From Candidatus Cloacimonadota bacterium (GTDB lineage: Bacteria; Cloacimonadota; Cloacimonadia; Cloacimonadales; WRIO01), in the NCBI GenBank assembly GCA_009777575.1, contig WRLO01000004.1, positions 1 to 64,000 of the forward strand: a stretch of DNA of 64,000 bases, in the 5' to 3' direction. Numbering within the stretch: position 1 is the stretch's first letter; the number at the start of each line of letters is the position of its first letter. The translations under genes were made by a program, and so were the position numbers. Below the pieces are notes generated by a model. It searched no databases, was not told the DNA's origin, and worked only from the letters and a program-made list of their open reading frames with translations. Below, piece after piece: positions 1 through 64,000 of the stretch.

Positions 1-60
1 GGCGGTCATCGGGGGGAGGAGGAAGGCGTGGTGTCAAAGAGTAGGGGGTGGGGGTGATGT

Positions 61-85
61 GGGGGGGGGGGGGGGGGGGGGGGGG
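61..85. repeat. Homopolymeric G tract (25 G) within a G-rich leader at the window start
   Basis: Direct reading of positions 61-85; flanking 1-60 is also G-rich, unlike the rest of the AT-rich window. Confidence 0.95.
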
Positions 86-426
86 TAAAATTTGCTCTTA
101 GGGTAGGCATGGAATAGCAAAGAATCGACGAAAACGAAAATTTAATACCCAAAAGACCTTTTTTGACAAAGTCTCTCAATCTGGCTATTTTGAGCCTTCT
201 CGCAAGTGTTTCCAAAACCATATTCTGTTCCATAACCGTTAGATTCAATTTAATTTCCACTCCAAAAACAAATTTTATATTCAGTTGAGCGACATTTTAT
301 AAAACAAGTTAAAAAAGTCAAGAACTATTTTCCAATCCATGAATAATTTTTACATAATTTATTTTAAAATCGTCTCAATTCCTTTTATTCAAAGAAATCT
401 ACTATGAAAATATTTTTTTCAATATC

Positions 427-652
427 TCATATATGACCGCAGTCCGAGAACCCCTATTTTGTCGTTTTTATTTATTTTTATGAGTTCATATTTGTATTCG
501 CATCGAAAATAAGGCGTAAGCAATACGCCACTACGATTCTCCATTATCCACTTAAGGCGTAAGCAATACGCTACTACGATCCTCCATTATCCACTTAAGG
601 CGTAACAATACGCCACTACAAATATGGGTTCTCAGACTGCGGTCATATATGA
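427..652. mobile_element. MITE-like composite element: about 27 bp terminal inverted repeats (TCATATATGACCGCAGTCYGAGAACCC) enclosing GGCGTAAGCAATACGCC hairpin units
   Basis: Left end TCATATATGACCGCAGTCCGAGAACCC; right end reverse-complements to TCATATATGACCGCAGTCTGAGAACCC; internal GTAGTGGCGTATTGCTTACGCC units. Confidence 0.8.
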
Positions 653-686
653 TCCCTCTCCGAAAAGCCCAACTCTGTGAATATTT

Positions 687-767
687 GTCATTCTGAACAC
701 AATGAGGAATCTCATCATATTGATTTTTTAATAACTTTCGAGATTCTTCACTGCATTCAGAATGACA
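687..767. repeat. Large imperfect palindromic intergenic repeat (TGTCATTCTGAA...TTCAGAATGACA)
   Basis: TGTCATTCTGAA/TTCAGAATGACA and GAGGAATCTC/GAGATTCTTC arms. Confidence 0.8.
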
Positions 768-848
768 AAGAAAACCTGAAATCATATCAATTATTCTTTT
801 AAAAACTCGTAACAAATTTAATACAAAATAATAAAACTTTGAAAAAAC

Positions 849-878
849 TTGACATAAAACCTAAATAAAAAAAACTTG
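849..878 (+). promoter_or_regulatory. Promoter-like TTGACA-N21-TTG
   Basis: TTGACA at 849-854, TTG at 876-878; upstream of the CDS at 939; same architecture at many loci here. Confidence 0.55.
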
Positions 879-938
879 TTTTCAAAAGTATTATTTGTAA
901 TTTGTAAATTGTAATTTGTAATTTATAATGAGGTAACA

Positions 939-2723
939 ATGGAAAAAATAAAAACTATTCAATATGGTATTTCAAGTTTTGCTGATATTTCAGAAAATAA
1001 TGCTTATTATGTTGACAAAACAATGTTTATCCCTGAAATTGAAAAAACGAAATTCAATTTCCTCATCCGTCCTCGACGCTTCGGGAAATCTATGTTTTTA
1101 TCGATGCTTGCTTTATACTATGATAAAGCAACCCAAGAACAATTTAACACCTTATTTAAAGAGACTTGGATTCATGAGCATCCAACAGAGGAAAAAGGTA
1201 AATATCTCATTTTATACCTCGATTTTTCAATGGTTATTCAAGAAACAGAAAACATACAAGAGAGATTTGAAAGCTATTGTAATGCAGAGATTGATGCTTT
1301 TCTAACAAAGTATAAAGAGTTTATACCAGAGCAAACTATCCTCAAAGTCAATCAGATTTCTTCTTCAGGAGAAAAGCTAAACAATATTGCAATAGGTCTA
1401 AGGGATACCAACTACAAATTTTATGTATTTATAGACGAATATGACAATTTTACCAATACTCTTTTATCTGATAAAGGAAATATTCTTTATCAACAAATTA
1501 CACGAGATACTGGTTTCTTTAAAAGTTTTTTCAGGGTCTTAAAAGGGCTTACAGGTGGTGTCAGATCAGGTCTTGCCAGACTTTTCATGACAGGTGTTTC
1601 ACCTATCACTCTTGATGATGTGTCAAGTGGGTTTAATATAGGGACAAATATTTCTTTGATGCCAGAATATAACTCCCTTCTTGGTTTTACAGAAAAAGAT
1701 GTCAGTGATATTTTTGATTATTACATCTCGGCTGGTCAATATCTTTTGGATAAAGAAGAGTCTATGCACCTTTTGAGAAAATGGTATGACAATTATTTTT
1801 TTTCATCAAAAAGTAAAGAGTCAGTATACAATACAGACGGAGTCTTGTATTTTTTGTTGTTCACTATAAATAAAACTAATTATCCTGAATACCTCATTGA
1901 TGAAAATCTCCGCATGGACTATACAAAGCTCCAAAACCTTGTCTTTCATGGAGATGAGCTTAATGGCAATTTTGATATTTTGACTGAAATTATTAATACT
2001 GGTAAAGTGTCCGCAAATATAAACAAATCTTTTTCTTTCAGTCTTCTCAAAGAATCAGAAAACTACAAATCTTTTCTATACTTTCTGGGATTATTAACTT
2101 TTACGGGAAAAACTTGTGAAGGCAAGACATTAATACAAATTCCTAACGAGACAATAAAGCACCTTGTTTATGACTATATAAAAAGTATTTTACGCAAACC
2201 TTATGGTAGATTGAATTGGGTAGATGACCTGATAAACTTAATGTCTAAGATGGCATATAGAGGAGATTTCCAACCTGTCTTTGATTACATCCAAAAACTC
2301 CTCAATATCCAGACCAGTGTTCGAGATTTTATAAACGGTGAGGCTGTAGTAAAGACATTTCAACTTATTTACCTGAACATCAACGATTTTTATACTAGCT
2401 ACTCAGAAAAAGAGATGAACAAAGGATTTGCAGATATTGTGTTATTTCCATTTTACCAAAAATATCCAGACATGAAATATGCTTATCTCATCGAGCTAAA
2501 ATACATCAAAAAAGAGATTGAGGGTGAAAAACTATCTCAAGAAATAAATAATAAAATCAAAGAAGCCACAGAACAGCTCACAAAATACTCCGATGACCAC
2601 CGCTCCAAAAAAGAGTTTAGTATCGCACCCTTTGGCAATGTCATCCTCAAAAAAATAATCGTAGTCTATCATGGATGGGAGATGGTGTTTTGTTCTGATT
2701 TGCCCCCTTCGATATGCGATTAG
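939..2723 (+). CDS. AAA-ATPase-like / PD-(D/E)XK nuclease superfamily protein (DUF1703-type)
   Basis: N-term YGISSFADISENNAYYVDKTMFI...LIRPRRFGKSMFLSML Walker-like motif; C-term nuclease-like region; RBS-like GAGG upstream. Confidence 0.85.
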   Translation: MEKIKTIQYGISSFADISENNAYYVDKTMFIPEIEKTKFNFLIRPRRFGKSMFLSMLALYYDKATQEQFNTLFKETWIHEHPTEEKGKYLILYLDFSMVIQETENIQERFESYCNAEIDAFLTKYKEFIPEQTILKVNQISSSGEKLNNIAIGLRDTNYKFYVFIDEYDNFTNTLLSDKGNILYQQITRDTGFFKSFFRVLKGLTGGVRSGLARLFMTGVSPITLDDVSSGFNIGTNISLMPEYNSLLGFTEKDVSDIFDYYISAGQYLLDKEESMHLLRKWYDNYFFSSKSKESVYNTDGVLYFLLFTINKTNYPEYLIDENLRMDYTKLQNLVFHGDELNGNFDILTEIINTGKVSANINKSFSFSLLKESENYKSFLYFLGLLTFTGKTCEGKTLIQIPNETIKHLVYDYIKSILRKPYGRLNWVDDLINLMSKMAYRGDFQPVFDYIQKLLNIQTSVRDFINGEAVVKTFQLIYLNINDFYTSYSEKEMNKGFADIVLFPFYQKYPDMKYAYLIELKYIKKEIEGEKLSQEINNKIKEATEQLTKYSDDHRSKKEFSIAPFGNVILKKIIVVYHGWEMVFCSDLPPSICD

Positions 2724-2762
2724 AGGGATGTCAATTTATTAGCATATCCTTGCAATCTCCTA

Positions 2763-4127
2763 CTAATCTTCTTTTTCCAACAATATCTGAAGGTTACTTT
2801 TTTCTATTTGTTCTTCGACATTTTTTATCAATTTTCTATCTATGAGTGTCTCACACACATAGATATGCTCCTCCTGAACATAATCGATAGATTGAATATC
2901 TGTATAATTATGTAAAAATGACACAATATTTTCTGCGATTGCGGGGATAATAAATTTTTTCTTTGTTTTTCTATGAGATAGATATTTTTTTACGCATTTT
3001 TTTAGATCATCGAGATTTTCACCTGTTTTGGCTGAAATAAATATACAGTCCACATATGAATTTTTTAAATCCTTTTTTTGAAATTTATCCATCAAGGAAT
3101 AAAATGTATCACATTTATTAAAGACAAGTATCACATCCTTGTCATCGGCTTTTATTTCTTTTAATATCTTGTCTACTGTCTCTATATGATCTTCTTTTTT
3201 AGGATTGTTGATATCTACTACATGTAAAAGTAAATCAGCCTCACGAACCTCATGTAGTGTGGAATAAAACGATTGTATCAAGGTTGGTGGTAGATTTTCT
3301 ATAAAACCTATAGTGTCCGTCAACATTAATGATTCGTGTGAACTTGAACTATAGGAATCATTGGCATCTTCATTATTTGACACAATACATTGGAATGCCC
3401 TCGTAGTTGAATCTAAGGTTGCAAACAATTTATCCGCTGTATAAATGCTCTCCTTTGTCAATACATTAAACAATGTTGATTTTCCAGCATTTGTATATCC
3501 TACCAAACATATAGATATTTGATTTGCTCTCTTTTTGCGCTTCGTTTCTGTAGTCTTTTTTATGTTTTCTAATTTCTCTTTTAGCATTGATATGCGATTT
3601 CTGACTAACCGTCTATCTATTTCGATTTGGGTCTCACCAGGACCACGAACTCCTACTGCACTACCACCTGCTATTCTAGAAAAATGATGCCATAAATGAC
3701 GAAGTTTTGAATAACTATATTCCAGTTGAGCCAGCTCCACCTGGAGTTTTGATTCTGCGGTTTGAGCATGTTTTGCAAAAATATCCAATATCAATTCTGT
3801 CCTATCAACTATATTACATTTCGTTTTTTCCGCTATATTTCTTGCTTGAGAAGGGCTTAAATTGTCATTAAAGATCAATGTTGTGATATTGTTGATTTCT
3901 ATTTGAGAGTTGATTTCTTCTAATTTTCCCTTACCTACTAAGGTGGCATTATCACGCCTTTCCAGAGCTTGAACAAATGTTTCTACTACCTCTATTCCAG
4001 CAGTTTCTGACAATTGATGTAATTCTGACATACTATATTCATATTCTTCTTTGCTCTGATATTTAGGATGAACTCCTATCAAAAAAGCTCTTTCGATTTT
4101 AGCTGATATCGTTATACTTTTACTCAT
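2763..4127 (-). CDS. hflX: GTPase HflX
   Basis: ATLVGKGKLEEI, GPGETQIEIDRRLVRNRI, VGYTNAGKSTLFN, DTIGFIENLPPTLIQSF motifs. Confidence 0.95.
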   Translation of the reverse strand: MSKSITISAKIERAFLIGVHPKYQSKEEYEYSMSELHQLSETAGIEVVETFVQALERRDNATLVGKGKLEEINSQIEINNITTLIFNDNLSPSQARNIAEKTKCNIVDRTELILDIFAKHAQTAESKLQVELAQLEYSYSKLRHLWHHFSRIAGGSAVGVRGPGETQIEIDRRLVRNRISMLKEKLENIKKTTETKRKKRANQISICLVGYTNAGKSTLFNVLTKESIYTADKLFATLDSTTRAFQCIVSNNEDANDSYSSSSHESLMLTDTIGFIENLPPTLIQSFYSTLHEVREADLLLHVVDINNPKKEDHIETVDKILKEIKADDKDVILVFNKCDTFYSLMDKFQKKDLKNSYVDCIFISAKTGENLDDLKKCVKKYLSHRKTKKKFIIPAIAENIVSFLHNYTDIQSIDYVQEEHIYVCETLIDRKLIKNVEEQIEKSNLQILLEKED

Positions 4128-4140
4128 CTATATTTCTTTT

Positions 4141-4428
4141 TTATCCCTCAAAAACCCGCATTTTATTCAATTTCTTCCTCCATTCAAGAAACGCATCTTT
4201 TATTTGGATACAGAAAAGGGTCCGTTCATCTTCTGTCTCAAATGTTATCACATCGAAACTATATAGTTTACCTGTCTTTGAAATAAAGGATTTCTTTGGC
4301 AATTCCACTACTAAATCACCCTCTATATTTAATATCGAAATCTCATTTAAAATTAATCCTTCATGTAGTTTTACTAATGCTCTCGCTTCTACTCTACCGG
4401 TGTTTATATCCTTAAATTTTATTTCCAT
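4141..4428 (-). CDS. SpoVG-like small protein
   Basis: 95 aa; weak resemblance to the SpoVG fold pattern (ARALVKLHEGLILNEISILN...LVVELPKKSF). Confidence 0.5.
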   Translation of the reverse strand: MEIKFKDINTGRVEARALVKLHEGLILNEISILNIEGDLVVELPKKSFISKTGKLYSFDVITFETEDERTLFCIQIKDAFLEWRKKLNKMRVFEG

Positions 4429-4463
4429 GTTTTTTACCTCTTTTTATTTATTTACATTAAAAA

Positions 4464-5543
4464 TTAGCTCCTACGAGGTTCTTGAAGAGATATCTCCTCA
4501 TCTTCAAGAAGACCTTCAAGTATCTCAACCCTTTGCATGTCGTTTATGCCCGTTCTGATAAAGACTGGAGGTCCGATTGTATCGTTTTCTACTTTGTAAA
4601 CTATATCACTACCAGATACATCGCTAAAGATTGCCCGGATGGGAATGACCAATATGTCTTCCCGAGTCTCTCCTAATATTGTTACATTCGCAGATAAACC
4701 CGGTCGCAATCGATTGTCCCTTTGATCGATTTCTATTTGGATAGGAAACACTCTCACATTGCTTTCGATTCGAGCTTGTGCACTTATGCGAGAAATTGAA
4801 CCTGTAAAAGTATCATAAGGAAATGCATCGATTCTGATTGTAGCTGTCATTCTTTCCGATATTTTTGAGATGTCTACCTCATTTATTGTTGAATTTACTA
4901 CCATATTGGTCAAATCTGCCACCCGCATCAATATCGTGCCATCCCCAAATGATGTCGTGCTTGCAGTCACCATTTCACCTTCTTCTATATTTCTTTCGAT
5001 TATCGTGCCAGTCGTCGTTGCATAAACCCTTGATATGTTCTCTCTCGTTTCTATATCCTCAATCAATGCAAATTGCTGACGAGCTATGTCCAAATCAAGT
5101 TTCGCTGTTTCTAAATTGTCTTGTAATCTTTGATATTCGATCCTTGATATAAAATTGTTTTCAAAGAGAGTTGTACCTTCTTCTAAGTTAATTGTCGCAT
5201 CTTGTAACCGTATTTCGGCTAACCGAAGTTCATTACGAATATTTGCCATCGTGCGAGCTTGATTGTAATCAGGCTCTATGTCTGCTATCAATTGACCTGC
5301 ACGGACAAAATCATTTTCATCTACATAAAGATGAACTACTCGCCCTGTCACTCGAGATTGGATGGATACTATTGATTGAGGTTGGATTTCCCCTGTCTCT
5401 TCCATCCGTATACTAATTGTCCCTCTTGTTACTGTGGTTCTCGGAAATTGGACTGTTTCTTCTACATTTTCGCTTTTGTGGTAGATAAAATAGCCACCTA
5501 CCAAACCACCGATAATTAAAAATATTATAATGAATTTTTTCAT
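4464..5543 (-). CDS. Efflux periplasmic adaptor subunit (HlyD/MacA-like membrane fusion protein)
   Basis: N-terminal TM; GRVVHLYVDENDFVRAGQLIADIEP biotinyl-lipoyl-like motif; coiled coil; beta-barrel region. Confidence 0.88.
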   Translation of the reverse strand: MKKFIIIFLIIGGLVGGYFIYHKSENVEETVQFPRTTVTRGTISIRMEETGEIQPQSIVSIQSRVTGRVVHLYVDENDFVRAGQLIADIEPDYNQARTMANIRNELRLAEIRLQDATINLEEGTTLFENNFISRIEYQRLQDNLETAKLDLDIARQQFALIEDIETRENISRVYATTTGTIIERNIEEGEMVTASTTSFGDGTILMRVADLTNMVVNSTINEVDISKISERMTATIRIDAFPYDTFTGSISRISAQARIESNVRVFPIQIEIDQRDNRLRPGLSANVTILGETREDILVIPIRAIFSDVSGSDIVYKVENDTIGPPVFIRTGINDMQRVEILEGLLEDEEISLQEPRRS

Positions 5544-5562
5544 ATAAAACTCCTTTATTTCT

Positions 5563-6795
5563 TTACCATATTCCTAAAATCTTTCCAGACAACGCAAAAT
5601 TCAGCTCCTCTTGCCGTCTGATGATTGAATAAAACTGATTAATCAACTGAAATTCTGCATTCAGATAACTATTCCGAGTTTCGATAAGCTCCAAATTGCT
5701 CAATACCCCAAGCATGTATCTTTCTTCGGCCATCCTCAAATTAGTTCTTGTTAATTCTAATCTTTGTTGATGTAGCTCGTATGTCTGGATAAGCCTGTTT
5801 AAATCATTTATTATTTGAGTTATTTCCAAGGAAAACCTTTCTTTTTCTTCTTCGAATACTTGATTTTCTAAATTGAAACTACGCTTAGAGATGCGATAAC
5901 CTATATTTGAACCATGATTAAATATTGGATATGAAAAATTTATCATAAATGTCCCTATATTGTAGGATCCATACCAATTCGATGACCAGCGATTAACGGC
6001 GTTCGTTGACCAACTATATCCTACAGATATATTAGGTAATTGTCCTAAATATTGCTGAGTCAAGTTATTCCTATTCATTTCCAAACCAAGTTCTGATATT
6101 TCTATATTTAGGTTTCGTGGTTCTGAAATATTAGGTACTGGTAATATCTCAAAATCTATGATTTCAAATGGATATCCCTTATCTTCAAGATTCAATATCA
6201 AAAATAGATTCTCTCTTTGTGAATCAAGGCTGTTGTGCAAGTCTACCAATTGAATATAGGTGTCTAAGGTATCCAATTGAATATTTTGAACTTCAAATAT
6301 TGTTCGTCTACCACTTTCAAATTGTATCTTAGTTTGCTCAAACATTCGCCTTTGCTGATTGAGGTTTTCTTCTATTATGCGAATGCTTCGTTCTTGTTGA
6401 ATTATGTTGATATATGAAAAAAGTATATCTCGCGCTATCTCTTTTCTTCTATTTTCGTGGCTCAATTCGACTATGCGTCTATCGAGTGCTGTCCGTCGGA
6501 GATTAAAATATGTTGGCTCATTTAAGGACAAATATTTACTTATAGAAAATGAAGAACTATAATCTCCTAATCCATCCGGATCCACATATGATGCAGTGAT
6601 ATTAGCTGTTGGCAATAAATCTAAATAGGCACTCATTCGGTTATCTCTGCTGTTTTGGATAGCATTTTGTGACCGCATTATATTCGTAGAACTAGTCAAT
6701 CCATGATTTATCAAATCATTTAAATAATATACCTCTGCTTCCAAGGCAATTGAAACCAATATTATATAAACTAAAAATAGTATCTTTTTTAACAT
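5563..6795 (-). CDS. TolC-family outer membrane efflux protein
   Basis: Signal peptide and typical long helical repeats; adjacent to the adaptor gene. Confidence 0.85.
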   Translation of the reverse strand: MLKKILFLVYIILVSIALEAEVYYLNDLINHGLTSSTNIMRSQNAIQNSRDNRMSAYLDLLPTANITASYVDPDGLGDYSSSFSISKYLSLNEPTYFNLRRTALDRRIVELSHENRRKEIARDILFSYINIIQQERSIRIIEENLNQQRRMFEQTKIQFESGRRTIFEVQNIQLDTLDTYIQLVDLHNSLDSQRENLFLILNLEDKGYPFEIIDFEILPVPNISEPRNLNIEISELGLEMNRNNLTQQYLGQLPNISVGYSWSTNAVNRWSSNWYGSYNIGTFMINFSYPIFNHGSNIGYRISKRSFNLENQVFEEEKERFSLEITQIINDLNRLIQTYELHQQRLELTRTNLRMAEERYMLGVLSNLELIETRNSYLNAEFQLINQFYSIIRRQEELNFALSGKILGIW

Positions 6796-6810
6796 TTTTT
6801 AATCTTTCCT

Positions 6811-9105
6811 CTAATTTATAAAATACCATACTAAATAAGAACTTATGTGATAATCGTTCAATATTTCGTTACCAAATATCATATTTCTGTATATATTATT
6901 TATTTCCAGTTTTATGTCAAATAGTTTTGTAATTCCCAAGGCAAAATATGCATCTACTACCGGATTTGACTGCCGTAATACTCCAGAATCATTGATAACA
7001 TCACCCATAAAGGAAACCCGAGAACCTATTCTCATTTGGTTGTTATGCCTCAAATACCATGCCAGAGATAATTCCAATGTATTGGAATATTCCGGTAATA
7101 AATAAAATTGTTCCTGAAAATTGTCATATTCAAACCTATTATTCAAAAAAAGCACAAAATCATATATTTTCAAGGAAGCACTAATGTCTGATGAAAATGT
7201 CATAAAATCTTCTTTTATCCGCAACCATTGCATTTCTTCTGTAGGATTATTGATGCTCCTAAACTGAGAAATATTCTTTTCCCCAAGCATAAAATCTGCC
7301 TGTATTGTCGTTTCTATTCTGTCGGAATTAACAAAAAACGATGCTCCCTTTTCAGGGTTAGAAGTAAATATATATTCTTTATCATATTTTATTCTCAGTC
7401 CACCTTTCATTTCACGAAAAATATGATTCTCTATTCGATATTTCAAAAATGGTCTTACCACATCTGAATAATTTAAATCTGTCAAAATATTAATATTCCT
7501 ATGAAAATCCCAAACTGACTTCTGCTGCATATTGATTCGCGATATGTCTTCAAAAAGAATTATATTCAACTCAGATTGAAACTTTTCATGGTTCAAATTA
7601 TATGACAATCCCAGTATATTGTCTTCTGTTTTTTCCTCTGAATATACTATATCCGCCCCTTCTGCCCAATTCATTTCATTGTTTCCTACATCCCTCTGAT
7701 AAGATATCTTTATTTCTTGAAATTTATTTTCATACTGCAAACCTAACACCAATCCTAAATTTTCACATCGTATTCGATCGGATGTTCTATTTGAATTGAT
7801 CCGATTATTCGATAAAAATGCACTCCCAAACAAATATTTCCATGAAACATCTAAACTTATAAACTGCCAATTCTCGGTTATTGTTTCATTCTGTAATAAA
7901 AATATTTTCTCCAAAAAATACTGTCGAGCCACTAAATCACGGTTGGTATCAAGATACATTGCTGTAAAATCTATATATGTTTTTACTCCGTGAAAATCTG
8001 CTTCTAGTTGCCCTAAGCCATTTTCTTCCCGAGAGACTGAAGAAATCAATGTTTCCTCTTCATTTTCTCTCTTCTCTTCAGCTAATTGACAATCTTCTGT
8101 TAATATCTCCATTTCTATATCAATGTCTGATGAAATCCCCTCACATTGATAGGGGTCTGAAATCCCCCCACATTTATGGAGGGGGTAGGGGGGGGAAATT
8201 GTAGCAACATCGATTCCATCCTCATCTTGTAGCAACTCAGCGTTCTCTTCTATTGCCTCATAATTATACTCCCCATCACCTTGTTGCTCCTCCCTGTCAC
8301 CTTGTTGCCCATCCCTATCACCTTGTTGCCCCTCCCTGTCACCTTGTTGCCCCTCTCTGTCACCTTGAACGAAGTGAAAGGGCTTTCCTACATCGATTCT
8401 ATATCTCACCTGTATATACATGTCAGATTCCCTATGATTGAAGCCATATTTATACTCATCACGACCTCGAAAATCGCCACGAAAATTTATATTCGGTATT
8501 GTGAATAAATCGTCTTTATAAACCGTCAAATGTGCAAAATCTTTATCAAAATCTCCCAAGCCTGCATACAAACGCGTCAAAGTAACCTCATAAGGATAAT
8601 ATTCGCTATTAAATCTATTATCCTCTAAATGCCCAAAATTTGTCAATTTACGAGTATATGTTTTTAAGGGTAATTGCGTATTGATTAACCAGATATTATT
8701 TATCTTCAATTTATCTTGATATGGAACTTCATAAAGGCTTTCTGTGTAAACTATTCGCTCCATATCCTCAGCTGCAAACCTTACAATATCGTCTTTGGTG
8801 AAATTTATCTCTCGAAGTTCTCTATTTCTTTGACGCCGTTGTTGAAGCCCTTCTGTTTCTTCAAAATCATACATTAATCCATTCATGTTTTCTGGATGTT
8901 GCTGTAAATCCTCATTTTCAATGTTTTCTTCCAGATTATTATCACCATTCTCCGATGAAGTTTGATTTTCTTCATTATTGATATGTGATGTGTTGTCTAT
9001 ACTTTGATTATCCCCATTTATATGGTTTTCCTCACAGAGAAGAGACTTCACCAATAATACATTTAACAAGAAAAAAACTATATATACCAGTTTCTTTGAT
9101 ACCAT
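6811..9105 (-). CDS. Large predicted outer-membrane/beta-rich protein with a repeat-derived low-complexity insert
   Basis: Signal peptide, aromatic beta-strand-rich C-term; internal GDREGQQ repeats. Confidence 0.6.
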   Translation of the reverse strand: MVSKKLVYIVFFLLNVLLVKSLLCEENHINGDNQSIDNTSHINNEENQTSSENGDNNLEENIENEDLQQHPENMNGLMYDFEETEGLQQRRQRNRELREINFTKDDIVRFAAEDMERIVYTESLYEVPYQDKLKINNIWLINTQLPLKTYTRKLTNFGHLEDNRFNSEYYPYEVTLTRLYAGLGDFDKDFAHLTVYKDDLFTIPNINFRGDFRGRDEYKYGFNHRESDMYIQVRYRIDVGKPFHFVQGDREGQQGDREGQQGDRDGQQGDREEQQGDGEYNYEAIEENAELLQDEDGIDVATISPPYPLHKCGGISDPYQCEGISSDIDIEMEILTEDCQLAEEKRENEEETLISSVSREENGLGQLEADFHGVKTYIDFTAMYLDTNRDLVARQYFLEKIFLLQNETITENWQFISLDVSWKYLFGSAFLSNNRINSNRTSDRIRCENLGLVLGLQYENKFQEIKISYQRDVGNNEMNWAEGADIVYSEEKTEDNILGLSYNLNHEKFQSELNIILFEDISRINMQQKSVWDFHRNINILTDLNYSDVVRPFLKYRIENHIFREMKGGLRIKYDKEYIFTSNPEKGASFFVNSDRIETTIQADFMLGEKNISQFRSINNPTEEMQWLRIKEDFMTFSSDISASLKIYDFVLFLNNRFEYDNFQEQFYLLPEYSNTLELSLAWYLRHNNQMRIGSRVSFMGDVINDSGVLRQSNPVVDAYFALGITKLFDIKLEINNIYRNMIFGNEILNDYHISSYLVWYFIN
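8276..8360 (-). repeat. In-frame 21-nt tandem repeat encoding GD(R)(E/D)(G/E)QQ
   Basis: Four copies of TCACCTTGTTGCYCMTCYCTR read directly. Confidence 0.9.
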
Positions 9106-9354
9106 AAATTATTGTTCATTTTTTATTATTTTTATTCCCTTTGATAATAATTATCAAGCCTATATCAAGTTTTGGGTTAATTTTTTTCTTTGCCTAAAAT
9201 AGTCAAGCGTTTTTTTTATTTCATTGTTATGACTTCATTGAAATATAACTAAACTCCATCTTTATAAATCCATATTTTATGTATTTTATAATGAATATTA
9301 GAATTACTATTAAAGCAGAAATTTTACCCATTTTTCTGGTTTTTTATTTTTTAC

Positions 9355-9384
9355 TTGACAAAATTTGCTTTATGACAAATTTTG
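9355..9384 (+). promoter_or_regulatory. Promoter-like TTGACA-N21-TTG
   Basis: TTGACA 9355-9360, TTG 9382-9384, upstream of CDS 9407. Confidence 0.55.
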
Positions 9385-9406
9385 CGAAAATACTTAGGAG
9401 GTATAA

Positions 9407-10063
9407 ATGAAAAGGTATTTAATATTCGGATTAGCCCTAATCTCTTTGGCTTCGTGTTATGTTAATGTATCTCAAATTGAGGAAATAAATAATAGACTCT
9501 CAAACCACGATGCTCGTTTAGCTAGTTTGTCAGAACAAGTTATGATGATTGATTTTGAGATTAATAGCCAAACTCAGAATCAACGAACCGAGTCTTCCAA
9601 TCCGCCCGCATCACAACACACAACTCTGCTACCACAAACAAATGTTTCTACAACACAGACAAGTTCTCTAAACATAATTTCTGAAGTTGATGTTAGTAGA
9701 ATATATGATGAAGGCACTAGACAATTTGAAAGAAGGGATTTTTCTTCTGCAATTAACAGTTTCAGAACCATCACAACTCAGACTACAAACCGAGATTTTT
9801 TAGCAAATTCACATTTTTTTATTGGAGAATCTTTTTTTAATATGGGAGATTTTACTGCTTCTAGAAATTCATTTCAAACAGTTTTGGATCAGTTCCCAAA
9901 CTCAAGTAAAGCAATAGATTCTAAAGTAAAAATAGCAATGACACATATTCGACAAAACAGACCAGAGCAAGCCAGAATTATACTCGAAACTGTCAGAAGG
10001 GAGCATCCAAATTATGCTGAGATGTCTGTTGTGGAGCAGAATTTAAGATTGACAACGCGATAA
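9407..10063 (+). CDS. TPR lipoprotein, CpoB/YbgF-like
   Basis: Lipobox LASC; coiled-coil N-term; TPR C-term (YDEGTRQFERRDFSSAINSFRTI...). Confidence 0.75.
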   Translation: MKRYLIFGLALISLASCYVNVSQIEEINNRLSNHDARLASLSEQVMMIDFEINSQTQNQRTESSNPPASQHTTLLPQTNVSTTQTSSLNIISEVDVSRIYDEGTRQFERRDFSSAINSFRTITTQTTNRDFLANSHFFIGESFFNMGDFTASRNSFQTVLDQFPNSSKAIDSKVKIAMTHIRQNRPEQARIILETVRREHPNYAEMSVVEQNLRLTTR

Positions 10064-10255
10064 ATACTTGGAGATTGATCAGAGATTTTTTGAATTTATT
10101 CACTATTAACCTAATAAATCAAAAATTTACTCGATCATTCTTTATAACTAGATGAAACCAATACCTTTCATAATATCCGAAACAGAAAGATAGTAGTAGA
10201 ATCAAGGATAAAATGAAGCAAAAACTCACATAACAATTTAGGAGAAAAAATTAGG

Positions 10256-10756
10256 ATGAAAAAATACTTAATTTATATTTTGATTATTCTTAACATAAGC
10301 TTGTTGAGAAGCGAGTTCTTAGAGTTTTATGATTCTGAATATAATGCTCATATCGGCAGTGTTGCTAGAACAGACAATTTTCAGACTTTTGTTTATGATG
10401 GATATAAATTCGCTGTTTTAGAAGATTTAGATCACACTCGTTTTTTTATTATTTCTACCGATTATTCTATGGTAACAGGTTATCGAGGCACAACAACAAT
10501 GGGTATTATCATTAAAAATGATTTAACGGTCGAAAGCTTGGAAATCATAGATAGTGAAGAAACGCGTGGTTATATAAGCAGATTGATTTCAATGGGTTTT
10601 CCACAAAGATTTCAAAACTTCAAACAGGGTGATGACATTGAGATAATCACTGGGGCTACCATGACTAGTGAGGCTATATTAATTTCTGTGAATGAATGTA
10701 TTGAGATATTTAGACCTATTATTGAGGCTTGGATTTTGAAAGCAGTAGGAGAATAG
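10256..10756 (+). CDS. FMN-binding domain protein (RnfG-like, extracytoplasmic)
   Basis: Signal/TM segment and ITGATMTSEAI flavinylation-type motif. Confidence 0.8.
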   Translation: MKKYLIYILIILNISLLRSEFLEFYDSEYNAHIGSVARTDNFQTFVYDGYKFAVLEDLDHTRFFIISTDYSMVTGYRGTTTMGIIIKNDLTVESLEIIDSEETRGYISRLISMGFPQRFQNFKQGDDIEIITGATMTSEAILISVNECIEIFRPIIEAWILKAVGE

Positions 10757-10788
10757 TGGAGAGGGACGCACTGAAAAAAATATATATA

Positions 10789-12183
10789 CTACAATATTTT
10801 CTTCAACAATTCCAATGTTTCTTCAAAATCTGAGTGATCCTCGACAAACTGTTTGGTAAAATTATTTATAGCCTCTATCTTTGCTATTGCTTGATCTATT
10901 TTTAGATTTGAGCCGGGTGAATATGCGCCTATATTGATAATATCTTCTGCATCTTTATATATAGCAAGGAGTTCAACTATTTTAAAGGCAATATCGCGGT
11001 GTTCACGGGTGATGACTGCATTCATGACACGGCTGATACTTGTAAGTATATCAATAGCTGGATAATGATTTTTTGAAGCAATTTTTCTTGAAAGGACAAT
11101 ATGTCCGTCCAATATAGAACGAGCGGCATCTGCAATAGGTTCATCCATATCATCTCCATCAACCAAGACAGTATATATTCCAGTAATAGTTCCTTTTTCT
11201 GAAGTCCCTGCTCTTTCAAGCAATTTAGGTAATGATGCAAATACAGATGGGGTATATCCTTTTGTGGTGGGTGGTTCACCTATAGCCAAGCCAATTTCCC
11301 TCATTGCCATACAATAACGGGTTACAGAATCCATCATGAATAGAACATTCAAACCTTTATCTCGGAAATATTCGGCTATAGTAGTTGCTACTAAAGCTCC
11401 TTTTACTCTCGTCAAAGCGGCTTGATCGGAGGTAGCTACGACCACAACTGATTTTTTTAGACCTTCTTCACCTAAATCACTTTCAATAAAGTCCCTGACT
11501 TCTCTTCCACGCTCACCTATCAGACCTATCACATTAATATCAGCCTTTGTGTATCTTGCCATCATGCCGAGAGTTACGCTTTTTCCGACACCGGAACCGG
11601 CAAATATACCAATTCTTTGTCCTTTTCCGCATGTTAATAGTCCATCAATTGCTCTAATACCTAGCTGTAGTGGTTCTTTAATCCTTTCCCTTTCTAGGGG
11701 ATTGGGAGGTAAAGCATAGACAGATTTTTTTTCATGAAGATTTAAATGAGTTCCTTTATCTATAGGATTTCCTAGTCCATCAAGCACTCTTCCGAGCAAT
11801 TCGAAACCCACCCCAATTGAAAAAGGTTCTCTAAATGTAGATACTCTATTACCGGGTGCTATGCCATAGAGTTCATTCAGAGGCATTAATAAAGTTTTGT
11901 CTTTTTTAAATCCTACAACTTCAGCGAGATGAACTTGTTTGTCATTTGTATGAATATAACAGACATCTCCTATAGAAGCTACTGGTCCCCAAGACTCTAC
12001 TATTAAACCAATGATTTGAGAGACAGTTCCATTTTGTCTAATAGGATTGATTTTATCAATAATAGCGTAGTATTTTTCAAAATTTAAATGTTTAAAATTT
12101 TCTACATCAGGCGATAATGTTTCTATAATAAGCTCATTTTCATTGATATTGGAATCAGGTATAGTATTATCGATATTAGTCAT
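10789..12183 (-). CDS. fliI: Flagellar protein export ATPase FliI
   Basis: GIFAGSGVGKSVTLGMMAR Walker A; GERGREVRDFIE; position in a flagellar operon. Confidence 0.95.
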   Translation of the reverse strand: MTNIDNTIPDSNINENELIIETLSPDVENFKHLNFEKYYAIIDKINPIRQNGTVSQIIGLIVESWGPVASIGDVCYIHTNDKQVHLAEVVGFKKDKTLLMPLNELYGIAPGNRVSTFREPFSIGVGFELLGRVLDGLGNPIDKGTHLNLHEKKSVYALPPNPLERERIKEPLQLGIRAIDGLLTCGKGQRIGIFAGSGVGKSVTLGMMARYTKADINVIGLIGERGREVRDFIESDLGEEGLKKSVVVVATSDQAALTRVKGALVATTIAEYFRDKGLNVLFMMDSVTRYCMAMREIGLAIGEPPTTKGYTPSVFASLPKLLERAGTSEKGTITGIYTVLVDGDDMDEPIADAARSILDGHIVLSRKIASKNHYPAIDILTSISRVMNAVITREHRDIAFKIVELLAIYKDAEDIINIGAYSPGSNLKIDQAIAKIEAINNFTKQFVEDHSDFEETLELLKKIL

Positions 12184-13072
12184 TTTTTAAAATCTGTCTT
12201 TTAATTTCTTCAAATTGAGTTTCAAGGTCTGAATCAATTGAGCCTACTTTAAAATCGATTTTACATCCTCCAGCAAGAATATTTTCATTGGAAACTATCT
12301 CGATATTTTCTGGTAGATTTATTGAAAGAGATAATTTTTGTAAATTTTCATTAACGATAGCTATATCTTCTGGGTTAACTAATATCTTTATCTCTTCTTT
12401 TTCATTGAGAAGTTCGAGGCTGCGTTTTAAATTGTTTAAGACAATTTCTGGATTGGTAATTACTTCAGTATCAATAACTTTTCTGGCAATCTTTATCATC
12501 AGTTTCAGAGCTTGTTGCTCATAATGTTCCATAAAAACTGTTGTGTATTTAGTTAAATTTTTTATCAATAGCTCGAGTTGTTCTATAACAGTCTGAACCG
12601 AAGCCAGCATTTGATTTTGGGTTTGTTTTATACCTGCTTGATTTCCATTTTGCCAAGCTGTTCTTTTTTCGGTATCCAGTTTTTCTTTATGTTCAGCGGT
12701 CAATTTTTCAATCTCCGCATTCAGCATTTTATTTATCAAGAAATATTGAGATTTTGAAAAAATAGAGTCTTCATAAGAGATTTCTTCATCAGTAAAATAA
12801 GCGTTTCTAACTTCTAAACCGGGGTTTATATCAAAAGTAAAATCAGGTATTTGATAATAAGGCAGATCATTCTCTTTAATAATCTTCTTTTGAGGCAAAT
12901 CATTTGCTGAAGTAGAATCTTCCAATTCTTCAGAAAGCGTATTATCCTCTATAATATCATCAAAAACAGTCTCGTCAAAATCCTCTGAAAGCAATATATC
13001 TTCGTTTTCTTCAGAGAAAATCTGTTCTTCAATTATTTCGATAGTTTTTTCCATCTCTTTATTAGAACTCAT
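12176..13072 (-). CDS. fliH: Flagellar assembly protein FliH
   Basis: FliH-like C-term; overlaps fliI. Confidence 0.8.
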   Translation of the reverse strand: MSSNKEMEKTIEIIEEQIFSEENEDILLSEDFDETVFDDIIEDNTLSEELEDSTSANDLPQKKIIKENDLPYYQIPDFTFDINPGLEVRNAYFTDEEISYEDSIFSKSQYFLINKMLNAEIEKLTAEHKEKLDTEKRTAWQNGNQAGIKQTQNQMLASVQTVIEQLELLIKNLTKYTTVFMEHYEQQALKLMIKIARKVIDTEVITNPEIVLNNLKRSLELLNEKEEIKILVNPEDIAIVNENLQKLSLSINLPENIEIVSNENILAGGCKIDFKVGSIDSDLETQFEEIKRQILKND

Positions 13073-13108
13073 TTTATGCCTCTTAAATAGACTTTATCCA
13101 AATATTAC

Positions 13109-14152
13109 TTATACAAACTCCTCAGTTCCCTTTGAAAGTTGTATTTCACCTGTTTCTTCTTTTTTACGGATAATATCAAGGATATTTTGTTGAGCAGTTT
13201 CCACGTCTTTGAGTTTTACAGGTCCGGTATAATCCATTTCTTCTCTGATGATAGTAGCAGCTCGAACTGAAATATTTTTGAATATTTTAGCCTGAACATC
13301 CTCTTCAACACTCTTTAAAGCCATAACCAAGTCTCTTTGGTCAACATCTTTGAGGATATTTTGAATAGTTCTGTCTTCGAGATAAACGATATCTTCGAAA
13401 ACGAACATAAGGTTCTTGATTTCTTGGGCAAGTTTTGGGTCTTTGATAGAAATAGCTTCGAGGATTGATTTTTCGACAGTAGAACCTACCAAATTGATAA
13501 TTTCAGCAGCAGCACGAACGCCACCAAACTGAGTTCCTTGTTGTGAAAAGTCTATTCTTTCCTCGATGATTTGTTCTACATGAGAAATCATCTCTTGTGA
13601 CACTCTTTCCATTGAAGCAAAACGCACAACAACATCGTTTCTTAGCTCTTCTGGCAGTTCGCCAAGGACATTGGCAGCTTGAATCGGCTCTAACTGAGTT
13701 AAAATTAAGGCTATGGTCTGTGGATGTTCTTTTTGAATAAAAGTCATTAATTGAGTGGCATCGACTTTCTTCAAGACATTGAAACCAGTCACCTGAAGCA
13801 TTCTTTGAATTTTTTTGATAATTTCGGAAGCTCTAGCATCACCAAGAGCACCCTCTAAAACATCTCTTGCATATTCAACACCACCAAGGCTGATAAATTC
13901 TTGCGCTTTTATCATTTCATAAAATTCTTCAAAGACAGCTTCTGTGATTTTTGGTTCTATGAATTGTGTGGTAGCTATTTTAATAGTAATTTTTTCGACA
14001 TCAGTGTCAGGTAATTCTTTAAATAAAACTGAAGAGGCTTCTTTTCCAAGCCCAATCATCAAAATGGCTGTTTTTGTCAGTCCATCATAACCTTTCAACA
14101 TGTTTTGATAGAGTTCGCTTTGGTCTTTATCAAATTTAAACTCAAAATTCAT
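13109..14152 (-). CDS. fliG: Flagellar motor switch protein FliG
   Basis: EHPQTIALILTQLEP and MFVFEDIVYLEDRTIQNILKDVD motifs. Confidence 0.96.
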   Translation of the reverse strand: MNFEFKFDKDQSELYQNMLKGYDGLTKTAILMIGLGKEASSVLFKELPDTDVEKITIKIATTQFIEPKITEAVFEEFYEMIKAQEFISLGGVEYARDVLEGALGDARASEIIKKIQRMLQVTGFNVLKKVDATQLMTFIQKEHPQTIALILTQLEPIQAANVLGELPEELRNDVVVRFASMERVSQEMISHVEQIIEERIDFSQQGTQFGGVRAAAEIINLVGSTVEKSILEAISIKDPKLAQEIKNLMFVFEDIVYLEDRTIQNILKDVDQRDLVMALKSVEEDVQAKIFKNISVRAATIIREEMDYTGPVKLKDVETAQQNILDIIRKKEETGEIQLSKGTEEFV

Positions 14153-14275
14153 AATAAATCCTTCCTTTGTGAGTTTCGAATGTATTGGCTAACTGCATAT
14201 TTTGTATATATATACTGAATGCAACCTACAGGGAGCATACAGGGAGGGTAATAAAGCCAATACATCAAAAAACTT

Positions 14276-15922
14276 TTAGCCTATCTGTCCATATTGTTTA
14301 TCAAGTAGCCAGCTTTTAATCAACCTAACAGCTACTTCTGGATTTTCTATGACAAATTTCTGTACAGCTTCTTGCAAGAGCATAGCTTCAGTTTGCTCTA
14401 TAGTTATGTCTCGCATAGGTTTAAATGTCATCTGGATTTTTGAATCTCCCATTGGCATACCTTCATCTCCTTCAGGATAAAAGCCTTCTGGACCAACACC
14501 TTCAACAAAAGCTGGTCTCAAATCCGGCTCCAATAATTCCTCTTCTACTACTTCTTCTTCAATGACTTCTTCTTCTTCCTCTGGCTTAGCAAATATCTTC
14601 TTGAATTGAGAAATTAAAACTAAGACGAGAACAATCAAAACAACGATCACCGCACCTCTTTCAGCGAGAGCAATGTATTGCCTAATCATTTCTTGTCTTT
14701 CGCGTTCAGCCCTAGCGAATTCAGAATCAGCTCTATCGAAGAGCATATTACTAACAACTATGAGATCACCTCTAGCTTGGTCAAAACCAATTGAACCTCT
14801 GACAAGAGCGTCTATTTGGTTTAGTTCGGCTTCGGATCTTTCAATATACTCTATAGTTTCTCGACCATTTTCGAGAGTTCGATTTGTTCTATGGTTCACA
14901 TTTACGGATACAGTAAGTCTTTTGATATCGCCGACTTGGTTTCTTCTAGTGGAAACGGTAGAACTGATTTCAAAATTGGTAATTTGATGCTCATTAACAG
15001 TGGCAACGCTGTCTCTGAGGTTTGTTATATTGTTTAATGAAATTTCTTCAGAACGGACGACTTGCCCATCTGGGTCAAAAATTTCCATAGTGGTTTCAAC
15101 TTGGTCAAAATTTACAACAGCATTGACACGAACAACAGAATTACCAAAACCGAGCATTTCATCAAGCATAGATTGGACTCTTGTCTGATATTGATTTTCT
15201 ACTTGATTTTGAATTCTAAGTTGTTGATTTGAAAGTCCAGCGAGGTTATCATCGAAATTTTCAGTCAAGGTTCGCCCGTCTTGGTCAATAATAGTTATTC
15301 TAGAAGGGTCTAAACCCTCTACAGAAGAAGCAATAAGGTTTGTAATCCCTTGAATTTGATTTTCGTTCAATCTTCTGGAAAGTCTTAAAGATACACCAGC
15401 GGAAGGCTCTCTTTGGTCTTCTCTAAATATTCTTTCTTCAGGAAAAACTAAATGGATACGAACATCCTCCACACCGTTGATAGAAGCTATAGTTCTTTGT
15501 AGTTCACCTTCCATAGCCCTTCGCCAATTGACATTTCTCTGAACAAATTCTGTGGTTCCGAGCGTGGTTCTATCAAATATTTCAAACCCAACTCCGTGAT
15601 TTCTCATGCCAATATTATCCGAGGCGAGAGCAATTCGTATCTCATAGACCCTATCTTGGGGAATAAAAATACTTGTTCCCTCATCACGAAGGCGATAAGG
15701 GATTTGAAGTTCATTTAACCTATTTATAGTTCTTTGAGCATCTTCTGCGGTAAGTCTAGAAAACAATAGACCATATTCAGTTCCTGTAGACCAGGAAATC
15801 ATCCAAATTATTATCCCAAAAGTTACAGCAAGTAGAATAGCAATCATCAATCTTTGACGCAATTCTAAGCGAGCGTAAACTTCTTTTATTTTGTCCAAAA
15901 CATGTTGAAAATTTTCTTTCAT
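14276..15922 (-). CDS. fliF: Flagellar M-ring protein FliF
   Basis: YceG/FliF-type domains, two TMs, operon position. Confidence 0.95.
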   Translation of the reverse strand: MKENFQHVLDKIKEVYARLELRQRLMIAILLAVTFGIIIWMISWSTGTEYGLLFSRLTAEDAQRTINRLNELQIPYRLRDEGTSIFIPQDRVYEIRIALASDNIGMRNHGVGFEIFDRTTLGTTEFVQRNVNWRRAMEGELQRTIASINGVEDVRIHLVFPEERIFREDQREPSAGVSLRLSRRLNENQIQGITNLIASSVEGLDPSRITIIDQDGRTLTENFDDNLAGLSNQQLRIQNQVENQYQTRVQSMLDEMLGFGNSVVRVNAVVNFDQVETTMEIFDPDGQVVRSEEISLNNITNLRDSVATVNEHQITNFEISSTVSTRRNQVGDIKRLTVSVNVNHRTNRTLENGRETIEYIERSEAELNQIDALVRGSIGFDQARGDLIVVSNMLFDRADSEFARAERERQEMIRQYIALAERGAVIVVLIVLVLVLISQFKKIFAKPEEEEEVIEEEVVEEELLEPDLRPAFVEGVGPEGFYPEGDEGMPMGDSKIQMTFKPMRDITIEQTEAMLLQEAVQKFVIENPEVAVRLIKSWLLDKQYGQIG

Positions 15923-15960
15923 AAACCTTTACTCCTTTTGTAAAGACTAAATCATTTAAT

Positions 15961-16266
15961 CTACATACTAGTTTTCATGACTTCACGATAAGCTTCGAGC
16001 ATTTTATTTCTAATCTCCATGACCATTTCAAAGCTCATATTTGCTTTTTCTACGGCAGTCATGACTTCGTGAGCATCAATTTCCTCACCAGCAATCATTC
16101 TTTGAATATCCCTGTCAGCTTTTAATTGCAAATCATTTGCTTCATTGATATAATTTTTCAAAGTGTCATTGAAAGTAACTCCAGACACATTACCGCTTCT
16201 GGGAGTAGGTATAGTTTGTCCTACACTGGTAAGCTGGTTTATGGCACTCAATCTTGGATCTGACAT
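15961..16266 (-). CDS. fliE: Flagellar hook-basal body complex protein FliE
   Basis: EIDAHEVMTAVEKANMSFEMVMEIRNKMLEAYREVMKTSM. Confidence 0.95.
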   Translation of the reverse strand: MSDPRLSAINQLTSVGQTIPTPRSGNVSGVTFNDTLKNYINEANDLQLKADRDIQRMIAGEEIDAHEVMTAVEKANMSFEMVMEIRNKMLEAYREVMKTSM

Positions 16267-16311
16267 TTATTCCTCCTATAAACTATTGCCTAATGGCTAT
16301 TTCGTAAATTT

Positions 16312-16620
16312 TTACAATCTTATATCAATCTGACTTCCTTTCAGAAAATCAGAATATCTTGTGCTATTATAAGGTGAAGAAATGTTCTTTTCTACATTAG
16401 AATCACCAAACACCTCTTTAAGCACTTTTTTTTCGTCTATACTTAAAAATTCGCGTATATCACTGCTAATTTTGTTCACATTTTCATCACTTATATGGTC
16501 TTTTGCGTTATTTTTTGGCATAGCCACTTTTTCGTCAACATTTTTTTTATAAGCATTATGAAACTTGTTCATCACGGTGACTTGCGGATTAGTATAATTG
16601 TTTGTGATATTGATAGCCAT
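16312..16620 (-). CDS. Hypothetical protein between flgC and fliE
   Basis: ORF in the operon; no family recognised. Confidence 0.5.
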   Translation of the reverse strand: MAINITNNYTNPQVTVMNKFHNAYKKNVDEKVAMPKNNAKDHISDENVNKISSDIREFLSIDEKKVLKEVFGDSNVEKNISSPYNSTRYSDFLKGSQIDIRL

Positions 16621-16647
16621 TTGTTATCTCCTTTTATAAGTTACAAG

Positions 16648-17163
16648 TTAGATTCTTAAAGCATTTCTGACCATATCTTTTGCAGTATTTAAAGCAGTAA
16701 CATTTGCTTCGTAGCTTCTGGAAGCAGTGATCAGGTCAATCATTTCTTGAACAGGATTAATATTTGGCATAGCAACATATCCTTCGCTATTCGCATCAGG
16801 ATGAGCTGGGTCAAAGACCATTCTAAAAGGCGAAGGGTCTTCAATGATATCGCGAACATGGGTTCCAAATCTTGGATGGTCCATAATGTGTCTGAAAGGC
16901 TGAGCAGGAAAATGTGCATTTGCAGATTCAGCCATTTCAATTCTTGGGTCTTGAAAAACATCAGCGAATTGCTCACCTTGTCTTCCTCTTTCAATTTGAA
17001 CAATTTTTCTTCTGTAAGGTGTTCCGTCTTCAGTTCTGGTGGTATCAACATTGGCAAGATTTTCAGAAACCGTGTTCATGCGGGTTCTTTGAACGGAAAG
17101 TCCTTGGGCACTGATGCCCATAGAACTAAATAACGATCTTGATACATAAGCCGTTGGTAACAT
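16648..17163 (-). CDS. flgC: Flagellar basal-body rod protein FlgC
   Basis: Rod motifs; NINPVQEMIDLITASRSYEANVTALNTAKDMVRNALRI. Confidence 0.95.
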   Translation of the reverse strand: MLPTAYVSRSLFSSMGISAQGLSVQRTRMNTVSENLANVDTTRTEDGTPYRRKIVQIERGRQGEQFADVFQDPRIEMAESANAHFPAQPFRHIMDHPRFGTHVRDIIEDPSPFRMVFDPAHPDANSEGYVAMPNINPVQEMIDLITASRSYEANVTALNTAKDMVRNALRI

Positions 17164-17579
17164 TAAGCTCTCCCTCGAATCGCACCTTTAATATTTGCGA
17201 ATCTTTTTCCTATTAATTTTGTGCTCATTTCATATCTAAGCATATTCTCTGCCATTTCAGCCATTTCTTTGTCAATATCAACATTGTTTAAACCGGAATC
17301 ATTTAAAGGGTCATCTTTTAAACCGACAACAGGTTTGATTTGGCTGAAATTTTTAGCTCCTAAAGGTAAATGATTGTCATCAGTTCTGCGTCCACGAACT
17401 GCATTAGGATTAAGACTTCTTTTATATTCTTCTTCAAATGAAACTTCCAATGCTTTGTAACCTGGTGTCATGGCATTGGCTATGTTGTTACTAATAGTCT
17501 TCTGTCTTAAAGAGTAAACATTCATACTCTTTTCAAGGTCTGGAACAACAGTCCTATTAAATAATAAATTTGAAAGCAT
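17163..17579 (-). CDS. flgB: Flagellar basal-body rod protein FlgB
   Basis: NNIANAMTPGYKALEVSFEEEY; operon position. Confidence 0.95.
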   Translation of the reverse strand: MLSNLLFNRTVVPDLEKSMNVYSLRQKTISNNIANAMTPGYKALEVSFEEEYKRSLNPNAVRGRRTDDNHLPLGAKNFSQIKPVVGLKDDPLNDSGLNNVDIDKEMAEMAENMLRYEMSTKLIGKRFANIKGAIRGRA

Positions 17580-17750
17580 CCTTTACCTCCATTGTGATTT
17601 TTTTTCTTATATAGTTTTTTATAAAGCAATTTCAGTGCCAAAGTATTTTTGTTCAATTTTACATCTACATAAATGAGTGGAATCCACAAAGTAGGTTGTC
17701 ATAATATTCGTTAGGAATAAAAAATGAAATAAGTATTATTGATATTGAAT

Positions 17751-17835
17751 ATGTCAATCGGAGATTGACGCTACGATATATGTCAATCGGAGATTGACGC
17801 TACGGGTTTATGTCAATCGGAGATTGACGCTACGG
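17751..17835. repeat. Three tandem GTCAATCGGAGATTGAC-GCTAC hairpin repeats
   Basis: Direct reading; 7-bp stem GTCAATC/GATTGAC; reverse complement begins GTAGC. Confidence 0.95.
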
Positions 17836-17959
17836 TAATTGCTATTGAAAGGAAATATATCATTCAATAAAAATCAGAAAATATTTCTCAATAGAAAAAT
17901 TTTATTTGGAAATATTTTCCAATATAATATCTATACTAATCCAAAATGGAAGTTTATCA

Positions 17960-19105
17960 CTATAATTTGTCAAGCCCCTTTTTCACATCAAATACTACTA
18001 TTTCTGATCTAGACCCTAATCTCATAGGAGGTCCCCAAACCCCTGTCCCACTCGATACATACATATATGTACCACCTCTTTTTTCGAGACCATAAGCTAT
18101 ATCAAATAATTTTTTTGTAATGATATTAAATGGGAAATATTGTCCAAAATGAGTATGACCGGATAAAACTAAGTCAATATCTTTTTTTTCATAGAGTTTA
18201 TGATTTTTTATTTGATGGGTCATAAGGATAGTAAATTTGTTTTTAGCAATTTCTGCCACTGATAAATCATCGTTCTCGATAGTCGAACTAAGTAAATCAT
18301 CGAGACCTTTTAAAGGTTCATTTACCCATCTTTGCATAGTTTGATCTTCTTGCCCAATTAAAAGGAGGCTATCTCCTATCATAACACTATCATCTCGAAG
18401 TATTGAAATCCCAAGACTTTTCATATAGTCGATGCTTGTTTCAATACCTGAAATATACTCATGATTTCCTAGAATAGCCCAAATACCTAGTGAAATATTA
18501 AGTGATGTCAAAGATTTTCCTATATCATTGATTATTGCATAGTTATGCTCGTTTTCTAAAAAATCACCTGTTATGAGTAACAAATCTGGTTCTAATTGAT
18601 TTATTTTTTCTATAATTATCCTAAATTGCTTTTCTGAGTTCATAAAACCGAGATGATTATCGCTAATTTGAACAATTCTTATATTTAATTCTTTATCTGT
18701 CCCGATATTATGTCTAATCACTTGGACATTGCGTGCATTTGTGTATCCTACCAAAAATATAGTAAAACATAAAATAATTTCTCCAAGAAAAAATAATATT
18801 CTATGTATTGCAAGATCGGGACCTATACTAAAAAATCTCAAAATCAGCCAAATAACACTCCAAACAAACATGTAAACCAATAATCCCATCCAAATATACC
18901 CTAATCTCGCAAGCCAAGCACTTACATCAAGAGGAAAGAGATTTCCCCATATTCTACCGAGAAATATCGCAAACGTTAATAAAATATATAGTATTAAAAA
19001 GAGAAATCTGATTTTAAAAGGTTTCAGAACATCCATTGTATGCAATATAACAAAAGTCGATGTTCCAAAATATATACATATAAATATAAGAAAAAAGGCT
19101 CTCAA
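17960..19105 (-). CDS. Membrane-anchored metallophosphoesterase
   Basis: IVQISDNHLGF, ITGDFLEN, GNHEY, LSGHTHFGQ motifs with N-terminal TMs. Confidence 0.93.
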   Translation of the reverse strand: MRAFFLIFICIYFGTSTFVILHTMDVLKPFKIRFLFLILYILLTFAIFLGRIWGNLFPLDVSAWLARLGYIWMGLLVYMFVWSVIWLILRFFSIGPDLAIHRILFFLGEIILCFTIFLVGYTNARNVQVIRHNIGTDKELNIRIVQISDNHLGFMNSEKQFRIIIEKINQLEPDLLLITGDFLENEHNYAIINDIGKSLTSLNISLGIWAILGNHEYISGIETSIDYMKSLGISILRDDSVMIGDSLLLIGQEDQTMQRWVNEPLKGLDDLLSSTIENDDLSVAEIAKNKFTILMTHQIKNHKLYEKKDIDLVLSGHTHFGQYFPFNIITKKLFDIAYGLEKRGGTYMYVSSGTGVWGPPMRLGSRSEIVVFDVKKGLDKL

Positions 19106-19490
19106 ATTACAACTCCTGATACTTAATTATTTATTGACATTCCTCATACATATTGATAGTGATCGGCTCAAGAGTATAAAGGCTATGGATAGTCTATAAC
19201 TTCAAAAATTTAACCACAGAGAATACGGAGAAACACAGAGTTTTTTTTATTTAACACAGAATAGACAGAGAAGGCACAGAGATTGAGAGCACTTCAACTC
19301 TCCCCCCTAGTAATTAATGTCTTGCAGACAGCATATCGTAATTCTGCGAGTCTTTTCGCAAGCTCAAAGTCTCTTGAACCGCCCCATAAATGTGGGGGGA
19401 TTTTCCCCGTTCGGGTCGTGGTAACTTGTCTCTTTATTTTACCAAAAACATTACATAAGAGTCATGTTTTAAAAAAAGGAATAGTCTGCT

Positions 19491-20129
19491 CTATCTCAAT
19501 AATCCCAACCAATCTCCTAATAAAAATTGCAATCTACCTATCAATAGCGATATTCTTGCCATAGCAGTAAAACCAAAAGCGGCTCCAAAACTGACCATCA
19601 AGAATATGATACCTGTTTTTGCGACACCACCAGTAAAACCTTCATGTTTTTTGCTGAAATAAAAATAGACTAACCCAGATATGGTTCCAACGATTAAAAT
19701 CACTTGTCCGAACGCTACGACAGCTGAACCAGAATTTAAGGGGTTTATCATAGTAGCGATAATTTGATTTATGACATCAGTTTCGAGGAATCTGACCAAA
19801 CTGAGGCCAGCAGTAGTGCCTATCATCAGGGCGATGGGATATTTTCCAAGCCAGTCATACTTAGGAAAAATTTTCATCAACATCATGATACCAAGAAGTC
19901 CGGGTATCAATAATAACCAATTACTATTAAAATCAGTAATTAGCTTGTCAAAAAGGTTTGGAATTAACACATTATATATAGTGAAAATAAACCAGTAAGC
20001 AGCAGATACACCAACGAAGATTTGCTCAGCAAATTTGTAAAAAGGGTTATCCTTGTATAAAAAGCTCCAAATAGAAAGCGTAGCTAAAGCTCCTATCCAG
20101 ATACCTAATACTGTCCAAAAATCAGTCAT
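19491..20129 (-). CDS. Multi-pass membrane protein of unknown function (four-gene operon)
   Basis: Hydrophobic ORF; operonic. Confidence 0.8.
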   Translation of the reverse strand: MTDFWTVLGIWIGALATLSIWSFLYKDNPFYKFAEQIFVGVSAAYWFIFTIYNVLIPNLFDKLITDFNSNWLLLIPGLLGIMMLMKIFPKYDWLGKYPIALMIGTTAGLSLVRFLETDVINQIIATMINPLNSGSAVVAFGQVILIVGTISGLVYFYFSKKHEGFTGGVAKTGIIFLMVSFGAAFGFTAMARISLLIGRLQFLLGDWLGLLR

Positions 20130-20993
20130 TTACGCCTCCTTTTTTGACTTATGCTTATTTAGATACCAAGCGACATTCCCGATGATGATAAAAATGATGA
20201 TGATCAGATGTGCAATAGATTGAGCATCCATCCCTGCTGTCGCAGTTCCGGGAATGCCAACAAGTTTTTCATATTCGGCAGCAGCTTTTAAACCACCTAT
20301 CAATCCTATGAGCTGTCGTTGTTCGTTTATGTATGGTAAAAAACCGGGTGTGCTAACAGCAGTTGTGGAACCTGTAACAGGTAAACCATAACTATCACCA
20401 GCAACCATAATCCATTCTCTCATACCGGGTGTTCCGGAAGAAAAAGAAGCTACAAAACTAAAATCATTGAAGTTTCTGACATCTCTCATAATATCAAAAT
20501 TTCTGACATCATCTCCGTTTGCATCACGCGGAAAGACATCAATAAAATTTCGTCCCATAGATTGAATTGCAACCATTCCCCCAGCAGTGTAGCCAAGGTT
20601 AATAAAATTTACACCATAATTTAAATTATCACTTTTCTTTTCATAAATTTCATTCATTAGGCTGACACCCATGGGCCATAAAGCAATAGCTACAATCTTC
20701 AAATCCTTGTCTATAGCGTGTTGTATCATTGCTTCAGCAGCAGGTTGGATTTCAGGTTTACTAGCAGGATCATAATCAAAGGATAAGAGTATTCTATCAC
20801 CGGGATGAGCAGAGTTTACTAAATCGTAAACCATTTTGACATTTGGAGTTACTTCAATTTCAAAACCAAAAGGTATTAACAATGGAATGGAAACTCCAAG
20901 TAATATAAACAAAAATATCCATCTTCTGTCTATTTTTGATATTTGTTTCCCTTCGTTTGAAGCTGAATGCTGCGAAATATTCTTTTTACTCAT
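20130..20993 (-). CDS. TM-anchored protein with large extracytoplasmic domain, unknown function (four-gene operon)
   Basis: TM at both ends; soluble middle; start is next to the neighbouring stop. Confidence 0.8.
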   Translation of the reverse strand: MSKKNISQHSASNEGKQISKIDRRWIFLFILLGVSIPLLIPFGFEIEVTPNVKMVYDLVNSAHPGDRILLSFDYDPASKPEIQPAAEAMIQHAIDKDLKIVAIALWPMGVSLMNEIYEKKSDNLNYGVNFINLGYTAGGMVAIQSMGRNFIDVFPRDANGDDVRNFDIMRDVRNFNDFSFVASFSSGTPGMREWIMVAGDSYGLPVTGSTTAVSTPGFLPYINEQRQLIGLIGGLKAAAEYEKLVGIPGTATAGMDAQSIAHLIIIIFIIIGNVAWYLNKHKSKKEA

Positions 20994-21679
20994 TATTTAC
21001 CTCCTAACCATGATCTTTCTATACCCAGAATCAATCTCAGAGAACTTCCAATAACACCCAAACCAGCACCGATAATGATAGCTCTTTGTCCGGCAGTATT
21101 AGGAAAATCCATAATAAAAGCAGAAATATTTGGTAAATGTAAATAGGCTGGCAAACTGTTCGTCATCGCAGCTCCGATACTCGTGTTACCTAGCATCACT
21201 AAAACTGATACCGACAAAAGCAAAGTGCTTTCAAGAGATCTGGCAATAAAGGCTCTGTAAGCAGCAGAAGCAATAAAAAAAGCAAGTAAAGAAAACATTG
21301 CTGCCATCAAATGCTGATACAGGTTGATAAATATATAATCAAAAGGTTTTGAACCAATGAGATTACTTAACATCTCGCCATGCCCTAAAAGACCCGCTTG
21401 TCTTTGCATTCCAAAGAGTATACCAAAAAGAAACATAACTGCGAAACTGATGATTGCAGCAAGGTGATATTGCCAGTTTTCTGATTTTGAAAAAACTTTC
21501 ATTATGTTTAATTTTAATAAACTGAGTTGTCCTAAAACAATAGCAAATCCTGCAATAATCAAAAACCATGATTCAAGTGTGCCACTTAATTGTGAAAAAG
21601 GTCTACGAGGGATAAATTCTGATAAAATCATCAAGATTCCTGCACAAAAAGCTATTAAAAGTGGTAGTTTGTATTTCAT
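20993..21679 (-). CDS. Multi-pass membrane protein, unknown function (four-gene operon)
   Basis: Hydrophobic ORF; operonic, overlapping junction. Confidence 0.8.
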   Translation of the reverse strand: MKYKLPLLIAFCAGILMILSEFIPRRPFSQLSGTLESWFLIIAGFAIVLGQLSLLKLNIMKVFSKSENWQYHLAAIISFAVMFLFGILFGMQRQAGLLGHGEMLSNLIGSKPFDYIFINLYQHLMAAMFSLLAFFIASAAYRAFIARSLESTLLLSVSVLVMLGNTSIGAAMTNSLPAYLHLPNISAFIMDFPNTAGQRAIIIGAGLGVIGSSLRLILGIERSWLGGK

Positions 21680-21691
21680 TATTCCTCCCTT

Positions 21692-22816
21692 TTATCCTGT
21701 AAAAAAAGCCTTAAAAGCTGTTATTCCGCACATCTCAAGCAAAACGCCCAGCACGATTAACACTATCACCACTATTTTTCCGAAATCTTGGCCTTTGAGT
21801 GAGCCGATTTGTTGTGGATTGTTGGATAAATATGCTGAAGCAGCGAAAAGTTCCTCTCCTATGAGGGTATAATCACAAGCAGCCACAAAGAAAGGTATCT
21901 GAGCCGCATTTGCTGTTCCTGAAATCTGGATTGCACCTATAGAAAATCCTGTTTCTGCTAAGATCAAAGATTCTGCCCAAAAACCGCCTAAAAAGAAATT
22001 TGTAGCAGGTTTTTCACGAATCATAATTCCATCAATACCTGCCACATAGCCAAACTGATCATCAGTGAGATAAAAAATATGGTCTGCATTGAACTCATCA
22101 GCACTACCAGCTTTTAAATATGACTCTTTCACTATATCTCTTGCCGCTGCCATAACAAGAGAATTTCTGCAAGGCACAATGATTTTAGAGTGATATTCAG
22201 CAACTTTTTCGGCAAGTTTTCCTAGTATCGTGAGAGCTGCTATAGTTTGCATATCGCTGATGTCAGAAATGCCAGGCACAAACAAAATAGGTCGCCCCAT
22301 TTCTGTAGCTCTACCGACTGCTTCATCCATAGCCTCAAGACCATTGATTTTGCGAATATAAAACTCCTTTCCTTTGCCAGAAAGAGTTATATAGTAGACG
22401 ATGGTCCCGCAAAAAAGAATTAATAATAATAATAAAGGTATCCTACTTCGATTGAACCATTGAGCTTTGGGTGTCGCACTATCTGCAAAATCGAGAGCGT
22501 AAGGAATTTGATTTATATCATCAAGAACCGGCATCAGCACTAAACGATAATGGACAGGATTCTTGATAAAATCATCAAATTCATCAATCAGGGTATTCGA
22601 TTCAGGATTTTCAAGCCAAAATTCGTATTCCTCTCCATCGAAACTCCTATAAATGAGAACGCTTTCTGCCTGTAAAACACTTTCATCATAAGTGATCAGC
22701 AACCTTCTGCCATCATCGTTTGGATAATCACGAACTTGGAAATTCACATCGACAGAAAATAAAAAAAACGGGTAAATAAAGAATAGTAGCAAATAAATGT
22801 GCTTTATTAATTTCAT
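21692..22816 (-). CDS. DUF6754-like membrane protein
   Basis: Signal peptide, N-terminal domain, TM, then GLEAMDEAVGRATEMGRPILFVPGI...; family named from memory. Confidence 0.65.
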   Translation of the reverse strand: MKLIKHIYLLLFFIYPFFLFSVDVNFQVRDYPNDDGRRLLITYDESVLQAESVLIYRSFDGEEYEFWLENPESNTLIDEFDDFIKNPVHYRLVLMPVLDDINQIPYALDFADSATPKAQWFNRSRIPLLLLLILFCGTIVYYITLSGKGKEFYIRKINGLEAMDEAVGRATEMGRPILFVPGISDISDMQTIAALTILGKLAEKVAEYHSKIIVPCRNSLVMAAARDIVKESYLKAGSADEFNADHIFYLTDDQFGYVAGIDGIMIREKPATNFFLGGFWAESLILAETGFSIGAIQISGTANAAQIPFFVAACDYTLIGEELFAASAYLSNNPQQIGSLKGQDFGKIVVIVLIVLGVLLEMCGITAFKAFFTG

Positions 22817-22880
22817 ATTACCACCTTATATCATATTTTTTTTACATTTTATTTTAATGGGGTCAATATGTCAAGTAAAA

Positions 22881-24605
22881 TCAAAACACTCCAATCCTCA
22901 CCTCTTTTCCCTTAAATACTGCAACGATACTGACTATTTCCTCTATCCCTAGTGCTTGCAATTCCTGAGCGTATTTTTGTTCTACCAGTTGTCTTCTACC
23001 GTATTCTATAGACTTTTCAAAGGTTTCTCCGCGGGCTTCATTTAATGTTTTAAATTCAAAGATGATGCCTCTCTCCCCCGCTTTCAGTGGGTCGTTTGGT
23101 GTCAAAATCACATCATATCTACCGAGTCCGGACTCTCTATTGCTTCGAATCTGGTATCTATCTTTTAAGCAGGCAAATATACCAAGCACAAAGCCATGAT
23201 AAAATTTCTCTGGATTATCGCCACCGACATCGAAATAGGAAAATGTAGTCAGACAATACTCTGTAAACTCTTTTTTAAAGACTTCAATGTTCCCGTCTAC
23301 AAGGTGGTGAGCGAGATTTATGATTTCGTCTGTTTTTTCTGAGGTATTGAACCAAGTGGGAACTATTTTTCTTTTAAAAAGAGCCTTGATTTCATAATTG
23401 GGTATTGATAGCTCTGCATTCGATTCCTCATCTTCATTATTCACATCGTAGTTGTCATATCTTAAATAGCCACACATTAAAAAGAAATTCCAGAGAGCGT
23501 TTTTATTCTCATATAATTCAGGGAATATAATCTCTTCATCGATATATTTCTTTACCTTTCCACCTTCTATCATAATCGACAAATCTTGTTTTACTGTTTC
23601 ATCTGCTTCATGGCACATTTTTTTTATTATGTTGTTACTTGAAGTGTTTCCCCAGAAATGACCAAGTTTATTGTAATGTATAGCATTTAATATCGACCAA
23701 GGATTATAAACATCAAGTCCAGAGAAATTATAACCATTATACTGGTTTTTCACATCGCTAAAAGGTAAACTTGAATCAAAATAAACAAGCAAATTCTCTA
23801 CTTCATCATCTGTGAATCCAAATTTATCAGCAGATATTTCACTCAGCATCGAATAAACTGAAATATTGTTCAAATCAGAAAAAATGCTTTCTTTAGATAC
23901 TCTTAAAATCCCAGTCAAAACACCTTTTTCTAGGTAATTATTGTCTTTTAAGCCAGCACCGAGAAATCCTCGCATAAAATTCACTATCTTGTCGTAATAT
24001 CCGTGATAAAAACCTGCATGGATAGGAGTGTCATATTCATCGATGAGGATGACGGGATTTGATTTGTAGTGTTCATAGAGAATTTGGCATAAAAATTTTA
24101 AAGATTCTTCAAAATCTGCTTGACTAGCGGTTTTATTAAGTATTTTTTTATAATAGTCATAGTCTTCAGTATACAATGAATCTGTTAATAAGACATTCTG
24201 ATGCTCCCTATATAATTTTGAAACAGTAGTTCTGATTTTTTCGAGGCAAACATCAAAAGTTTCCTCTTTCACATCTTTAAAAGTCAAAAATATCACTGGA
24301 TGCTTGCCTTGTTTTTCCATGATGTCAGTTTCTGATGATATTACAAGTCCATGAAAAAGATGAGAATTATCCTCTCTAGAATCATAAAAATATTTCAGCA
24401 TAGAAAGGTTTAAAGTTTTACCAAAGCGCCGAGGTCGTGGATAGAGTAAAATTTTCATTCCATCAACTACATCCTTTATAAACAAAGATTTGTCTACAAA
24501 GTATATATTTTCAGTAATTATTTCTCGAAAATCGCTGACCCCTATCGAGAGTTTCTTTTTTTTAGTGCCACCATTGATTATTGATTTTTCCATGTCTTTC
24601 TCCAT
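22881..24605 (-). CDS. AAA-ATPase-like / PD-(D/E)XK nuclease superfamily protein (DUF1703-type)
   Basis: IGVSDFREIITENIYFVDKSLFIKDV...LYPRPRRFGKTLNLSML; C-term RYDVILTPNDPLKAGERGIIFEFKTLN nuclease core. Confidence 0.92.
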   Translation of the reverse strand: MEKDMEKSIINGGTKKKKLSIGVSDFREIITENIYFVDKSLFIKDVVDGMKILLYPRPRRFGKTLNLSMLKYFYDSREDNSHLFHGLVISSETDIMEKQGKHPVIFLTFKDVKEETFDVCLEKIRTTVSKLYREHQNVLLTDSLYTEDYDYYKKILNKTASQADFEESLKFLCQILYEHYKSNPVILIDEYDTPIHAGFYHGYYDKIVNFMRGFLGAGLKDNNYLEKGVLTGILRVSKESIFSDLNNISVYSMLSEISADKFGFTDDEVENLLVYFDSSLPFSDVKNQYNGYNFSGLDVYNPWSILNAIHYNKLGHFWGNTSSNNIIKKMCHEADETVKQDLSIMIEGGKVKKYIDEEIIFPELYENKNALWNFFLMCGYLRYDNYDVNNEDEESNAELSIPNYEIKALFKRKIVPTWFNTSEKTDEIINLAHHLVDGNIEVFKKEFTEYCLTTFSYFDVGGDNPEKFYHGFVLGIFACLKDRYQIRSNRESGLGRYDVILTPNDPLKAGERGIIFEFKTLNEARGETFEKSIEYGRRQLVEQKYAQELQALGIEEIVSIVAVFKGKEVRIGVF

Positions 24606-24626
24606 AAAGTTTTCTATCTCTTAACA

Positions 24627-24656
24627 CAAGTTTTTTTATTAAAGTTTTTTTGTCAA
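24627..24656 (-). promoter_or_regulatory. Promoter-like TTGACA-N21-TTG (minus strand)
   Basis: TGTCAA 24651-24656; CAA 24627-24629. Confidence 0.55.
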
Positions 24657-24804
24657 GAAGAAGTGTTAAAACAGCAGAAATGATAATGTTGTATTGTGAG
24701 GAGCTAGATATGTTAAGTGTCAACATAAGCGCTATATTTCAAAAAATATTTGACAAAAATACAACCTTATTTTTTTTTGTATGAAATAAAATAATGGAGT
24801 TTAT

Positions 24805-26241
24805 ATGAAAACATCAAAAATCATTTTCCTCTTAATAGGGATTTCATGCCTGTTTCTGCTGATCAATAGCTGCGACAATAAGACTACAGAACCAACAATA
24901 GCAGTTACAGGTGTATCCTTGAATCAAACAACCCTCTCTATGCAAATTGGAGATACTAGAACCCTCACAGCTATCATCACACCTGAAAATGCAACAAACA
25001 AAGGTGTAATCTGGAGTAGCAGTGATGAAAGTGTAGCTACTGTAAATGATACTGGCTCAATCATAGGCATTGCAAAAGGTTCGACACTCGTTACTGCTAC
25101 TACTATTGATGGTGATTTCTCTGCTATTTGTGTCGTAACTGTTGCTTCTAATACGCCCAATATACCCGTAACTGGAGTAGCTCTAAACAAAACAAATACT
25201 TCAATACTTATCGGAAATACAGAAGCCCTCACAGCAATAATCTCACCATTCAATGCTACAAATCAAAATGTATCTTGGTCAAGTAGTAATAGCTCAATAG
25301 CTACAATCTCAGATAATGGTGTTGTAACTGCTATAAATCAAGGCTCTATTACTATCACTGTAACTACTCTGGATGGCGGTTTTACAGATATTTGTCAGGT
25401 TGCTGTGAATCCAGCCCCTACAGCTACATTCATCATCGCTCTCACAACCTCAGATGGTGGCTCTGTCAATGGAGCTACGGTGATTCTGCAAAATCATGTA
25501 GGAGGTGCATATCAAGAGACAGCTACAAGTGCATCTGCCATACTAACTAATATTCCTTTTGGTTCTTATTATTTGATAGTCAATCACTCTGGCTATCATC
25601 CCTTTATCGATGAGACTTTTTCTGTCCAATCGCATGCAGTAAGTCATGCTGTGCATTTAAGAGATATTAGCTTACCATATATAGGGGATATAATCGAGTT
25701 TGGAGCTTACAACTGGCGAGTGCTGGATATCCAAGGTGGACAGGCATTGATAGTAAGTGAAAATATAATAGAGCGGAGGGTTTATCATACATCACAAGCA
25801 GCTATCACCTGGTCAAGGTGTAGTTTGCGAGCATATCTAAATGGTGATTTTTATAATTCGAGTGCTTTTTCAAATGAAGATAGGTCTCGGATAGTTCAAG
25901 TAACAAATGTAAATCTGAATAATCAATGGTTTGGAACGTACGGTGGATTAAATACCCAAGACAGAATATTTCTTTTGAGCATTGCTGAAGTAGTGCAGTA
26001 TTTTGGGGATAGTGGGCAATTGGAAAATAGGCCTCCGGGAGCATCTCATATAAATGACCAATTCAATTCAAATCGGATTGCGACTATTAATGGGTCGGCT
26101 TCTTTTTGGTGGTTGCGTTCGCCTGGTGACAGTACTCATAATGCTATTCGTGTGTACAACGATGGTATCGTCTACCTGAGTGGTAGCTTTGTCAGCAACC
26201 ATAATGGTGGAGTTCGTCCAGCTTTGTGGCTACAGTTGTAG
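24805..26241 (+). CDS. Lipoprotein: two Big_2 Ig-like domains, carboxypeptidase-regulatory/PEGA-like domain, C-terminal DUF6273/C-type-lectin-like domain with hypervariable segment (putative DGR target)
   Basis: Lipobox INSC; Big_2 repeats (VTGVSLNQTTLSMQIGDTRTL); WWLRSPG...GGVRPALWL. Confidence 0.8.
   Translation: MKTSKIIFLLIGISCLFLLINSCDNKTTEPTIAVTGVSLNQTTLSMQIGDTRTLTAIITPENATNKGVIWSSSDESVATVNDTGSIIGIAKGSTLVTATTIDGDFSAICVVTVASNTPNIPVTGVALNKTNTSILIGNTEALTAIISPFNATNQNVSWSSSNSSIATISDNGVVTAINQGSITITVTTLDGGFTDICQVAVNPAPTATFIIALTTSDGGSVNGATVILQNHVGGAYQETATSASAILTNIPFGSYYLIVNHSGYHPFIDETFSVQSHAVSHAVHLRDISLPYIGDIIEFGAYNWRVLDIQGGQALIVSENIIERRVYHTSQAAITWSRCSLRAYLNGDFYNSSAFSNEDRSRIVQVTNVNLNNQWFGTYGGLNTQDRIFLLSIAEVVQYFGDSGQLENRPPGASHINDQFNSNRIATINGSASFWWLRSPGDSTHNAIRVYNDGIVYLSGSFVSNHNGGVRPALWLQL
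26125..26208 (+). other. Putative DGR variable region (VR-A)
   Basis: Hypervariable between near-identical flanks in three paralogues; differences concentrated at codon positions 1 and 2. Confidence 0.7.
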
Positions 26242-26259
26242 TGGTGTATTGCATACACC
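26238..26259 (+). repeat. GTAG + GGTGTAT-TGC-ATACACC hairpin overlapping the stop codon, just after the putative VR-A
   Basis: Perfect 7-bp stem, 3-nt loop; GTAG includes the TAG stop. Confidence 0.8.
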
Positions 26260-26288
26260 TTTTAAATCATTTGTATTCACATAAAAAT

Positions 26289-26495
26289 ATGGCGTAAGCG
26301 ATACGCCACTACGGATTAAAAGGCGTAAGCATTACGCCACTACGGGATAAAAGGCGTAAGCAATACGCCACTACGATATGGGGTCTGAGATAGGGGGTAG
26401 TGACACGGAGATTGCTTCGTGAGGATAGCAAGAAGGAACCTCGCAACGACGGTATTGTCCATTATACACTACAGGCGTAAGCAATACGCCACTAC
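26289..26495. repeat. Cluster of GGCGTAAGCAATACGCCACTAC hairpin repeats
   Basis: Three consecutive units plus one at about 26472-26494. Confidence 0.95.
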
Positions 26496-26507
26496 GGATT
26501 AAAAGAA

Positions 26508-26802
26508 TTCACAGCGGGCTTCGTTTAGTGTTTTAAATTCAAAGCTGATGCCTCTCTCCCCCGCTTTTATTGGTCCGTTTGGTATCAAAATCACATCATA
26601 TCTACCGAGTCCGGACTCTCTGTTGCTTCGAATCTGGTATCTATTTTTAAACAGGCAAAAATCCCAAGCACAAAACCGTGATATGACCTATCGGGAGTTT
26701 CTTTTTTTTAGTGCCACCATTGATTATTGATTTTTCCATGTCTTTCTCCATAGAGTTTTCTATGACTTAAAACAAGTTTTTTTAATAAAGTTTTTTTGTC
26801 AA
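26508..26802 (-). pseudogene. Internally deleted remnant of the DUF1703-type gene 22881..24605
   Basis: 26510-26690 matches about 23030-23195 (3' part) and 26693-26802 matches about 24540-24656 (5' end plus promoter); middle missing. Confidence 0.85.
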
Positions 26803-26886
26803 GAAAAACCTAATCTAAATAAAATCATTGACAAAAACAAGTCCAAATATTTTCTTTAACAAAAATATAATATTTTGGAGTATAAA

Positions 26887-28263
26887 ATGGAAAAAATGCC
26901 TTATGCCGAACCTTGGCGAGTGAAAATGGTTGAGCATATCAACATGTTGAGTAAAGAAGAAAGACAGAAAAAGATTGAGGAAGCAGAGTTCAATTTATTC
27001 AATCTTTCTGCCGAAGATGTTTATATCGATCTTATCACTGATTCTGGGACGAGTGCAATGAGTGATAAACAATGGTCTGCTTTGATGTTAGGCGACGAAG
27101 CTTATGCAGGTTCAAAAAGCTTTAAAAAGATGAAAAACAAAATAACTGAATTACTTGGATTTCCCTTTGTATTACCGACTCATCAAGGTCGCGCAGCTGA
27201 AAATGTTCTTTTTTCTGCTCTTGTAAAAGAGGGTAGCATAGTTCCGGGTAACGCTCATTTTGACACAACGAAGGGTCATATTGAGTATCGAAAAGGTATA
27301 TGTGTCGATTGCACAATCGATGAAGCGTCAAATCCTACGCTATATCATCCATTTAAAGGCAATCTCGACCCAGATAAATTAGAAAACACTATCCAGAAAT
27401 ATGGTGCTGAGAATATACCGCTAGTAGTATTGACAGTAACATGTAATACTGGCGGTGGTCAACCTGTTTCAATGGAAAATATCAAATCCGTTCATGAAAT
27501 ATGTAAAAAATACAGTATTAAACTAATTTTTGATTCAGCAAGATTTTCCGAAAATGCCTATTTTATCAAACAAAGAGATCCCGGTTTTGAAAATAAATCC
27601 ATAAAAGAAATTGTAAAAGAGATGTTTAGTTATGCAGATGGTATGACTATGAGTGCCAAAAAAGACGCCATAATAAATATGGGTGGTTTTATCGCTTTGA
27701 ATAGCGAAGCTCTTTATCGAGAATGCTGCACATTTAACATCATTTTCGAAGGTTATATCACTTATGGAGGCATGAGTGGAAGGGATATGGAAACTCTGGC
27801 AGCTGGACTGGAAGAAGGCACCGATTTTAATTATTTGCAGGCAAGGATATCACAAGTTGCTTATTTAGGAGAGCAATTAAAAAAAGCAGGTATACCTTTG
27901 TTGGAACCTTTTGGTGGGCATGCAATTTATGTTGATGCAATGAAGTTTTTCCCTCATATACCTCAAATACAATATCCAGCTCAAGTCCTCGGGGTAGAAC
28001 TTTATGTCGAAGCTGGAGTAAGAGGAGTAGAAATTGGAACTGTATTAGCAGATCGAGATCCTGTGAGCCGACAGGAAAGACCTCCCAAAATTGAATTGTT
28101 AAGACTCGCAATACCAAGGAGAGTCTATACAAACAACCATATAGATATGATAGTTTGGGGACTAAAACAAGTATGGAATAGACGAAATGAATGCAAAGGA
28201 TTGAAGATAAAATGGGAAGCTCCTATCATGAGACATTTTACAGCTACTTTTGAGAAAATATGA
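26887..28263 (+). CDS. tnaA: Tryptophanase (beta-eliminating lyase family)
   Basis: EDVYIDLITDSGTSAMS, GDEAYAGS, DSARFSENAYFIKQRDPG, MSAKKDAIINMGG, VEIGTVLADRDP; start placed at the ATG after TTTGGAG. Confidence 0.88.
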   Translation: MEKMPYAEPWRVKMVEHINMLSKEERQKKIEEAEFNLFNLSAEDVYIDLITDSGTSAMSDKQWSALMLGDEAYAGSKSFKKMKNKITELLGFPFVLPTHQGRAAENVLFSALVKEGSIVPGNAHFDTTKGHIEYRKGICVDCTIDEASNPTLYHPFKGNLDPDKLENTIQKYGAENIPLVVLTVTCNTGGGQPVSMENIKSVHEICKKYSIKLIFDSARFSENAYFIKQRDPGFENKSIKEIVKEMFSYADGMTMSAKKDAIINMGGFIALNSEALYRECCTFNIIFEGYITYGGMSGRDMETLAAGLEEGTDFNYLQARISQVAYLGEQLKKAGIPLLEPFGGHAIYVDAMKFFPHIPQIQYPAQVLGVELYVEAGVRGVEIGTVLADRDPVSRQERPPKIELLRLAIPRRVYTNNHIDMIVWGLKQVWNRRNECKGLKIKWEAPIMRHFTATFEKI

Positions 28264-28275
28264 TACGAGGTAAAT

Positions 28276-28950
28276 GTGAATAAACATGAAGAAGAAATTT
28301 TAGAAATAAGGAAAGATGCAGAAAGAATCCGTAGAGAAACGGATGCTATTCGTAAAGAGACTGAATCTATTCGACAAGAATCTGAAGCTATTCGCAAAGA
28401 AACTGATGAGTTACGAAAAATCAAAGAACGACTTGAAATAGAAGCGATAGAAAGCAGAAAAGAACTCGAAGCTCTCTCTAAAGAATCATTAAAAAGAATG
28501 GCTGAATTAGAATCACAAATTGGTGGCATAGCCAATAGCAATGGCAAACTTGCAGAGACATATTTTTTTAATTCTTTGAAAAACTCTATGAGCTATGGAG
28601 GCAGAGAGTTCGATGAGATAGACCAAGGACTCAGAAAAACCAAAAAACTTCCAGAAGGTAATCATCTAAGAGGTGAATATGACATTATCATGTATAATGG
28701 AGATACAATAGCTTTGATAGAGATAAAATACAAGGTAAATAAAGAAGATGTAGAAAAATTACTGAGAAAAAAGCTACACATTTTTAAGCAACTTTTTCCT
28801 AAATTTGAGAAATATGATTTTTTACTTGGAGTAGCAGGTATGTCTTTTGAATTAGGAGCAGAAGAAGAGGCTTTGGTAAATGGTATCGGCATCCTTAGAC
28901 CTAAAGGAGAAAGTGTAGAAATACTCGACCAAAACCTGAAAGTGTATTGA
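28276..28950 (+). CDS. Coiled-coil + PD-(D/E)XK-like domain protein, copy 1
   Basis: Heptad-like IRKETDAIRKETESIRQE...; C-term GEYDIIMYNGDTIALIEIKYK; TTA/GTG-type start uncertain. Confidence 0.7.
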   Translation: MNKHEEEILEIRKDAERIRRETDAIRKETESIRQESEAIRKETDELRKIKERLEIEAIESRKELEALSKESLKRMAELESQIGGIANSNGKLAETYFFNSLKNSMSYGGREFDEIDQGLRKTKKLPEGNHLRGEYDIIMYNGDTIALIEIKYKVNKEDVEKLLRKKLHIFKQLFPKFEKYDFLLGVAGMSFELGAEEEALVNGIGILRPKGESVEILDQNLKVY

Positions 28951-28984
28951 GTTATTTATGGAAAATAAATAAAAAGGAGTTATC

Positions 28985-29659
28985 ATGAATAAACATGAAG
29001 AAGAAATTTTAGAAATAAGGAAAGATGCAGAACGAATCCGTAGAGAAACGGATGCTATTCGTAAAGAGACTGAATCTATTCGACAAGAATCTGAAGCTAT
29101 TCGTAAAGAAACTGATGAGTTACGAAAAATCAATGAACGACTTGACATTGAAGCAAAAGAAAGATGGGAAAAACTCGAAGCTCTCTCAAAAGAATCATTA
29201 AATAGAATGGCTGAATTAGAATCACAAATTGGTGGCATAGCCAATAGCAATGGCAAACTTGCAGAGACATATTTTTTTAATTCTTTGAAAAACTCTATGA
29301 GCTATGGCGGCAGAGAGTTTGATGAAATAGACCAAGGACTCAGAAAAACCAAAAAACTTCCAGAAGGCAATCATCTAAGAGGTGAATATGACATTATCAT
29401 GTATAATGGAGATACAATCGCTTTGATAGAGATAAAATACAAGTTAAATAAAGAAGATGTAGAAAAACTGCTAGGAAAAAAACTACACATTTTTAAACAA
29501 CTTTTTCCTAAATTTGAGAAATATGATTTTTTACTCGGAGTAGCAGGTATGTCTTTTGAATTAGGAGCAGAAGAAGAGGCTTTGGAAAATGGTATCGGTA
29601 TCCTCAGACCTAAGGGAGAAAGTGTAGAAATACTCGATCAAAACCTGAAAGTGTATTAA
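28985..29659 (+). CDS. Coiled-coil + PD-(D/E)XK-like domain protein, copy 2
   Basis: Near-identical to the preceding gene; AAAAAGGAG RBS. Confidence 0.75.
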   Translation: MNKHEEEILEIRKDAERIRRETDAIRKETESIRQESEAIRKETDELRKINERLDIEAKERWEKLEALSKESLNRMAELESQIGGIANSNGKLAETYFFNSLKNSMSYGGREFDEIDQGLRKTKKLPEGNHLRGEYDIIMYNGDTIALIEIKYKLNKEDVEKLLGKKLHIFKQLFPKFEKYDFLLGVAGMSFELGAEEEALENGIGILRPKGESVEILDQNLKVY

Positions 29660-29697
29660 TAATAAAAAATAGATAAAATAAAAACGGAGGAATAACA

Positions 29698-32600
29698 ATG
29701 AAAAAATTGTTAATCTTAAGCTTGATACTCGTTGTTAGTATCGGTTTAGTAGCGCAAGAGAGAGCGCATGGGCATCTGATAGTCATGCACCACGATCATG
29801 TTAGAGGTAGTGCAAGAGATGCCTTTATGGGTAGGTATTCTGCTATGGATATGGTGGAAGAACAGGCTTTAGTACCTGAACTAAACATCTATCTTTACAC
29901 CTTCAATTATCGTTCATTCGATGAAGAGGAAATGCTGGAAATGGTGCGTCTGGACAATGCTGTTCGGTTTGCTCAATTCAATCCTTACTTAGAATTGAGG
30001 ATAGATAGAAATGAAGAATTAATGCCTAATGACCCAAACTTTGATCAACAATGGCATCTAAAAAACACAGGACAATCTAGCGGAGCTGTAGGCATCGACA
30101 CTAAGGCTACTTTTGCTTGGGCAGCCGCGCAAACAGAAGAAAACAGAAACGAAAGGGAAATAATTTTGGCTGTTGTAGACTCAATGGTTCCGAGCAGTAT
30201 CCATCATCTTGATGTTCGTTGGTGGAGAAATGAAACAGGTTTTTGCCATAATGTAGTGGGCGAAGAAATGCATGGTTTTGACTGCCCGAATCCTACTGTC
30301 TGCGATTATTGGGGCTGGAATGGAAATTCCAATACACCTTTAGCACAAAATCCCCCCGGAACAAACCAACATGGTCTTGTTGTCTCAGGATGTGCTGCCC
30401 AGACTACTGGCAATAGTTTGCAAGGTGCAGGGCTGGGTGGGCTTTTTGAAAATGTCAAAATTATGCCTATACATATTTCCATGAGTAGTACTGCCCTCAA
30501 TTCCGAAGCTATTAATAGTATGGGATATTTATGGAGGCTAAGAAATCTTTACAACCAAACAAATGGGCAACTTGGTGCATATATTGTAGCTCAAAACAAT
30601 TCATGGGGACATGATGGTGGTCAGCCAAGCAATTATCCAGTCTGGAATCAAATGTATTATGAAGTGGCAGAACTTGGAATAATGAGCAATATAGCTATTG
30701 ACAATGAGCCAACCAGAAATATAGACACTTTTGGTGATATGCCAGGTCTTGTAACAGCTCCTACAGCAATAAAAACTACGAGGATAAATAGAAACGGGAA
30801 CAGAACAGGAGCCTTTGGGCCGACAATGGTCTGTGTCGCTGCCCCTGGAGACGCTATATTCACTACAGTCCCAAACAACGGATTTGCCAATGGTGGTAAT
30901 GGATCAAGTTACGCATCACCAATAGTGATGGGCTTGGTAGGCTTGATGTATTCTACAGCGAATGAAGATTTATTAAATGCCTTTCCACCACTTGAACTCG
31001 CAGTCATGTTTAGGCAAATAATACTCGACACTGTCGATGTAATGACTCCTCTTGTAGGTCAAATAGTTTCTGGTGGTCGTATAAACGCTCATGCAGCTAT
31101 TCTGGAAGTCCTTGCTCTAAATGAAGAGTATGGCAAGACTCCGTTCACAATTTTTGATTTTGAAGGCGATACACTATTACCTTCGTTAGGAGCTGGAACA
31201 TTAACCCTGGTTGGTAGCACGACATCAACTTATATCATTGGGTTTGATGAAGTAGGTCAAGGTGGAAGGGCATTAAATACGACAACATACCCAGCTCAAG
31301 GAACTGCCAATGAAACAGCTGGAATAGATTTAAAGGTATCAACAGCCGGTTATGTCAATATCGAAATGTCATGGCACAATAGACATAGCAACACTGCAGC
31401 CAATAGATTGAGACTACAATACACATTAGATGGCTGGAACTGGATAAATTTTGAAGCAAATGAAACAAATGCGAGAAATAGAAGAGTATTTCCTACAGAT
31501 AATACTGGCGCTGTTGAGTTTGATAATGGGTTGTATACAGTAGAAGAGGGTGATTCATGGTATTTCAGAACTGCTAATCTGATAGGCATAGAGGGTATCA
31601 GTAACAATCCAGATTTTGGGGTGCGTTTTGTGACTGCTTTCCCTTCTGGTGATGTTCAATACAATGCCTCTGGTTTGGGAGCAAACTATGCTCAAAATGG
31701 GACAATTCGATTTGACAACATCACTTTCTATTTCAAAGAAACAAGTGATTTCAATTTTGTCTCGACCCCTACAGCAAATCCAGGCTCAGGAACTTTCTTA
31801 TCACCTTTCCAAGTCACTCTTTCTACAATGACTAGTGGAGCAAGCATTTATTATACAACAGATGGCTCAAATCCATCTGCTACAACGGGAACTTTGTATA
31901 CAGCTCCTATTACGATAAGTGAAACAACCATCTTGAGATATAGAGGCGAAGCGAGCGGTATGATGCCTTCTGGAACAGCAGTTGAGTTTTATACTTTCCC
32001 TACCGCAGTGAGTTCATTGGCAGATCTTCGTTTAAAAACACCGGGAACTGACGAAATTTACCACCTCACTGGCGAAGTTTTTGTAACAATGACTCTACCA
32101 AACAACAGAAATCAAATCTATATTCAGGACAATAATGCTGGTATTTTGATAGATGACAACGAAAATATCATAACTACTACATACTCTATAGGAGATAGAG
32201 TTTCTGGACTGACAGGACGGACTGTTCTTGTAAATGGTATGTTGCAGCTAATCCCAGCGATAAATTCTGGGCAGATAATCTCCTCTGGTAATACAATAAC
32301 GCCTGTAGAAGCGACCTTTGAGCAAATAAAAAATGCTACTGAAACTTATCAAGCAAGATTAGTAAAAGTAAATGCGGCTCAATTTAATATAAATGCAAAT
32401 TTTGTGACCAATGCTGATTATCCAGTTACTGACAATTCTGGAGAATTTGTTTTTAGAACAGATTTCGCAGGTGTAGACTATCTTGGAACTCTAATTCCAG
32501 CAAATTCAGTAAATATCACAGGCATCATCTCAACGCGTTCCAATGGCTCACATATAACTGCTAGGCGACTATCTGATTTTGAAGACGCTATAGCACTGAT

Positions 32601-33522
32601 GCCACCAGAAAATCTCAATGCTACATATGAAGGTAATAAGATAACCTTAACATGGGAAGCTCCTTCTGGGCAGATACTCGTTCATGATGTTGTTTTAGAT
32701 GTAGAAAATGAAGAAATATCGACTTCTCGTAGCTCACAATCACAAGATGTCCGAAATGACGAAATTTTGACCTTTATTGGCTACAATGTTTATCGTGGCG
32801 AAATGCCAGTTCCTTTGCATCCTCAGCCAATCCAAAACTTATTTTATGAAGATATTGTCGTAGTAGACAGGATTTATATATACAATGTAACTGCTGTTTA
32901 CAGTTCTGGTGAGTCCAATCCTGTTCAAATATCAGTGATTTTGCCTGCTTTGAATCCAGTTCGTAACTTACATGCTACTCTACCTCAAGTTTTACAAGTA
33001 TCTTTGACTTGGGACGCTCCAGAAGCAGAAACATATGCTACATTGCAACATTTCAATGTCTATGTAGATGATGAATTTGTTGGTCTTCGTGTTGCTGGAG
33101 ATTCAGAAAGTTATCAATTCGATATCAATCTCTCTACAGCAGGTGTTTATATGATGAAAGTCATTGCGGTATATAATCTCGGAGAGTCTGTTGAGCAAAG
33201 TATAGATGTTCATGTTTCTGAGACAGATGAAGCACTATTGCCGCTTGTCACTGAGCTTCATGGCAATTTCCCCAATCCTTTTAATCCAGAGACGACCATC
33301 AGTTTTTCTTTGGTGAATGCAGGGAATGTTAATCTCGAAATTTTCAATATACGCGGGCAAAGGATAAAAACTTTGGTAAATGATTTCAGAGAATCTGGCA
33401 ATCATAGCGTTATTTGGAACGGAATAGATGAACAAGGTAATTCAGTTGGTAGTGGAATGTATTTTTATCGCATGATAACTGATGATTATTCATCTATCAA
33501 AAGAATGGTTCTGTTGAAATAA
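29698..33522 (+). CDS. Secreted subtilisin-like serine protease with chitobiase-like, Fn3 and C-terminal FlgD/T9SS-like sorting domain
   Basis: Signal peptide; GTNQHGLVVSGCAA (His) and NGSSYASPIVMGLVGLM (Ser) motifs; TELHGNFPNPFNPETTISF...RMVLLK tail. Confidence 0.88.
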   Translation: MKKLLILSLILVVSIGLVAQERAHGHLIVMHHDHVRGSARDAFMGRYSAMDMVEEQALVPELNIYLYTFNYRSFDEEEMLEMVRLDNAVRFAQFNPYLELRIDRNEELMPNDPNFDQQWHLKNTGQSSGAVGIDTKATFAWAAAQTEENRNEREIILAVVDSMVPSSIHHLDVRWWRNETGFCHNVVGEEMHGFDCPNPTVCDYWGWNGNSNTPLAQNPPGTNQHGLVVSGCAAQTTGNSLQGAGLGGLFENVKIMPIHISMSSTALNSEAINSMGYLWRLRNLYNQTNGQLGAYIVAQNNSWGHDGGQPSNYPVWNQMYYEVAELGIMSNIAIDNEPTRNIDTFGDMPGLVTAPTAIKTTRINRNGNRTGAFGPTMVCVAAPGDAIFTTVPNNGFANGGNGSSYASPIVMGLVGLMYSTANEDLLNAFPPLELAVMFRQIILDTVDVMTPLVGQIVSGGRINAHAAILEVLALNEEYGKTPFTIFDFEGDTLLPSLGAGTLTLVGSTTSTYIIGFDEVGQGGRALNTTTYPAQGTANETAGIDLKVSTAGYVNIEMSWHNRHSNTAANRLRLQYTLDGWNWINFEANETNARNRRVFPTDNTGAVEFDNGLYTVEEGDSWYFRTANLIGIEGISNNPDFGVRFVTAFPSGDVQYNASGLGANYAQNGTIRFDNITFYFKETSDFNFVSTPTANPGSGTFLSPFQVTLSTMTSGASIYYTTDGSNPSATTGTLYTAPITISETTILRYRGEASGMMPSGTAVEFYTFPTAVSSLADLRLKTPGTDEIYHLTGEVFVTMTLPNNRNQIYIQDNNAGILIDDNENIITTTYSIGDRVSGLTGRTVLVNGMLQLIPAINSGQIISSGNTITPVEATFEQIKNATETYQARLVKVNAAQFNINANFVTNADYPVTDNSGEFVFRTDFAGVDYLGTLIPANSVNITGIISTRSNGSHITARRLSDFEDAIALMPPENLNATYEGNKITLTWEAPSGQILVHDVVLDVENEEISTSRSSQSQDVRNDEILTFIGYNVYRGEMPVPLHPQPIQNLFYEDIVVVDRIYIYNVTAVYSSGESNPVQISVILPALNPVRNLHATLPQVLQVSLTWDAPEAETYATLQHFNVYVDDEFVGLRVAGDSESYQFDINLSTAGVYMMKVIAVYNLGESVEQSIDVHVSETDEALLPLVTELHGNFPNPFNPETTISFSLVNAGNVNLEIFNIRGQRIKTLVNDFRESGNHSVIWNGIDEQGNSVGSGMYFYRMITDDYSSIKRMVLLK

Positions 33523-33557
33523 TAGCTATTTTTTCTTTACATTTGGCTTGAAAATAA

Positions 33558-33592
33558 GCCCCCCATGAGGTCACTGAATGGGGGGCTTTTTT
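33558..33592 (+). terminator. Rho-independent terminator
   Basis: GCCCCCCAT...ATGGGGGGC followed by TTTTTT. Confidence 0.93.
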
Positions 33593-34231
33593 AAATTTCT
33601 AATCTGGTAAGAGGTCGCTCATTATTTGAATGACCGACCTCCCAGTCGATTATATCAAAGGATTTTCACCTCCAGCCTCTCGCAGAAACATAAGTGAACC
33701 TCTCGATTCTTATTGCTCTTGTCAATCACCATATTATCGTTTGTCTGTCACTCTTTCTACAGAGCTACAATTCCTAAAGGAATATTTATGTGTTAATGTC
33801 TAAGGGGTGTAAAATTTAGTTTATATTTCCTCGCTTTATTACCTCCTATTGATATAAAAATCATTTTATCGGTCAAACATCGAAAAAATCTTTTTCAAGC
33901 CACTACCACGCCGCTCCACATAATTTAAACGATGAAATATATCTGCTATCACAAGATAAACCTAATTAGCCTCATTTAGAAAAATACATAAGATAAAACA
34001 AATTAGGTTAATTAGGTTATTTTGGAGATAATCATTGACTACTGAGGTTGTTTTGTTGATTGAATTAGGTAAGAATGAGGTTTTCTTTTTCGTTCTTACG
34101 AGGTGATTTACCTGTAACTTATTTTTTAACACAGGTAGATAGTAATTCGCGAGCTATTTCGCAAGCTCAATATCTCTTGAACCGACATCTTCGGGGTGGG
34201 AATTATATTTGTTATCGTTTCTATAAAGAGC

Positions 34232-34250
34232 CACACACCTTCGGTGTGTG
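34232..34250. repeat. Hairpin CACACACC-TTC-GGTGTGTG
   Basis: Perfect 8-bp stem; CTATAAAGAGYCACACA context recurs near 50945. Confidence 0.9.
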
Positions 34251-34434
34251 TAAGGAATATTATTAAATATATTTGACTTTTCGAAGCGGACTCCTACGGG
34301 ATATATCTCTTGTGTGTAACCGTTTCTACCAAGCCATAATTCATATGGAATATTCAAAGAAGAATAATCAAAATTAAAAGTTGACACTTATAGGGTTGCC
34401 CCTACAATATTCTGACCAATGTCTACTGGAAATT

Positions 34435-35448
34435 CTATACAAGCACGTATTTCATATTGCCGACACCAATTTTTTCAGCATGAGTCAGTATTTTTCTTCC
34501 TTTATCAAAAATTTTTGACTTAGAATTTTTTTGTAAAACATCAAGACAAGCTGTATCGAGTGCTACAGGGTCAAGACTAGCAAATATTCCCACATTTTCA
34601 GCTTCAAAGTCCATTTTTGAGGAAAAACAATCGCAATCTTTGGTAATATTCAAGACAAAATTGATATATATATTTTTTTTCCCCAATGTAGCCGCAAAGG
34701 CATATTCAGCCATTTTTTCAAAGAAATGATCTGAGTTCCAATCATGATAAATAGCCCCAGTCACGCAAACAGCGATACATTTGGCACATCCTATACACAA
34801 TTGTTTATCGATGTAAGCCTTTTTAAATAGTTTTATGGCATCGGCATCACAATGTTCCGCGCAGACTCCACAGTTAATACATTTACTTTCCAGGACAGTT
34901 GGTAAAGTCTGAGAATGTTGCTCCATTTTTCCACCGCGAGCTGCAAAACCCATACACAAATTCTTTAATGCACCACCAAAACCTGCTAAAACATGTCCTT
35001 TAAAATGGGAACAAATAACAAATTGATTGTAATTTTGAAATTCCAGACCCAATTTACATTTTTTTAGATATTCCTTGTTGATTTCAGCTTCATAATAGCT
35101 TTCCCCAGTTTCTCCATCAGCAATTACTATGGGAACACGGGTAAAACCATGATTATGAGCAAGTTTTAAATGTAGGGTTTTGGTTGTTCTTTGCCCTCGA
35201 TAAAGGACATTGGTTTCAATGAAGCTGGTGTTTACATTTTTTGACTCTAAATAGTCAATAATAGCATCATAAGCTATAGCTGGAACATAAGTCACATTCC
35301 CTTCTTCACCAAAATGAACCTTTAAAGGCACATTATTATCAAATTTAAAATCATTTTCGTCTACAATTTTTTCCAACAAAGACCTAGCGATAGCGCCTAT
35401 TTCTAGAAAATCACTTGTTTTTGTCCCGTAAAAAAACACTTTAGTCAT
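34435..35448 (-). CDS. DUF362 / 4Fe-4S ferredoxin-domain protein
   Basis: CINCGVCAEHCDADAI and CIGCAKCIAVCVTGAI. Confidence 0.92.
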   Translation of the reverse strand: MTKVFFYGTKTSDFLEIGAIARSLLEKIVDENDFKFDNNVPLKVHFGEEGNVTYVPAIAYDAIIDYLESKNVNTSFIETNVLYRGQRTTKTLHLKLAHNHGFTRVPIVIADGETGESYYEAEINKEYLKKCKLGLEFQNYNQFVICSHFKGHVLAGFGGALKNLCMGFAARGGKMEQHSQTLPTVLESKCINCGVCAEHCDADAIKLFKKAYIDKQLCIGCAKCIAVCVTGAIYHDWNSDHFFEKMAEYAFAATLGKKNIYINFVLNITKDCDCFSSKMDFEAENVGIFASLDPVALDTACLDVLQKNSKSKIFDKGRKILTHAEKIGVGNMKYVLV

Positions 35449-35467
35449 ATTTCGTCTCCTTTTTTTA

Positions 35468-36742
35468 TCACTTTACAATAGTCCATTGTGAAAATAATTC
35501 ATCTATCACGATTATTTCTCTGCCAATTTGACTCTTTATTTCTGTCATTGGCACATTATCTATAGACAACATTTCATAATTAAAAATCCCAGAGGAAAAT
35601 ATCGGGTATTCATTGTCGGATAAATCAATCTGAGTTTTTATATCTTGCCAAGTAAGCAAACCTGTGACAGTCACTTCCTCTCCGAAGAAATTATTTTTTA
35701 TTACAGATATTCTGACATTTTTATTTATTAAATTTTTCTGCAATTCCTTTACAATTGGTTCAATAGCGTAGTATCCAGAAATAGAAGTAACAAAAACAGC
35801 ATTCCCTTCCTTATTATCGAAAAGTTTAAAATATTTTTTTTTCAATCTTTTCCAGTTTTCATGAGATTTCCTTATCATCCCAATACCATTTTCTATTTGA
35901 GCATAATCTCCATAATATTCGTCACTTGGAATAGCTTTTTCCGCTTTGATAAAAATTTCATCTGCACAATAAATATACATTCCGTTTTCAGTGACATTTT
36001 GAGACTGTTCTACTTGATTTATCACGGATTCTGCTTCTTCTTTGGAGATTTTTCTCAAAACTTTTAAATTTTCTCGATGTTTTGTCAATCCTATCGGAAC
36101 AATCCCAATAGACAATACATTTTCAAATCTTATCAAATCTAACAAGCATTTAGTTAAAAAATCCTTATCATTAACATCAGGGATCAAAACTATTTGGACA
36201 TGTAACCAGATCCCTGCCTGCTCAAGCATTTTCAAAGACTCCATGATATTAAAATCAATTTCATAACAGAGTATTTGTTTATGAAGTTCTGGGTCTGTAG
36301 TATGAACCGATACATACAAAGGCGAAAGGTGCTGTTTTACAATCTTATCTATATTTTTTTTAGTAAGATTCGTCAAGGTGATAAAATTACCATAAAAAAA
36401 GGAATATATAAAGTCATCGTCCTTAACATACAAAGACTTTCTAAGCCCTGTAGGCATTTGGTCAACAAAGCAAAAAATACAGTTGTTTATACAGGTTTCG
36501 CATTCTGGTAATTCAACCTCATACCCCAAAGGTTTATCGAAATTATTAATCACCTTACAAGATTGATTTTTTTCGCTATCATCCTTGTATTGAACAGTAA
36601 AACGATTTTTTTGTGTATAATACATTATATCCAAAATATCAAAAACAGGCTCATTGTCAATACTGACAATAGTATGGCTTTTTTTGATGGGCAAACTAGC
36701 TGCTATAGAATTTTTTTGAATATTTTGTATTTTAACTGACAT
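35468..36742 (-). CDS. DUF512 radical-SAM-like protein with PDZ-like N-term
   Basis: CETCINNCIFCFVDQMPTGLRKSLYVKDDD. Confidence 0.92.
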   Translation of the reverse strand: MSVKIQNIQKNSIAASLPIKKSHTIVSIDNEPVFDILDIMYYTQKNRFTVQYKDDSEKNQSCKVINNFDKPLGYEVELPECETCINNCIFCFVDQMPTGLRKSLYVKDDDFIYSFFYGNFITLTNLTKKNIDKIVKQHLSPLYVSVHTTDPELHKQILCYEIDFNIMESLKMLEQAGIWLHVQIVLIPDVNDKDFLTKCLLDLIRFENVLSIGIVPIGLTKHRENLKVLRKISKEEAESVINQVEQSQNVTENGMYIYCADEIFIKAEKAIPSDEYYGDYAQIENGIGMIRKSHENWKRLKKKYFKLFDNKEGNAVFVTSISGYYAIEPIVKELQKNLINKNVRISVIKNNFFGEEVTVTGLLTWQDIKTQIDLSDNEYPIFSSGIFNYEMLSIDNVPMTEIKSQIGREIIVIDELFSQWTIVK

Positions 36743-36756
36743 TTTCTATCCTCATA

Positions 36757-38436
36757 CTACTCGATAAACTCCCTCCATATTTCAAAAGCTACCCATTTCA
36801 TGATGATTTCTATAGATTTATCATTGCCTTTTTTAGCTTTCTTGAATATCTTTAAGAGATTTGAAAAATGATAATAAGGTATTTTTTCAGCCTTTTCTAT
36901 CATCAGTCCAATTTCATTTGAGATCAATGAAAAATATTGAAAATTGAGATTGGGATAGTTTGGGTATGTATATTTTACCTCTTTTGGAATAGGAAAATCA
37001 TTGCTATCTTCAGAAAAACTCGAATGTAGTGTCAAACTAGTTTCTATTATCTTATTGTTAGCGAACCTCTCTTGTAAATGGCTACAAGACAATGAATAAA
37101 GCATACCCGGACTAAAAAAATTTCGATATTTATTTAACCAACCCAATCCAACTGCTCTGTTGTTTATATGATGATTGGTGAGCAAGAAATGGTATTTATC
37201 ATAAATCGTTTCTGAAATATACATTTTTCTTGTAAAATCTTCAAAATTTTGCTTTAATCCTTTCACTAAAAAAGGATAAAATTCTTTTCTGAAAAAATGA
37301 TTTTTACTGATATAATTCTTCTTAAAATCAGTAAATGACCTACTTTTAAGTATTTTGAAATATTTTTCCAATCTCTTTATAGGTTCTTTTTCAAACAACC
37401 ATTCAGTTGGATGACTGAGAAAGTATATATCGTTTTGCAGTGATTTAGTTTCAGAATCATAACTCCCAGCGAGATAAAAATATTCAGGTATATCCGCCAA
37501 TCCTGTATGTAAAACATAATCTTTATAAAGTGAAAAAAGATTATTAGAGTCTTGATTATCAGGAATATTTTGGATTCTGAGTTTGCTTAATACATAGTCT
37601 TCAATGTATTCGACAGGGTCAGTAATTTCGTCTTTTATACCCCATTCTTTTGCGTTTTGTGGTTTAAAATGATATAAACCCCATTTCGATTTTTCTTTTT
37701 TACACCATATTGAAAAAGCAAACCTTGCAGAATAATCGGCTTCAAAAGGTATTAAGATAAAATCTTTTTCTTTCAGTTGTAGCTCAAAAGATTTTTTTAA
37801 AGAAAATAAATATTTTTGAGTGTCTGAATCATTACTGGAAATAAATTTTAGCTCTCTATTTACTACTTCTATAGTGTTATTATCGACAGTTAAGGTTGAG
37901 CCTTCTTTTAACATGGATAAATGTCTCAAAAAAGGTCTTTTTTCGAGTCGTAAAGGTAACAAAGCTAGTGCTGACAATGCTGCATAATCCCATTGTTTTT
38001 GTCCCATCAATTGTGAGATATAATGCTGTTTATTGGAGATCATTACATAATCCTCTGTATTTATATAATATACAGGGTAATGACCAAATTTATCACAAGT
38101 AATCTGTAAGAAATTTTCTCTGATTTTCAAAGCTAGATAATGCCCATCTATATCCGAAGGTAAATATTCAAAATTTAAGAGTCTATTCCAATCACTCGCA
38201 TCAGCCTGCGAATAACCTGTTCCCTTTAGTATATAACCTTTGCCAATAACCAATTTTATAGTAGGGTCATCTTCAGTTGCTTTTGAAATAAATAACAATT
38301 CATCCCTACAACTATAACTAAAATAAAACGCAGGTTTTATTATAGTATTTGTAGTTTGTGGATGAACCTGTAAAAACTTCTCAATTTCCCATTCTAAAAA
38401 AGGTTTTTGGCTAATAATGCATAAAAACCAGCTCAT
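36757..38436 (-). CDS. Asparagine synthetase-like protein (degenerate N-terminal GATase region)
   Basis: GHYLALKIRENFLQITCDKFGHYPVYYI resembles the AsnB N-term; no Cys at position 2. Confidence 0.45.
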   Translation of the reverse strand: MSWFLCIISQKPFLEWEIEKFLQVHPQTTNTIIKPAFYFSYSCRDELLFISKATEDDPTIKLVIGKGYILKGTGYSQADASDWNRLLNFEYLPSDIDGHYLALKIRENFLQITCDKFGHYPVYYINTEDYVMISNKQHYISQLMGQKQWDYAALSALALLPLRLEKRPFLRHLSMLKEGSTLTVDNNTIEVVNRELKFISSNDSDTQKYLFSLKKSFELQLKEKDFILIPFEADYSARFAFSIWCKKEKSKWGLYHFKPQNAKEWGIKDEITDPVEYIEDYVLSKLRIQNIPDNQDSNNLFSLYKDYVLHTGLADIPEYFYLAGSYDSETKSLQNDIYFLSHPTEWLFEKEPIKRLEKYFKILKSRSFTDFKKNYISKNHFFRKEFYPFLVKGLKQNFEDFTRKMYISETIYDKYHFLLTNHHINNRAVGLGWLNKYRNFFSPGMLYSLSCSHLQERFANNKIIETSLTLHSSFSEDSNDFPIPKEVKYTYPNYPNLNFQYFSLISNEIGLMIEKAEKIPYYHFSNLLKIFKKAKKGNDKSIEIIMKWVAFEIWREFIE

Positions 38437-38446
38437 TTATTCAGAT

Positions 38447-41400
38447 TTACTCCTTATACTCAAACAGCATCCTTAAATCAGAATTATCAAGGCTTTTTAA
38501 AACTACATCTCCTTGATCTATAATATTGTCAAATAAATCTCTTTTTTTCTTTTGTAAAAGCATGATTTTTTCTTCTACTGAGCCTTTTGTGATCATCTTA
38601 TAAACAAGCACTTTTTTTGTTTGTCCTATTCTATGAACCCTATCTATTGCTTGATTTTCAACCATTGGATTCCACCATGGGTCTACCAGAATCACTGTAT
38701 CGGCAGCTGTGAGGTTGATACCAAAACCTCCTGTTTTAAGACTGATTAAAAAGAGTCTGACTCTATCATTGTTGTTGAAATGGTTTATCACATTCTTTCT
38801 GTCTTTTGTGCCTCCATCCATGTAATCATAAGGAATTTGTAGTTGTTTGACCATTTTTTCGATGAGCCTTAACATCTTTACATATTGACTAAATATCAAG
38901 AGTTTTCTGCCATTTTCGACCGCATCTACAAGTATTTCTTTCAATGTGTTTAGTTTTCCAGAGATATCGGCATCATTCAACCATTCTTCATTGATTAAAC
39001 CCGGATGATCGCAGATCTGGCGAAGTCGTGTGAGAGCCGCTAACATTGTAATATAATTAAAGGCTCCGGTTCCTATTCCTTTATTCAAAGTAGATGAACT
39101 TTTGACCCCTTGCGGTAGGGTTACTATAGATTCTCTTCGTCTTGCATCATGTTTTTGACCAAAAACTTCATTGCGGACAGCCTCTAACACTTGTATATAA
39201 TACCTTTCTTGTTTCTCTGTCATTGTGCAGTAAATAGCCTGTTCTTGCTTATCGGGAAGCTCTATCAAAACATCTTTTTTCTTTCTACGAAGTATAAAAG
39301 GAGCTATATATTGACGAATTTTATCAAGAGCGTTTTCATGTTTTGTGGCTGCAACGCCTTCTTTGGTATACACTTGAGGAGGTAAAACCATATATTCTTT
39401 CATCTTTTTCAATGATGGTAAATAACCCGGCATCAAAAAATCAAACATTGACCACAATTCGACTATGCTATTTTCAAGTGGAGTTCCGGTCATAGCAAGC
39501 TTATGTCTTGCTTTTATTTTTTTTATCGCTTTGGCTCTGAGAGTTATGTGATTTTTTATATGTTGTGCTTCATCAAGGATCATATAGTCAAAGTATATTT
39601 TGTCAAACTCATCCAAATCATTCTGTATCAAATTGTAAGAACATATCACTATTTGCACAGGAACTGTTTTCAAAAGATTTGTCCGAACTTCTTTATTGCC
39701 CTCATAAATTATGTATTTCAATTGAGGATTAAATTTTTCAATTTCTGCTACCCAGTTAAATAACAGTGTTTTAGGGCAAATAATCAAACTTTTTGAATCA
39801 GGTGGCAGATCTGATAAAACAGAAATAGCTTGAAGAGTTTTTCCCAAGCCCATTTCATCTGCTAAAATTCCATTAAGTTTAAAATTTTCAAGCATTTTTA
39901 GCCATTCATAGCCTGCTTTTTGATAAGAACGCATTATAGGTTTTAGGATATAATGAGGGTGTAAAGTATCCTTCAAGGCTCTTTTATGGAGAGCTGAATA
40001 CATATCTTCTAAGTATTTATCACCATATATATTTATTGCTGGATTCAATTTTCTGAGTTCATATATCCAAGGCAATCTATATATTGCCATTTTATGAAAA
40101 TAATCTGCATCTTTTTGGCTTAAATTTAACATACTTTCTATTTCATCAAAAATATCTCGATTTCCTATACGAACGCTTGAACCATCTGGTGCGGTTAAAA
40201 ATTTTGCTCCTGAGGAAAAAAATTGCCGCAGCATATCTTGAGTCAGCTCAATATTGGTAGCTTTATAAACCACTTTATAGGAAAACCAATCTATATTGTC
40301 GTCTGAAGTTATCTCAATTTCTGGAATGAGGTTGATAGTTTTCACAAAATCCTTTTTCAAGTTTTCAGACAAGACGATGTTCCAGCTTGGATGAGCTAGA
40401 TCAAATAAATTGTTTTTGATATATACTATTTCTTGTGCTTTTGTTACTACCCAATCAAACTCGTTAATATCAGTGGGGTTAAAAAAGAGATGGTTTGTTA
40501 CAAAATCACTCACAGTGTATACAAGCTCATCAGGCAAATAATACCATCTATCTGACTCAATAAATGATAGTTTAAATAAATTCATTTTTTCTAAAGCCAT
40601 TGTCAGCGGGATTTTTTTGCCATTGGCATACTCAAAATAGGCATGGATGCTAAGTGGAGAAGGGTCTACTTTGGGTGTGACAGATTCGTTGTTGGAAGCT
40701 TGCATTTCTCTATTTGCAATTGCCAGCGCTTTAAAATGCCCCTGCCCTCTCTTGTCTCTAGGTGACAGTATATCTCGACCATATTCATTTTTCCGTTCTG
40801 TTGTTTCTGAAACACTCAAATCCTCACTTTCTTGCGCATTTTCCTTGTTTGCTGGTTTAGGAGATTTTCTCTTTTTATTGATTAAGAAAAATACCTTAGG
40901 TTCATCATCTGATATTTCAGGAAAGTCAATATTTTCTTCAAAATCGAGATAATTGTTAAATAAAGACAGTTGCTTACCTACTATAGTTTTATAATAAACA
41001 AGCTCTGTTTTTTTGAAAAAGTAGCGACTCTCGAAAATACTAATTACAGTCTCATCATCAAAGGGTAGATTTACTTTGTGTATCGTGTTATTTATCAATA
41101 AATATGTTGATAAATATACAAAAAACTGATGGATTGTATGCGATTCTGAGACAGCTAACCTGAAATTATAGGGGTCTACCTGTGAAATGTAAAAATTCAA
41201 TGACATTGTATCATCAGCAAATTTCAGTTTTTCTCCTGTTTCCATGATTGAAAATTTTGCCTGTATATTTTTAATATAAGGTATTAGACGGACAAATGAT
41301 TCTTTATTTACACTAAAATAAAGGTTTTTTATACCGACAGACCTTTTTTCTATAAACAATGCTTTTATAAAGAGCAATTCGTCTATGGTAAAAAATCCAT

Positions 41401-41950
41401 AAATGTCATCAACATCTTTTATGCTTTGAAGGAGATTATGTTGAGTAATCTTTTCTGGTAATTTTGATAAATAATTGACCAACCTACTGAATGACTCAGG
41501 GTCTAAATTCTTAAAATATATCTTAATTACCTCTTCATCAATTGAGTAAAATCCCTCTATTTGAAAAATTATGTTCTGATATTGTGTCTGGATATACTCA
41601 TTCAATTTACATACTCTTTTTGAAAATACAGTCGTTTGGATAGTCTGCAATTTGTTGGTAGTGATATTGTTATAGGCATATTCAATATACTTGTAGTAAT
41701 ATCCTTTTCTTATATCGTTCGTTAAATCAGCATCATGATGGATTAATTCGTCATCTTGCACATTATAAATGAACCTCACATTGTTAAAACTACTATTTGC
41801 AGTGCTTAATGAAAAGGATAGTATATAATTGTCATCCTGATCGCGGAGGATTTCATACTCAATACTATTTTCATCAATCTTACGGGATAACTGCCTAAAA
41901 TCCCATGAGCTTGATATTTCATGAAAGGTTTTTCTAAATATCTTTGCCAT
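38447..41950 (-). CDS. Snf2/SWI2-family DEAD/DEAH helicase
   Basis: [61 protein letters not shown]. Confidence 0.97.
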   Translation of the reverse strand: [1167 protein letters not shown]

Positions 41951-41980
41951 TTTACCTCTTTATTTTTTTCGTCAAGAGAA

Positions 41981-42010
41981 CAAGTTTTTTAATATTGTGT
42001 TTTTTGTCAA
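41981..42010 (-). promoter_or_regulatory. Promoter-like TTGACA-N21-TTG (minus strand)
   Basis: TGTCAA 42005-42010; CAA 41981-41983; upstream of the Snf2 gene. Confidence 0.55.
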
Positions 42011-42157
42011 TAGAAAAAATTTTTTATTAATATATAAATATTTTTTTGCTACAAAAAAATAATAATTATTAAATACAATAAGGAAAAGCTAAAAGCTCTT
42101 GACAAAATATATCTTTTAATTTTTTTGTCTCATTAGGATTATAATGGAGTTATATAA

Positions 42158-42643
42158 ATGGAAAATTCTTTAGAAATAATTAAGTTTACAGAATCTTATT
42201 ACATCGACATAAAAAAGATGTTAAACAAATGTTTTTCCAATGAATATTATCTCCAACTTACTGAAAAGCAGTTGGAGAAAATTTACAATGATTTACTGAG
42301 GCAATACAATTCAAAAGACTTATTTCTTGATATATTGCTACAAAAGAGCATTGCAAAAGGATTCATTATTTATCAAATTGATTCCCCGAGCAGTGACTGG
42401 TGCGAAAAAGAAGATTGGGGTTTTATCAGAGAAGTTTATATTGTCAATGAACTTAGAAAAAAAGGGATTGGCAAAAAATTAGTCAATCATGCTGAAAGGG
42501 AATTGCTTAATCTTTCTGTAGAAAACATTTATATCACAGCAGACGACAACAAAGATTTTTGGATTAGGTTGGGTTATAAAGAGACAGGGGAAATCTGCCA
42601 AAGAAATGGTGGTTTTATTTTTATTAAAAAAGAAGAGATATAG
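42158..42643 (+). CDS. GNAT-family acetyltransferase
   Basis: VNELRKKGIGKKLVNHAERE acetyl-CoA motif. Confidence 0.9.
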   Translation: MENSLEIIKFTESYYIDIKKMLNKCFSNEYYLQLTEKQLEKIYNDLLRQYNSKDLFLDILLQKSIAKGFIIYQIDSPSSDWCEKEDWGFIREVYIVNELRKKGIGKKLVNHAERELLNLSVENIYITADDNKDFWIRLGYKETGEICQRNGGFIFIKKEEI

Positions 42644-42648
42644 ATATA

Positions 42649-43506
42649 TTGAATTTAAATAATTTTACTGAAAAAGTTTCTAATAATAAAATTGATACTC
42701 ATTTACATGGAAAATACAGCTCTGATAGTATTTTAGGGTATCGTGAGTTATGTCAGAAAGCTATTGAAAAAGGATATGGAGTTATTGCTTTTACTGAACA
42801 TTATGATTTGATTGATACAGAACTGAAAGAATATGGTCTATTACCAATAAAAAGGTATGTTGTTGAGCTTGCTGAGATAAAAAAAGAGTATCCTGACTTA
42901 GAAATAATTACCGGAATTGAACTTGGTGAACCTCATATTGTTGGAGATTTTGCCAATAGATTGTTTCTTGACTGTAAAATTGAGTATATAATTGGGTCGT
43001 TACATGTTACCAGAAGCGGTGTAAATGTATCGTTGAGACTACCCAAGCCAATGTCTAAAAAAGAAATAACGGAATATTATGAAGAAAATTTAGAAATGGT
43101 TAAAAAAGGTGGGTTTGATACTTTAGGACATTTAGGCATTTATAAAAGAGGTCTTGGTAAAGTATCAAGTAAATCCGATAGTTCCGTCTATATACCTGAT
43201 GAGAATCATGTATATATAATCATTGACGAAATATTTCGACAAATGATAAAAAAAGAAATTTGTCTGGAGGTCAATGCCTCTGGTTTTAAGGTTGATTTTA
43301 ATAATCATATACCCGAACCAGAAATTTTATTAAGGTATAAAAAACTTGGCGGTAAATTGATTACTATATGTTCTGATTCACATGATTTAGGACATTTTGA
43401 TAGGTTTTATCAAAAAACTCTTGACAATTTAAGAGGTATAGGGTTTTTGGAACTTTATTGGAAAAAAGGTCGAGATTGGAACTCTAATCGTATACATTCA
43501 TATTAA
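42649..43506 (+). CDS. PHP-domain phosphoesterase (histidinol-phosphatase-like); TTG start
   Basis: DTHLHGKYSSDS, AFTEHYD, SDSHDLGH motifs. Confidence 0.88.
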   Translation: MNLNNFTEKVSNNKIDTHLHGKYSSDSILGYRELCQKAIEKGYGVIAFTEHYDLIDTELKEYGLLPIKRYVVELAEIKKEYPDLEIITGIELGEPHIVGDFANRLFLDCKIEYIIGSLHVTRSGVNVSLRLPKPMSKKEITEYYEENLEMVKKGGFDTLGHLGIYKRGLGKVSSKSDSSVYIPDENHVYIIIDEIFRQMIKKEICLEVNASGFKVDFNNHIPEPEILLRYKKLGGKLITICSDSHDLGHFDRFYQKTLDNLRGIGFLELYWKKGRDWNSNRIHSY

Positions 43507-43560
43507 TTTTTTGATATTTTAGGCTTCGCAGACGGGAGTCCCCAAAAGGAGATATAGTTT

Positions 43561-43890
43561 ATGAAAAGTTATAGACTTGATGAATTAGAAATAGGCATGA
43601 TAATAGCAGAAGATATGGTTTTGTTCGATGGGATGATAATGATTAAATCAGGCATTGAATTAGACGAGACTATATTAGAAATATTTAAAAAGCAAAATAT
43701 AAGCTCTGTCTTCGTTCAGGAGCCTATTGACCATAGTAAAATTTTTTCCAATGAAGAAATAGAAAAGATGAAAACAGAAATTGAAGAACAAAAAAAACTT
43801 TTATTTCGCGACTGTATCGAGGATGAATATATGAGCGCATTGTTTCTAACAGTATGCAATTTAAGACTTTTGGAGAGCATGGATGGATAA
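43561..43890 (+). CDS. Small regulatory-domain-like protein upstream of HDOD gene
   Basis: SYRLDELEIGMIIAEDMVLFDGMIMIKSG pattern; overlaps the next gene. Confidence 0.55.
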   Translation: MKSYRLDELEIGMIIAEDMVLFDGMIMIKSGIELDETILEIFKKQNISSVFVQEPIDHSKIFSNEEIEKMKTEIEEQKKLLFRDCIEDEYMSALFLTVCNLRLLESMDG

Positions 43891-44749
43891 TAAAACTCTT
43901 TTTTTAAATGAACTTTTAAGTTTAACTATCCAAAATCAAGGGATGTTCTTTACTTTGAACATACTAACTGAGTATAAAAAGGCTATCTCAAACCCAGAGA
44001 CATCTGTAGGAAAAATAGCTTCTATAATAGAAAAAGATCCCGGTTTGACAAGTTCTTCCTTAAAAATGGCAAATTCAAGTTTTTACGGTTTTTCAAAAAG
44101 TGTACATACTGTAAAACAAGCTATCTCAATATTAGGTTATAAAACTCTTGAAAAAATCTTGCTCACACAAGCAATGAAAACATCATTTTTATCTCAAAAA
44201 TTACCTTTTATGAACGAATTGTGGAAACATTCATTGACAACAGCAATTGCCTCCCACCAAATCGCTCTCATGATTAACCCTATCCTTGCTGAACAGGCTT
44301 TTATAGTCGGTTTGTTACATGATTTAGGTAAATTTATGCTTCTCTGTTTTAAAAAAGATGATATGGATAAGATCTTAAAAAATATAGAAACAAACCCTCA
44401 TCAATATTCTATCAATTTAGAAATAGAGGTGTTTGAGATAGACCACCAAGAAATTGGAGAATTTTTTGCAAAACAATGGTTATTTCCTGAAAATGTCTCA
44501 AATACAATCAGGTATCACCACACAATCGACGCGGATGTTTCCGAAATTGATAGAACCTTGATTTGCATAGTAGCTATCGCAAACAATATCGCGAAATCAA
44601 TGGAATTTGGTAAATCAACCTCCGGTCTAGTTGAATTATTACCACATTCTGTATTTAATAATATTTCTTTTAAACCTAATGATTTTGAGAAAATTGTCTA
44701 TACAACAAAAAACAAATTTTATGAGTTAATCTCATTGATGGAAGACTAA
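43883..44749 (+). CDS. HDOD-domain protein
   Basis: IASIIEKDPGLTSSSLKMANSSFYG...VGLLHDLGKF. Confidence 0.9.
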   Translation: MDNKTLFLNELLSLTIQNQGMFFTLNILTEYKKAISNPETSVGKIASIIEKDPGLTSSSLKMANSSFYGFSKSVHTVKQAISILGYKTLEKILLTQAMKTSFLSQKLPFMNELWKHSLTTAIASHQIALMINPILAEQAFIVGLLHDLGKFMLLCFKKDDMDKILKNIETNPHQYSINLEIEVFEIDHQEIGEFFAKQWLFPENVSNTIRYHHTIDADVSEIDRTLICIVAIANNIAKSMEFGKSTSGLVELLPHSVFNNISFKPNDFEKIVYTTKNKFYELISLMED

Positions 44750-44751
44750 GA

Positions 44752-46308
44752 ATGAACCCTTTTAGATTTGGAATTGATTTTATTGATAATCAGATGCATA
44801 ACCTTGTTGATAAAGGTATTTATTTATTTTACGAGTCAAAAGGATTTGTAAGATATTCTTTTATATATCATTTATTGAAATACAATCAAAATTTCAATAT
44901 CCCTTGTTTATATCTCACAGGTTTAGACCTTACAAACGACAATGATTATATCAGAAAAAAAATAAACGGCTTAAATCAATTTGAACATTTAACAATACTT
45001 GAAACTCCTATGTATTTAAGGAGTTTAGTTAATGATATCAGCGATTTAAATAGTGTTTTGAGAGATTTTGATGTTTATATTAAAACTATCAATCCAGAGC
45101 TTGTTATTATTCAAAATATTGAATATTTTTTCAAAGATGAAAAAGGTAAATCAGATTCAGGATTTTTATCTTATTTACTTAATCATTTTAAAAAATACGA
45201 AGCTATCGTTATTGTAGATATTTCAAACATAAGCCTAAAAGGCAAATATGATTATGAAAAATTTACATTAGGCACCTTTGATTTCGTGAATCTTGGAAAA
45301 AATGAAAATTACCAGCTAAACTATAAAAGCAATAAAAATAGCAAGGATAATCTATCTTTAATGTTTTCTTATGATTCTGAATTTAACATCACTATTCCTT
45401 TATACAAAAATTCTTATGCTTTTACGCTCGAAAATTGTAAATTTGTTGTCATGATTAAAGGGTATGAGATTTATAAAGAATATTTTTTAGAAATATTTGA
45501 TCATCAAGTAGATTTTATCAGCTTTTCATCTCTATCTGAGTTGTTTGACATTAGGATTGATTCAAAGCATTCTTTGATTTTTTTACCTTCGTATTATGAA
45601 GATTTCAATGGTTGGGCGGCTATTCAAAAAATCAGAAATAAATATCCACATAGCAAGATATTATTTACAGGCTCATCTTATATTTCTGCTGCTCAAAAGG
45701 TTAGAGCTATCAGATTGGGAGCTGATAAATATCTTGTTTTTCCTTGTGCTATTGATGATTTAAAGAAAACCCTACTTGAAATGTATGAATTGGAAGAAAA
45801 AGAACAACAAAAATATTATATCCATAAAATTCTACGCTCTTCTTTCGATTTGTTAAAAGGATATAAATCAAAAAATATACTGAAAAAATCACTCGCCAGG
45901 TTTATAAAGGATTATTCTTTTGATATGATAACTAAAGGCATTTCTCTTCATTTTTTTAAAGCTTTGATTAATACAGATTCTCTTGATATAAACGCTTTTG
46001 TCAAACAAAGTAAGAACTTGATCTTTGCTAGCACTTATTTTATTGAACAAAAACACGGACTTTTGTTAATTTATAAAAATATTGACTCGAGGCATCTTTC
46101 AAATACGAAGAACGAAATAGCTCAAAACATAAAGACTTATATTGACCTAAAACCAGTAGATGCGCAACAAGTCAGCACTATTCTTAGGAAAATTTCAACT
46201 TTGTTGCCGAGAAAAAATTTAGTTGTTGACTATATACACAACATTAACTACCCTTTGAATGAATCGGACATAGACAATATTTTAGAATGGATTTATTATT
46301 TTGGATAG
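44752..46308 (+). CDS. KaiC/RecA-like + degenerate receiver-like protein
   Basis: N-term resembles KaiC-like ATPase without a clear Walker A; central IFLPSYYEDFNGWAAIQKIRN...ADKYLVFPC receiver-like. Confidence 0.5.
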   Translation: MNPFRFGIDFIDNQMHNLVDKGIYLFYESKGFVRYSFIYHLLKYNQNFNIPCLYLTGLDLTNDNDYIRKKINGLNQFEHLTILETPMYLRSLVNDISDLNSVLRDFDVYIKTINPELVIIQNIEYFFKDEKGKSDSGFLSYLLNHFKKYEAIVIVDISNISLKGKYDYEKFTLGTFDFVNLGKNENYQLNYKSNKNSKDNLSLMFSYDSEFNITIPLYKNSYAFTLENCKFVVMIKGYEIYKEYFLEIFDHQVDFISFSSLSELFDIRIDSKHSLIFLPSYYEDFNGWAAIQKIRNKYPHSKILFTGSSYISAAQKVRAIRLGADKYLVFPCAIDDLKKTLLEMYELEEKEQQKYYIHKILRSSFDLLKGYKSKNILKKSLARFIKDYSFDMITKGISLHFFKALINTDSLDINAFVKQSKNLIFASTYFIEQKHGLLLIYKNIDSRHLSNTKNEIAQNIKTYIDLKPVDAQQVSTILRKISTLLPRKNLVVDYIHNINYPLNESDIDNILEWIYYFG

Positions 46309-46627
46309 CTACATCATTTTTCAAATCGCCCATGGATTATTAATACTTATTTTATTAATATTATTATTTTTAGTCTTTAGAATTTTTCGTTTCTATAGGG
46401 TTTTGAAGAAATCTATCAATCTCTTTAAACCAATAAATAAAAAAATTAGCGTAAAAAGAAGTAGAAAAACAATAAGTCCTGTCTCTAAAATAGGTGCTAC
46501 TATATTCAAAATTTATAAACTCAGCGACCATGTTAAATTTAAAAATTTTTTTGATTATGACAAAAATTTGTATACTATCTTTATAAAAAAGGAACTGAAC
46601 AATGAAAACAATCAAGACAGCGATTAA
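46301..46627 (+). CDS. Small single-TM protein
   Basis: Operonic ORF; hydrophobic N-term. Confidence 0.55.
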   Translation: MDSYIIFQIAHGLLILILLILLFLVFRIFRFYRVLKKSINLFKPINKKISVKRSRKTISPVSKIGATIFKIYKLSDHVKFKNFFDYDKNLYTIFIKKELNNENNQDSD

Positions 46628-46979
46628 ATCAACTCTTATCATCGATCCAGATGAAAATGAGAATGTAACACTTATATCTATTTTCAAAGAATATGGACTT
46701 GAACTTGATATTATAACCAGAGAAAATGATTTTCTAGAAAAATTAAATAACAATAGGTATGAATGCGTTATGATTCATAGCGATTTACCAGAAAATTATA
46801 CCGATAAAATTGTTGATACTCTTAAAATTGATTTTCCCAATATCGTGGTCATTATTCTACTGGAAAATCCTACTTTCGATAAAATATTCCACTTTGTCAG
46901 GTCTGGTGTTGATGATTTTATTCTGAAACCTTTTATTTGGGACGATATAGAAAAACTTTTGAGATTTTATTACTATTAA
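46602..46979 (+). CDS. Response-regulator receiver-like protein
   Basis: STLIIDPDENE, MIHSDLP, FILKPFIW pattern. Confidence 0.75.
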   Translation: MKTIKTAIKSTLIIDPDENENVTLISIFKEYGLELDIITRENDFLEKLNNNRYECVMIHSDLPENYTDKIVDTLKIDFPNIVVIILLENPTFDKIFHFVRSGVDDFILKPFIWDDIEKLLRFYYY

Positions 46980-47053
46980 ACTATGAAAATATTATTATTG
47001 ATACAATATGCTTATTAATGATATTCGGTAAGTAAATCTGTATAATAAAATAT

Positions 47054-47290
47054 TTGGAGAATGAAATGGGCTTGACCTTAAAACCAAAGGAGTTGATAAA
47101 GTTTTTAGAAAAAAGTGGATACAAATTCGTTCGTACCAGAGGAACAAGTCATAAAATATACAGCAATGGCTCTCATAGTGTATCTATACCAATACATGGT
47201 GGCAAGGAGTTCAATATAGAGTTTATTATGACTATTTTACAAGAAACAGATTTAAGTAAAAAGAAATTACTAAAATATTTAAACAGATAA
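47054..47290 (+). CDS. hicA: HicA-family mRNA interferase toxin
   Basis: LIKFLEKSGYKFVRTRGTSHKIY...SIPIHGGKEFN. Confidence 0.9.
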   Translation: MENEMGLTLKPKELIKFLEKSGYKFVRTRGTSHKIYSNGSHSVSIPIHGGKEFNIEFIMTILQETDLSKKKLLKYLNR

Positions 47291-47304
47291 AAGGAGGATA
47301 GGCT

Positions 47305-47538
47305 ATGAAAGCAAAATTAGCAATGGTATGTATAAAGCAAGACAACGGTTCATATTTTGCTATTTGTCCTGATATTAAAGGATGTTTTACACAAGGAGAT
47401 ACTTATGATGATGCTTGTAAACTGCTACAGGAATTAGCTGAGGCAACTGTTCAAGAAGATTATGATGAAGATGAAAAAGAATTTATTCTTCAGCCCAAAA
47501 ATAGAATATTTTCAGAATTTGAAATCGAAGTAAAATAG
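47305..47538 (+). CDS. hicB: HicB-family antitoxin (short form)
   Basis: YFAICPDIKGCFTQGDTYDDACKLLQELAEA; follows hicA. Confidence 0.88.
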   Translation: MKAKLAMVCIKQDNGSYFAICPDIKGCFTQGDTYDDACKLLQELAEATVQEDYDEDEKEFILQPKNRIFSEFEIEVK

Positions 47539-47676
47539 GGACTATGGAGATGTTTTTGTAGGCTAACCCTTACGGTTACCATATATTGTAGCGGTTTTGC
47601 TTAGAACTGATTTATCCGTTCAGATAAATCATTGTTGCACCCCATTAAGTATGAATGGGGGGTAATAATCGGAACA

Positions 47677-47966
47677 GATAAATGAGCGCAGTCCAAGAGC
47701 CCATATTTTGTCGTTTTTATTGATTTTTATGAACCAATATTTGTAGTGGCGTATTGCTTACGCCTTGTAAAACGCTGATTTTTATGAACCCATATTTGTA
47801 GTGGCGTATTGCTTACGCCTTCTAAAACGCATGTATTCGCATTGAAAATAAGGCGTAAGCAATACGCCACTACAGATATAAGGCGTAAGCAATACGCCGC
47901 TACAGATATGGGGCGTAAGCAATACGCCACTACAGATATGGGTTATCAGACTGCGGTCACAAATCA
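47677..47966. mobile_element. Composite TIR/REP element
   Basis: GGAACAGATAAATGAGCGCAGTCCAAGAGCCC ... GGTTATCAGACTGCGGTCACAAATCAGTTCC with internal GGCGTAAGCAATACGCC units. Confidence 0.8.
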
Positions 47967-48189
47967 GTTCCCTACAATACCCACGCTCTGTTTTTTTTGG
48001 GACTAATGAATGATGTTCATAATGCCACCACGAAGCGAAGCGGAGTAGCCTGTCATCTCCGATTGGCTTAATGTAGGAAATCGGAGATTTCTGCTACGGG
48101 ATGGAAATCGGAGATTTCTGCTACAGCATAATTCAAAAACCTCTTTTTCAAAAATAAAATTTTTGCCGCAGCGCAGCTAGATTTTTAGA

Positions 48190-49101
48190 TTACAGATTTA
48201 GCCACAAAGCTGGACGAACTCCGCCGTGAAAGTTGTTGTTGACAATGATACCAGACACGTTTAGTTCACCAGTGATGCGCACAAGACTAGCGTAAGTAGT
48301 TCTGCTACCAGGCGAACGCAACCACCAAAAAGTAGCCGACCCATCAAAAAAAGTCGCTATCCGATTAGTATTGTATTGATCATCAATACTCCAAGCCCCA
48401 GATGGTCTATATGCCAGCTGTCCACTATCTCCAAAATACTTCACCACTTCGGCAATGCTCAAAAGAAATATCCTGTCTTGAGTATTTGCTCCACTATTTG
48501 TGCCAAACCACTGATTGTTTTCATTGACATTGATTACTTGGACTATCCTCTCTCTGTCAGCATTGCTAAAAGCACTCGAATTGTAAAATTCTCCATTGAG
48601 ATAAGCACGAAGGCTACAATCTGCATAAGTAATATCAGTCGATGAAGTATGATACCCCCTACGCTCTAGGATATTCTCACTCACTACCAATGCTCTATCA
48701 CCTTGTATGTCCAGTATTCGCCATTCATGATCTCCAAACTGGATGATGTTACCGATCCTATCGTCTGAAGTCGATAAATTTACTGAATGACTTACTGTGT
48801 GCGATTGCACAGAAAATGATTCTTGTATAACCGTGTGATAATTTGCATGACTGACTATCACAGAATATGTCCCGAATGGAATATCTGTAAAAATTACCGA
48901 TGAGCTAGTCACTATCCGCTCATAAGAACCACCTACATGATTCTGTAATACTGATGTAGCACCAATTACTGATCCCCCATCCGATGTCGTGAGATTGATG
49001 ACAACTGTGGCTGTGTTTGGCTCTGTAGTTTTTTTGTCACTACATGAGCCTAAAAACAGCATAATAAAAATAGTCAACAAAATAATAGTTTTAATTTTCA
49101 T
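48190..49101 (-). CDS. Lipoprotein: PEGA-like domain + DUF6273/C-type-lectin-like C-term with hypervariable segment (putative DGR target)
   Basis: Start set at MKIKTIILL after GAGGTGG RBS; lipobox LGSC; WWLRSPG...GGVRPALWL. Confidence 0.8.
   Translation of the reverse strand: MKIKTIILLTIFIMLFLGSCSDKKTTEPNTATVVINLTTSDGGSVIGATSVLQNHVGGSYERIVTSSSVIFTDIPFGTYSVIVSHANYHTVIQESFSVQSHTVSHSVNLSTSDDRIGNIIQFGDHEWRILDIQGDRALVVSENILERRGYHTSSTDITYADCSLRAYLNGEFYNSSAFSNADRERIVQVINVNENNQWFGTNSGANTQDRIFLLSIAEVVKYFGDSGQLAYRPSGAWSIDDQYNTNRIATFFDGSATFWWLRSPGSRTTYASLVRITGELNVSGIIVNNNFHGGVRPALWLNL
48223..48309 (-). other. Putative DGR variable region (VR-B)
   Basis: See VR alignment in findings. Confidence 0.7.
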
Positions 49102-49129
49102 TTCCACCTCTCTGTATTCTTTATAGTGC

Positions 49130-49158
49130 CAATAAAAAAATTCTGTGATTTTTGTCAA
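49130..49158 (-). promoter_or_regulatory. Promoter-like TTGACA-N20-TTGG (minus strand)
   Basis: TGTCAA 49153-49158; CAA 49130-49132. Confidence 0.55.
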
Positions 49159-49247
49159 GTAATATGACATTTTAGATTTTATTTACCAAAAATAATATCA
49201 CGAAGTGATTATCTTTTAATAGAAACAGATGACACCATGCCCCTTCC

Positions 49248-49289
49248 CTCCTCCCCTCACACACCGCGAGCGGTGTGTGAGGGGAGGAG
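49248..49289. repeat. Perfect 19-bp hairpin CTCCTCCCCTCACACACCG-CGAG-CGGTGTGTGAGGGGAGGAG
   Basis: Direct reading; second copy at about 50872-50917. Confidence 0.95.
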
Positions 49290-49404
49290 CAAAAGGCGGA
49301 ACGGATACATCCGTTCCCTACACTCACACAACTTCGTTGTGTGTAGGGAAAACAATTTATTTTATTAAAGCTGACAAAGGATGTATGTTATACTGATTTA
49401 TCTG

Positions 49405-49485
49405 TTCCGCTTTTTGTAGGGAACTGATGTATCTGTTCCGCCTTTTGTAGGGAACTGATGTATCTGTTCCGCCTTTTGTAGGGAA
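49405..49485. repeat. Tandem GTAGGGAACTGATGTATCTGTTCC repeats
   Basis: Multiple near-identical 34-nt units; also 51020-51145. Confidence 0.92.
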
Positions 49486-49487
49486 CG

Positions 49488-49684
49488 CATTTATGACTGC
49501 AGTCTGAGAACCCCTATTTTGTCGTTTTTAATTATTTTTATGAGATCATATTTGTATTCGCATCGAAAATAAGGCGTAAGCAATACGCCACTACAGATAT
49601 GGGGCGTAAGCAATACGCCACTACTTTTTGGGCGTAAGCAATACGCCACTACAGATATGGGTTCTCGGACTGCGGTCATAAATG
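49488..49684. mobile_element. Composite TIR/REP element
   Basis: CATTTATGACTGCAGTCTGAGAACCC ... GGGTTCTCGGACTGCGGTCATAAATG. Confidence 0.85.
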
Positions 49685-50072
49685 AGTCCTCTCTGAAAAG
49701 TATATTAATAAAATTTACCTTACATAAGCCTCTTAGGTATGTGAAGCTCGGTAGAAAATGATGTATAACCACAACATCGCATCCCATAGGAGTCCACTCC
49801 GAAAAGTTGGTTTTAATTAATTATTAACATATCTATACATAAGCCGAAGATATGTGGCTCTTAATAGAAAATGCGGATATGTTACATTTTATTGGACATT
49901 TTTTTTTGATTAATGAATGATGTTCGTAGTGCCACCACGAAGCAAAGCGGAGTAGCCTGTCATCTCCGATTGGTTTAATGTAGGAAATCGGAGATTTCTG
50001 CTACAGCATAATTTAAAAACCTCTTTTTCAAAAAAAATTTTGCAGCTGCGCGACTAGATTTTAGATTTCAGA

Positions 50073-50727
50073 TTACAGATTAAGCCACAAAGCTGGACGA
50101 ACTCCACCAGAGCCGCGGACACCGTAACCAGACACGTAGATGTGACCATAGATGTTCATATTACTAGCGAAAGTAGTACTGATACCAGGCGAACGCAACC
50201 ACCAAAAAGAAGCCGACCCATTAAAAAGTCGCTATCCGATTAGTATTGTATTGATCATCAATATACTGAGCCCCAGATGGTCTATTTGCCAGCTGTCCAC
50301 TATCTCCAAAATACTTCACCACTTCGGAAATGCTCAAAAGGAATATCCTGTCCTGAGTATTTGCTCCGCCATTGGTTCCATACCACTGGTTGTTTTCATT
50401 GACATTGGTCACTTGGACTATCCTGGTTCTATCAGCATTGCTAAAAGCATTCGAATTGTAAAATTCTCCATTTAGATAAGCTCGAAGGCTACAATCCGCC
50501 CAAGTGATTGGCCCAAATTCATGATGATATAGCCTAAATTCAAGTATATTCTCACTCACTACCAATGCTCTACCACCTTGTATGTCCAATATTCGCCATT
50601 CATAAGCCCCAAACTGGATGATGTCACCGACCTTAATATTGTCTGGTTCTGTAGTTTTTTTGTCACTACAAGACCCTAAAAGCAGCATAATAAAAATAGT
50701 CACCAAAATAAAAGTTTTAGTTTTCAT
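50073..50727 (-). pseudogene. Frameshifted short paralogue of the DUF6273-type lipoprotein (putative DGR target)
   Basis: Reads to RIATF* (50221..50784 ORF); after a +1 shift at GCGACTTTTTAATGGG it continues NGSASFWWLRSPGISTTFASNMNIYGHIYVSGYGVRGSGGVRPALWLNL*. Confidence 0.85.
50106..50186 (-). other. Putative DGR variable region (VR-C)
   Basis: See VR alignment in findings. Confidence 0.7.
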
Positions 50728-51143
50728 TTCCACCTCTCTATATACTTTATAGTGCCAATAAAAAAATTCTGTGATTTTTGTCAAGTAAATTGATAATTTA
50801 GATATTAATTAATAAAAATAATATCACGAAGTGATTATTTTTTAATAGAAACAGATGACACCATGCCCCTTCCCTCCTCCCCTCACACACCGCGAGCGGT
50901 GTGTGAGGGGAGGAGGGGGACCTGGAGAGGCATCCTTTTCTATAAAGAGTCACACAACTTCGTTGTGTGTAAGGAAAATTATTTATTTTATTAAAGCTGA
51001 CAAAAGAGGTATGTTATACTGATTTATCTGTTCCGCTTTTTGTAGGGAACTGATGTATCTGTTCCGCCTTTCGTAGGGAACTGATGTATCTGTTCCGCAT
51101 TTTGTAGGGAACTGATGTATCTGTTCCGCATTTTGCATGGAAC

Positions 51144-51404
51144 GCATTTATGACTGCAGTCCGAGAACCCCTATTTTGTCGTTTTTATTTATTTTTATGA
51201 ACCCATATTTGTAGTGGCGTATTGCTTACGCCTTCTAAAACGCTGATTTTTATGAGATCATATTTGTAGTGGCGTATTGCTTACGCCTTCTAAAACGCTT
51301 GTATTCGCATCGAAAATAAGGCGTAAGCAATTCGCCACTACAGATATAAGGCGTAAGCAATACGCCACTACAGATATGGGTTTATCAGACTGTGGTCATA
51401 AATC
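51144..51404. mobile_element. Composite TIR/REP element
   Basis: CATTTATGACTGCAGTCCGAGAACCC ... GGGTTTATCAGACTGTGGTCATAAATCAG. Confidence 0.82.
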
Positions 51405-52818
51405 AGTTTCCTACAATACCCCCACTCTGCTTTTTGTTGGTAAAAATGTATATCGGAATCCCTGCAAGCATCAAAATAAATGTAAATAAAGCATATTCTG
51501 CACCTATAGCATAGATTACATACAATACATAAACTGAAGCAAGCAGCGGTAAGATACTTTTTTTAATAAATATCCAAAATGTCAGTTCTTCCTCCATTTT
51601 GAGCAGTTTTATTTCAGCAAAACAGCTAAAGATATAGGCTGGCATCATTGTCAGTGAGGCAAGAGCTATCAAATAATCAAAGGCTTGCTTGAGACCTATA
51701 AAGCTAAATAAAAAGAATAGATTTGTGATGATAGAGGCTGTTACAAGAGCAAAAATTGGAGTTCCTGTTTTTTCATTTACACTTGCAAATTTCTTTGGAA
51801 AGAAGCCATCTTTTGCCATTGAGTATCCAGCTCTACCTGTTGTCAATATCCAGCCTGAACCAGAACCTATCCCACCTAGAACAATACACATAGCAAAAAA
51901 TTTCCCGCCAAATGATGTCCCTGTGATTCTGTTCAAAATTTCAGCTAATGGTGCAGTTTGGCTTGACAAATCACTTTGATTCATTGCTCCCATAGCTAAA
52001 AAACTGATTATCATATAAATCAAAATTGTCAATAAAGTTCCGTAGATAGTGCTTTTTCTTATATTTTTGTCAGGATTTACTACTTCTCCACCTGCCATTG
52101 CAGCACTTTCTATCCCAATAAAAGACCATAAAGTGATACCAATTGCTATTGGTAAAGTATTGATAAATCCACTACCACCCGTCGTTTCAATCACTTGCTC
52201 TGAAACTGTAAATAAATTTGCCATATCAAAACCTACAATTCCAATTACGATAAATAAGCCCAAAGCAAAGATTTTTATCCCTAGTGCGTATTGAGAAACT
52301 AAACCTGCTCCCTTGACTCCTCTGATATTAATCAAAGTGAAACCCCAAAGCATGGCTGATTCTACAAAAAATGCTGGAAATGATGAACCAAATATTGGGA
52401 ATACTTCTGATAGGTAGCGAACTAATGTCGTGATTATAGCTGCATTGCCTATCATCAAACCTATCAAAAAAGTAAAGGATACCATGAATGCTGTCGCATC
52501 TCCAAAGGCTTTTTGGGTATAAACAACAGGACCACCAGACTCTGGATATTTTGTCCCAAGATTTGCAAAGGACAAAGCTATAAGTAAAGAACCTATACCA
52601 GTGATTACCCAAGCTAACATAGTCCAAAGTGGCGTCGATGATGCTGCTAAGCCCTGAGGAGCTGCAAATATACCAGAGCCTATCATATTTCCTACAACAA
52701 TCGCTGTGGCAGAAAGTAGAGTCAGCTCTCTTTTGAGTTTGCCACTTGGGGACTGAAACTGCGGCATCTTTTCTGCAACATCAATCTGTGTGTTAAATCT
52801 ATTTTTTTCTTTTTTCAT
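51403..52818 (-). CDS. Amino acid permease (APC superfamily)
   Basis: VVGNMIGSGIFAAPQGLA; about 12 TMs. Confidence 0.92.
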   Translation of the reverse strand: MKKEKNRFNTQIDVAEKMPQFQSPSGKLKRELTLLSATAIVVGNMIGSGIFAAPQGLAASSTPLWTMLAWVITGIGSLLIALSFANLGTKYPESGGPVVYTQKAFGDATAFMVSFTFLIGLMIGNAAIITTLVRYLSEVFPIFGSSFPAFFVESAMLWGFTLINIRGVKGAGLVSQYALGIKIFALGLFIVIGIVGFDMANLFTVSEQVIETTGGSGFINTLPIAIGITLWSFIGIESAAMAGGEVVNPDKNIRKSTIYGTLLTILIYMIISFLAMGAMNQSDLSSQTAPLAEILNRITGTSFGGKFFAMCIVLGGIGSGSGWILTTGRAGYSMAKDGFFPKKFASVNEKTGTPIFALVTASIITNLFFLFSFIGLKQAFDYLIALASLTMMPAYIFSCFAEIKLLKMEEELTFWIFIKKSILPLLASVYVLYVIYAIGAEYALFTFILMLAGIPIYIFTNKKQSGGIVGN

Positions 52819-52834
52819 ATATTTTTTAGGGAAC

Positions 52835-53168
52835 GGATGTATGAGTTCAGTCCGAGAACCCTAATTTTGTCTTTTTTATTTATTTTTATAAGGTCATTTT
52901 TGTAGTGGCATCGAAAATAAGGCGTAAGCAATACGCCACTACGCTATCGGGCTGTCTGTTCATTTGGCGTAAGCAATACGCCACTACAGATATGGGGCGT
53001 AAGCAATACGCCACTACGTTATCGGGCTGTCTGTTCATTTGGCGTAAGCAATACGCCACTACAGATATGGGGCGTAAGCAATACGCCACTACAAAACCGC
53101 TTGTATTAGCACCGAGTATAAGGCGTAAGCAATATGCCACTACAAAAGACGCGGTCATGTATCCGTTC
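52835..53168. mobile_element. Composite TIR/REP element with at least five GGCGTAAGCAATACGCC units
   Basis: GGAACGGATGTATGAGTTCAGTCCGAGAACCC ... GCGGTCATGTATCCGTTCC. Confidence 0.8.
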
Positions 53169-53241
53169 CGTTACAATTGTTATTCCTTATTTTCGGAACA
53201 GATAAATCAGCTCCTTACAAAAGATTAATTTTTCTATTAAC

Positions 53242-53378
53242 TTTGTAATTATACTGCTGGAAAATCCTACTTTCGATAAAATATTTCACTTTGTCAAGTT
53301 TGGTGTTGATGCTTTATACTGAAATCATTTTTGGGGGATGATATAGAAAAACTTTTGAAGTTTTATTGCTATTAAAAT
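53242..53378 (+). pseudogene. Fragment duplicate of the receiver-like gene 46602..46979 (3' part)
   Basis: ctgctggaaaatcctactttcgataaaatatttcactttgtcaagtttggtgttgatg matches 46849-46980 with indels. Confidence 0.85.
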
Positions 53379-53401
53379 GCTATACATATCACTACTGTAC
53401 G

Positions 53402-54940
53402 CTACAAACCCATCACTATCTCATCACGAGAAAATGTTGCCAATTCTACCAGTATCCTTTCGATTATTCTATTAAAATTTGATATTCGGGAGTCATCTTT
53501 ATTTACTAGAAAAGAAAAAGCGAGTAACTCACCATCATGTGTTCTAATATATCCAGAAAGTCCCCTTACGCCTGATATATATCCAGATTTAGCATATACT
53601 CTTTGGTTTAATATATCTTCTTGAAAAGCATTTCGAATGGTCCCATCCACACCACTGATAGCAAGAGTATTTTGAAATTCGTTTCCCCATTGTGAATCAG
53701 CCATAATTCTTAGCACATTTACGAGAAGACTAGGAGTGGTTTGATTTAGATATGCCAATCCTGAACCATCAAACATTTTTAAATCATCAATATTTACATG
53801 ATTTCTTATCAACCATTGTTTGATAATTCTTTCACTTCCCCAAGTTTCCCAACTTTGATCACTGATTGTTAAGAATAGTTGATTTGCTACAAAATTATTG
53901 CTTCTTTTGTTAATTTCATTGGTTATCTCATGTAAGGTTGGTGAATAAATAGAAAAATAGTGAGAATAATTATTAATAATAATATCCCTTCCAGAAAGGG
54001 CATGAAAATAGGCATCACCTCTTATTGTTATACCAAACTCTTCAAGTTTTTCTACTAAAACATCCAAAGCATACAATTCAGGTCTAGGTATTGCCAAAGA
54101 ACGATATTGTGTTCTACTATTTACCCAGATATTACCTGAAACAGTTAATATATTACTCATTTGATCGGTATGAAAACTAAGTCTTTGCTGGCTTCTTGTA
54201 GCAGTAGTATTAACATTGTTTATGATTTCAAATCCTGTATTTACAGGATAAATACCTATTTTTGCAGGTTCTCCAACAGAGTTAGGGTTTATATTTACTT
54301 GAATTGAATTATCATTAAAGGCAATAATTGATGGTTTTGCACTATAAGTATACATTCTGTTACTTTCTTTCCAACCCATTCCTAAAGAAGAGCTTTGAAA
54401 AGAACCTGGGTCAATGATAATGTTGTTTATAGTACTAAACCCCTTGGCATGAAGAGAATCTGCAATGCTACTTGTTACTCGATTTATCATACCAGAACTA
54501 TAACTATTGTTCCAAGTAGGGTCACCGCTTGGTCTGATATAAAGATTGCCATGATTATTTAAATAAAACTCTGTTTCCCATCTAAAATCAGGTCCAAGTA
54601 AAGCAAAAGCAGCTGCTGAAGTAATTATTTTTAAATTTGAGGCTGGAACGAAAGGAATATCACCTTTTACATCATAAAAAATTTGAGGATAGCTAAGAGA
54701 TTCAATCCTCAAACCATAATTGTATCCATAAGAATCATAATCTGCTAGTATATCGTTTATCCTAAGATGCAGGGCTATTATATCAGATGTTATAGGCTGA
54801 TATCTGACTTGCTCAACATTGCTGTCATAATTTTGAAAAATCGGGTATATACTAGAAGTCTGCAAAAAAGCAAAAATAAGTATAAAGAATAATTTTATTG
54901 ATTTTTGAAATTTATTCATATTTTTATCCATAACGACCAA
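53402..54940 (-). CDS. dacB: D-alanyl-D-alanine carboxypeptidase/endopeptidase (PBP4, S13 family)
   Basis: PASNLKIITSAAA (SxxK), SNN, YAKSGYISGVRGLSGYI (KSG). Confidence 0.92.
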   Translation of the reverse strand: MVVMDKNMNKFQKSIKLFFILIFAFLQTSSIYPIFQNYDSNVEQVRYQPITSDIIALHLRINDILADYDSYGYNYGLRIESLSYPQIFYDVKGDIPFVPASNLKIITSAAAFALLGPDFRWETEFYLNNHGNLYIRPSGDPTWNNSYSSGMINRVTSSIADSLHAKGFSTINNIIIDPGSFQSSSLGMGWKESNRMYTYSAKPSIIAFNDNSIQVNINPNSVGEPAKIGIYPVNTGFEIINNVNTTATRSQQRLSFHTDQMSNILTVSGNIWVNSRTQYRSLAIPRPELYALDVLVEKLEEFGITIRGDAYFHALSGRDIIINNYSHYFSIYSPTLHEITNEINKRSNNFVANQLFLTISDQSWETWGSERIIKQWLIRNHVNIDDLKMFDGSGLAYLNQTTPSLLVNVLRIMADSQWGNEFQNTLAISGVDGTIRNAFQEDILNQRVYAKSGYISGVRGLSGYIRTHDGELLAFSFLVNKDDSRISNFNRIIERILVELATFSRDEIVMGL

Positions 54941-55118
54941 TCCTTATTTCAGTCCATTTTTTTTATTTGTGCCAAAAAATATAATTGGTTGTTTTAGTCA
55001 AGAATTTTCTTAAAATCGTATATCATGGATAGAAAAAATATTTATAAAATGTAAACAGCTATCCCCTCATTAATCCCTCCTTAAAAGGGAGGGATCAAGG
55101 GGATTTTTAAACATTATC

Positions 55119-56018
55119 TTAATTATTTATTGCTTCAGCACCGGAAGCTACTTCTATTATCTGTGTAGTTATTTGGGCTTGTCTTTCTCTATTGTAGAGT
55201 AATGATAAATCGTCTATCAGATCCTCTGCGTTGTCTGTTGCGTTGTCCATTGCTGTCATTCTTGCACCTTGTTCTGCTGCTGTTGATTCGAGGAGTATAT
55301 GCCAAAGCTGCACATTCACATATCTGTTGCCGAGTTCTTCTATTATGGTCATTTCGTCAGGCTCATAGACATAGTCGAGCATTGAGACTTCATCACCTTC
55401 ATAAGGAACTATGGGAATTATTTGTTTATAAACCAGATTTTGCTGTATAGCAGATTTAAATTCATTGAAAATAACAATCACTTTTGAATATTTGCCAGTA
55501 TTGTAAAACTCGATTATTTCTTCTCGAATATCATGTAAATCAAGCAATGATGAAATATCCGATAATCCTGTAAAAAAAGAGATAATATCTCCTTTTTTAT
55601 TTTCTACTTCTGTTTTGTCATTTACTAAACGATAAGCAGAATGTTTACGAAAATAATCATACCCTTTTCTTCCCAGAAATATGAGGTCGCAATCAGGATT
55701 ATTTGATAGGTATTTCTGAGCAAATCGGATGATATTGGAATTAAACGAACCACAAAGACCTTTATCGGCTGTTACTATGATGATAAGTTCTTTTCCTGAA
55801 GGGTTAATAGGAATCAAAAGAGGATGTGGAGTATAATTATTTTTTTTTTGTAATATTCTGAGCATACGGTCTACTTGATCGGCATAAGGTCTTGCGTTTA
55901 GTACTGCTTCTTGACTTTTTCGGAGTTTTGAAGCTGCGACCATTTTCATTGCATTAGTGATTTGCTTTATACTTTTGACACTGGATATACGACCTTTTAA
56001 ATCTCTCAGGTTTGCCAT
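55119..56018 (-). CDS. atpG: ATP synthase F1 gamma subunit
   Basis: DLKGRISSVKSIKQITNAMKMVAASKLRK; C-term RERQAQITTQIIEVASGAEAI. Confidence 0.97.
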   Translation of the reverse strand: MANLRDLKGRISSVKSIKQITNAMKMVAASKLRKSQEAVLNARPYADQVDRMLRILQKKNNYTPHPLLIPINPSGKELIIIVTADKGLCGSFNSNIIRFAQKYLSNNPDCDLIFLGRKGYDYFRKHSAYRLVNDKTEVENKKGDIISFFTGLSDISSLLDLHDIREEIIEFYNTGKYSKVIVIFNEFKSAIQQNLVYKQIIPIVPYEGDEVSMLDYVYEPDEMTIIEELGNRYVNVQLWHILLESTAAEQGARMTAMDNATDNAEDLIDDLSLLYNRERQAQITTQIIEVASGAEAINN

Positions 56019-56031
56019 TATTTCCTCTTTA

Positions 56032-57561
56032 TCAGTTTGCTGTCTGAGAAGTGCTTGGTATTGTAAAACGAGCCACTACTTCTGCACATATTTCTCTCAT
56101 TTTAGCATTCATTTCATCGGTGATTTTGTCCTTTATCAGATTCTGCGCGAAATCCTTGTATTTTGAGTCTAACAAAGTAAATAAATCTTGTTCTACTTCT
56201 TTGATTTTACGAACTTCTATATCATCAAGATAACCATTGTTAGCCATAAAAATAACAAATATTTGCTTTTCTACTGCGAGAGGGACATTTTCATCTTGTT
56301 TTAATATTTCTACAATTCGTTCACCTCTGGTTAATTGAGCTCTTGTTGATTTATCTAGGTCTGAACCAAATTTTGCAAAGGCTTCCAATTCATTGTATTG
56401 AGCAAGATTAAGACGGAGTTGCCCAACAACTGATTTCATTGCCTTGATTTGAGCACTACCACCCACACGAGAAACTGAAAGACCTGCTACGATAGCTGGT
56501 CTGATTCCTGAATAGAAAAGTCTTGTGGATAAATATATTTGTCCATCTGTTATAGAAATCACATTGGTCGGTATATAAGCTGACATATCTTCTGCTTTTG
56601 TTTCTATGATAGGAAGTGCTGTCAATGAGCCACCTCCCTTTTCATCACTGAGTTTAGATGCTCTTTCTAATAATCTTGAATGAAGATAAAACACATCACC
56701 TGGAAATGCTTCACGACCCGGAGGTCTTCTAAGCAAGAGAGATATTTCTCTATAGGCTGCTGCATGTTTCGATAAATCATCATAAATTACGAGGGCATGT
56801 TTACCATTATGGCAAAAATATTCGCCAATAGAACAGCCAGCATAAGGTGCAATATATAGAAGAGCAGGTGTCTCAGAGGCACTGGCACAGACAATCGTTG
56901 TGAAAGACATGGCTCCATGTTTTTCAAGAGTCTTAACGATTTTTGCTACAGTAGACATTTTTTGTCCTATTGCTACATAAATACAATGCACATCTTTGCC
57001 TTTTTGATTGATGATTGTATCTATAGCAATTGCTGTTTTCCCTGTTTGCCTATCACCTATGATCAACTCTCTTTGACCTCTACCTATGGGTATCATCGCA
57101 TCGATTGCTTTTATCCCTGTTTGAAGTGGTTCTTTGACAGGTTGACGATGAACGACTCCCAGAGCTTTTTGTTCGATTGGGAGGGTTTGAGTTGCTTTTA
57201 TTTCGCCTTTACCATCAATGGGTTGCCCTAGTGCATTAACCACACGACCAAGCATTGCCTCACCTACAGGAACTTCTAATATCCTTCCTGTTCTCTTTAC
57301 CAAATCCCCTTCTTTGATATGAGTCGAATCACCAAATATTATGACACCGATATTCTCTTGTTCGAGGTTTAGTGCCATTCCTATCGTATCACCAGGGAAT
57401 ACGACCATCTCGCCAGCCATGACATTTTCAAGCCCGAAAATTCGCGCTATACCATCGCCTACTTGAACGACTTTACCCGTCTCTGAAATATCTATATCGT
57501 ATTGGAAATTGGCTATCTTGTTCTTGATGATAGCACTTATTTCTTCGGGTTGTATATTCAT
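56032..57561 (-). CDS. atpA: ATP synthase F1 alpha subunit
   Basis: [33 protein letters not shown]. Confidence 0.98.
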
Positions 57562-57649
57562 TTATTACCTCTTTTTTAATTGAGTAACTGTTTATGTGCA
57601 TATTTAGACTTTGCTCATAAATTTGATTACCCATATAAAACTAAATAAT

Positions 57650-58135
57650 TTAAATCGGTCTATTGACCAAATTGCTCTCAAAAGATTTCTTGTTTTTCAG
57701 GGCGCCTACCAGATAAAGAACAGGTAAAATTAAACTAATCAAGATACCAAAGCTCGCAGACATATCAAACTTTGTGATTAATAAAATCTGCGATATGATT
57801 ATCAAAAATAAATTCAATAATCCTATGTACATAATCAAAGTTCCTTTATCGGCTCGTCTGGAAAATATGACACCCATTATTCCCACAAATAGTGTAAATA
57901 CAAGCCAAACCATCCCATATTGCATCATTTGGACTGAAAAAAACAACATCATATCAGGATCTGTTTGACCTATCTCATTTATCAAATCTTGAAAGAAAGG
58001 ATCTTCGAAGAGTGACATTAGTATCATCAAACTAAAAATACCTACGACAGAGCATATTATGTATATAATCCCAATGATTTTTAAATAAATCCCACCGGGT
58101 GTTTCTATACAATTTTCAAGCTCATGCATGTTCAC
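57650..58135 (-). CDS. Four-TM hypothetical protein inserted between atpH and atpA
   Basis: ORF overlapping the atpH 3' end; hydrophobic. Confidence 0.75.
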   Translation of the reverse strand: MNMHELENCIETPGGIYLKIIGIIYIICSVVGIFSLMILMSLFEDPFFQDLINEIGQTDPDMMLFFSVQMMQYGMVWLVFTLFVGIMGVIFSRRADKGTLIMYIGLLNLFLIIISQILLITKFDMSASFGILISLILPVLYLVGALKNKKSFESNLVNRPI

Positions 58136-58664
58136 CTACTGTCTTTGCAAAACGATTCAGATTTGAACGAACAGAGGCATCTATGATAGTATTTTTGTCT
58201 ATGGCTATGAAACCTCCAATAATATCCTTGTCGATATGAACATCGCAAACTATATTTTTATGCAATATTTTTTCGACTTCTTTCTTTACATTTTCGATTG
58301 TTTCTGAGTCTTGATTGCGAGCAAAAATTATATCTACTTTCTTTTGATTTAATTCTTTATAAAGCATTTCTTCAAGCTCAATGAAAAATAGTTTCATTAT
58401 AGAACTTCTATTTTTCAAGACAAGCACAGTCAAAGATTTTCTCCAGAACTCTCTATTTTTTACGAGTTCGGTTATCTCATTGATAAAATCCAATTTCTTC
58501 TCTTTGTTCACAAAAGCAGAAGCAAGCATTCTTTTGATAGCTTCGTTATTACTAAAAACATCGTGCATGAGCTGGATTTGATTTAAAATATCAGCATAAA
58601 TCTCAGGATTCAAAGTTTGCATTGCAGCTTTGGCATAGCGTTTTGCAATGATGATATTTTTCAT
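58122..58664 (-). CDS. atpH: ATP synthase F1 delta subunit
   Basis: IIAKRYAKAAMQT; CDVHIDKDIIGGFIAIDKNTIIDASVRSNLNRF. Confidence 0.93.
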   Translation of the reverse strand: MKNIIIAKRYAKAAMQTLNPEIYADILNQIQLMHDVFSNNEAIKRMLASAFVNKEKKLDFINEITELVKNREFWRKSLTVLVLKNRSSIMKLFFIELEEMLYKELNQKKVDIIFARNQDSETIENVKKEVEKILHKNIVCDVHIDKDIIGGFIAIDKNTIIDASVRSNLNRFAKTVGEHA

Positions 58665-59140
58665 CTCTGTCCCCGCTTAGTTATCAGTTTATTGATAAGT
58701 TCTTTATCTTTTGTATCATCGATTTTTTCTGATAAAATCTTACCCGTCAAATCTGCTACTATTTCTGTTAATTGGATTTCTAAATCTTTCATAGCATTTT
58801 TGCCCATTGTTTTTAGCTTGTTTTCGGTTTGAGATACTATATCACGCTCTTGCTCTTTTGCCGCTTTCAAGATGTTTTCTGCCTGATTTTCTGCTTCGTG
58901 CCGAATAGTATCCTTGATTTTGCGAGCTTCTTCGATTGCGTTTTTCAGCTCGCCTTCCCTTTCTTCGGCTAATTTGTTTGCTTTTATGGATGCTTGATTG
59001 GCTTCTTCGATGTCATCTTGTATCTTTTTTTGCCTATCACTTAAAAATCCTTTCAAAGGCTTGTATAGGATAGCATTCAAGCATATTAATAGCAACACAA
59101 AGTTCAGGATTACCGCTATTAACGATATATCTATTGTCAT
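58661..59140 (-). CDS. atpF: ATP synthase F0 b subunit
   Basis: N-terminal TM + long coiled coil; operon position. Confidence 0.93.
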   Translation of the reverse strand: MTIDISLIAVILNFVLLLICLNAILYKPLKGFLSDRQKKIQDDIEEANQASIKANKLAEEREGELKNAIEEARKIKDTIRHEAENQAENILKAAKEQERDIVSQTENKLKTMGKNAMKDLEIQLTEIVADLTGKILSEKIDDTKDKELINKLITKRGQR

Positions 59141-59163
59141 ATTTTTTCTCCAAAATCTGCGTC

Positions 59164-59421
<258 letters not shown>

Positions 59422-59446
59422 TTATTGTTTTTATTTTTTTATTTTT

Positions 59447-60226
59447 TTACATAAAGATCAACAAGAGAGATACTACTAGTGCATAAATTGCTGTTGATTG
59501 AGCAACTGCTGAGCTGAGAAACATTGTTCGCATCAATAATGATTGTTGTTCTTTATACCTTGCCAGCATCTTGCCGGCTTGACCAGCTATATATCCTACA
59601 CCGACGCCCGGACCAAAAGAGCCTATTCCCATGGCAATAGCTGCTCCCATAAATGCTAATGAACGCATTATTTGATAGCCAGCTTCTTGGTTTGCTGACA
59701 CTGAGGGTACCGTATAGATCAATAAAAAAGATACCACTAAAGCAAATATTGAAGCTGTTTGAGATAATGCTTGACCTATCAACATATTGGTTGTTATCGG
59801 TAATGTTTGAGAGGGCGTTCTGCCTATGCCATCGCAGGCTTCTGCTCCTGCATGACCGGAACCAAAGCTAGGTCCCAAACTTCCTAATCCCATTGCCAAT
59901 GCTGATGCCAATAAGGCGGTTGACTTTACTAAGTCAAGAGAAGCATTTAAAAAACCGCCAAAGAGCAATAACAAGCTCACCACAAGTGCAAATATCGCAC
60001 CACTTTCGGTTAATGCCTGACTTATCAACATAGAACGAAGCAAGGTGTCCTTTGCCCCCGGTTGCCTTCCGATTGCTTTCATTGTATAACCAGCTATTTG
60101 ACCTTCTCCAAAGCCTGCACCAATAGATGCCAATCCTGTGCAAACGCCTGCTCCAAAAAAAATAAATGCTCTTGCTACTTCAGGGTTTATCATTTTTCCT
60201 CCAAAATCGGATAAAATATTTTCCAA
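59447..60226 (-). CDS. Fused triple-hairpin ATP synthase c subunit
   Basis: Three tandem c-like hairpins: ...QALTESGAIFALVV, ...QALSQTASIFALVV, ...SAVAQSTAIYALVV. Confidence 0.93.
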   Translation of the reverse strand: MENILSDFGGKMINPEVARAFIFFGAGVCTGLASIGAGFGEGQIAGYTMKAIGRQPGAKDTLLRSMLISQALTESGAIFALVVSLLLLFGGFLNASLDLVKSTALLASALAMGLGSLGPSFGSGHAGAEACDGIGRTPSQTLPITTNMLIGQALSQTASIFALVVSFLLIYTVPSVSANQEAGYQIMRSLAFMGAAIAMGIGSFGPGVGVGYIAGQAGKMLARYKEQQSLLMRTMFLSSAVAQSTAIYALVVSLLLIFM

Positions 60227-60237
60227 TGAAAATAAGT

Positions 60238-60675
60238 TTATTTGTCTTTTTTATCATAGTTAACCTGCCATTGTATACCAAATTTGTCTTCAAATTGACC
60301 CCAATAAGCACCCCAAAAAGTGTTGTCTAAAGGCATTTGTATCTTGCCTCCCTCTGATAAAGCATAAAAAATTCTATCTGCTTCTTCTTTGCTATCTACT
60401 GACACACTGATGTAAAAATTGTTCCCTTTATTATGGTCTGCAGTCCATAATTCATGGGTATCGCTTCCCATTAATTTGGTCTCTTCACTAATTGGTAATC
60501 CTATATGTATGATTCGATCTTTCAAATCATCTTCAATTCCAGGAGATCCTTCTTCAACTGGCATATCCTTGAATCTGCCTACATAGTCAAACTCCCCTCC
60601 AAAAACTGATTGGTAAAATAAAAAAGCTTCCTCGCAATTTCCCATAAATATCAGATATACATTTACTGTCGGCAT
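60238..60675 (-). CDS. VOC/PhnB-like protein
   Basis: YLIFMGNCEEAFLFYQSVFGGEF ... WGAYWGQFEDKFGIQWQVNY. Confidence 0.9.
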   Translation of the reverse strand: MPTVNVYLIFMGNCEEAFLFYQSVFGGEFDYVGRFKDMPVEEGSPGIEDDLKDRIIHIGLPISEETKLMGSDTHELWTADHNKGNNFYISVSVDSKEEADRIFYALSEGGKIQMPLDNTFWGAYWGQFEDKFGIQWQVNYDKKDK

Positions 60676-60716
60676 AATATAAACTCCATAAAATAATCAG
60701 TTATCAGCAAGCTGAT

Positions 60717-61694
60717 TTAAGCATCCTCACCTATTTCCAAAGACAAATAGGTCAAAGACAACATCGTAAATACAAATGCCTGTATGGTGCCCGCAAATAA
60801 TGTGAAAAACATCGTTAGTCCCACTGGTAAAATCACATACATCGTTAATGCACTTATTACCGTCGCTATGATTGCTCCACCAAATATATTGCCGAAAAGA
60901 CGGAATGAGATTGATATCAATTTTGATAATTCGCCTACGACATTTAGCGGAAATAAAATAAATACAGGTTCGCAAAAACCTTTTAAATGTTGTAAAATAC
61001 CCTTTTTTTTCACTGCCAAAACTTGCACCATACCTAAAGACATAATGCCAAGACCGAGCGGTACATTCAAGTTTTTTGTTGGTTCACTTATACCCGGTAT
61101 AGGTAAAAAACCGCTCCAGTTTGAGATCAAAATAAAGATAAATAGCGTTACAAAAAAAGGTGTAAATTTTTTGTTTTTTGCTCCCAATGTCTCTTCTACC
61201 AGATCATCAAGAAAATTCCATAGAAATTCTACTATTATCTGAGCTTTTGAGGGGATAAAACTAAGTTGTTTTCTTAAATATATTGCTAAAACAATAAAAA
61301 AGATGTTGATAAAAAACAAAGTGCGCCATAACTGAAAATTCACTATCGTGCTAGGGGCTGCGAACCAATTGGTCGCACCTATTTTACCGAAAAACTTATC
61401 AAAGAAATCATAAATCTTTTTACTTCCCCAAGTAAATTGTTCCGGATTTTCGATATTATTTTCAATGACAAATTTATCTGGCTGAATACTGAGACCTATG
61501 TCATCCTGCATGGTAGTGCCTTTTTCTACTAAAGAAAACATTTTGCCAGTTTCAGGATCTTCTCCAATGACAATGCTTTTGCTCATAAAAAGTGCTAAAA
61601 CAATGTGGACTACAAAGAATATCAGGAATATCTTTCCTAAACTCATTTTTTTCTTACTCATCTTCACCTCTAAAATATTTTTCCAATTTTCCAT
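60717..61694 (-). CDS. atpB: ATP synthase F0 a subunit
   Basis: ISISFRLFGNIFGG stator Arg motif; multi-TM. Confidence 0.96.
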   Translation of the reverse strand: MENWKNILEVKMSKKKMSLGKIFLIFFVVHIVLALFMSKSIVIGEDPETGKMFSLVEKGTTMQDDIGLSIQPDKFVIENNIENPEQFTWGSKKIYDFFDKFFGKIGATNWFAAPSTIVNFQLWRTLFFINIFFIVLAIYLRKQLSFIPSKAQIIVEFLWNFLDDLVEETLGAKNKKFTPFFVTLFIFILISNWSGFLPIPGISEPTKNLNVPLGLGIMSLGMVQVLAVKKKGILQHLKGFCEPVFILFPLNVVGELSKLISISFRLFGNIFGGAIIATVISALTMYVILPVGLTMFFTLFAGTIQAFVFTMLSLTYLSLEIGEDA

Positions 61695-62049
61695 ATCGAA
61701 GATTATGGTAAAATTGATATAAAAAAACTACTATTTGAGCTGATAATAATCCTAAACAATAAGATATCAGCTCAGGCTTGATAAAATATAACACCAAGAC
61801 CGACCATACTATCAAATATAAATATCGAAATACAAAACCTTTTGCAGTTCGAACTACATTTGCTTTACCAGCTTCTGGGATCAAGTTCAGCGTATTCCTT
61901 GCCATAAGCCAAAAATTCACCGCACTCGCTATCGATCCTAACATCCACCCTATGCTACTTTTGAAACTAATAGATAAAAAAATCAAGGCAGGTAAATTTG
62001 TCAATAGTATCAATTTTAAAATAGTCAAAACATATTGCCTATTGTCCAT
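61654..62049 (-). CDS. AtpI-like small membrane protein
   Basis: 131 aa, about 4 TM, directly upstream of atpB. Confidence 0.65.
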   Translation of the reverse strand: MDNRQYVLTILKLILLTNLPALIFLSISFKSSIGWMLGSIASAVNFWLMARNTLNLIPEAGKANVVRTAKGFVFRYLYLIVWSVLVLYFIKPELISYCLGLLSAQIVVFLYQFYHNLRYGKLEKYFRGEDE

Positions 62050-62109
62050 TTTTACCTCTCTTTATATACTTTCCATTGATTAATTAACTTTGTTTTTCAA
62101 AGACTTGGA

Positions 62110-62139
62110 CAAGTTTTTTTTTTTTACCATTTTTGTCAA
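62110..62139 (-). promoter_or_regulatory. Promoter-like TTGACA-N21-TTG (minus strand), upstream of atp operon
   Basis: TGTCAA 62134-62139; CAA 62110-62112. Confidence 0.55.
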
Positions 62140-62365
62140 TTATTTATTTTTTTCGCGATCAAAGATTATTAAATAAATTATATAAAAATGTTCATATAGA
62201 CTTAATATAACATAATAAAAAGCGTTTTAGAGTATTTTCCGTTAATAAAATCTAATATATCTTTTCAATGATTTATTTTATATATTTTTATCTCAATTAA
62301 AATTATATTTTTTGATAATCCTTGACAAAAAAAACATTGTATTTTTTTTTACGCTATAATTGCTG

Positions 62366-62460
62366 TGAGAGGAAGAGTCTGGTGGCTCAGTCGGTCTTCA
62401 AAACCGATAGCGGGCGGATAATACCGTCGGTGACAGGTTCGATTCCTGTCCTCTCAGCCA
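62366..62460 (+). tRNA. selC: tRNA-Sec (anticodon TCA at 62398-62400)
   Basis: Anticodon arm TCGGT-CTTCAAA-ACCGA; long variable arm; T-arm ACAGG-TTCGATT-CCTGT; acceptor TGAGAGG/CCTCTCA; G73 and encoded CCA. Confidence 0.93.
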
Positions 62461-62532
62461 TTTTTTTCTTTATCTCCTTATTTTTCTACATCACTTTCTT
62501 TCTTGTTTTTTGTCCAGTTGATTTTAATCCTA

Positions 62533-63279
62533 TCAGAGCCTAATTATTTCATTAATAATTTTCCCAGCTGCCATCATGCCCATAATAGCAGGAATATATG
62601 AAATAGACCCGATGATTGACTTTGGTATATGGGTCTCGATTGTGTTCATTTCTTTTTCTATGGAGATTTCATCCGTTAATATTGAGTTATCAATAGGTTT
62701 TTCAGAAGAGAAAACTACAGGAAAATCTTTTGAAATATCATTTCGCCTCAGCAATTTTTTTAATCTTTTCGCAAAAGGGCAGCCTGTTGTTTTCCAAATA
62801 CTCGTGATTTGAATCATTTCAGGATTTATCCTATTTCCTGCGCCAAGCACAGATACAAAGTTTTTTTCTATACTACATAAATCCTTAATCAAACCCATTT
62901 TAGGTCCAATACTATCTATCGCATCTAAGATATAATCCGATTTCTTGATAATATCAAACCGATTTTCTTTATGTAAAAAATCTGTAAAAATCTCAATTTT
63001 TGCTTCCGGATTGATTTCCAACATCCTTTGTTTCATAACCTCTGTCTTGTATAAACCAATTGTTTTTTGAGTAGCTAATATTTGACGATTTATATTGCTT
63101 AGGTTAACTCTATCATAATCTATTAATTGAAAATTTCCAATACCAGCACGAACAAGTCCCTCTACTGCAAAAGAACCTACACCGCCAAGCCCTACTATTG
63201 TCACACAGGTTTTTTGTAAATTTTCAAGATTTTCTTTGCCTATCAGTATTTCTGTTCGATTTTGCCAATCATTTTTCAT
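62533..63279 (-). CDS. tcdA: ThiF/E1-like tRNA threonylcarbamoyladenosine dehydratase
   Basis: VTIVGLGGVGSFAVEGLVRAGIGNFQLIDYDRVNLSNINRQ. Confidence 0.88.
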   Translation of the reverse strand: MKNDWQNRTEILIGKENLENLQKTCVTIVGLGGVGSFAVEGLVRAGIGNFQLIDYDRVNLSNINRQILATQKTIGLYKTEVMKQRMLEINPEAKIEIFTDFLHKENRFDIIKKSDYILDAIDSIGPKMGLIKDLCSIEKNFVSVLGAGNRINPEMIQITSIWKTTGCPFAKRLKKLLRRNDISKDFPVVFSSEKPIDNSILTDEISIEKEMNTIETHIPKSIIGSISYIPAIMGMMAAGKIINEIIRL

Positions 63280-63292
63280 GTTGTTGTACTAT

Positions 63293-64000
63293 TCACATAG
63301 AAGCAGCAATACCCATCGCCATACAGAGCATTTTTGTTTCAGCATTATCAGCTCTGGAAGCTATCAAAATCGGAGCTTTTGTTCCCATAACAACATGAGC
63401 TACTCTATATTTTGCATAATAAGTCAGACTTTTGGCAAAAATATTTCCAGCTTCAATATTGGGAACTATCAGGATATCAGCTTTTCCTGCCACTGGAGAG
63501 TCAATTCCTTTGATTTTTGCTGCATCTAAATCAATAGCGTTATCAAAAGCAAGTGGTCCATCAATGATACAACCTGTAATTTGATTTCTTTGGTTCATTT
63601 TACATATAATGGCAGCATCAAGGGTACAATCCATTTTAGGGTTTACAACTTCAACAGAAGCAAGCAAAGCAACTTTTGGAATTTGGCAATCAAGAGAATG
63701 AGCGACTTTTACAGCATTTTTCACTATCGAAATTTTTTCTTTCAAATCTGGATACATCACAATCCCACCATCTGACATCAAAACAAGCCTATCAGGAGTT
63801 TCATATGCAAATACATCACTCATAACTTCACCAGTTCCGAGTCCTTTTTCTTTATCCAAAACAGCTTTGAGCATGAGAGCAGTATCAGCCTTTCCTTTTA
63901 AGATGATATGAGCTTTTTTTTCATGAATAGTTTCAACAGCTCTTGAACAGGCTTTTGCCATATCAGAACCAGTGTCATCAATTTCAAAAGATTTTGCATA
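63293..64000 (-). CDS. ptb: Phosphate butyryltransferase/acetyltransferase family, truncated at the window edge
   Basis: Frame stays open to position 64000 upstream of the listed start; GLGTGEVMSDVFAYETPDRLVLMSDGGIVMYPDL. Confidence 0.85.
   Translation of the reverse strand, partial: YAKSFEIDDTGSDMAKACSRAVETIHEKKAHIILKGKADTALMLKAVLDKEKGLGTGEVMSDVFAYETPDRLVLMSDGGIVMYPDLKEKISIVKNAVKVAHSLDCQIPKVALLASVEVVNPKMDCTLDAAIICKMNQRNQITGCIIDGPLAFDNAIDLDAAKIKGIDSPVAGKADILIVPNIEAGNIFAKSLTYYAKYRVAHVVMGTKAPILIASRADNAETKMLCMAMGIAASM

Follow-up and report, generated by a model that had tools for sequence, protein, structure and literature searches.

DUF6273 lipoprotein genes dispersed across a Cloacimonadota genome as probable remote targets of one DGR

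Three lipoprotein genes carry a hypervariable block at their 3' ends

The window analyzed here is a stretch of 64,000 nucleotides from a Candidatus Cloacimonadota MAG (contig WRLO01000004.1, positions 1 to 64,000 of the forward strand). Its contig also carries housekeeping genes. The three genes considered here, A, B, and C, lie as follows:

24805-26241, + strand: gene A, an ORF (Pfam Big_2, E=5.7e-35; DUF6273, E=7.5e-33; lipobox LINSC)
26110-26127, + strand: gene A 5' constant block, TGGTTGCGTTCGCCTGGT (WLRSPG)
26128-26205, + strand: gene A variable repeat, with 17/32 inferred template adenines and 1/52 non-adenine sites altered
26206-26231, + strand: gene A 3' constant block (GGVRPALWL)
48190-49101, - strand: gene B, lipoprotein with DUF6273 (Pfam E=4.3e-30; lipobox FLGSC)
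48307-48324, - strand: gene B 5' block
48226-48306, - strand: gene B variable repeat, with 18/32 adenine sites and 2/52 non-adenine sites altered
48200-48225, - strand: gene B 3' block
50073-50727, - strand: gene C, tandem duplicate of the gene B region, frame broken before the variable repeat
50184-50201, - strand: gene C 5' block
50109-50183, - strand: gene C variable repeat, with 17/32 adenine sites and 1/52 non-adenine sites altered
50083-50108, - strand: gene C 3' block

Gene A encodes a lipoprotein in which Pfam identifies two Big_2 domains, a CarboxypepD_reg/CnaB-like domain, and DUF6273 at the C-terminus. Genes B and C are tandem duplicates (~1.9 kb) with aligned flanks that are 86 to 96% identical. 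A single surplus T in a T-run of gene C near position 50228, ~15 bp ahead of the 5' block, breaks the reading frame there; such a homopolymer insertion may reflect phase variation or misassembly. The original prediction described shared constant blocks around a hypervariable block in all three genes, and the sequences and positions it quoted are confirmed. It also described the differences between A and C as mostly non-silent, which holds, but its count of about 29 had included the ragged tail; in the aligned core, 24 of 84 bases differ, 23 of them at first or second codon positions and one at a third.

The blocks recur in a dispersed family

The MAG holding the window (3.76 Mb in 198 contigs, 91.3% complete, 1.55% contaminated) yields 24 DUF6273 matches, two being pieces of gene C. 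Fourteen of its genes bear the block: A, B, C, and 11 others, which lie on contigs C169, C19 (two), C69 (two), C104, C12, C11, C51, C29, and C158, the last a decayed copy. The family therefore comprises at least 13 lipoprotein genes and one decayed copy, all ending in DUF6273, and ten further genes beyond A, B, and C share the same constant blocks. The variable block sits at the 3' end of the target genes, between constant WLRSPG and GVRPALW codons, and the WLRSPG block of gene A is identical in 11 of the 14 copies in this MAG. By motif, the intact targets that were checked start with a signal peptide and a lipobox cysteine.

A GTAG and hairpin following gene A had been proposed as a DGR feature, a proposal that did not survive the comparison with the other targets, none of which has a comparable hairpin. 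We found no downstream hairpin or cruciform (7-10 bp GC-rich stem, GRNA loop) common to the 14 repeats. The gene A hairpin was rejected as a DGR cruciform, being unique to A and resembling palindromes of the form GGCGTA..TACGCC. A downstream hairpin has been described for phage-related DGRs and only proposed as a general requirement (PMC3240598); it does not count as an established criterion for DGR targets. The palindromes themselves occur in 22 exact-stem copies between positions 513 and 53071 of the window, often in rows at 30-base spacing (for example, at 26291, 47748-47912, 49573-49631, and 52921-53071), and the family is probably a dispersed REP-like repeat.

Variation within the block is confined to adenine columns

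We compared 28 gap-free codons across 13 copies of the block, scoring a column as variable if it differs in at least three copies. All 30 variable columns contain A, whereas A is the consensus in only 2 of the 54 remaining columns, and 14 columns in the block show all four letters. In the control region, the 101 gap-free codons that immediately precede the block in these genes, 114 of 133 variable columns contain A. Third positions account for 176 of 1500 differences in the block versus 2789 of 5892 upstream. Differences per site amount to 0.028 in the 5' block and 0.295 over the 101 upstream codons. Among copies, the 5' block has almost no silent differences, and the 3' block retains some (GGA/GGG/GGT, CGC/CGT, and GCT/GCA/GCC). 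Variation is thus restricted to template-adenine positions, as in a DGR variable repeat, and the block of each gene looks like a copy of one template in which adenines are randomized and the other bases kept. With A in every variable column and the blocks recurring in ten further genes, the pattern goes well beyond what chance would give.

Majority rule over these copies gives the inferred template TGG TTG CGT TCG CCT GGT AAC AAT ACT AAT AAC GCT AGT AAT GTG AAC AAC AAT GGT AAC ATC AAC ATG AAT GGT AAC AAT GTC, in which two third-position A calls are probably wrong. Because this template was built from the very copies compared with it, an independent comparison is provided only by templates from other genomes.

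Templates of complete DGRs in other bacteria predict the variable columns

A homology search for related loci returned 23, two of which hold complete DGRs:

L078, MAG WRKH01000182.1, 1-7342: complete DGR with Avd, TR, and RT
L090, WQXY01000015.1: complete DGR with a DUF6273 target

Both include a bAvd-like gene (PF22296, E about 1e-8) and an RT with a GNQTSQ or GNQASQ motif plus YMDD, and their TR/VR mismatches fall at template A in 17/18 and 23/23 cases for the L078 and L090 pairs, respectively. They share with the present array the DUF6273 domain, the WLRSPG...GVRPALW frame, and the pattern of AAY codons in the template. In both, Avd and RT are adjacent. They differ in that the targets lie within a few kilobases of the RT; in addition, their records are labeled as Firmicutes-type bacteria, and their silent sites differ from the blocks of this MAG. 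L078 packs several DUF6273 genes into 7 kb, some with two DUF6273-like domains.

We aligned the foreign template adenines codon by codon with the block columns of this MAG. The L078 adenines predict the variable columns (26/27 versus 4/57; Fisher p=2e-16), as do those of L090 (25/27 versus 5/57; p=3e-14). Both templates come from other MAGs, and this prediction is independent of any inference from the copies.

Homing appears recent, and no DGR core is found in the assembly

The original prediction placed a DGR reverse transcriptase and template repeat outside the window, acting in trans, and proposed a genome search for them and for an Avd-like ORF; that search found none of the three in the 91%-complete assembly. 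Neither the RVT_1 profile nor the L078 RT as query detected a DGR reverse transcriptase (GxxxSQ) there. The only RVT_1 matches are a group II intron RT (C133:1210-4881; GTPQGG, YADD) and, on a 3.9-kb contig, a LINE-like RT that also carries an endonuclease domain (C173:2019-3902), the latter probably eukaryotic contamination of the MAG, and the L078 RT matches only the C133 intron RT, at 27% identity. The L078 Avd has no match in the assembly, in a search whose sensitivity is low for so small a protein. The corresponding template repeat would be non-coding and read TGGTTGCGTTCGCCTGGT-(AAY-rich)-GGTGGAGTTCGYCC. No such repeat was found in the assembly: flank patterns and the whole inferred template match the coding copies only, other hits being weak chance matches.

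The viral contigs L122-L124, which contain the 5' block, were dismissed as chance matches in unrelated genes with no repeat pair or RT. The DGR of the same-family genome G002 (L062, RT GNLSSQ) was also rejected; G002 is without DUF6273, and no template matching the blocks of this MAG was found near that DGR. Among the viral DUF6273 loci L125-L134, three (L130, 7542-7619; L131, 8118-8195; L132, 2810-2887) hold A-directed repeat pairs of 73-77 bp with most mismatches at A, in which a template-like copy is accompanied by variable ones offset by 509 and 1117 bases. No RT was seen on these contig pieces.

The adenine mutagenesis claimed by the original prediction is supported. With no RT, Avd, or template in the assembly, action in trans stays an inference, and a DGR active until recently and now unsampled or lost fits equally well. 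The original prediction took the lack of an RT and template in a complete genome as evidence against itself; this assembly lacks ~9% of the genome, and a 2-3 kb cassette may just have escaped assembly. We consider it slightly likelier that the core sits on another replicon or in the ~9% that was not assembled than that it was recently lost.

Loss is central to the most serious rival, in which the array is an orphan remnant: RT and template are gone, and the blocks are inherited like any other sequence and are decaying. This is a sub-case of our preferred explanation as regards origin and a rival to it only for present activity. The empty search of the assembly favors it, as does the precedent of Treponema denticola, in which the core was found in nine isolates and some isolates keep targets without RT and TR (PMC4891356). 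The non-adenine changes of three copies (5/52 in L010 and in L020; 13/52 in L022) also speak for decay. Against it stand 11 of the 13 repeats. They carry 0 to 2 non-adenine changes in 52 sites relative to the inferred template, with 16-21 of 32 adenine sites altered, even where gene bodies differ by up to 46%, which implies that homing into the target genes was recent. Furthermore, incompleteness alone could conceal the ~2-3 kb cassette. We regard a remnant as a tenable reading with somewhat less than even chances. The repeat of the broken gene C is fresh (1/52), so that either homing is frame-independent or the frameshift arose very recently or stems from misassembly.

Linkage and silent sites argue for templated copying

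Gene conversion among the paralogues or from silent donor cassettes of the TprK type would require no reverse transcriptase and would suit a paralogue family with common flanks and homogenized 5' blocks. Conversion should leave linked tracts, but linkage between block columns is absent: pairwise matches show the same variance as after shuffling within columns, both across the 13 copies (p=0.45) and among the 11 freshest (p=0.86). The unlinked columns speak against tract gene conversion and against shared ancestry; the blocks would reflect templated copying rather than descent. Conversion also leaves unexplained the presence of A in every variable column, the four-letter columns, and the agreement with foreign templates, and a search of the assembly found no silent donor repeats. 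We reject gene conversion on the linkage test and assign it only a marginal probability.

Silent sites separate the block from the gene bodies most clearly in the C29 gene (C29:27069, L024). Upstream of the block, it is 54-55% identical to the most distant members of the family, and 42-49% at third positions; inside the block, ~95% of its third positions are common with most copies and 73% with the decayed L010 copy. Ordinary divergence of duplicates under positive selection in a ligand-binding loop, plausible where the loop forms the C-terminal portion of a domain reported to be lectin-like, is highly improbable, given these third positions (~95% in the block versus ~45% in the body), the coincidence of variable columns with template adenines of DGRs in other bacteria, and the DUF6273 paralogues lacking the DGR pattern (L002, L005, L012, and L016), which show ordinary divergence that includes third positions.

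The original prediction of DGR-type adenine mutagenesis from an AAC/AAT-rich template is thus borne out by the statistics of the columns, the comparison with upstream codons, the linkage test, and the foreign templates. We conclude that A, B, and C are almost certainly remote targets of one DGR, together with the other members of a dispersed family numbering at least 13 lipoprotein genes. In the proposed mechanism, template RNA would be reverse-transcribed with errors, and mutagenic homing would paste the resulting copies into the 3' ends of the lipoprotein genes. Homing would homogenize the 5' WLRSPG block; the 3' GVRPALW/stop region, as the putative homing site, would retain silent differences specific to each gene. 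The clean 5' block and the silent variety of the 3' block fit a copy laid upstream of a retained 3' site, the direction of homing being taken from established DGR biology (PMC3240598), and the gene A 3' block is in the place of the initiation-of-mutagenic-homing site. The outcome would be a set of outer-surface lipoproteins that differ in the ligand-binding loops carried on a DUF6273 scaffold. A bolder version, in which one retroelement residing outside this assembly, on a plasmid, phage, integrative element, or other separate replicon, supplies the enzyme and template and keeps at least 13 chromosomal lipoproteins hypervariable, even the broken-frame gene, seems to us improbable.

Structure and origin of the DUF6273 domain

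Foldseek matches of a first model were dominated by the CnaB-like domain, and the DUF6273 domain of gene A was therefore modeled alone (mean pLDDT 97.7). Its only PDB match is IgA protease 9qa6 (E=6.5e-7), in which a DUF6273 domain has been named (PMC12402451); many phage and viral DUF6273 proteins are also matched. DUF6273 has been described as C-type-lectin-like (PMC10743442), and the putative C-type-lectin assignment here follows that description and was not reproduced by the structure search.

Across 125 genomes of the phylum, DUF6273 is present in this MAG alone and in none of the 124 others. Mis-binning of the window contig is unlikely: its atpA is 79-81% identical to those of three same-family genomes and less so to others, indicating that the contig is native. 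The distribution of DUF6273 suggests that the lipoprotein family may have been gained laterally and then expanded. The window also holds a four-gene block (34435-41950, - strand) that may be part of a defence island; it includes a large SNF2-type helicase resembling DpdE/ZorD, and BrxP is weakly matched.

Relation to known systems

A remote DGR target array is a known kind of system, of which this is a large example in a new lineage. LdtA of Legionella is reportedly a DGR-diversified surface lipoprotein, with its target beside its cassette and a different domain. The closest parallel is the TvpA DGR of T. denticola, in which one template serves up to seven dispersed targets, many of them lipoproteins (PMC4891356). 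The two share adenine-directed variation and dispersed lipoprotein targets, which in T. denticola are C-type-lectin-fold proteins; however, the T. denticola domain is an FGE-sulfatase-type C-type lectin, whereas here we find DUF6273, at least 13 targets sharing one inferred template, and no core. DUF6273 targets are known from phage DGRs, namely, the tentaclins (PMC10743442) and Faecalibacterium prophages (PMC11792537). There, too, the variable repeat lies in DUF6273, C-terminally in the Faecalibacterium case, but those targets are phage proteins of phage DGR cassettes and the present ones are chromosomal lipoproteins. Dispersed C-type-lectin genes of cyanobacteria are diversified from a distant template (PMC7517822); they differ in being mostly predicted cytosolic and in having the DGR present in the genome. 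Remote DGR targets have also been reported in Thiohalocapsa (PMC10907252).

A large metagenome survey of DGRs states that remote targets are invisible to it (PMC8144416), and arrays of this kind are thus likely under-counted. The column test used here finds remote targets without an RT or template. The array shows the reach of one DGR, extending to at least 13 dispersed surface lipoproteins, with fresh copies even in genes whose bodies have strongly diverged. With the family absent from the 124 other genomes of the phylum that were searched, it looks as though a hypervariable surface repertoire was gained laterally and then expanded.

What the first reader, a model, noticed from the sequence alone, without database searches (positions are those of the whole stretch)
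59447..60226. Fused triple-hairpin F-type c subunit keeping only one of three ion-binding carboxylates
Seen in sequence: the 259-aa protein contains three consecutive c-like hairpins. The carboxylate site reads QALTESGAIFALVV in hairpin 1 but QALSQTASIFALVV and SAVAQSTAIYALVV in hairpins 2 and 3, so Gln replaces the key Glu twice. It sits next to a canonical 85-aa c subunit in an F-type operon. Established knowledge: Acetobacterium woodii combines normal c subunits with a fused two-hairpin V-type-like c subunit that has lost a site, and some archaeal A-type enzymes have triple-hairpin c subunits. A triple fusion with one active site in an F-type operon is unusual as far as I know. Inference: a hetero-oligomeric rotor with a lowered ion/ATP ratio, favouring ATP-driven ion pumping or operation at low ion-motive force.
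Basis: partly seen in the sequence, partly recalled or inferred. Interest (0 to 1): 0.9.

Follow-up and report, generated by a model that had tools for sequence, protein, structure and literature searches.

The report
Triple-fused rotor subunit with dead sites
In this uncultured bacterium and in many relatives, one rotor part of the ATP-making rotary motor is a natural fusion of three copies in which most ion-carrying sites have been switched off, so evolution appears to have changed how many ions the motor uses per ATP.

Summary
One ORF encodes three F-type c hairpins. The ion-binding position reads E-Q-Q, and the ORF sits between atpB and a normal atpE in the genome's only rotary-ATPase c locus. 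The likely start is ATG 60193 (248 aa, not 259). It is not an assembly artefact. Triple c genes lie in the same operon slot in most F-type-bearing genomes of the phylum (Candidatus Cloacimonadota); 64 complete orthologues were read. Live sites vary from three to none (EEE, EQE, QQE, EQQ, QQQ), while the adjacent single c always keeps Glu. Two-, three- and four-hairpin homologues with dead sites occur in at least four other phyla, including zero-carboxylate SQQ forms in a single-contig genome. Dead hairpins are under strong purifying selection (dN/dS mostly below 0.1). Hairpins group by position across phyla, suggesting one old fusion. The closest known protein is Acetobacterium woodii c1 (best by sequence and fold). 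I conclude this is a hybrid Na+ rotor with a fused, partly blank arc that lowers ions per ATP. Incorporation in the ring and copy number are unproven. New variant of a known kind, far broader and more extreme than the one solved example.

The parts
   Evidence: AF2 model pLDDT 93.6 with helices covering three hairpins
59960..60184 (-). hairpin 1: keeps both carboxylates (E32-equivalent at 60104-60106, E65-equivalent at 60005-60007); T67 and Y70 equivalents lost (G, F)
59711..59932 (-). hairpin 2: S at position 32, Q (CAA 59759-59761) at position 65, F at 70; no ion-binding carboxylate
59453..59683 (-). hairpin 3: V at position 32, Q (CAA 59498-59500) at position 65, but V63/S66/T67/Y70 retained
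59164..59409 (-). canonical single-hairpin c subunit (atpE), two-carboxylate Na+ motif E32 + E65-S-T..Y; ORF begins at 59421 but the better start is 59409
60717..61694 (-). atpB, subunit a; stator arginine in SISFRLFGN conserved in all 52 orthologues with residues there
61654..62049 (-). atpI
58661..59140 (-). atpF, subunit b
58122..58664 (-). atpH, subunit delta
56032..57561 (-). atpA, subunit alpha
55119..56018 (-). atpG, subunit gamma

Best explanation
The gene encodes a rotor (c-ring) subunit of a Na+-type F1Fo-ATP synthase in which three c hairpins are fused head to tail and two of the three ion-binding glutamates are replaced by glutamine. It most likely inserts, probably once per ring, among single-hairpin c subunits and forms a fixed arc of the rotor. 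Q-bearing hairpins keep the ring geometry but carry no ion, so they pass subunit a as permanently neutral blanks. Hairpin 1 supplies the carboxylate half of a site (E32/E65), and the last hairpin supplies the partner half (V63/S66/T67/Y70) for the neighbouring single c. The two junctions with ordinary c subunits would thus stay live while the internal interfaces are silent. The effect is fewer ions per revolution and hence per ATP, without changing hairpin number. Shown: fusion, E/Q pattern, operon conservation, purifying selection, positional retention of the two half-sites. Inferred: incorporation in the ring, one copy per ring, Na+ as coupling ion, lowered ion/ATP ratio.
For: Three PF00137 hairpins and the only c genes in the genome. 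Only one F1: beta/epsilon on another contig, no second c. Operon order atpI-atpB-triC-atpE-atpF-atpH-atpA-atpG conserved across the phylum. Best PDB sequence match is 4bem_J, A. woodii c1 (E 1.4e-24; the deposited ring has one c1 and nine c2 chains); also best fold match. AF2 model pLDDT 93.6. In A. woodii and C. aceticum c1 the dead hairpin carries the same Glu-to-Gln change (PMC7911925), and the A. woodii ring has 10 sites, 3.3 Na+/ATP (PMC7793690). Hairpins with Q65 have dN/dS mostly below 0.1, no weaker constraint than live ones. The last hairpin keeps S66/T67/Y70 in all 8 cases where its own Glu is Gln. The stator Arg is conserved. Na+ machinery: an Rnf/Nqr-type subunit and two OAD-beta genes.
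Against: No protein-level evidence that the fusion is in the ring. In Bacillus PS3, a single E56Q in a fused c10 ring abolished ATP synthesis (PMC8809890), so blanks are not tolerated by every enzyme. Zero-carboxylate relatives (QQQ, SQQ, GQQQ) would create blank arcs of 3-4 hairpins, much longer than the single blank hairpin known in A. woodii. The half-site argument fits EQQ proteins but not the common Cloacimonadota QQE pattern, where hairpin 3 has the Glu.
Confidence: 0.68

Rival explanations
1. The triple c is made with the Fo operon but is not part of the working rotor: it is an assembly template or a regulatory substitute that forms an inactive or slowed ring when incorporated.
For: Zero-carboxylate versions are conserved over several genera in another phylum (SQQ) and arose at least twice in Cloacimonadota (QQQ). 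A single blank abolishes ATP synthesis in PS3.
Against: EEE, EQE and EQQ forms keep live sites over long times. The outer half-site of the last hairpin is kept as if it faces a live neighbour. The closest solved homologue is a ring component. An assembly-only role would not need the a-facing positions.
Confidence: 0.17
2. Mixed-ion rotor: the single c subunits carry Na+ (E32/E65), while the hairpin 3 glutamate found in most Cloacimonadota (I32 with E65) is a proton-type site, so the enzyme couples to both ions.
For: Hairpin 3 never has E/Q at position 32 (I or V in all), a hydrophobic environment like that of E. coli D61 (own knowledge), while the single c has E32 in 62 of 64.
Against: It does not apply to the window protein, whose hairpin 3 is Q. 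No ion specificity was measured. Na+-type c-rings can also carry H+ when Na+ is absent (PMC7911925).
Confidence: 0.07
3. Degenerating duplicate: the extra hairpins are decaying paralogues without a function in the rotor.
For: Repeated independent loss of the glutamate.
Against: dN/dS in dead hairpins is as low as in live ones. Length and operon slot are conserved across the phylum and similar operons are found in other phyla. Replacement is almost always Gln rather than random.
Confidence: 0.04
4. Misassembly or chimera in this MAG.
For: The genome is a fragmented MAG (198 contigs).
Against: 64 complete orthologues in other assemblies and a triple in a single-contig genome of another phylum (G367).
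Confidence: 0.01

Closest known systems
Acetobacterium woodii F/V-hybrid Na+ rotor, subunit c1 (PDB 4bem chain J); same arrangement in Clostridium aceticum (PMC7911925)
   Same: F-type operon with multi-hairpin c plus single-hairpin c; Glu replaced by Gln in a later hairpin (Q..ET then Q..QT); first hairpin ends ..IF, last ..IY as here; best sequence and fold match
   Different: Two hairpins, one blank; here three hairpins, two blanks, with relatives carrying up to four hairpins and down to zero carboxylates. In the hairpin tree A. woodii c1 hairpins do not join the h1/middle/last groups, suggesting independent origin.
Fusobacterium nucleatum Na+ c11 ring with two-carboxylate motif (PMC3692424, PDB 3zk1)
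   Same: Single c and hairpin 1 have Glu32 and Glu65; single c has Val63, Ser66, Thr67, Tyr70
   Different: Homomeric ring of single hairpins.
V-type / A-type c subunits (e.g. E. hirae NtpK 2bl2; archaeal multi-hairpin c)
   Same: Fused hairpins with loss of one carboxylate; similar two-hairpin fold
   Different: Those belong to V/A operons; here an F-type operon, F-type c families by profile, V-type profiles below cut-off, and mixing with single-hairpin c.
Engineered fused c10 ring of Bacillus PS3 and its E56Q mutant (PMC8809890)
   Same: Covalent fusion of F-type c hairpins with Glu-to-Gln change in one
   Different: Artificial; single E56Q abolishes ATP synthesis, whereas nature keeps two or three per fusion.

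Membership tests
F-type ATP synthase c subunit (PF00137; NCBIfam F0F1 subunit C) | c-type hairpins scoring above curated cut-offs | tested here: met
   PF00137 141 bits (cut-off 24), three stretches; NF009999 157 bits (cut-off 124)
F-type ATP synthase c subunit (PF00137; NCBIfam F0F1 subunit C) | encoded in an F-type operon with a, b, delta, alpha, gamma | tested here: met
F-type ATP synthase c subunit (PF00137; NCBIfam F0F1 subunit C) | one ion-binding carboxylate per hairpin | tested here: not met
   EQQ in the window; pattern varies EEE to QQQ. It is an F-type c homologue but not an ordinary c subunit.
Hybrid rotor of the A. woodii type | multi-hairpin c and single-hairpin c in one F-type operon | tested here: met
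Hybrid rotor of the A. woodii type | carboxylate replaced in at least one hairpin of the fusion | tested here: met
   Glu to Gln in hairpins 2 and 3
Hybrid rotor of the A. woodii type | fused subunit has two hairpins | tested here: not met
   three hairpins
Hybrid rotor of the A. woodii type | both c types present in one ring | not testable with these tools
   needs purified enzyme
Two-carboxylate Na+ c-ring (F. nucleatum type) | Glu32 and Glu65 with Val63, Ser66, Thr67, Tyr70 in the single c | tested here: met
   single c of window: E32, V63, E65, S66, T67, Y70 (ligands)
V-type / A-type c subunit | V/A-type operon or profile match above cut-off | tested here: not met
   all V-type K profiles score below their cut-offs; all c hairpins in the genome are these four
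N-ATPase (alternate F1F0) | alt_F1F0_F0_C profile above cut-off and N-ATPase gene order | tested here: not met
   TIGR03322 121.7 vs cut-off 130.85 for the triple, 69.2 for single c; gene order differs from the N-type-looking operons in L107/L108

The most novel reading that the evidence does not exclude
A class of F-type rotors, spread over several phyla, carries a pre-fused arc of two to four c hairpins whose ion sites are progressively silenced, down to none. Blank arcs of about 90-120 degrees would be part of a working motor, so ion/ATP gearing is evolved by switching sites off at constant ring size. This contradicts the rule from engineered rings that one blank hairpin stops ATP synthesis.
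Probability: 0.5. Interest if true: 0.9.

Novelty: new variant of a known kind. Interest (0 to 1): 0.78.

Why it matters
Ion-to-ATP ratio is normally set by how many c subunits fill the ring. Here evolution seems to set it by silencing sites in a fused arc, with a natural series of 3, 2, 1 and 0 live sites at constant fusion length beside an unchanged single c. That series is a ready-made experiment on rotor gearing, on how many consecutive blank positions a rotary motor can pass, and on why a single Glu-to-Gln change kills the engineered PS3 rotor. It also means ATP yields computed for these uncultured anaerobes from total hairpin number would be wrong.

Tried and rejected
Misassembly: rejected. 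Decay: rejected. V/A-type c: rejected. A second rotary ATPase using the triple c: none found; the other ATP-synt_ab hits are atpD with atpC on contig C7, a 464-aa ORF at window 10789-12183 that I read as flagellar FliI by its fliG/fliH-like neighbours, and a weak hit on C2 I take to be Rho, not inspected. Multi-hairpin c as peculiar to Cloacimonadota: rejected. A translational signal fixing the c:triple ratio: RNA folding around both starts showed no significant structure. A genome-contig scan with the single protein as query was too narrow (1 locus) and could not be repeated. A maximum-likelihood hairpin tree with bootstrap timed out; FastTree was used instead. Brandt and Mueller 2015 on hybrid rotors is not held; from memory it reported about a dozen species with one F- and one V-type-like c gene.

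Full report
What is there. The ORF at 59447-60226 on the minus strand holds three ATP-synt_C hairpins in one chain. The start is probably ATG 60193, preceded by GGAGG and supported by the alignment start of relatives. The adjacent c gene probably starts at 59409 for the same reason. The genome (3.76 Mb MAG, 91% complete) has no other c hairpin and one F1; its beta and epsilon genes lie on another contig beside fabD-like sequence, a split operon.

Relatives in the phylum. One relative is labelled Candidatus Cloacimonadota. Matches were found in 72 of 125 genomes of the phylum, two of which are only single c of a different operon type. One family, f10, lacks the triple; most of its sampled members carry c genes with open frames of about 140-180 aa and two PF00137 hairpins each, as expected of V/A-type enzymes (the type was not checked further). 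The operon order atpI-atpB-triple c-atpE-atpF-atpH-atpA-atpG is conserved. The window alone has a VOC-family gene between atpB and the triple and an extra membrane ORF between atpH and atpA.

A series of site losses. Over 67 extracted proteins the position-65 pattern is EQE 25, QQE 22, EEE 8, EQQ 6 (including the window), GQE 2, QQQ 2, and two that are not complete triples. The single c beside them is E65 in all 64 read, with E32 in 62 and Q32 in 2. On a tree of a, b, alpha and gamma, hairpin 1 lost its Glu at least twice. Hairpin 3 changed at least six times, one of which is a frameshift artefact in G087, and the window's loss is its own. Hairpin 2 changed at least five times. Loss at 65 goes with loss at 32: hairpin 1 is E32/E65, V32/E65, S32/Q65 or T32/G65, never E32 with Q65.

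Dead hairpins are not decaying. In 24 close pairs, nonsynonymous to synonymous difference counts in Q hairpins were 0.14-0.17 for hairpins 2 and 1, against 0.16-0.32 for E hairpins and 0.22 for single c, with about 3 expected under neutrality. Pairwise dN/dS was mostly below 0.1. The pairs are not independent, so these are descriptive.

Beyond the phylum. A profile of the family run on 386 relatives found multi-hairpin c in 16 genomes of other phyla, in operons of the form a, multi-c, single c, b, (delta), alpha, gamma. Patterns include EQQ (four genomes), EQH, ESQQ and ESSQ (four hairpins), GQQQ, SQQ, EQ, GQ and EE. Follow-up in four of those phyla: all 12 genomes of one phylum, 2 of 2, 4 of 4 and 5 of 44 have it. 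In the 12-genome phylum seven complete triples are SQQ, with no carboxylate at all, including one in a single-contig genome.

One old fusion rather than many. In a hairpin tree, nearly all first hairpins from all phyla group together, middle hairpins group together, and A. woodii c1 hairpins stand apart. With nine ion-site columns masked, the first-hairpin group mostly persists (28 members) but the last and middle groups are less clean. The alignment is only 74 columns, so common origin is likely, not proven; transfer between phyla is possible.

Two half-sites. In the F. nucleatum ring a Na+ site uses Glu32 and Glu65, with Ser66 and Val63 from the adjacent subunit (PMC3692424). Last hairpins in the phylum keep V63 (64 of 65), S66 (64), T67 (64) and Y70 (65), yet none has E32. 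First and middle hairpins have F70 in every case. When hairpin 3 is Q, it still keeps S66, T67 and Y70 in 8 of 8. The A. woodii c1 sequence shows the same F-then-Y difference. The simplest reading is that the two outer faces of the fusion stay matched to live single c subunits while internal faces are silent. This fits EQQ proteins such as the window; QQE proteins need another account, and their hairpin 3 Glu lacks E32.

How it likely works. The A. woodii structure has nine single c and one two-hairpin c1 (chains in 4bem), 10 sites, 3.3 Na+ per ATP (PMC7793690). By analogy, one triple per ring removes two sites in the window's enzyme.

What is new. Hybrid rotors with a two-hairpin c are known. 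I found no report of three- and four-hairpin F-type c with one or no carboxylate in the papers searched, but most subscription papers are not held. The tension with PS3, where one E56Q in a fused c10 abolishes ATP synthesis (PMC8809890), makes it a testable problem.

Noticed in passing
L105 (G124), ORF of 164 aa: A two-hairpin version whose second hairpin looks like a chimera of hairpins 2 and 3, both with Glu; suggests recombination between hairpins inside the gene can delete or restore sites.
   Followed up: partly
L090-L102 (family f13): Close relatives alternate between I32/E65 and N32/Q65 in hairpin 2, so site loss or regain there is recent and recurrent; gene conversion from another hairpin is possible.
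   Followed up: partly
window 60238-60675 (-): A VOC-family (YjdN-like) gene sits between atpB and the triple c only in the window's genome among the operons laid out.
   Followed up: no
window 57650-58135 (-): Unassigned 161-aa membrane-protein ORF between atpH and atpA, not detected in the other operons.
   Followed up: no
L107 (G082), L108 (G054): Two f10 genomes carry an N-ATPase-like operon (beta-like, a, c, b, alpha, gamma order) with a single c.
   Followed up: no
L114 (G087): Triple c runs out of frame in hairpin 3 into the start of the single c gene; likely assembly or sequencing error.
   Followed up: no
window 10789-14152 (-): Flagellar-type genes (FliI-, FliH-, FliG-like ORFs), identified by eye only.
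   Followed up: no
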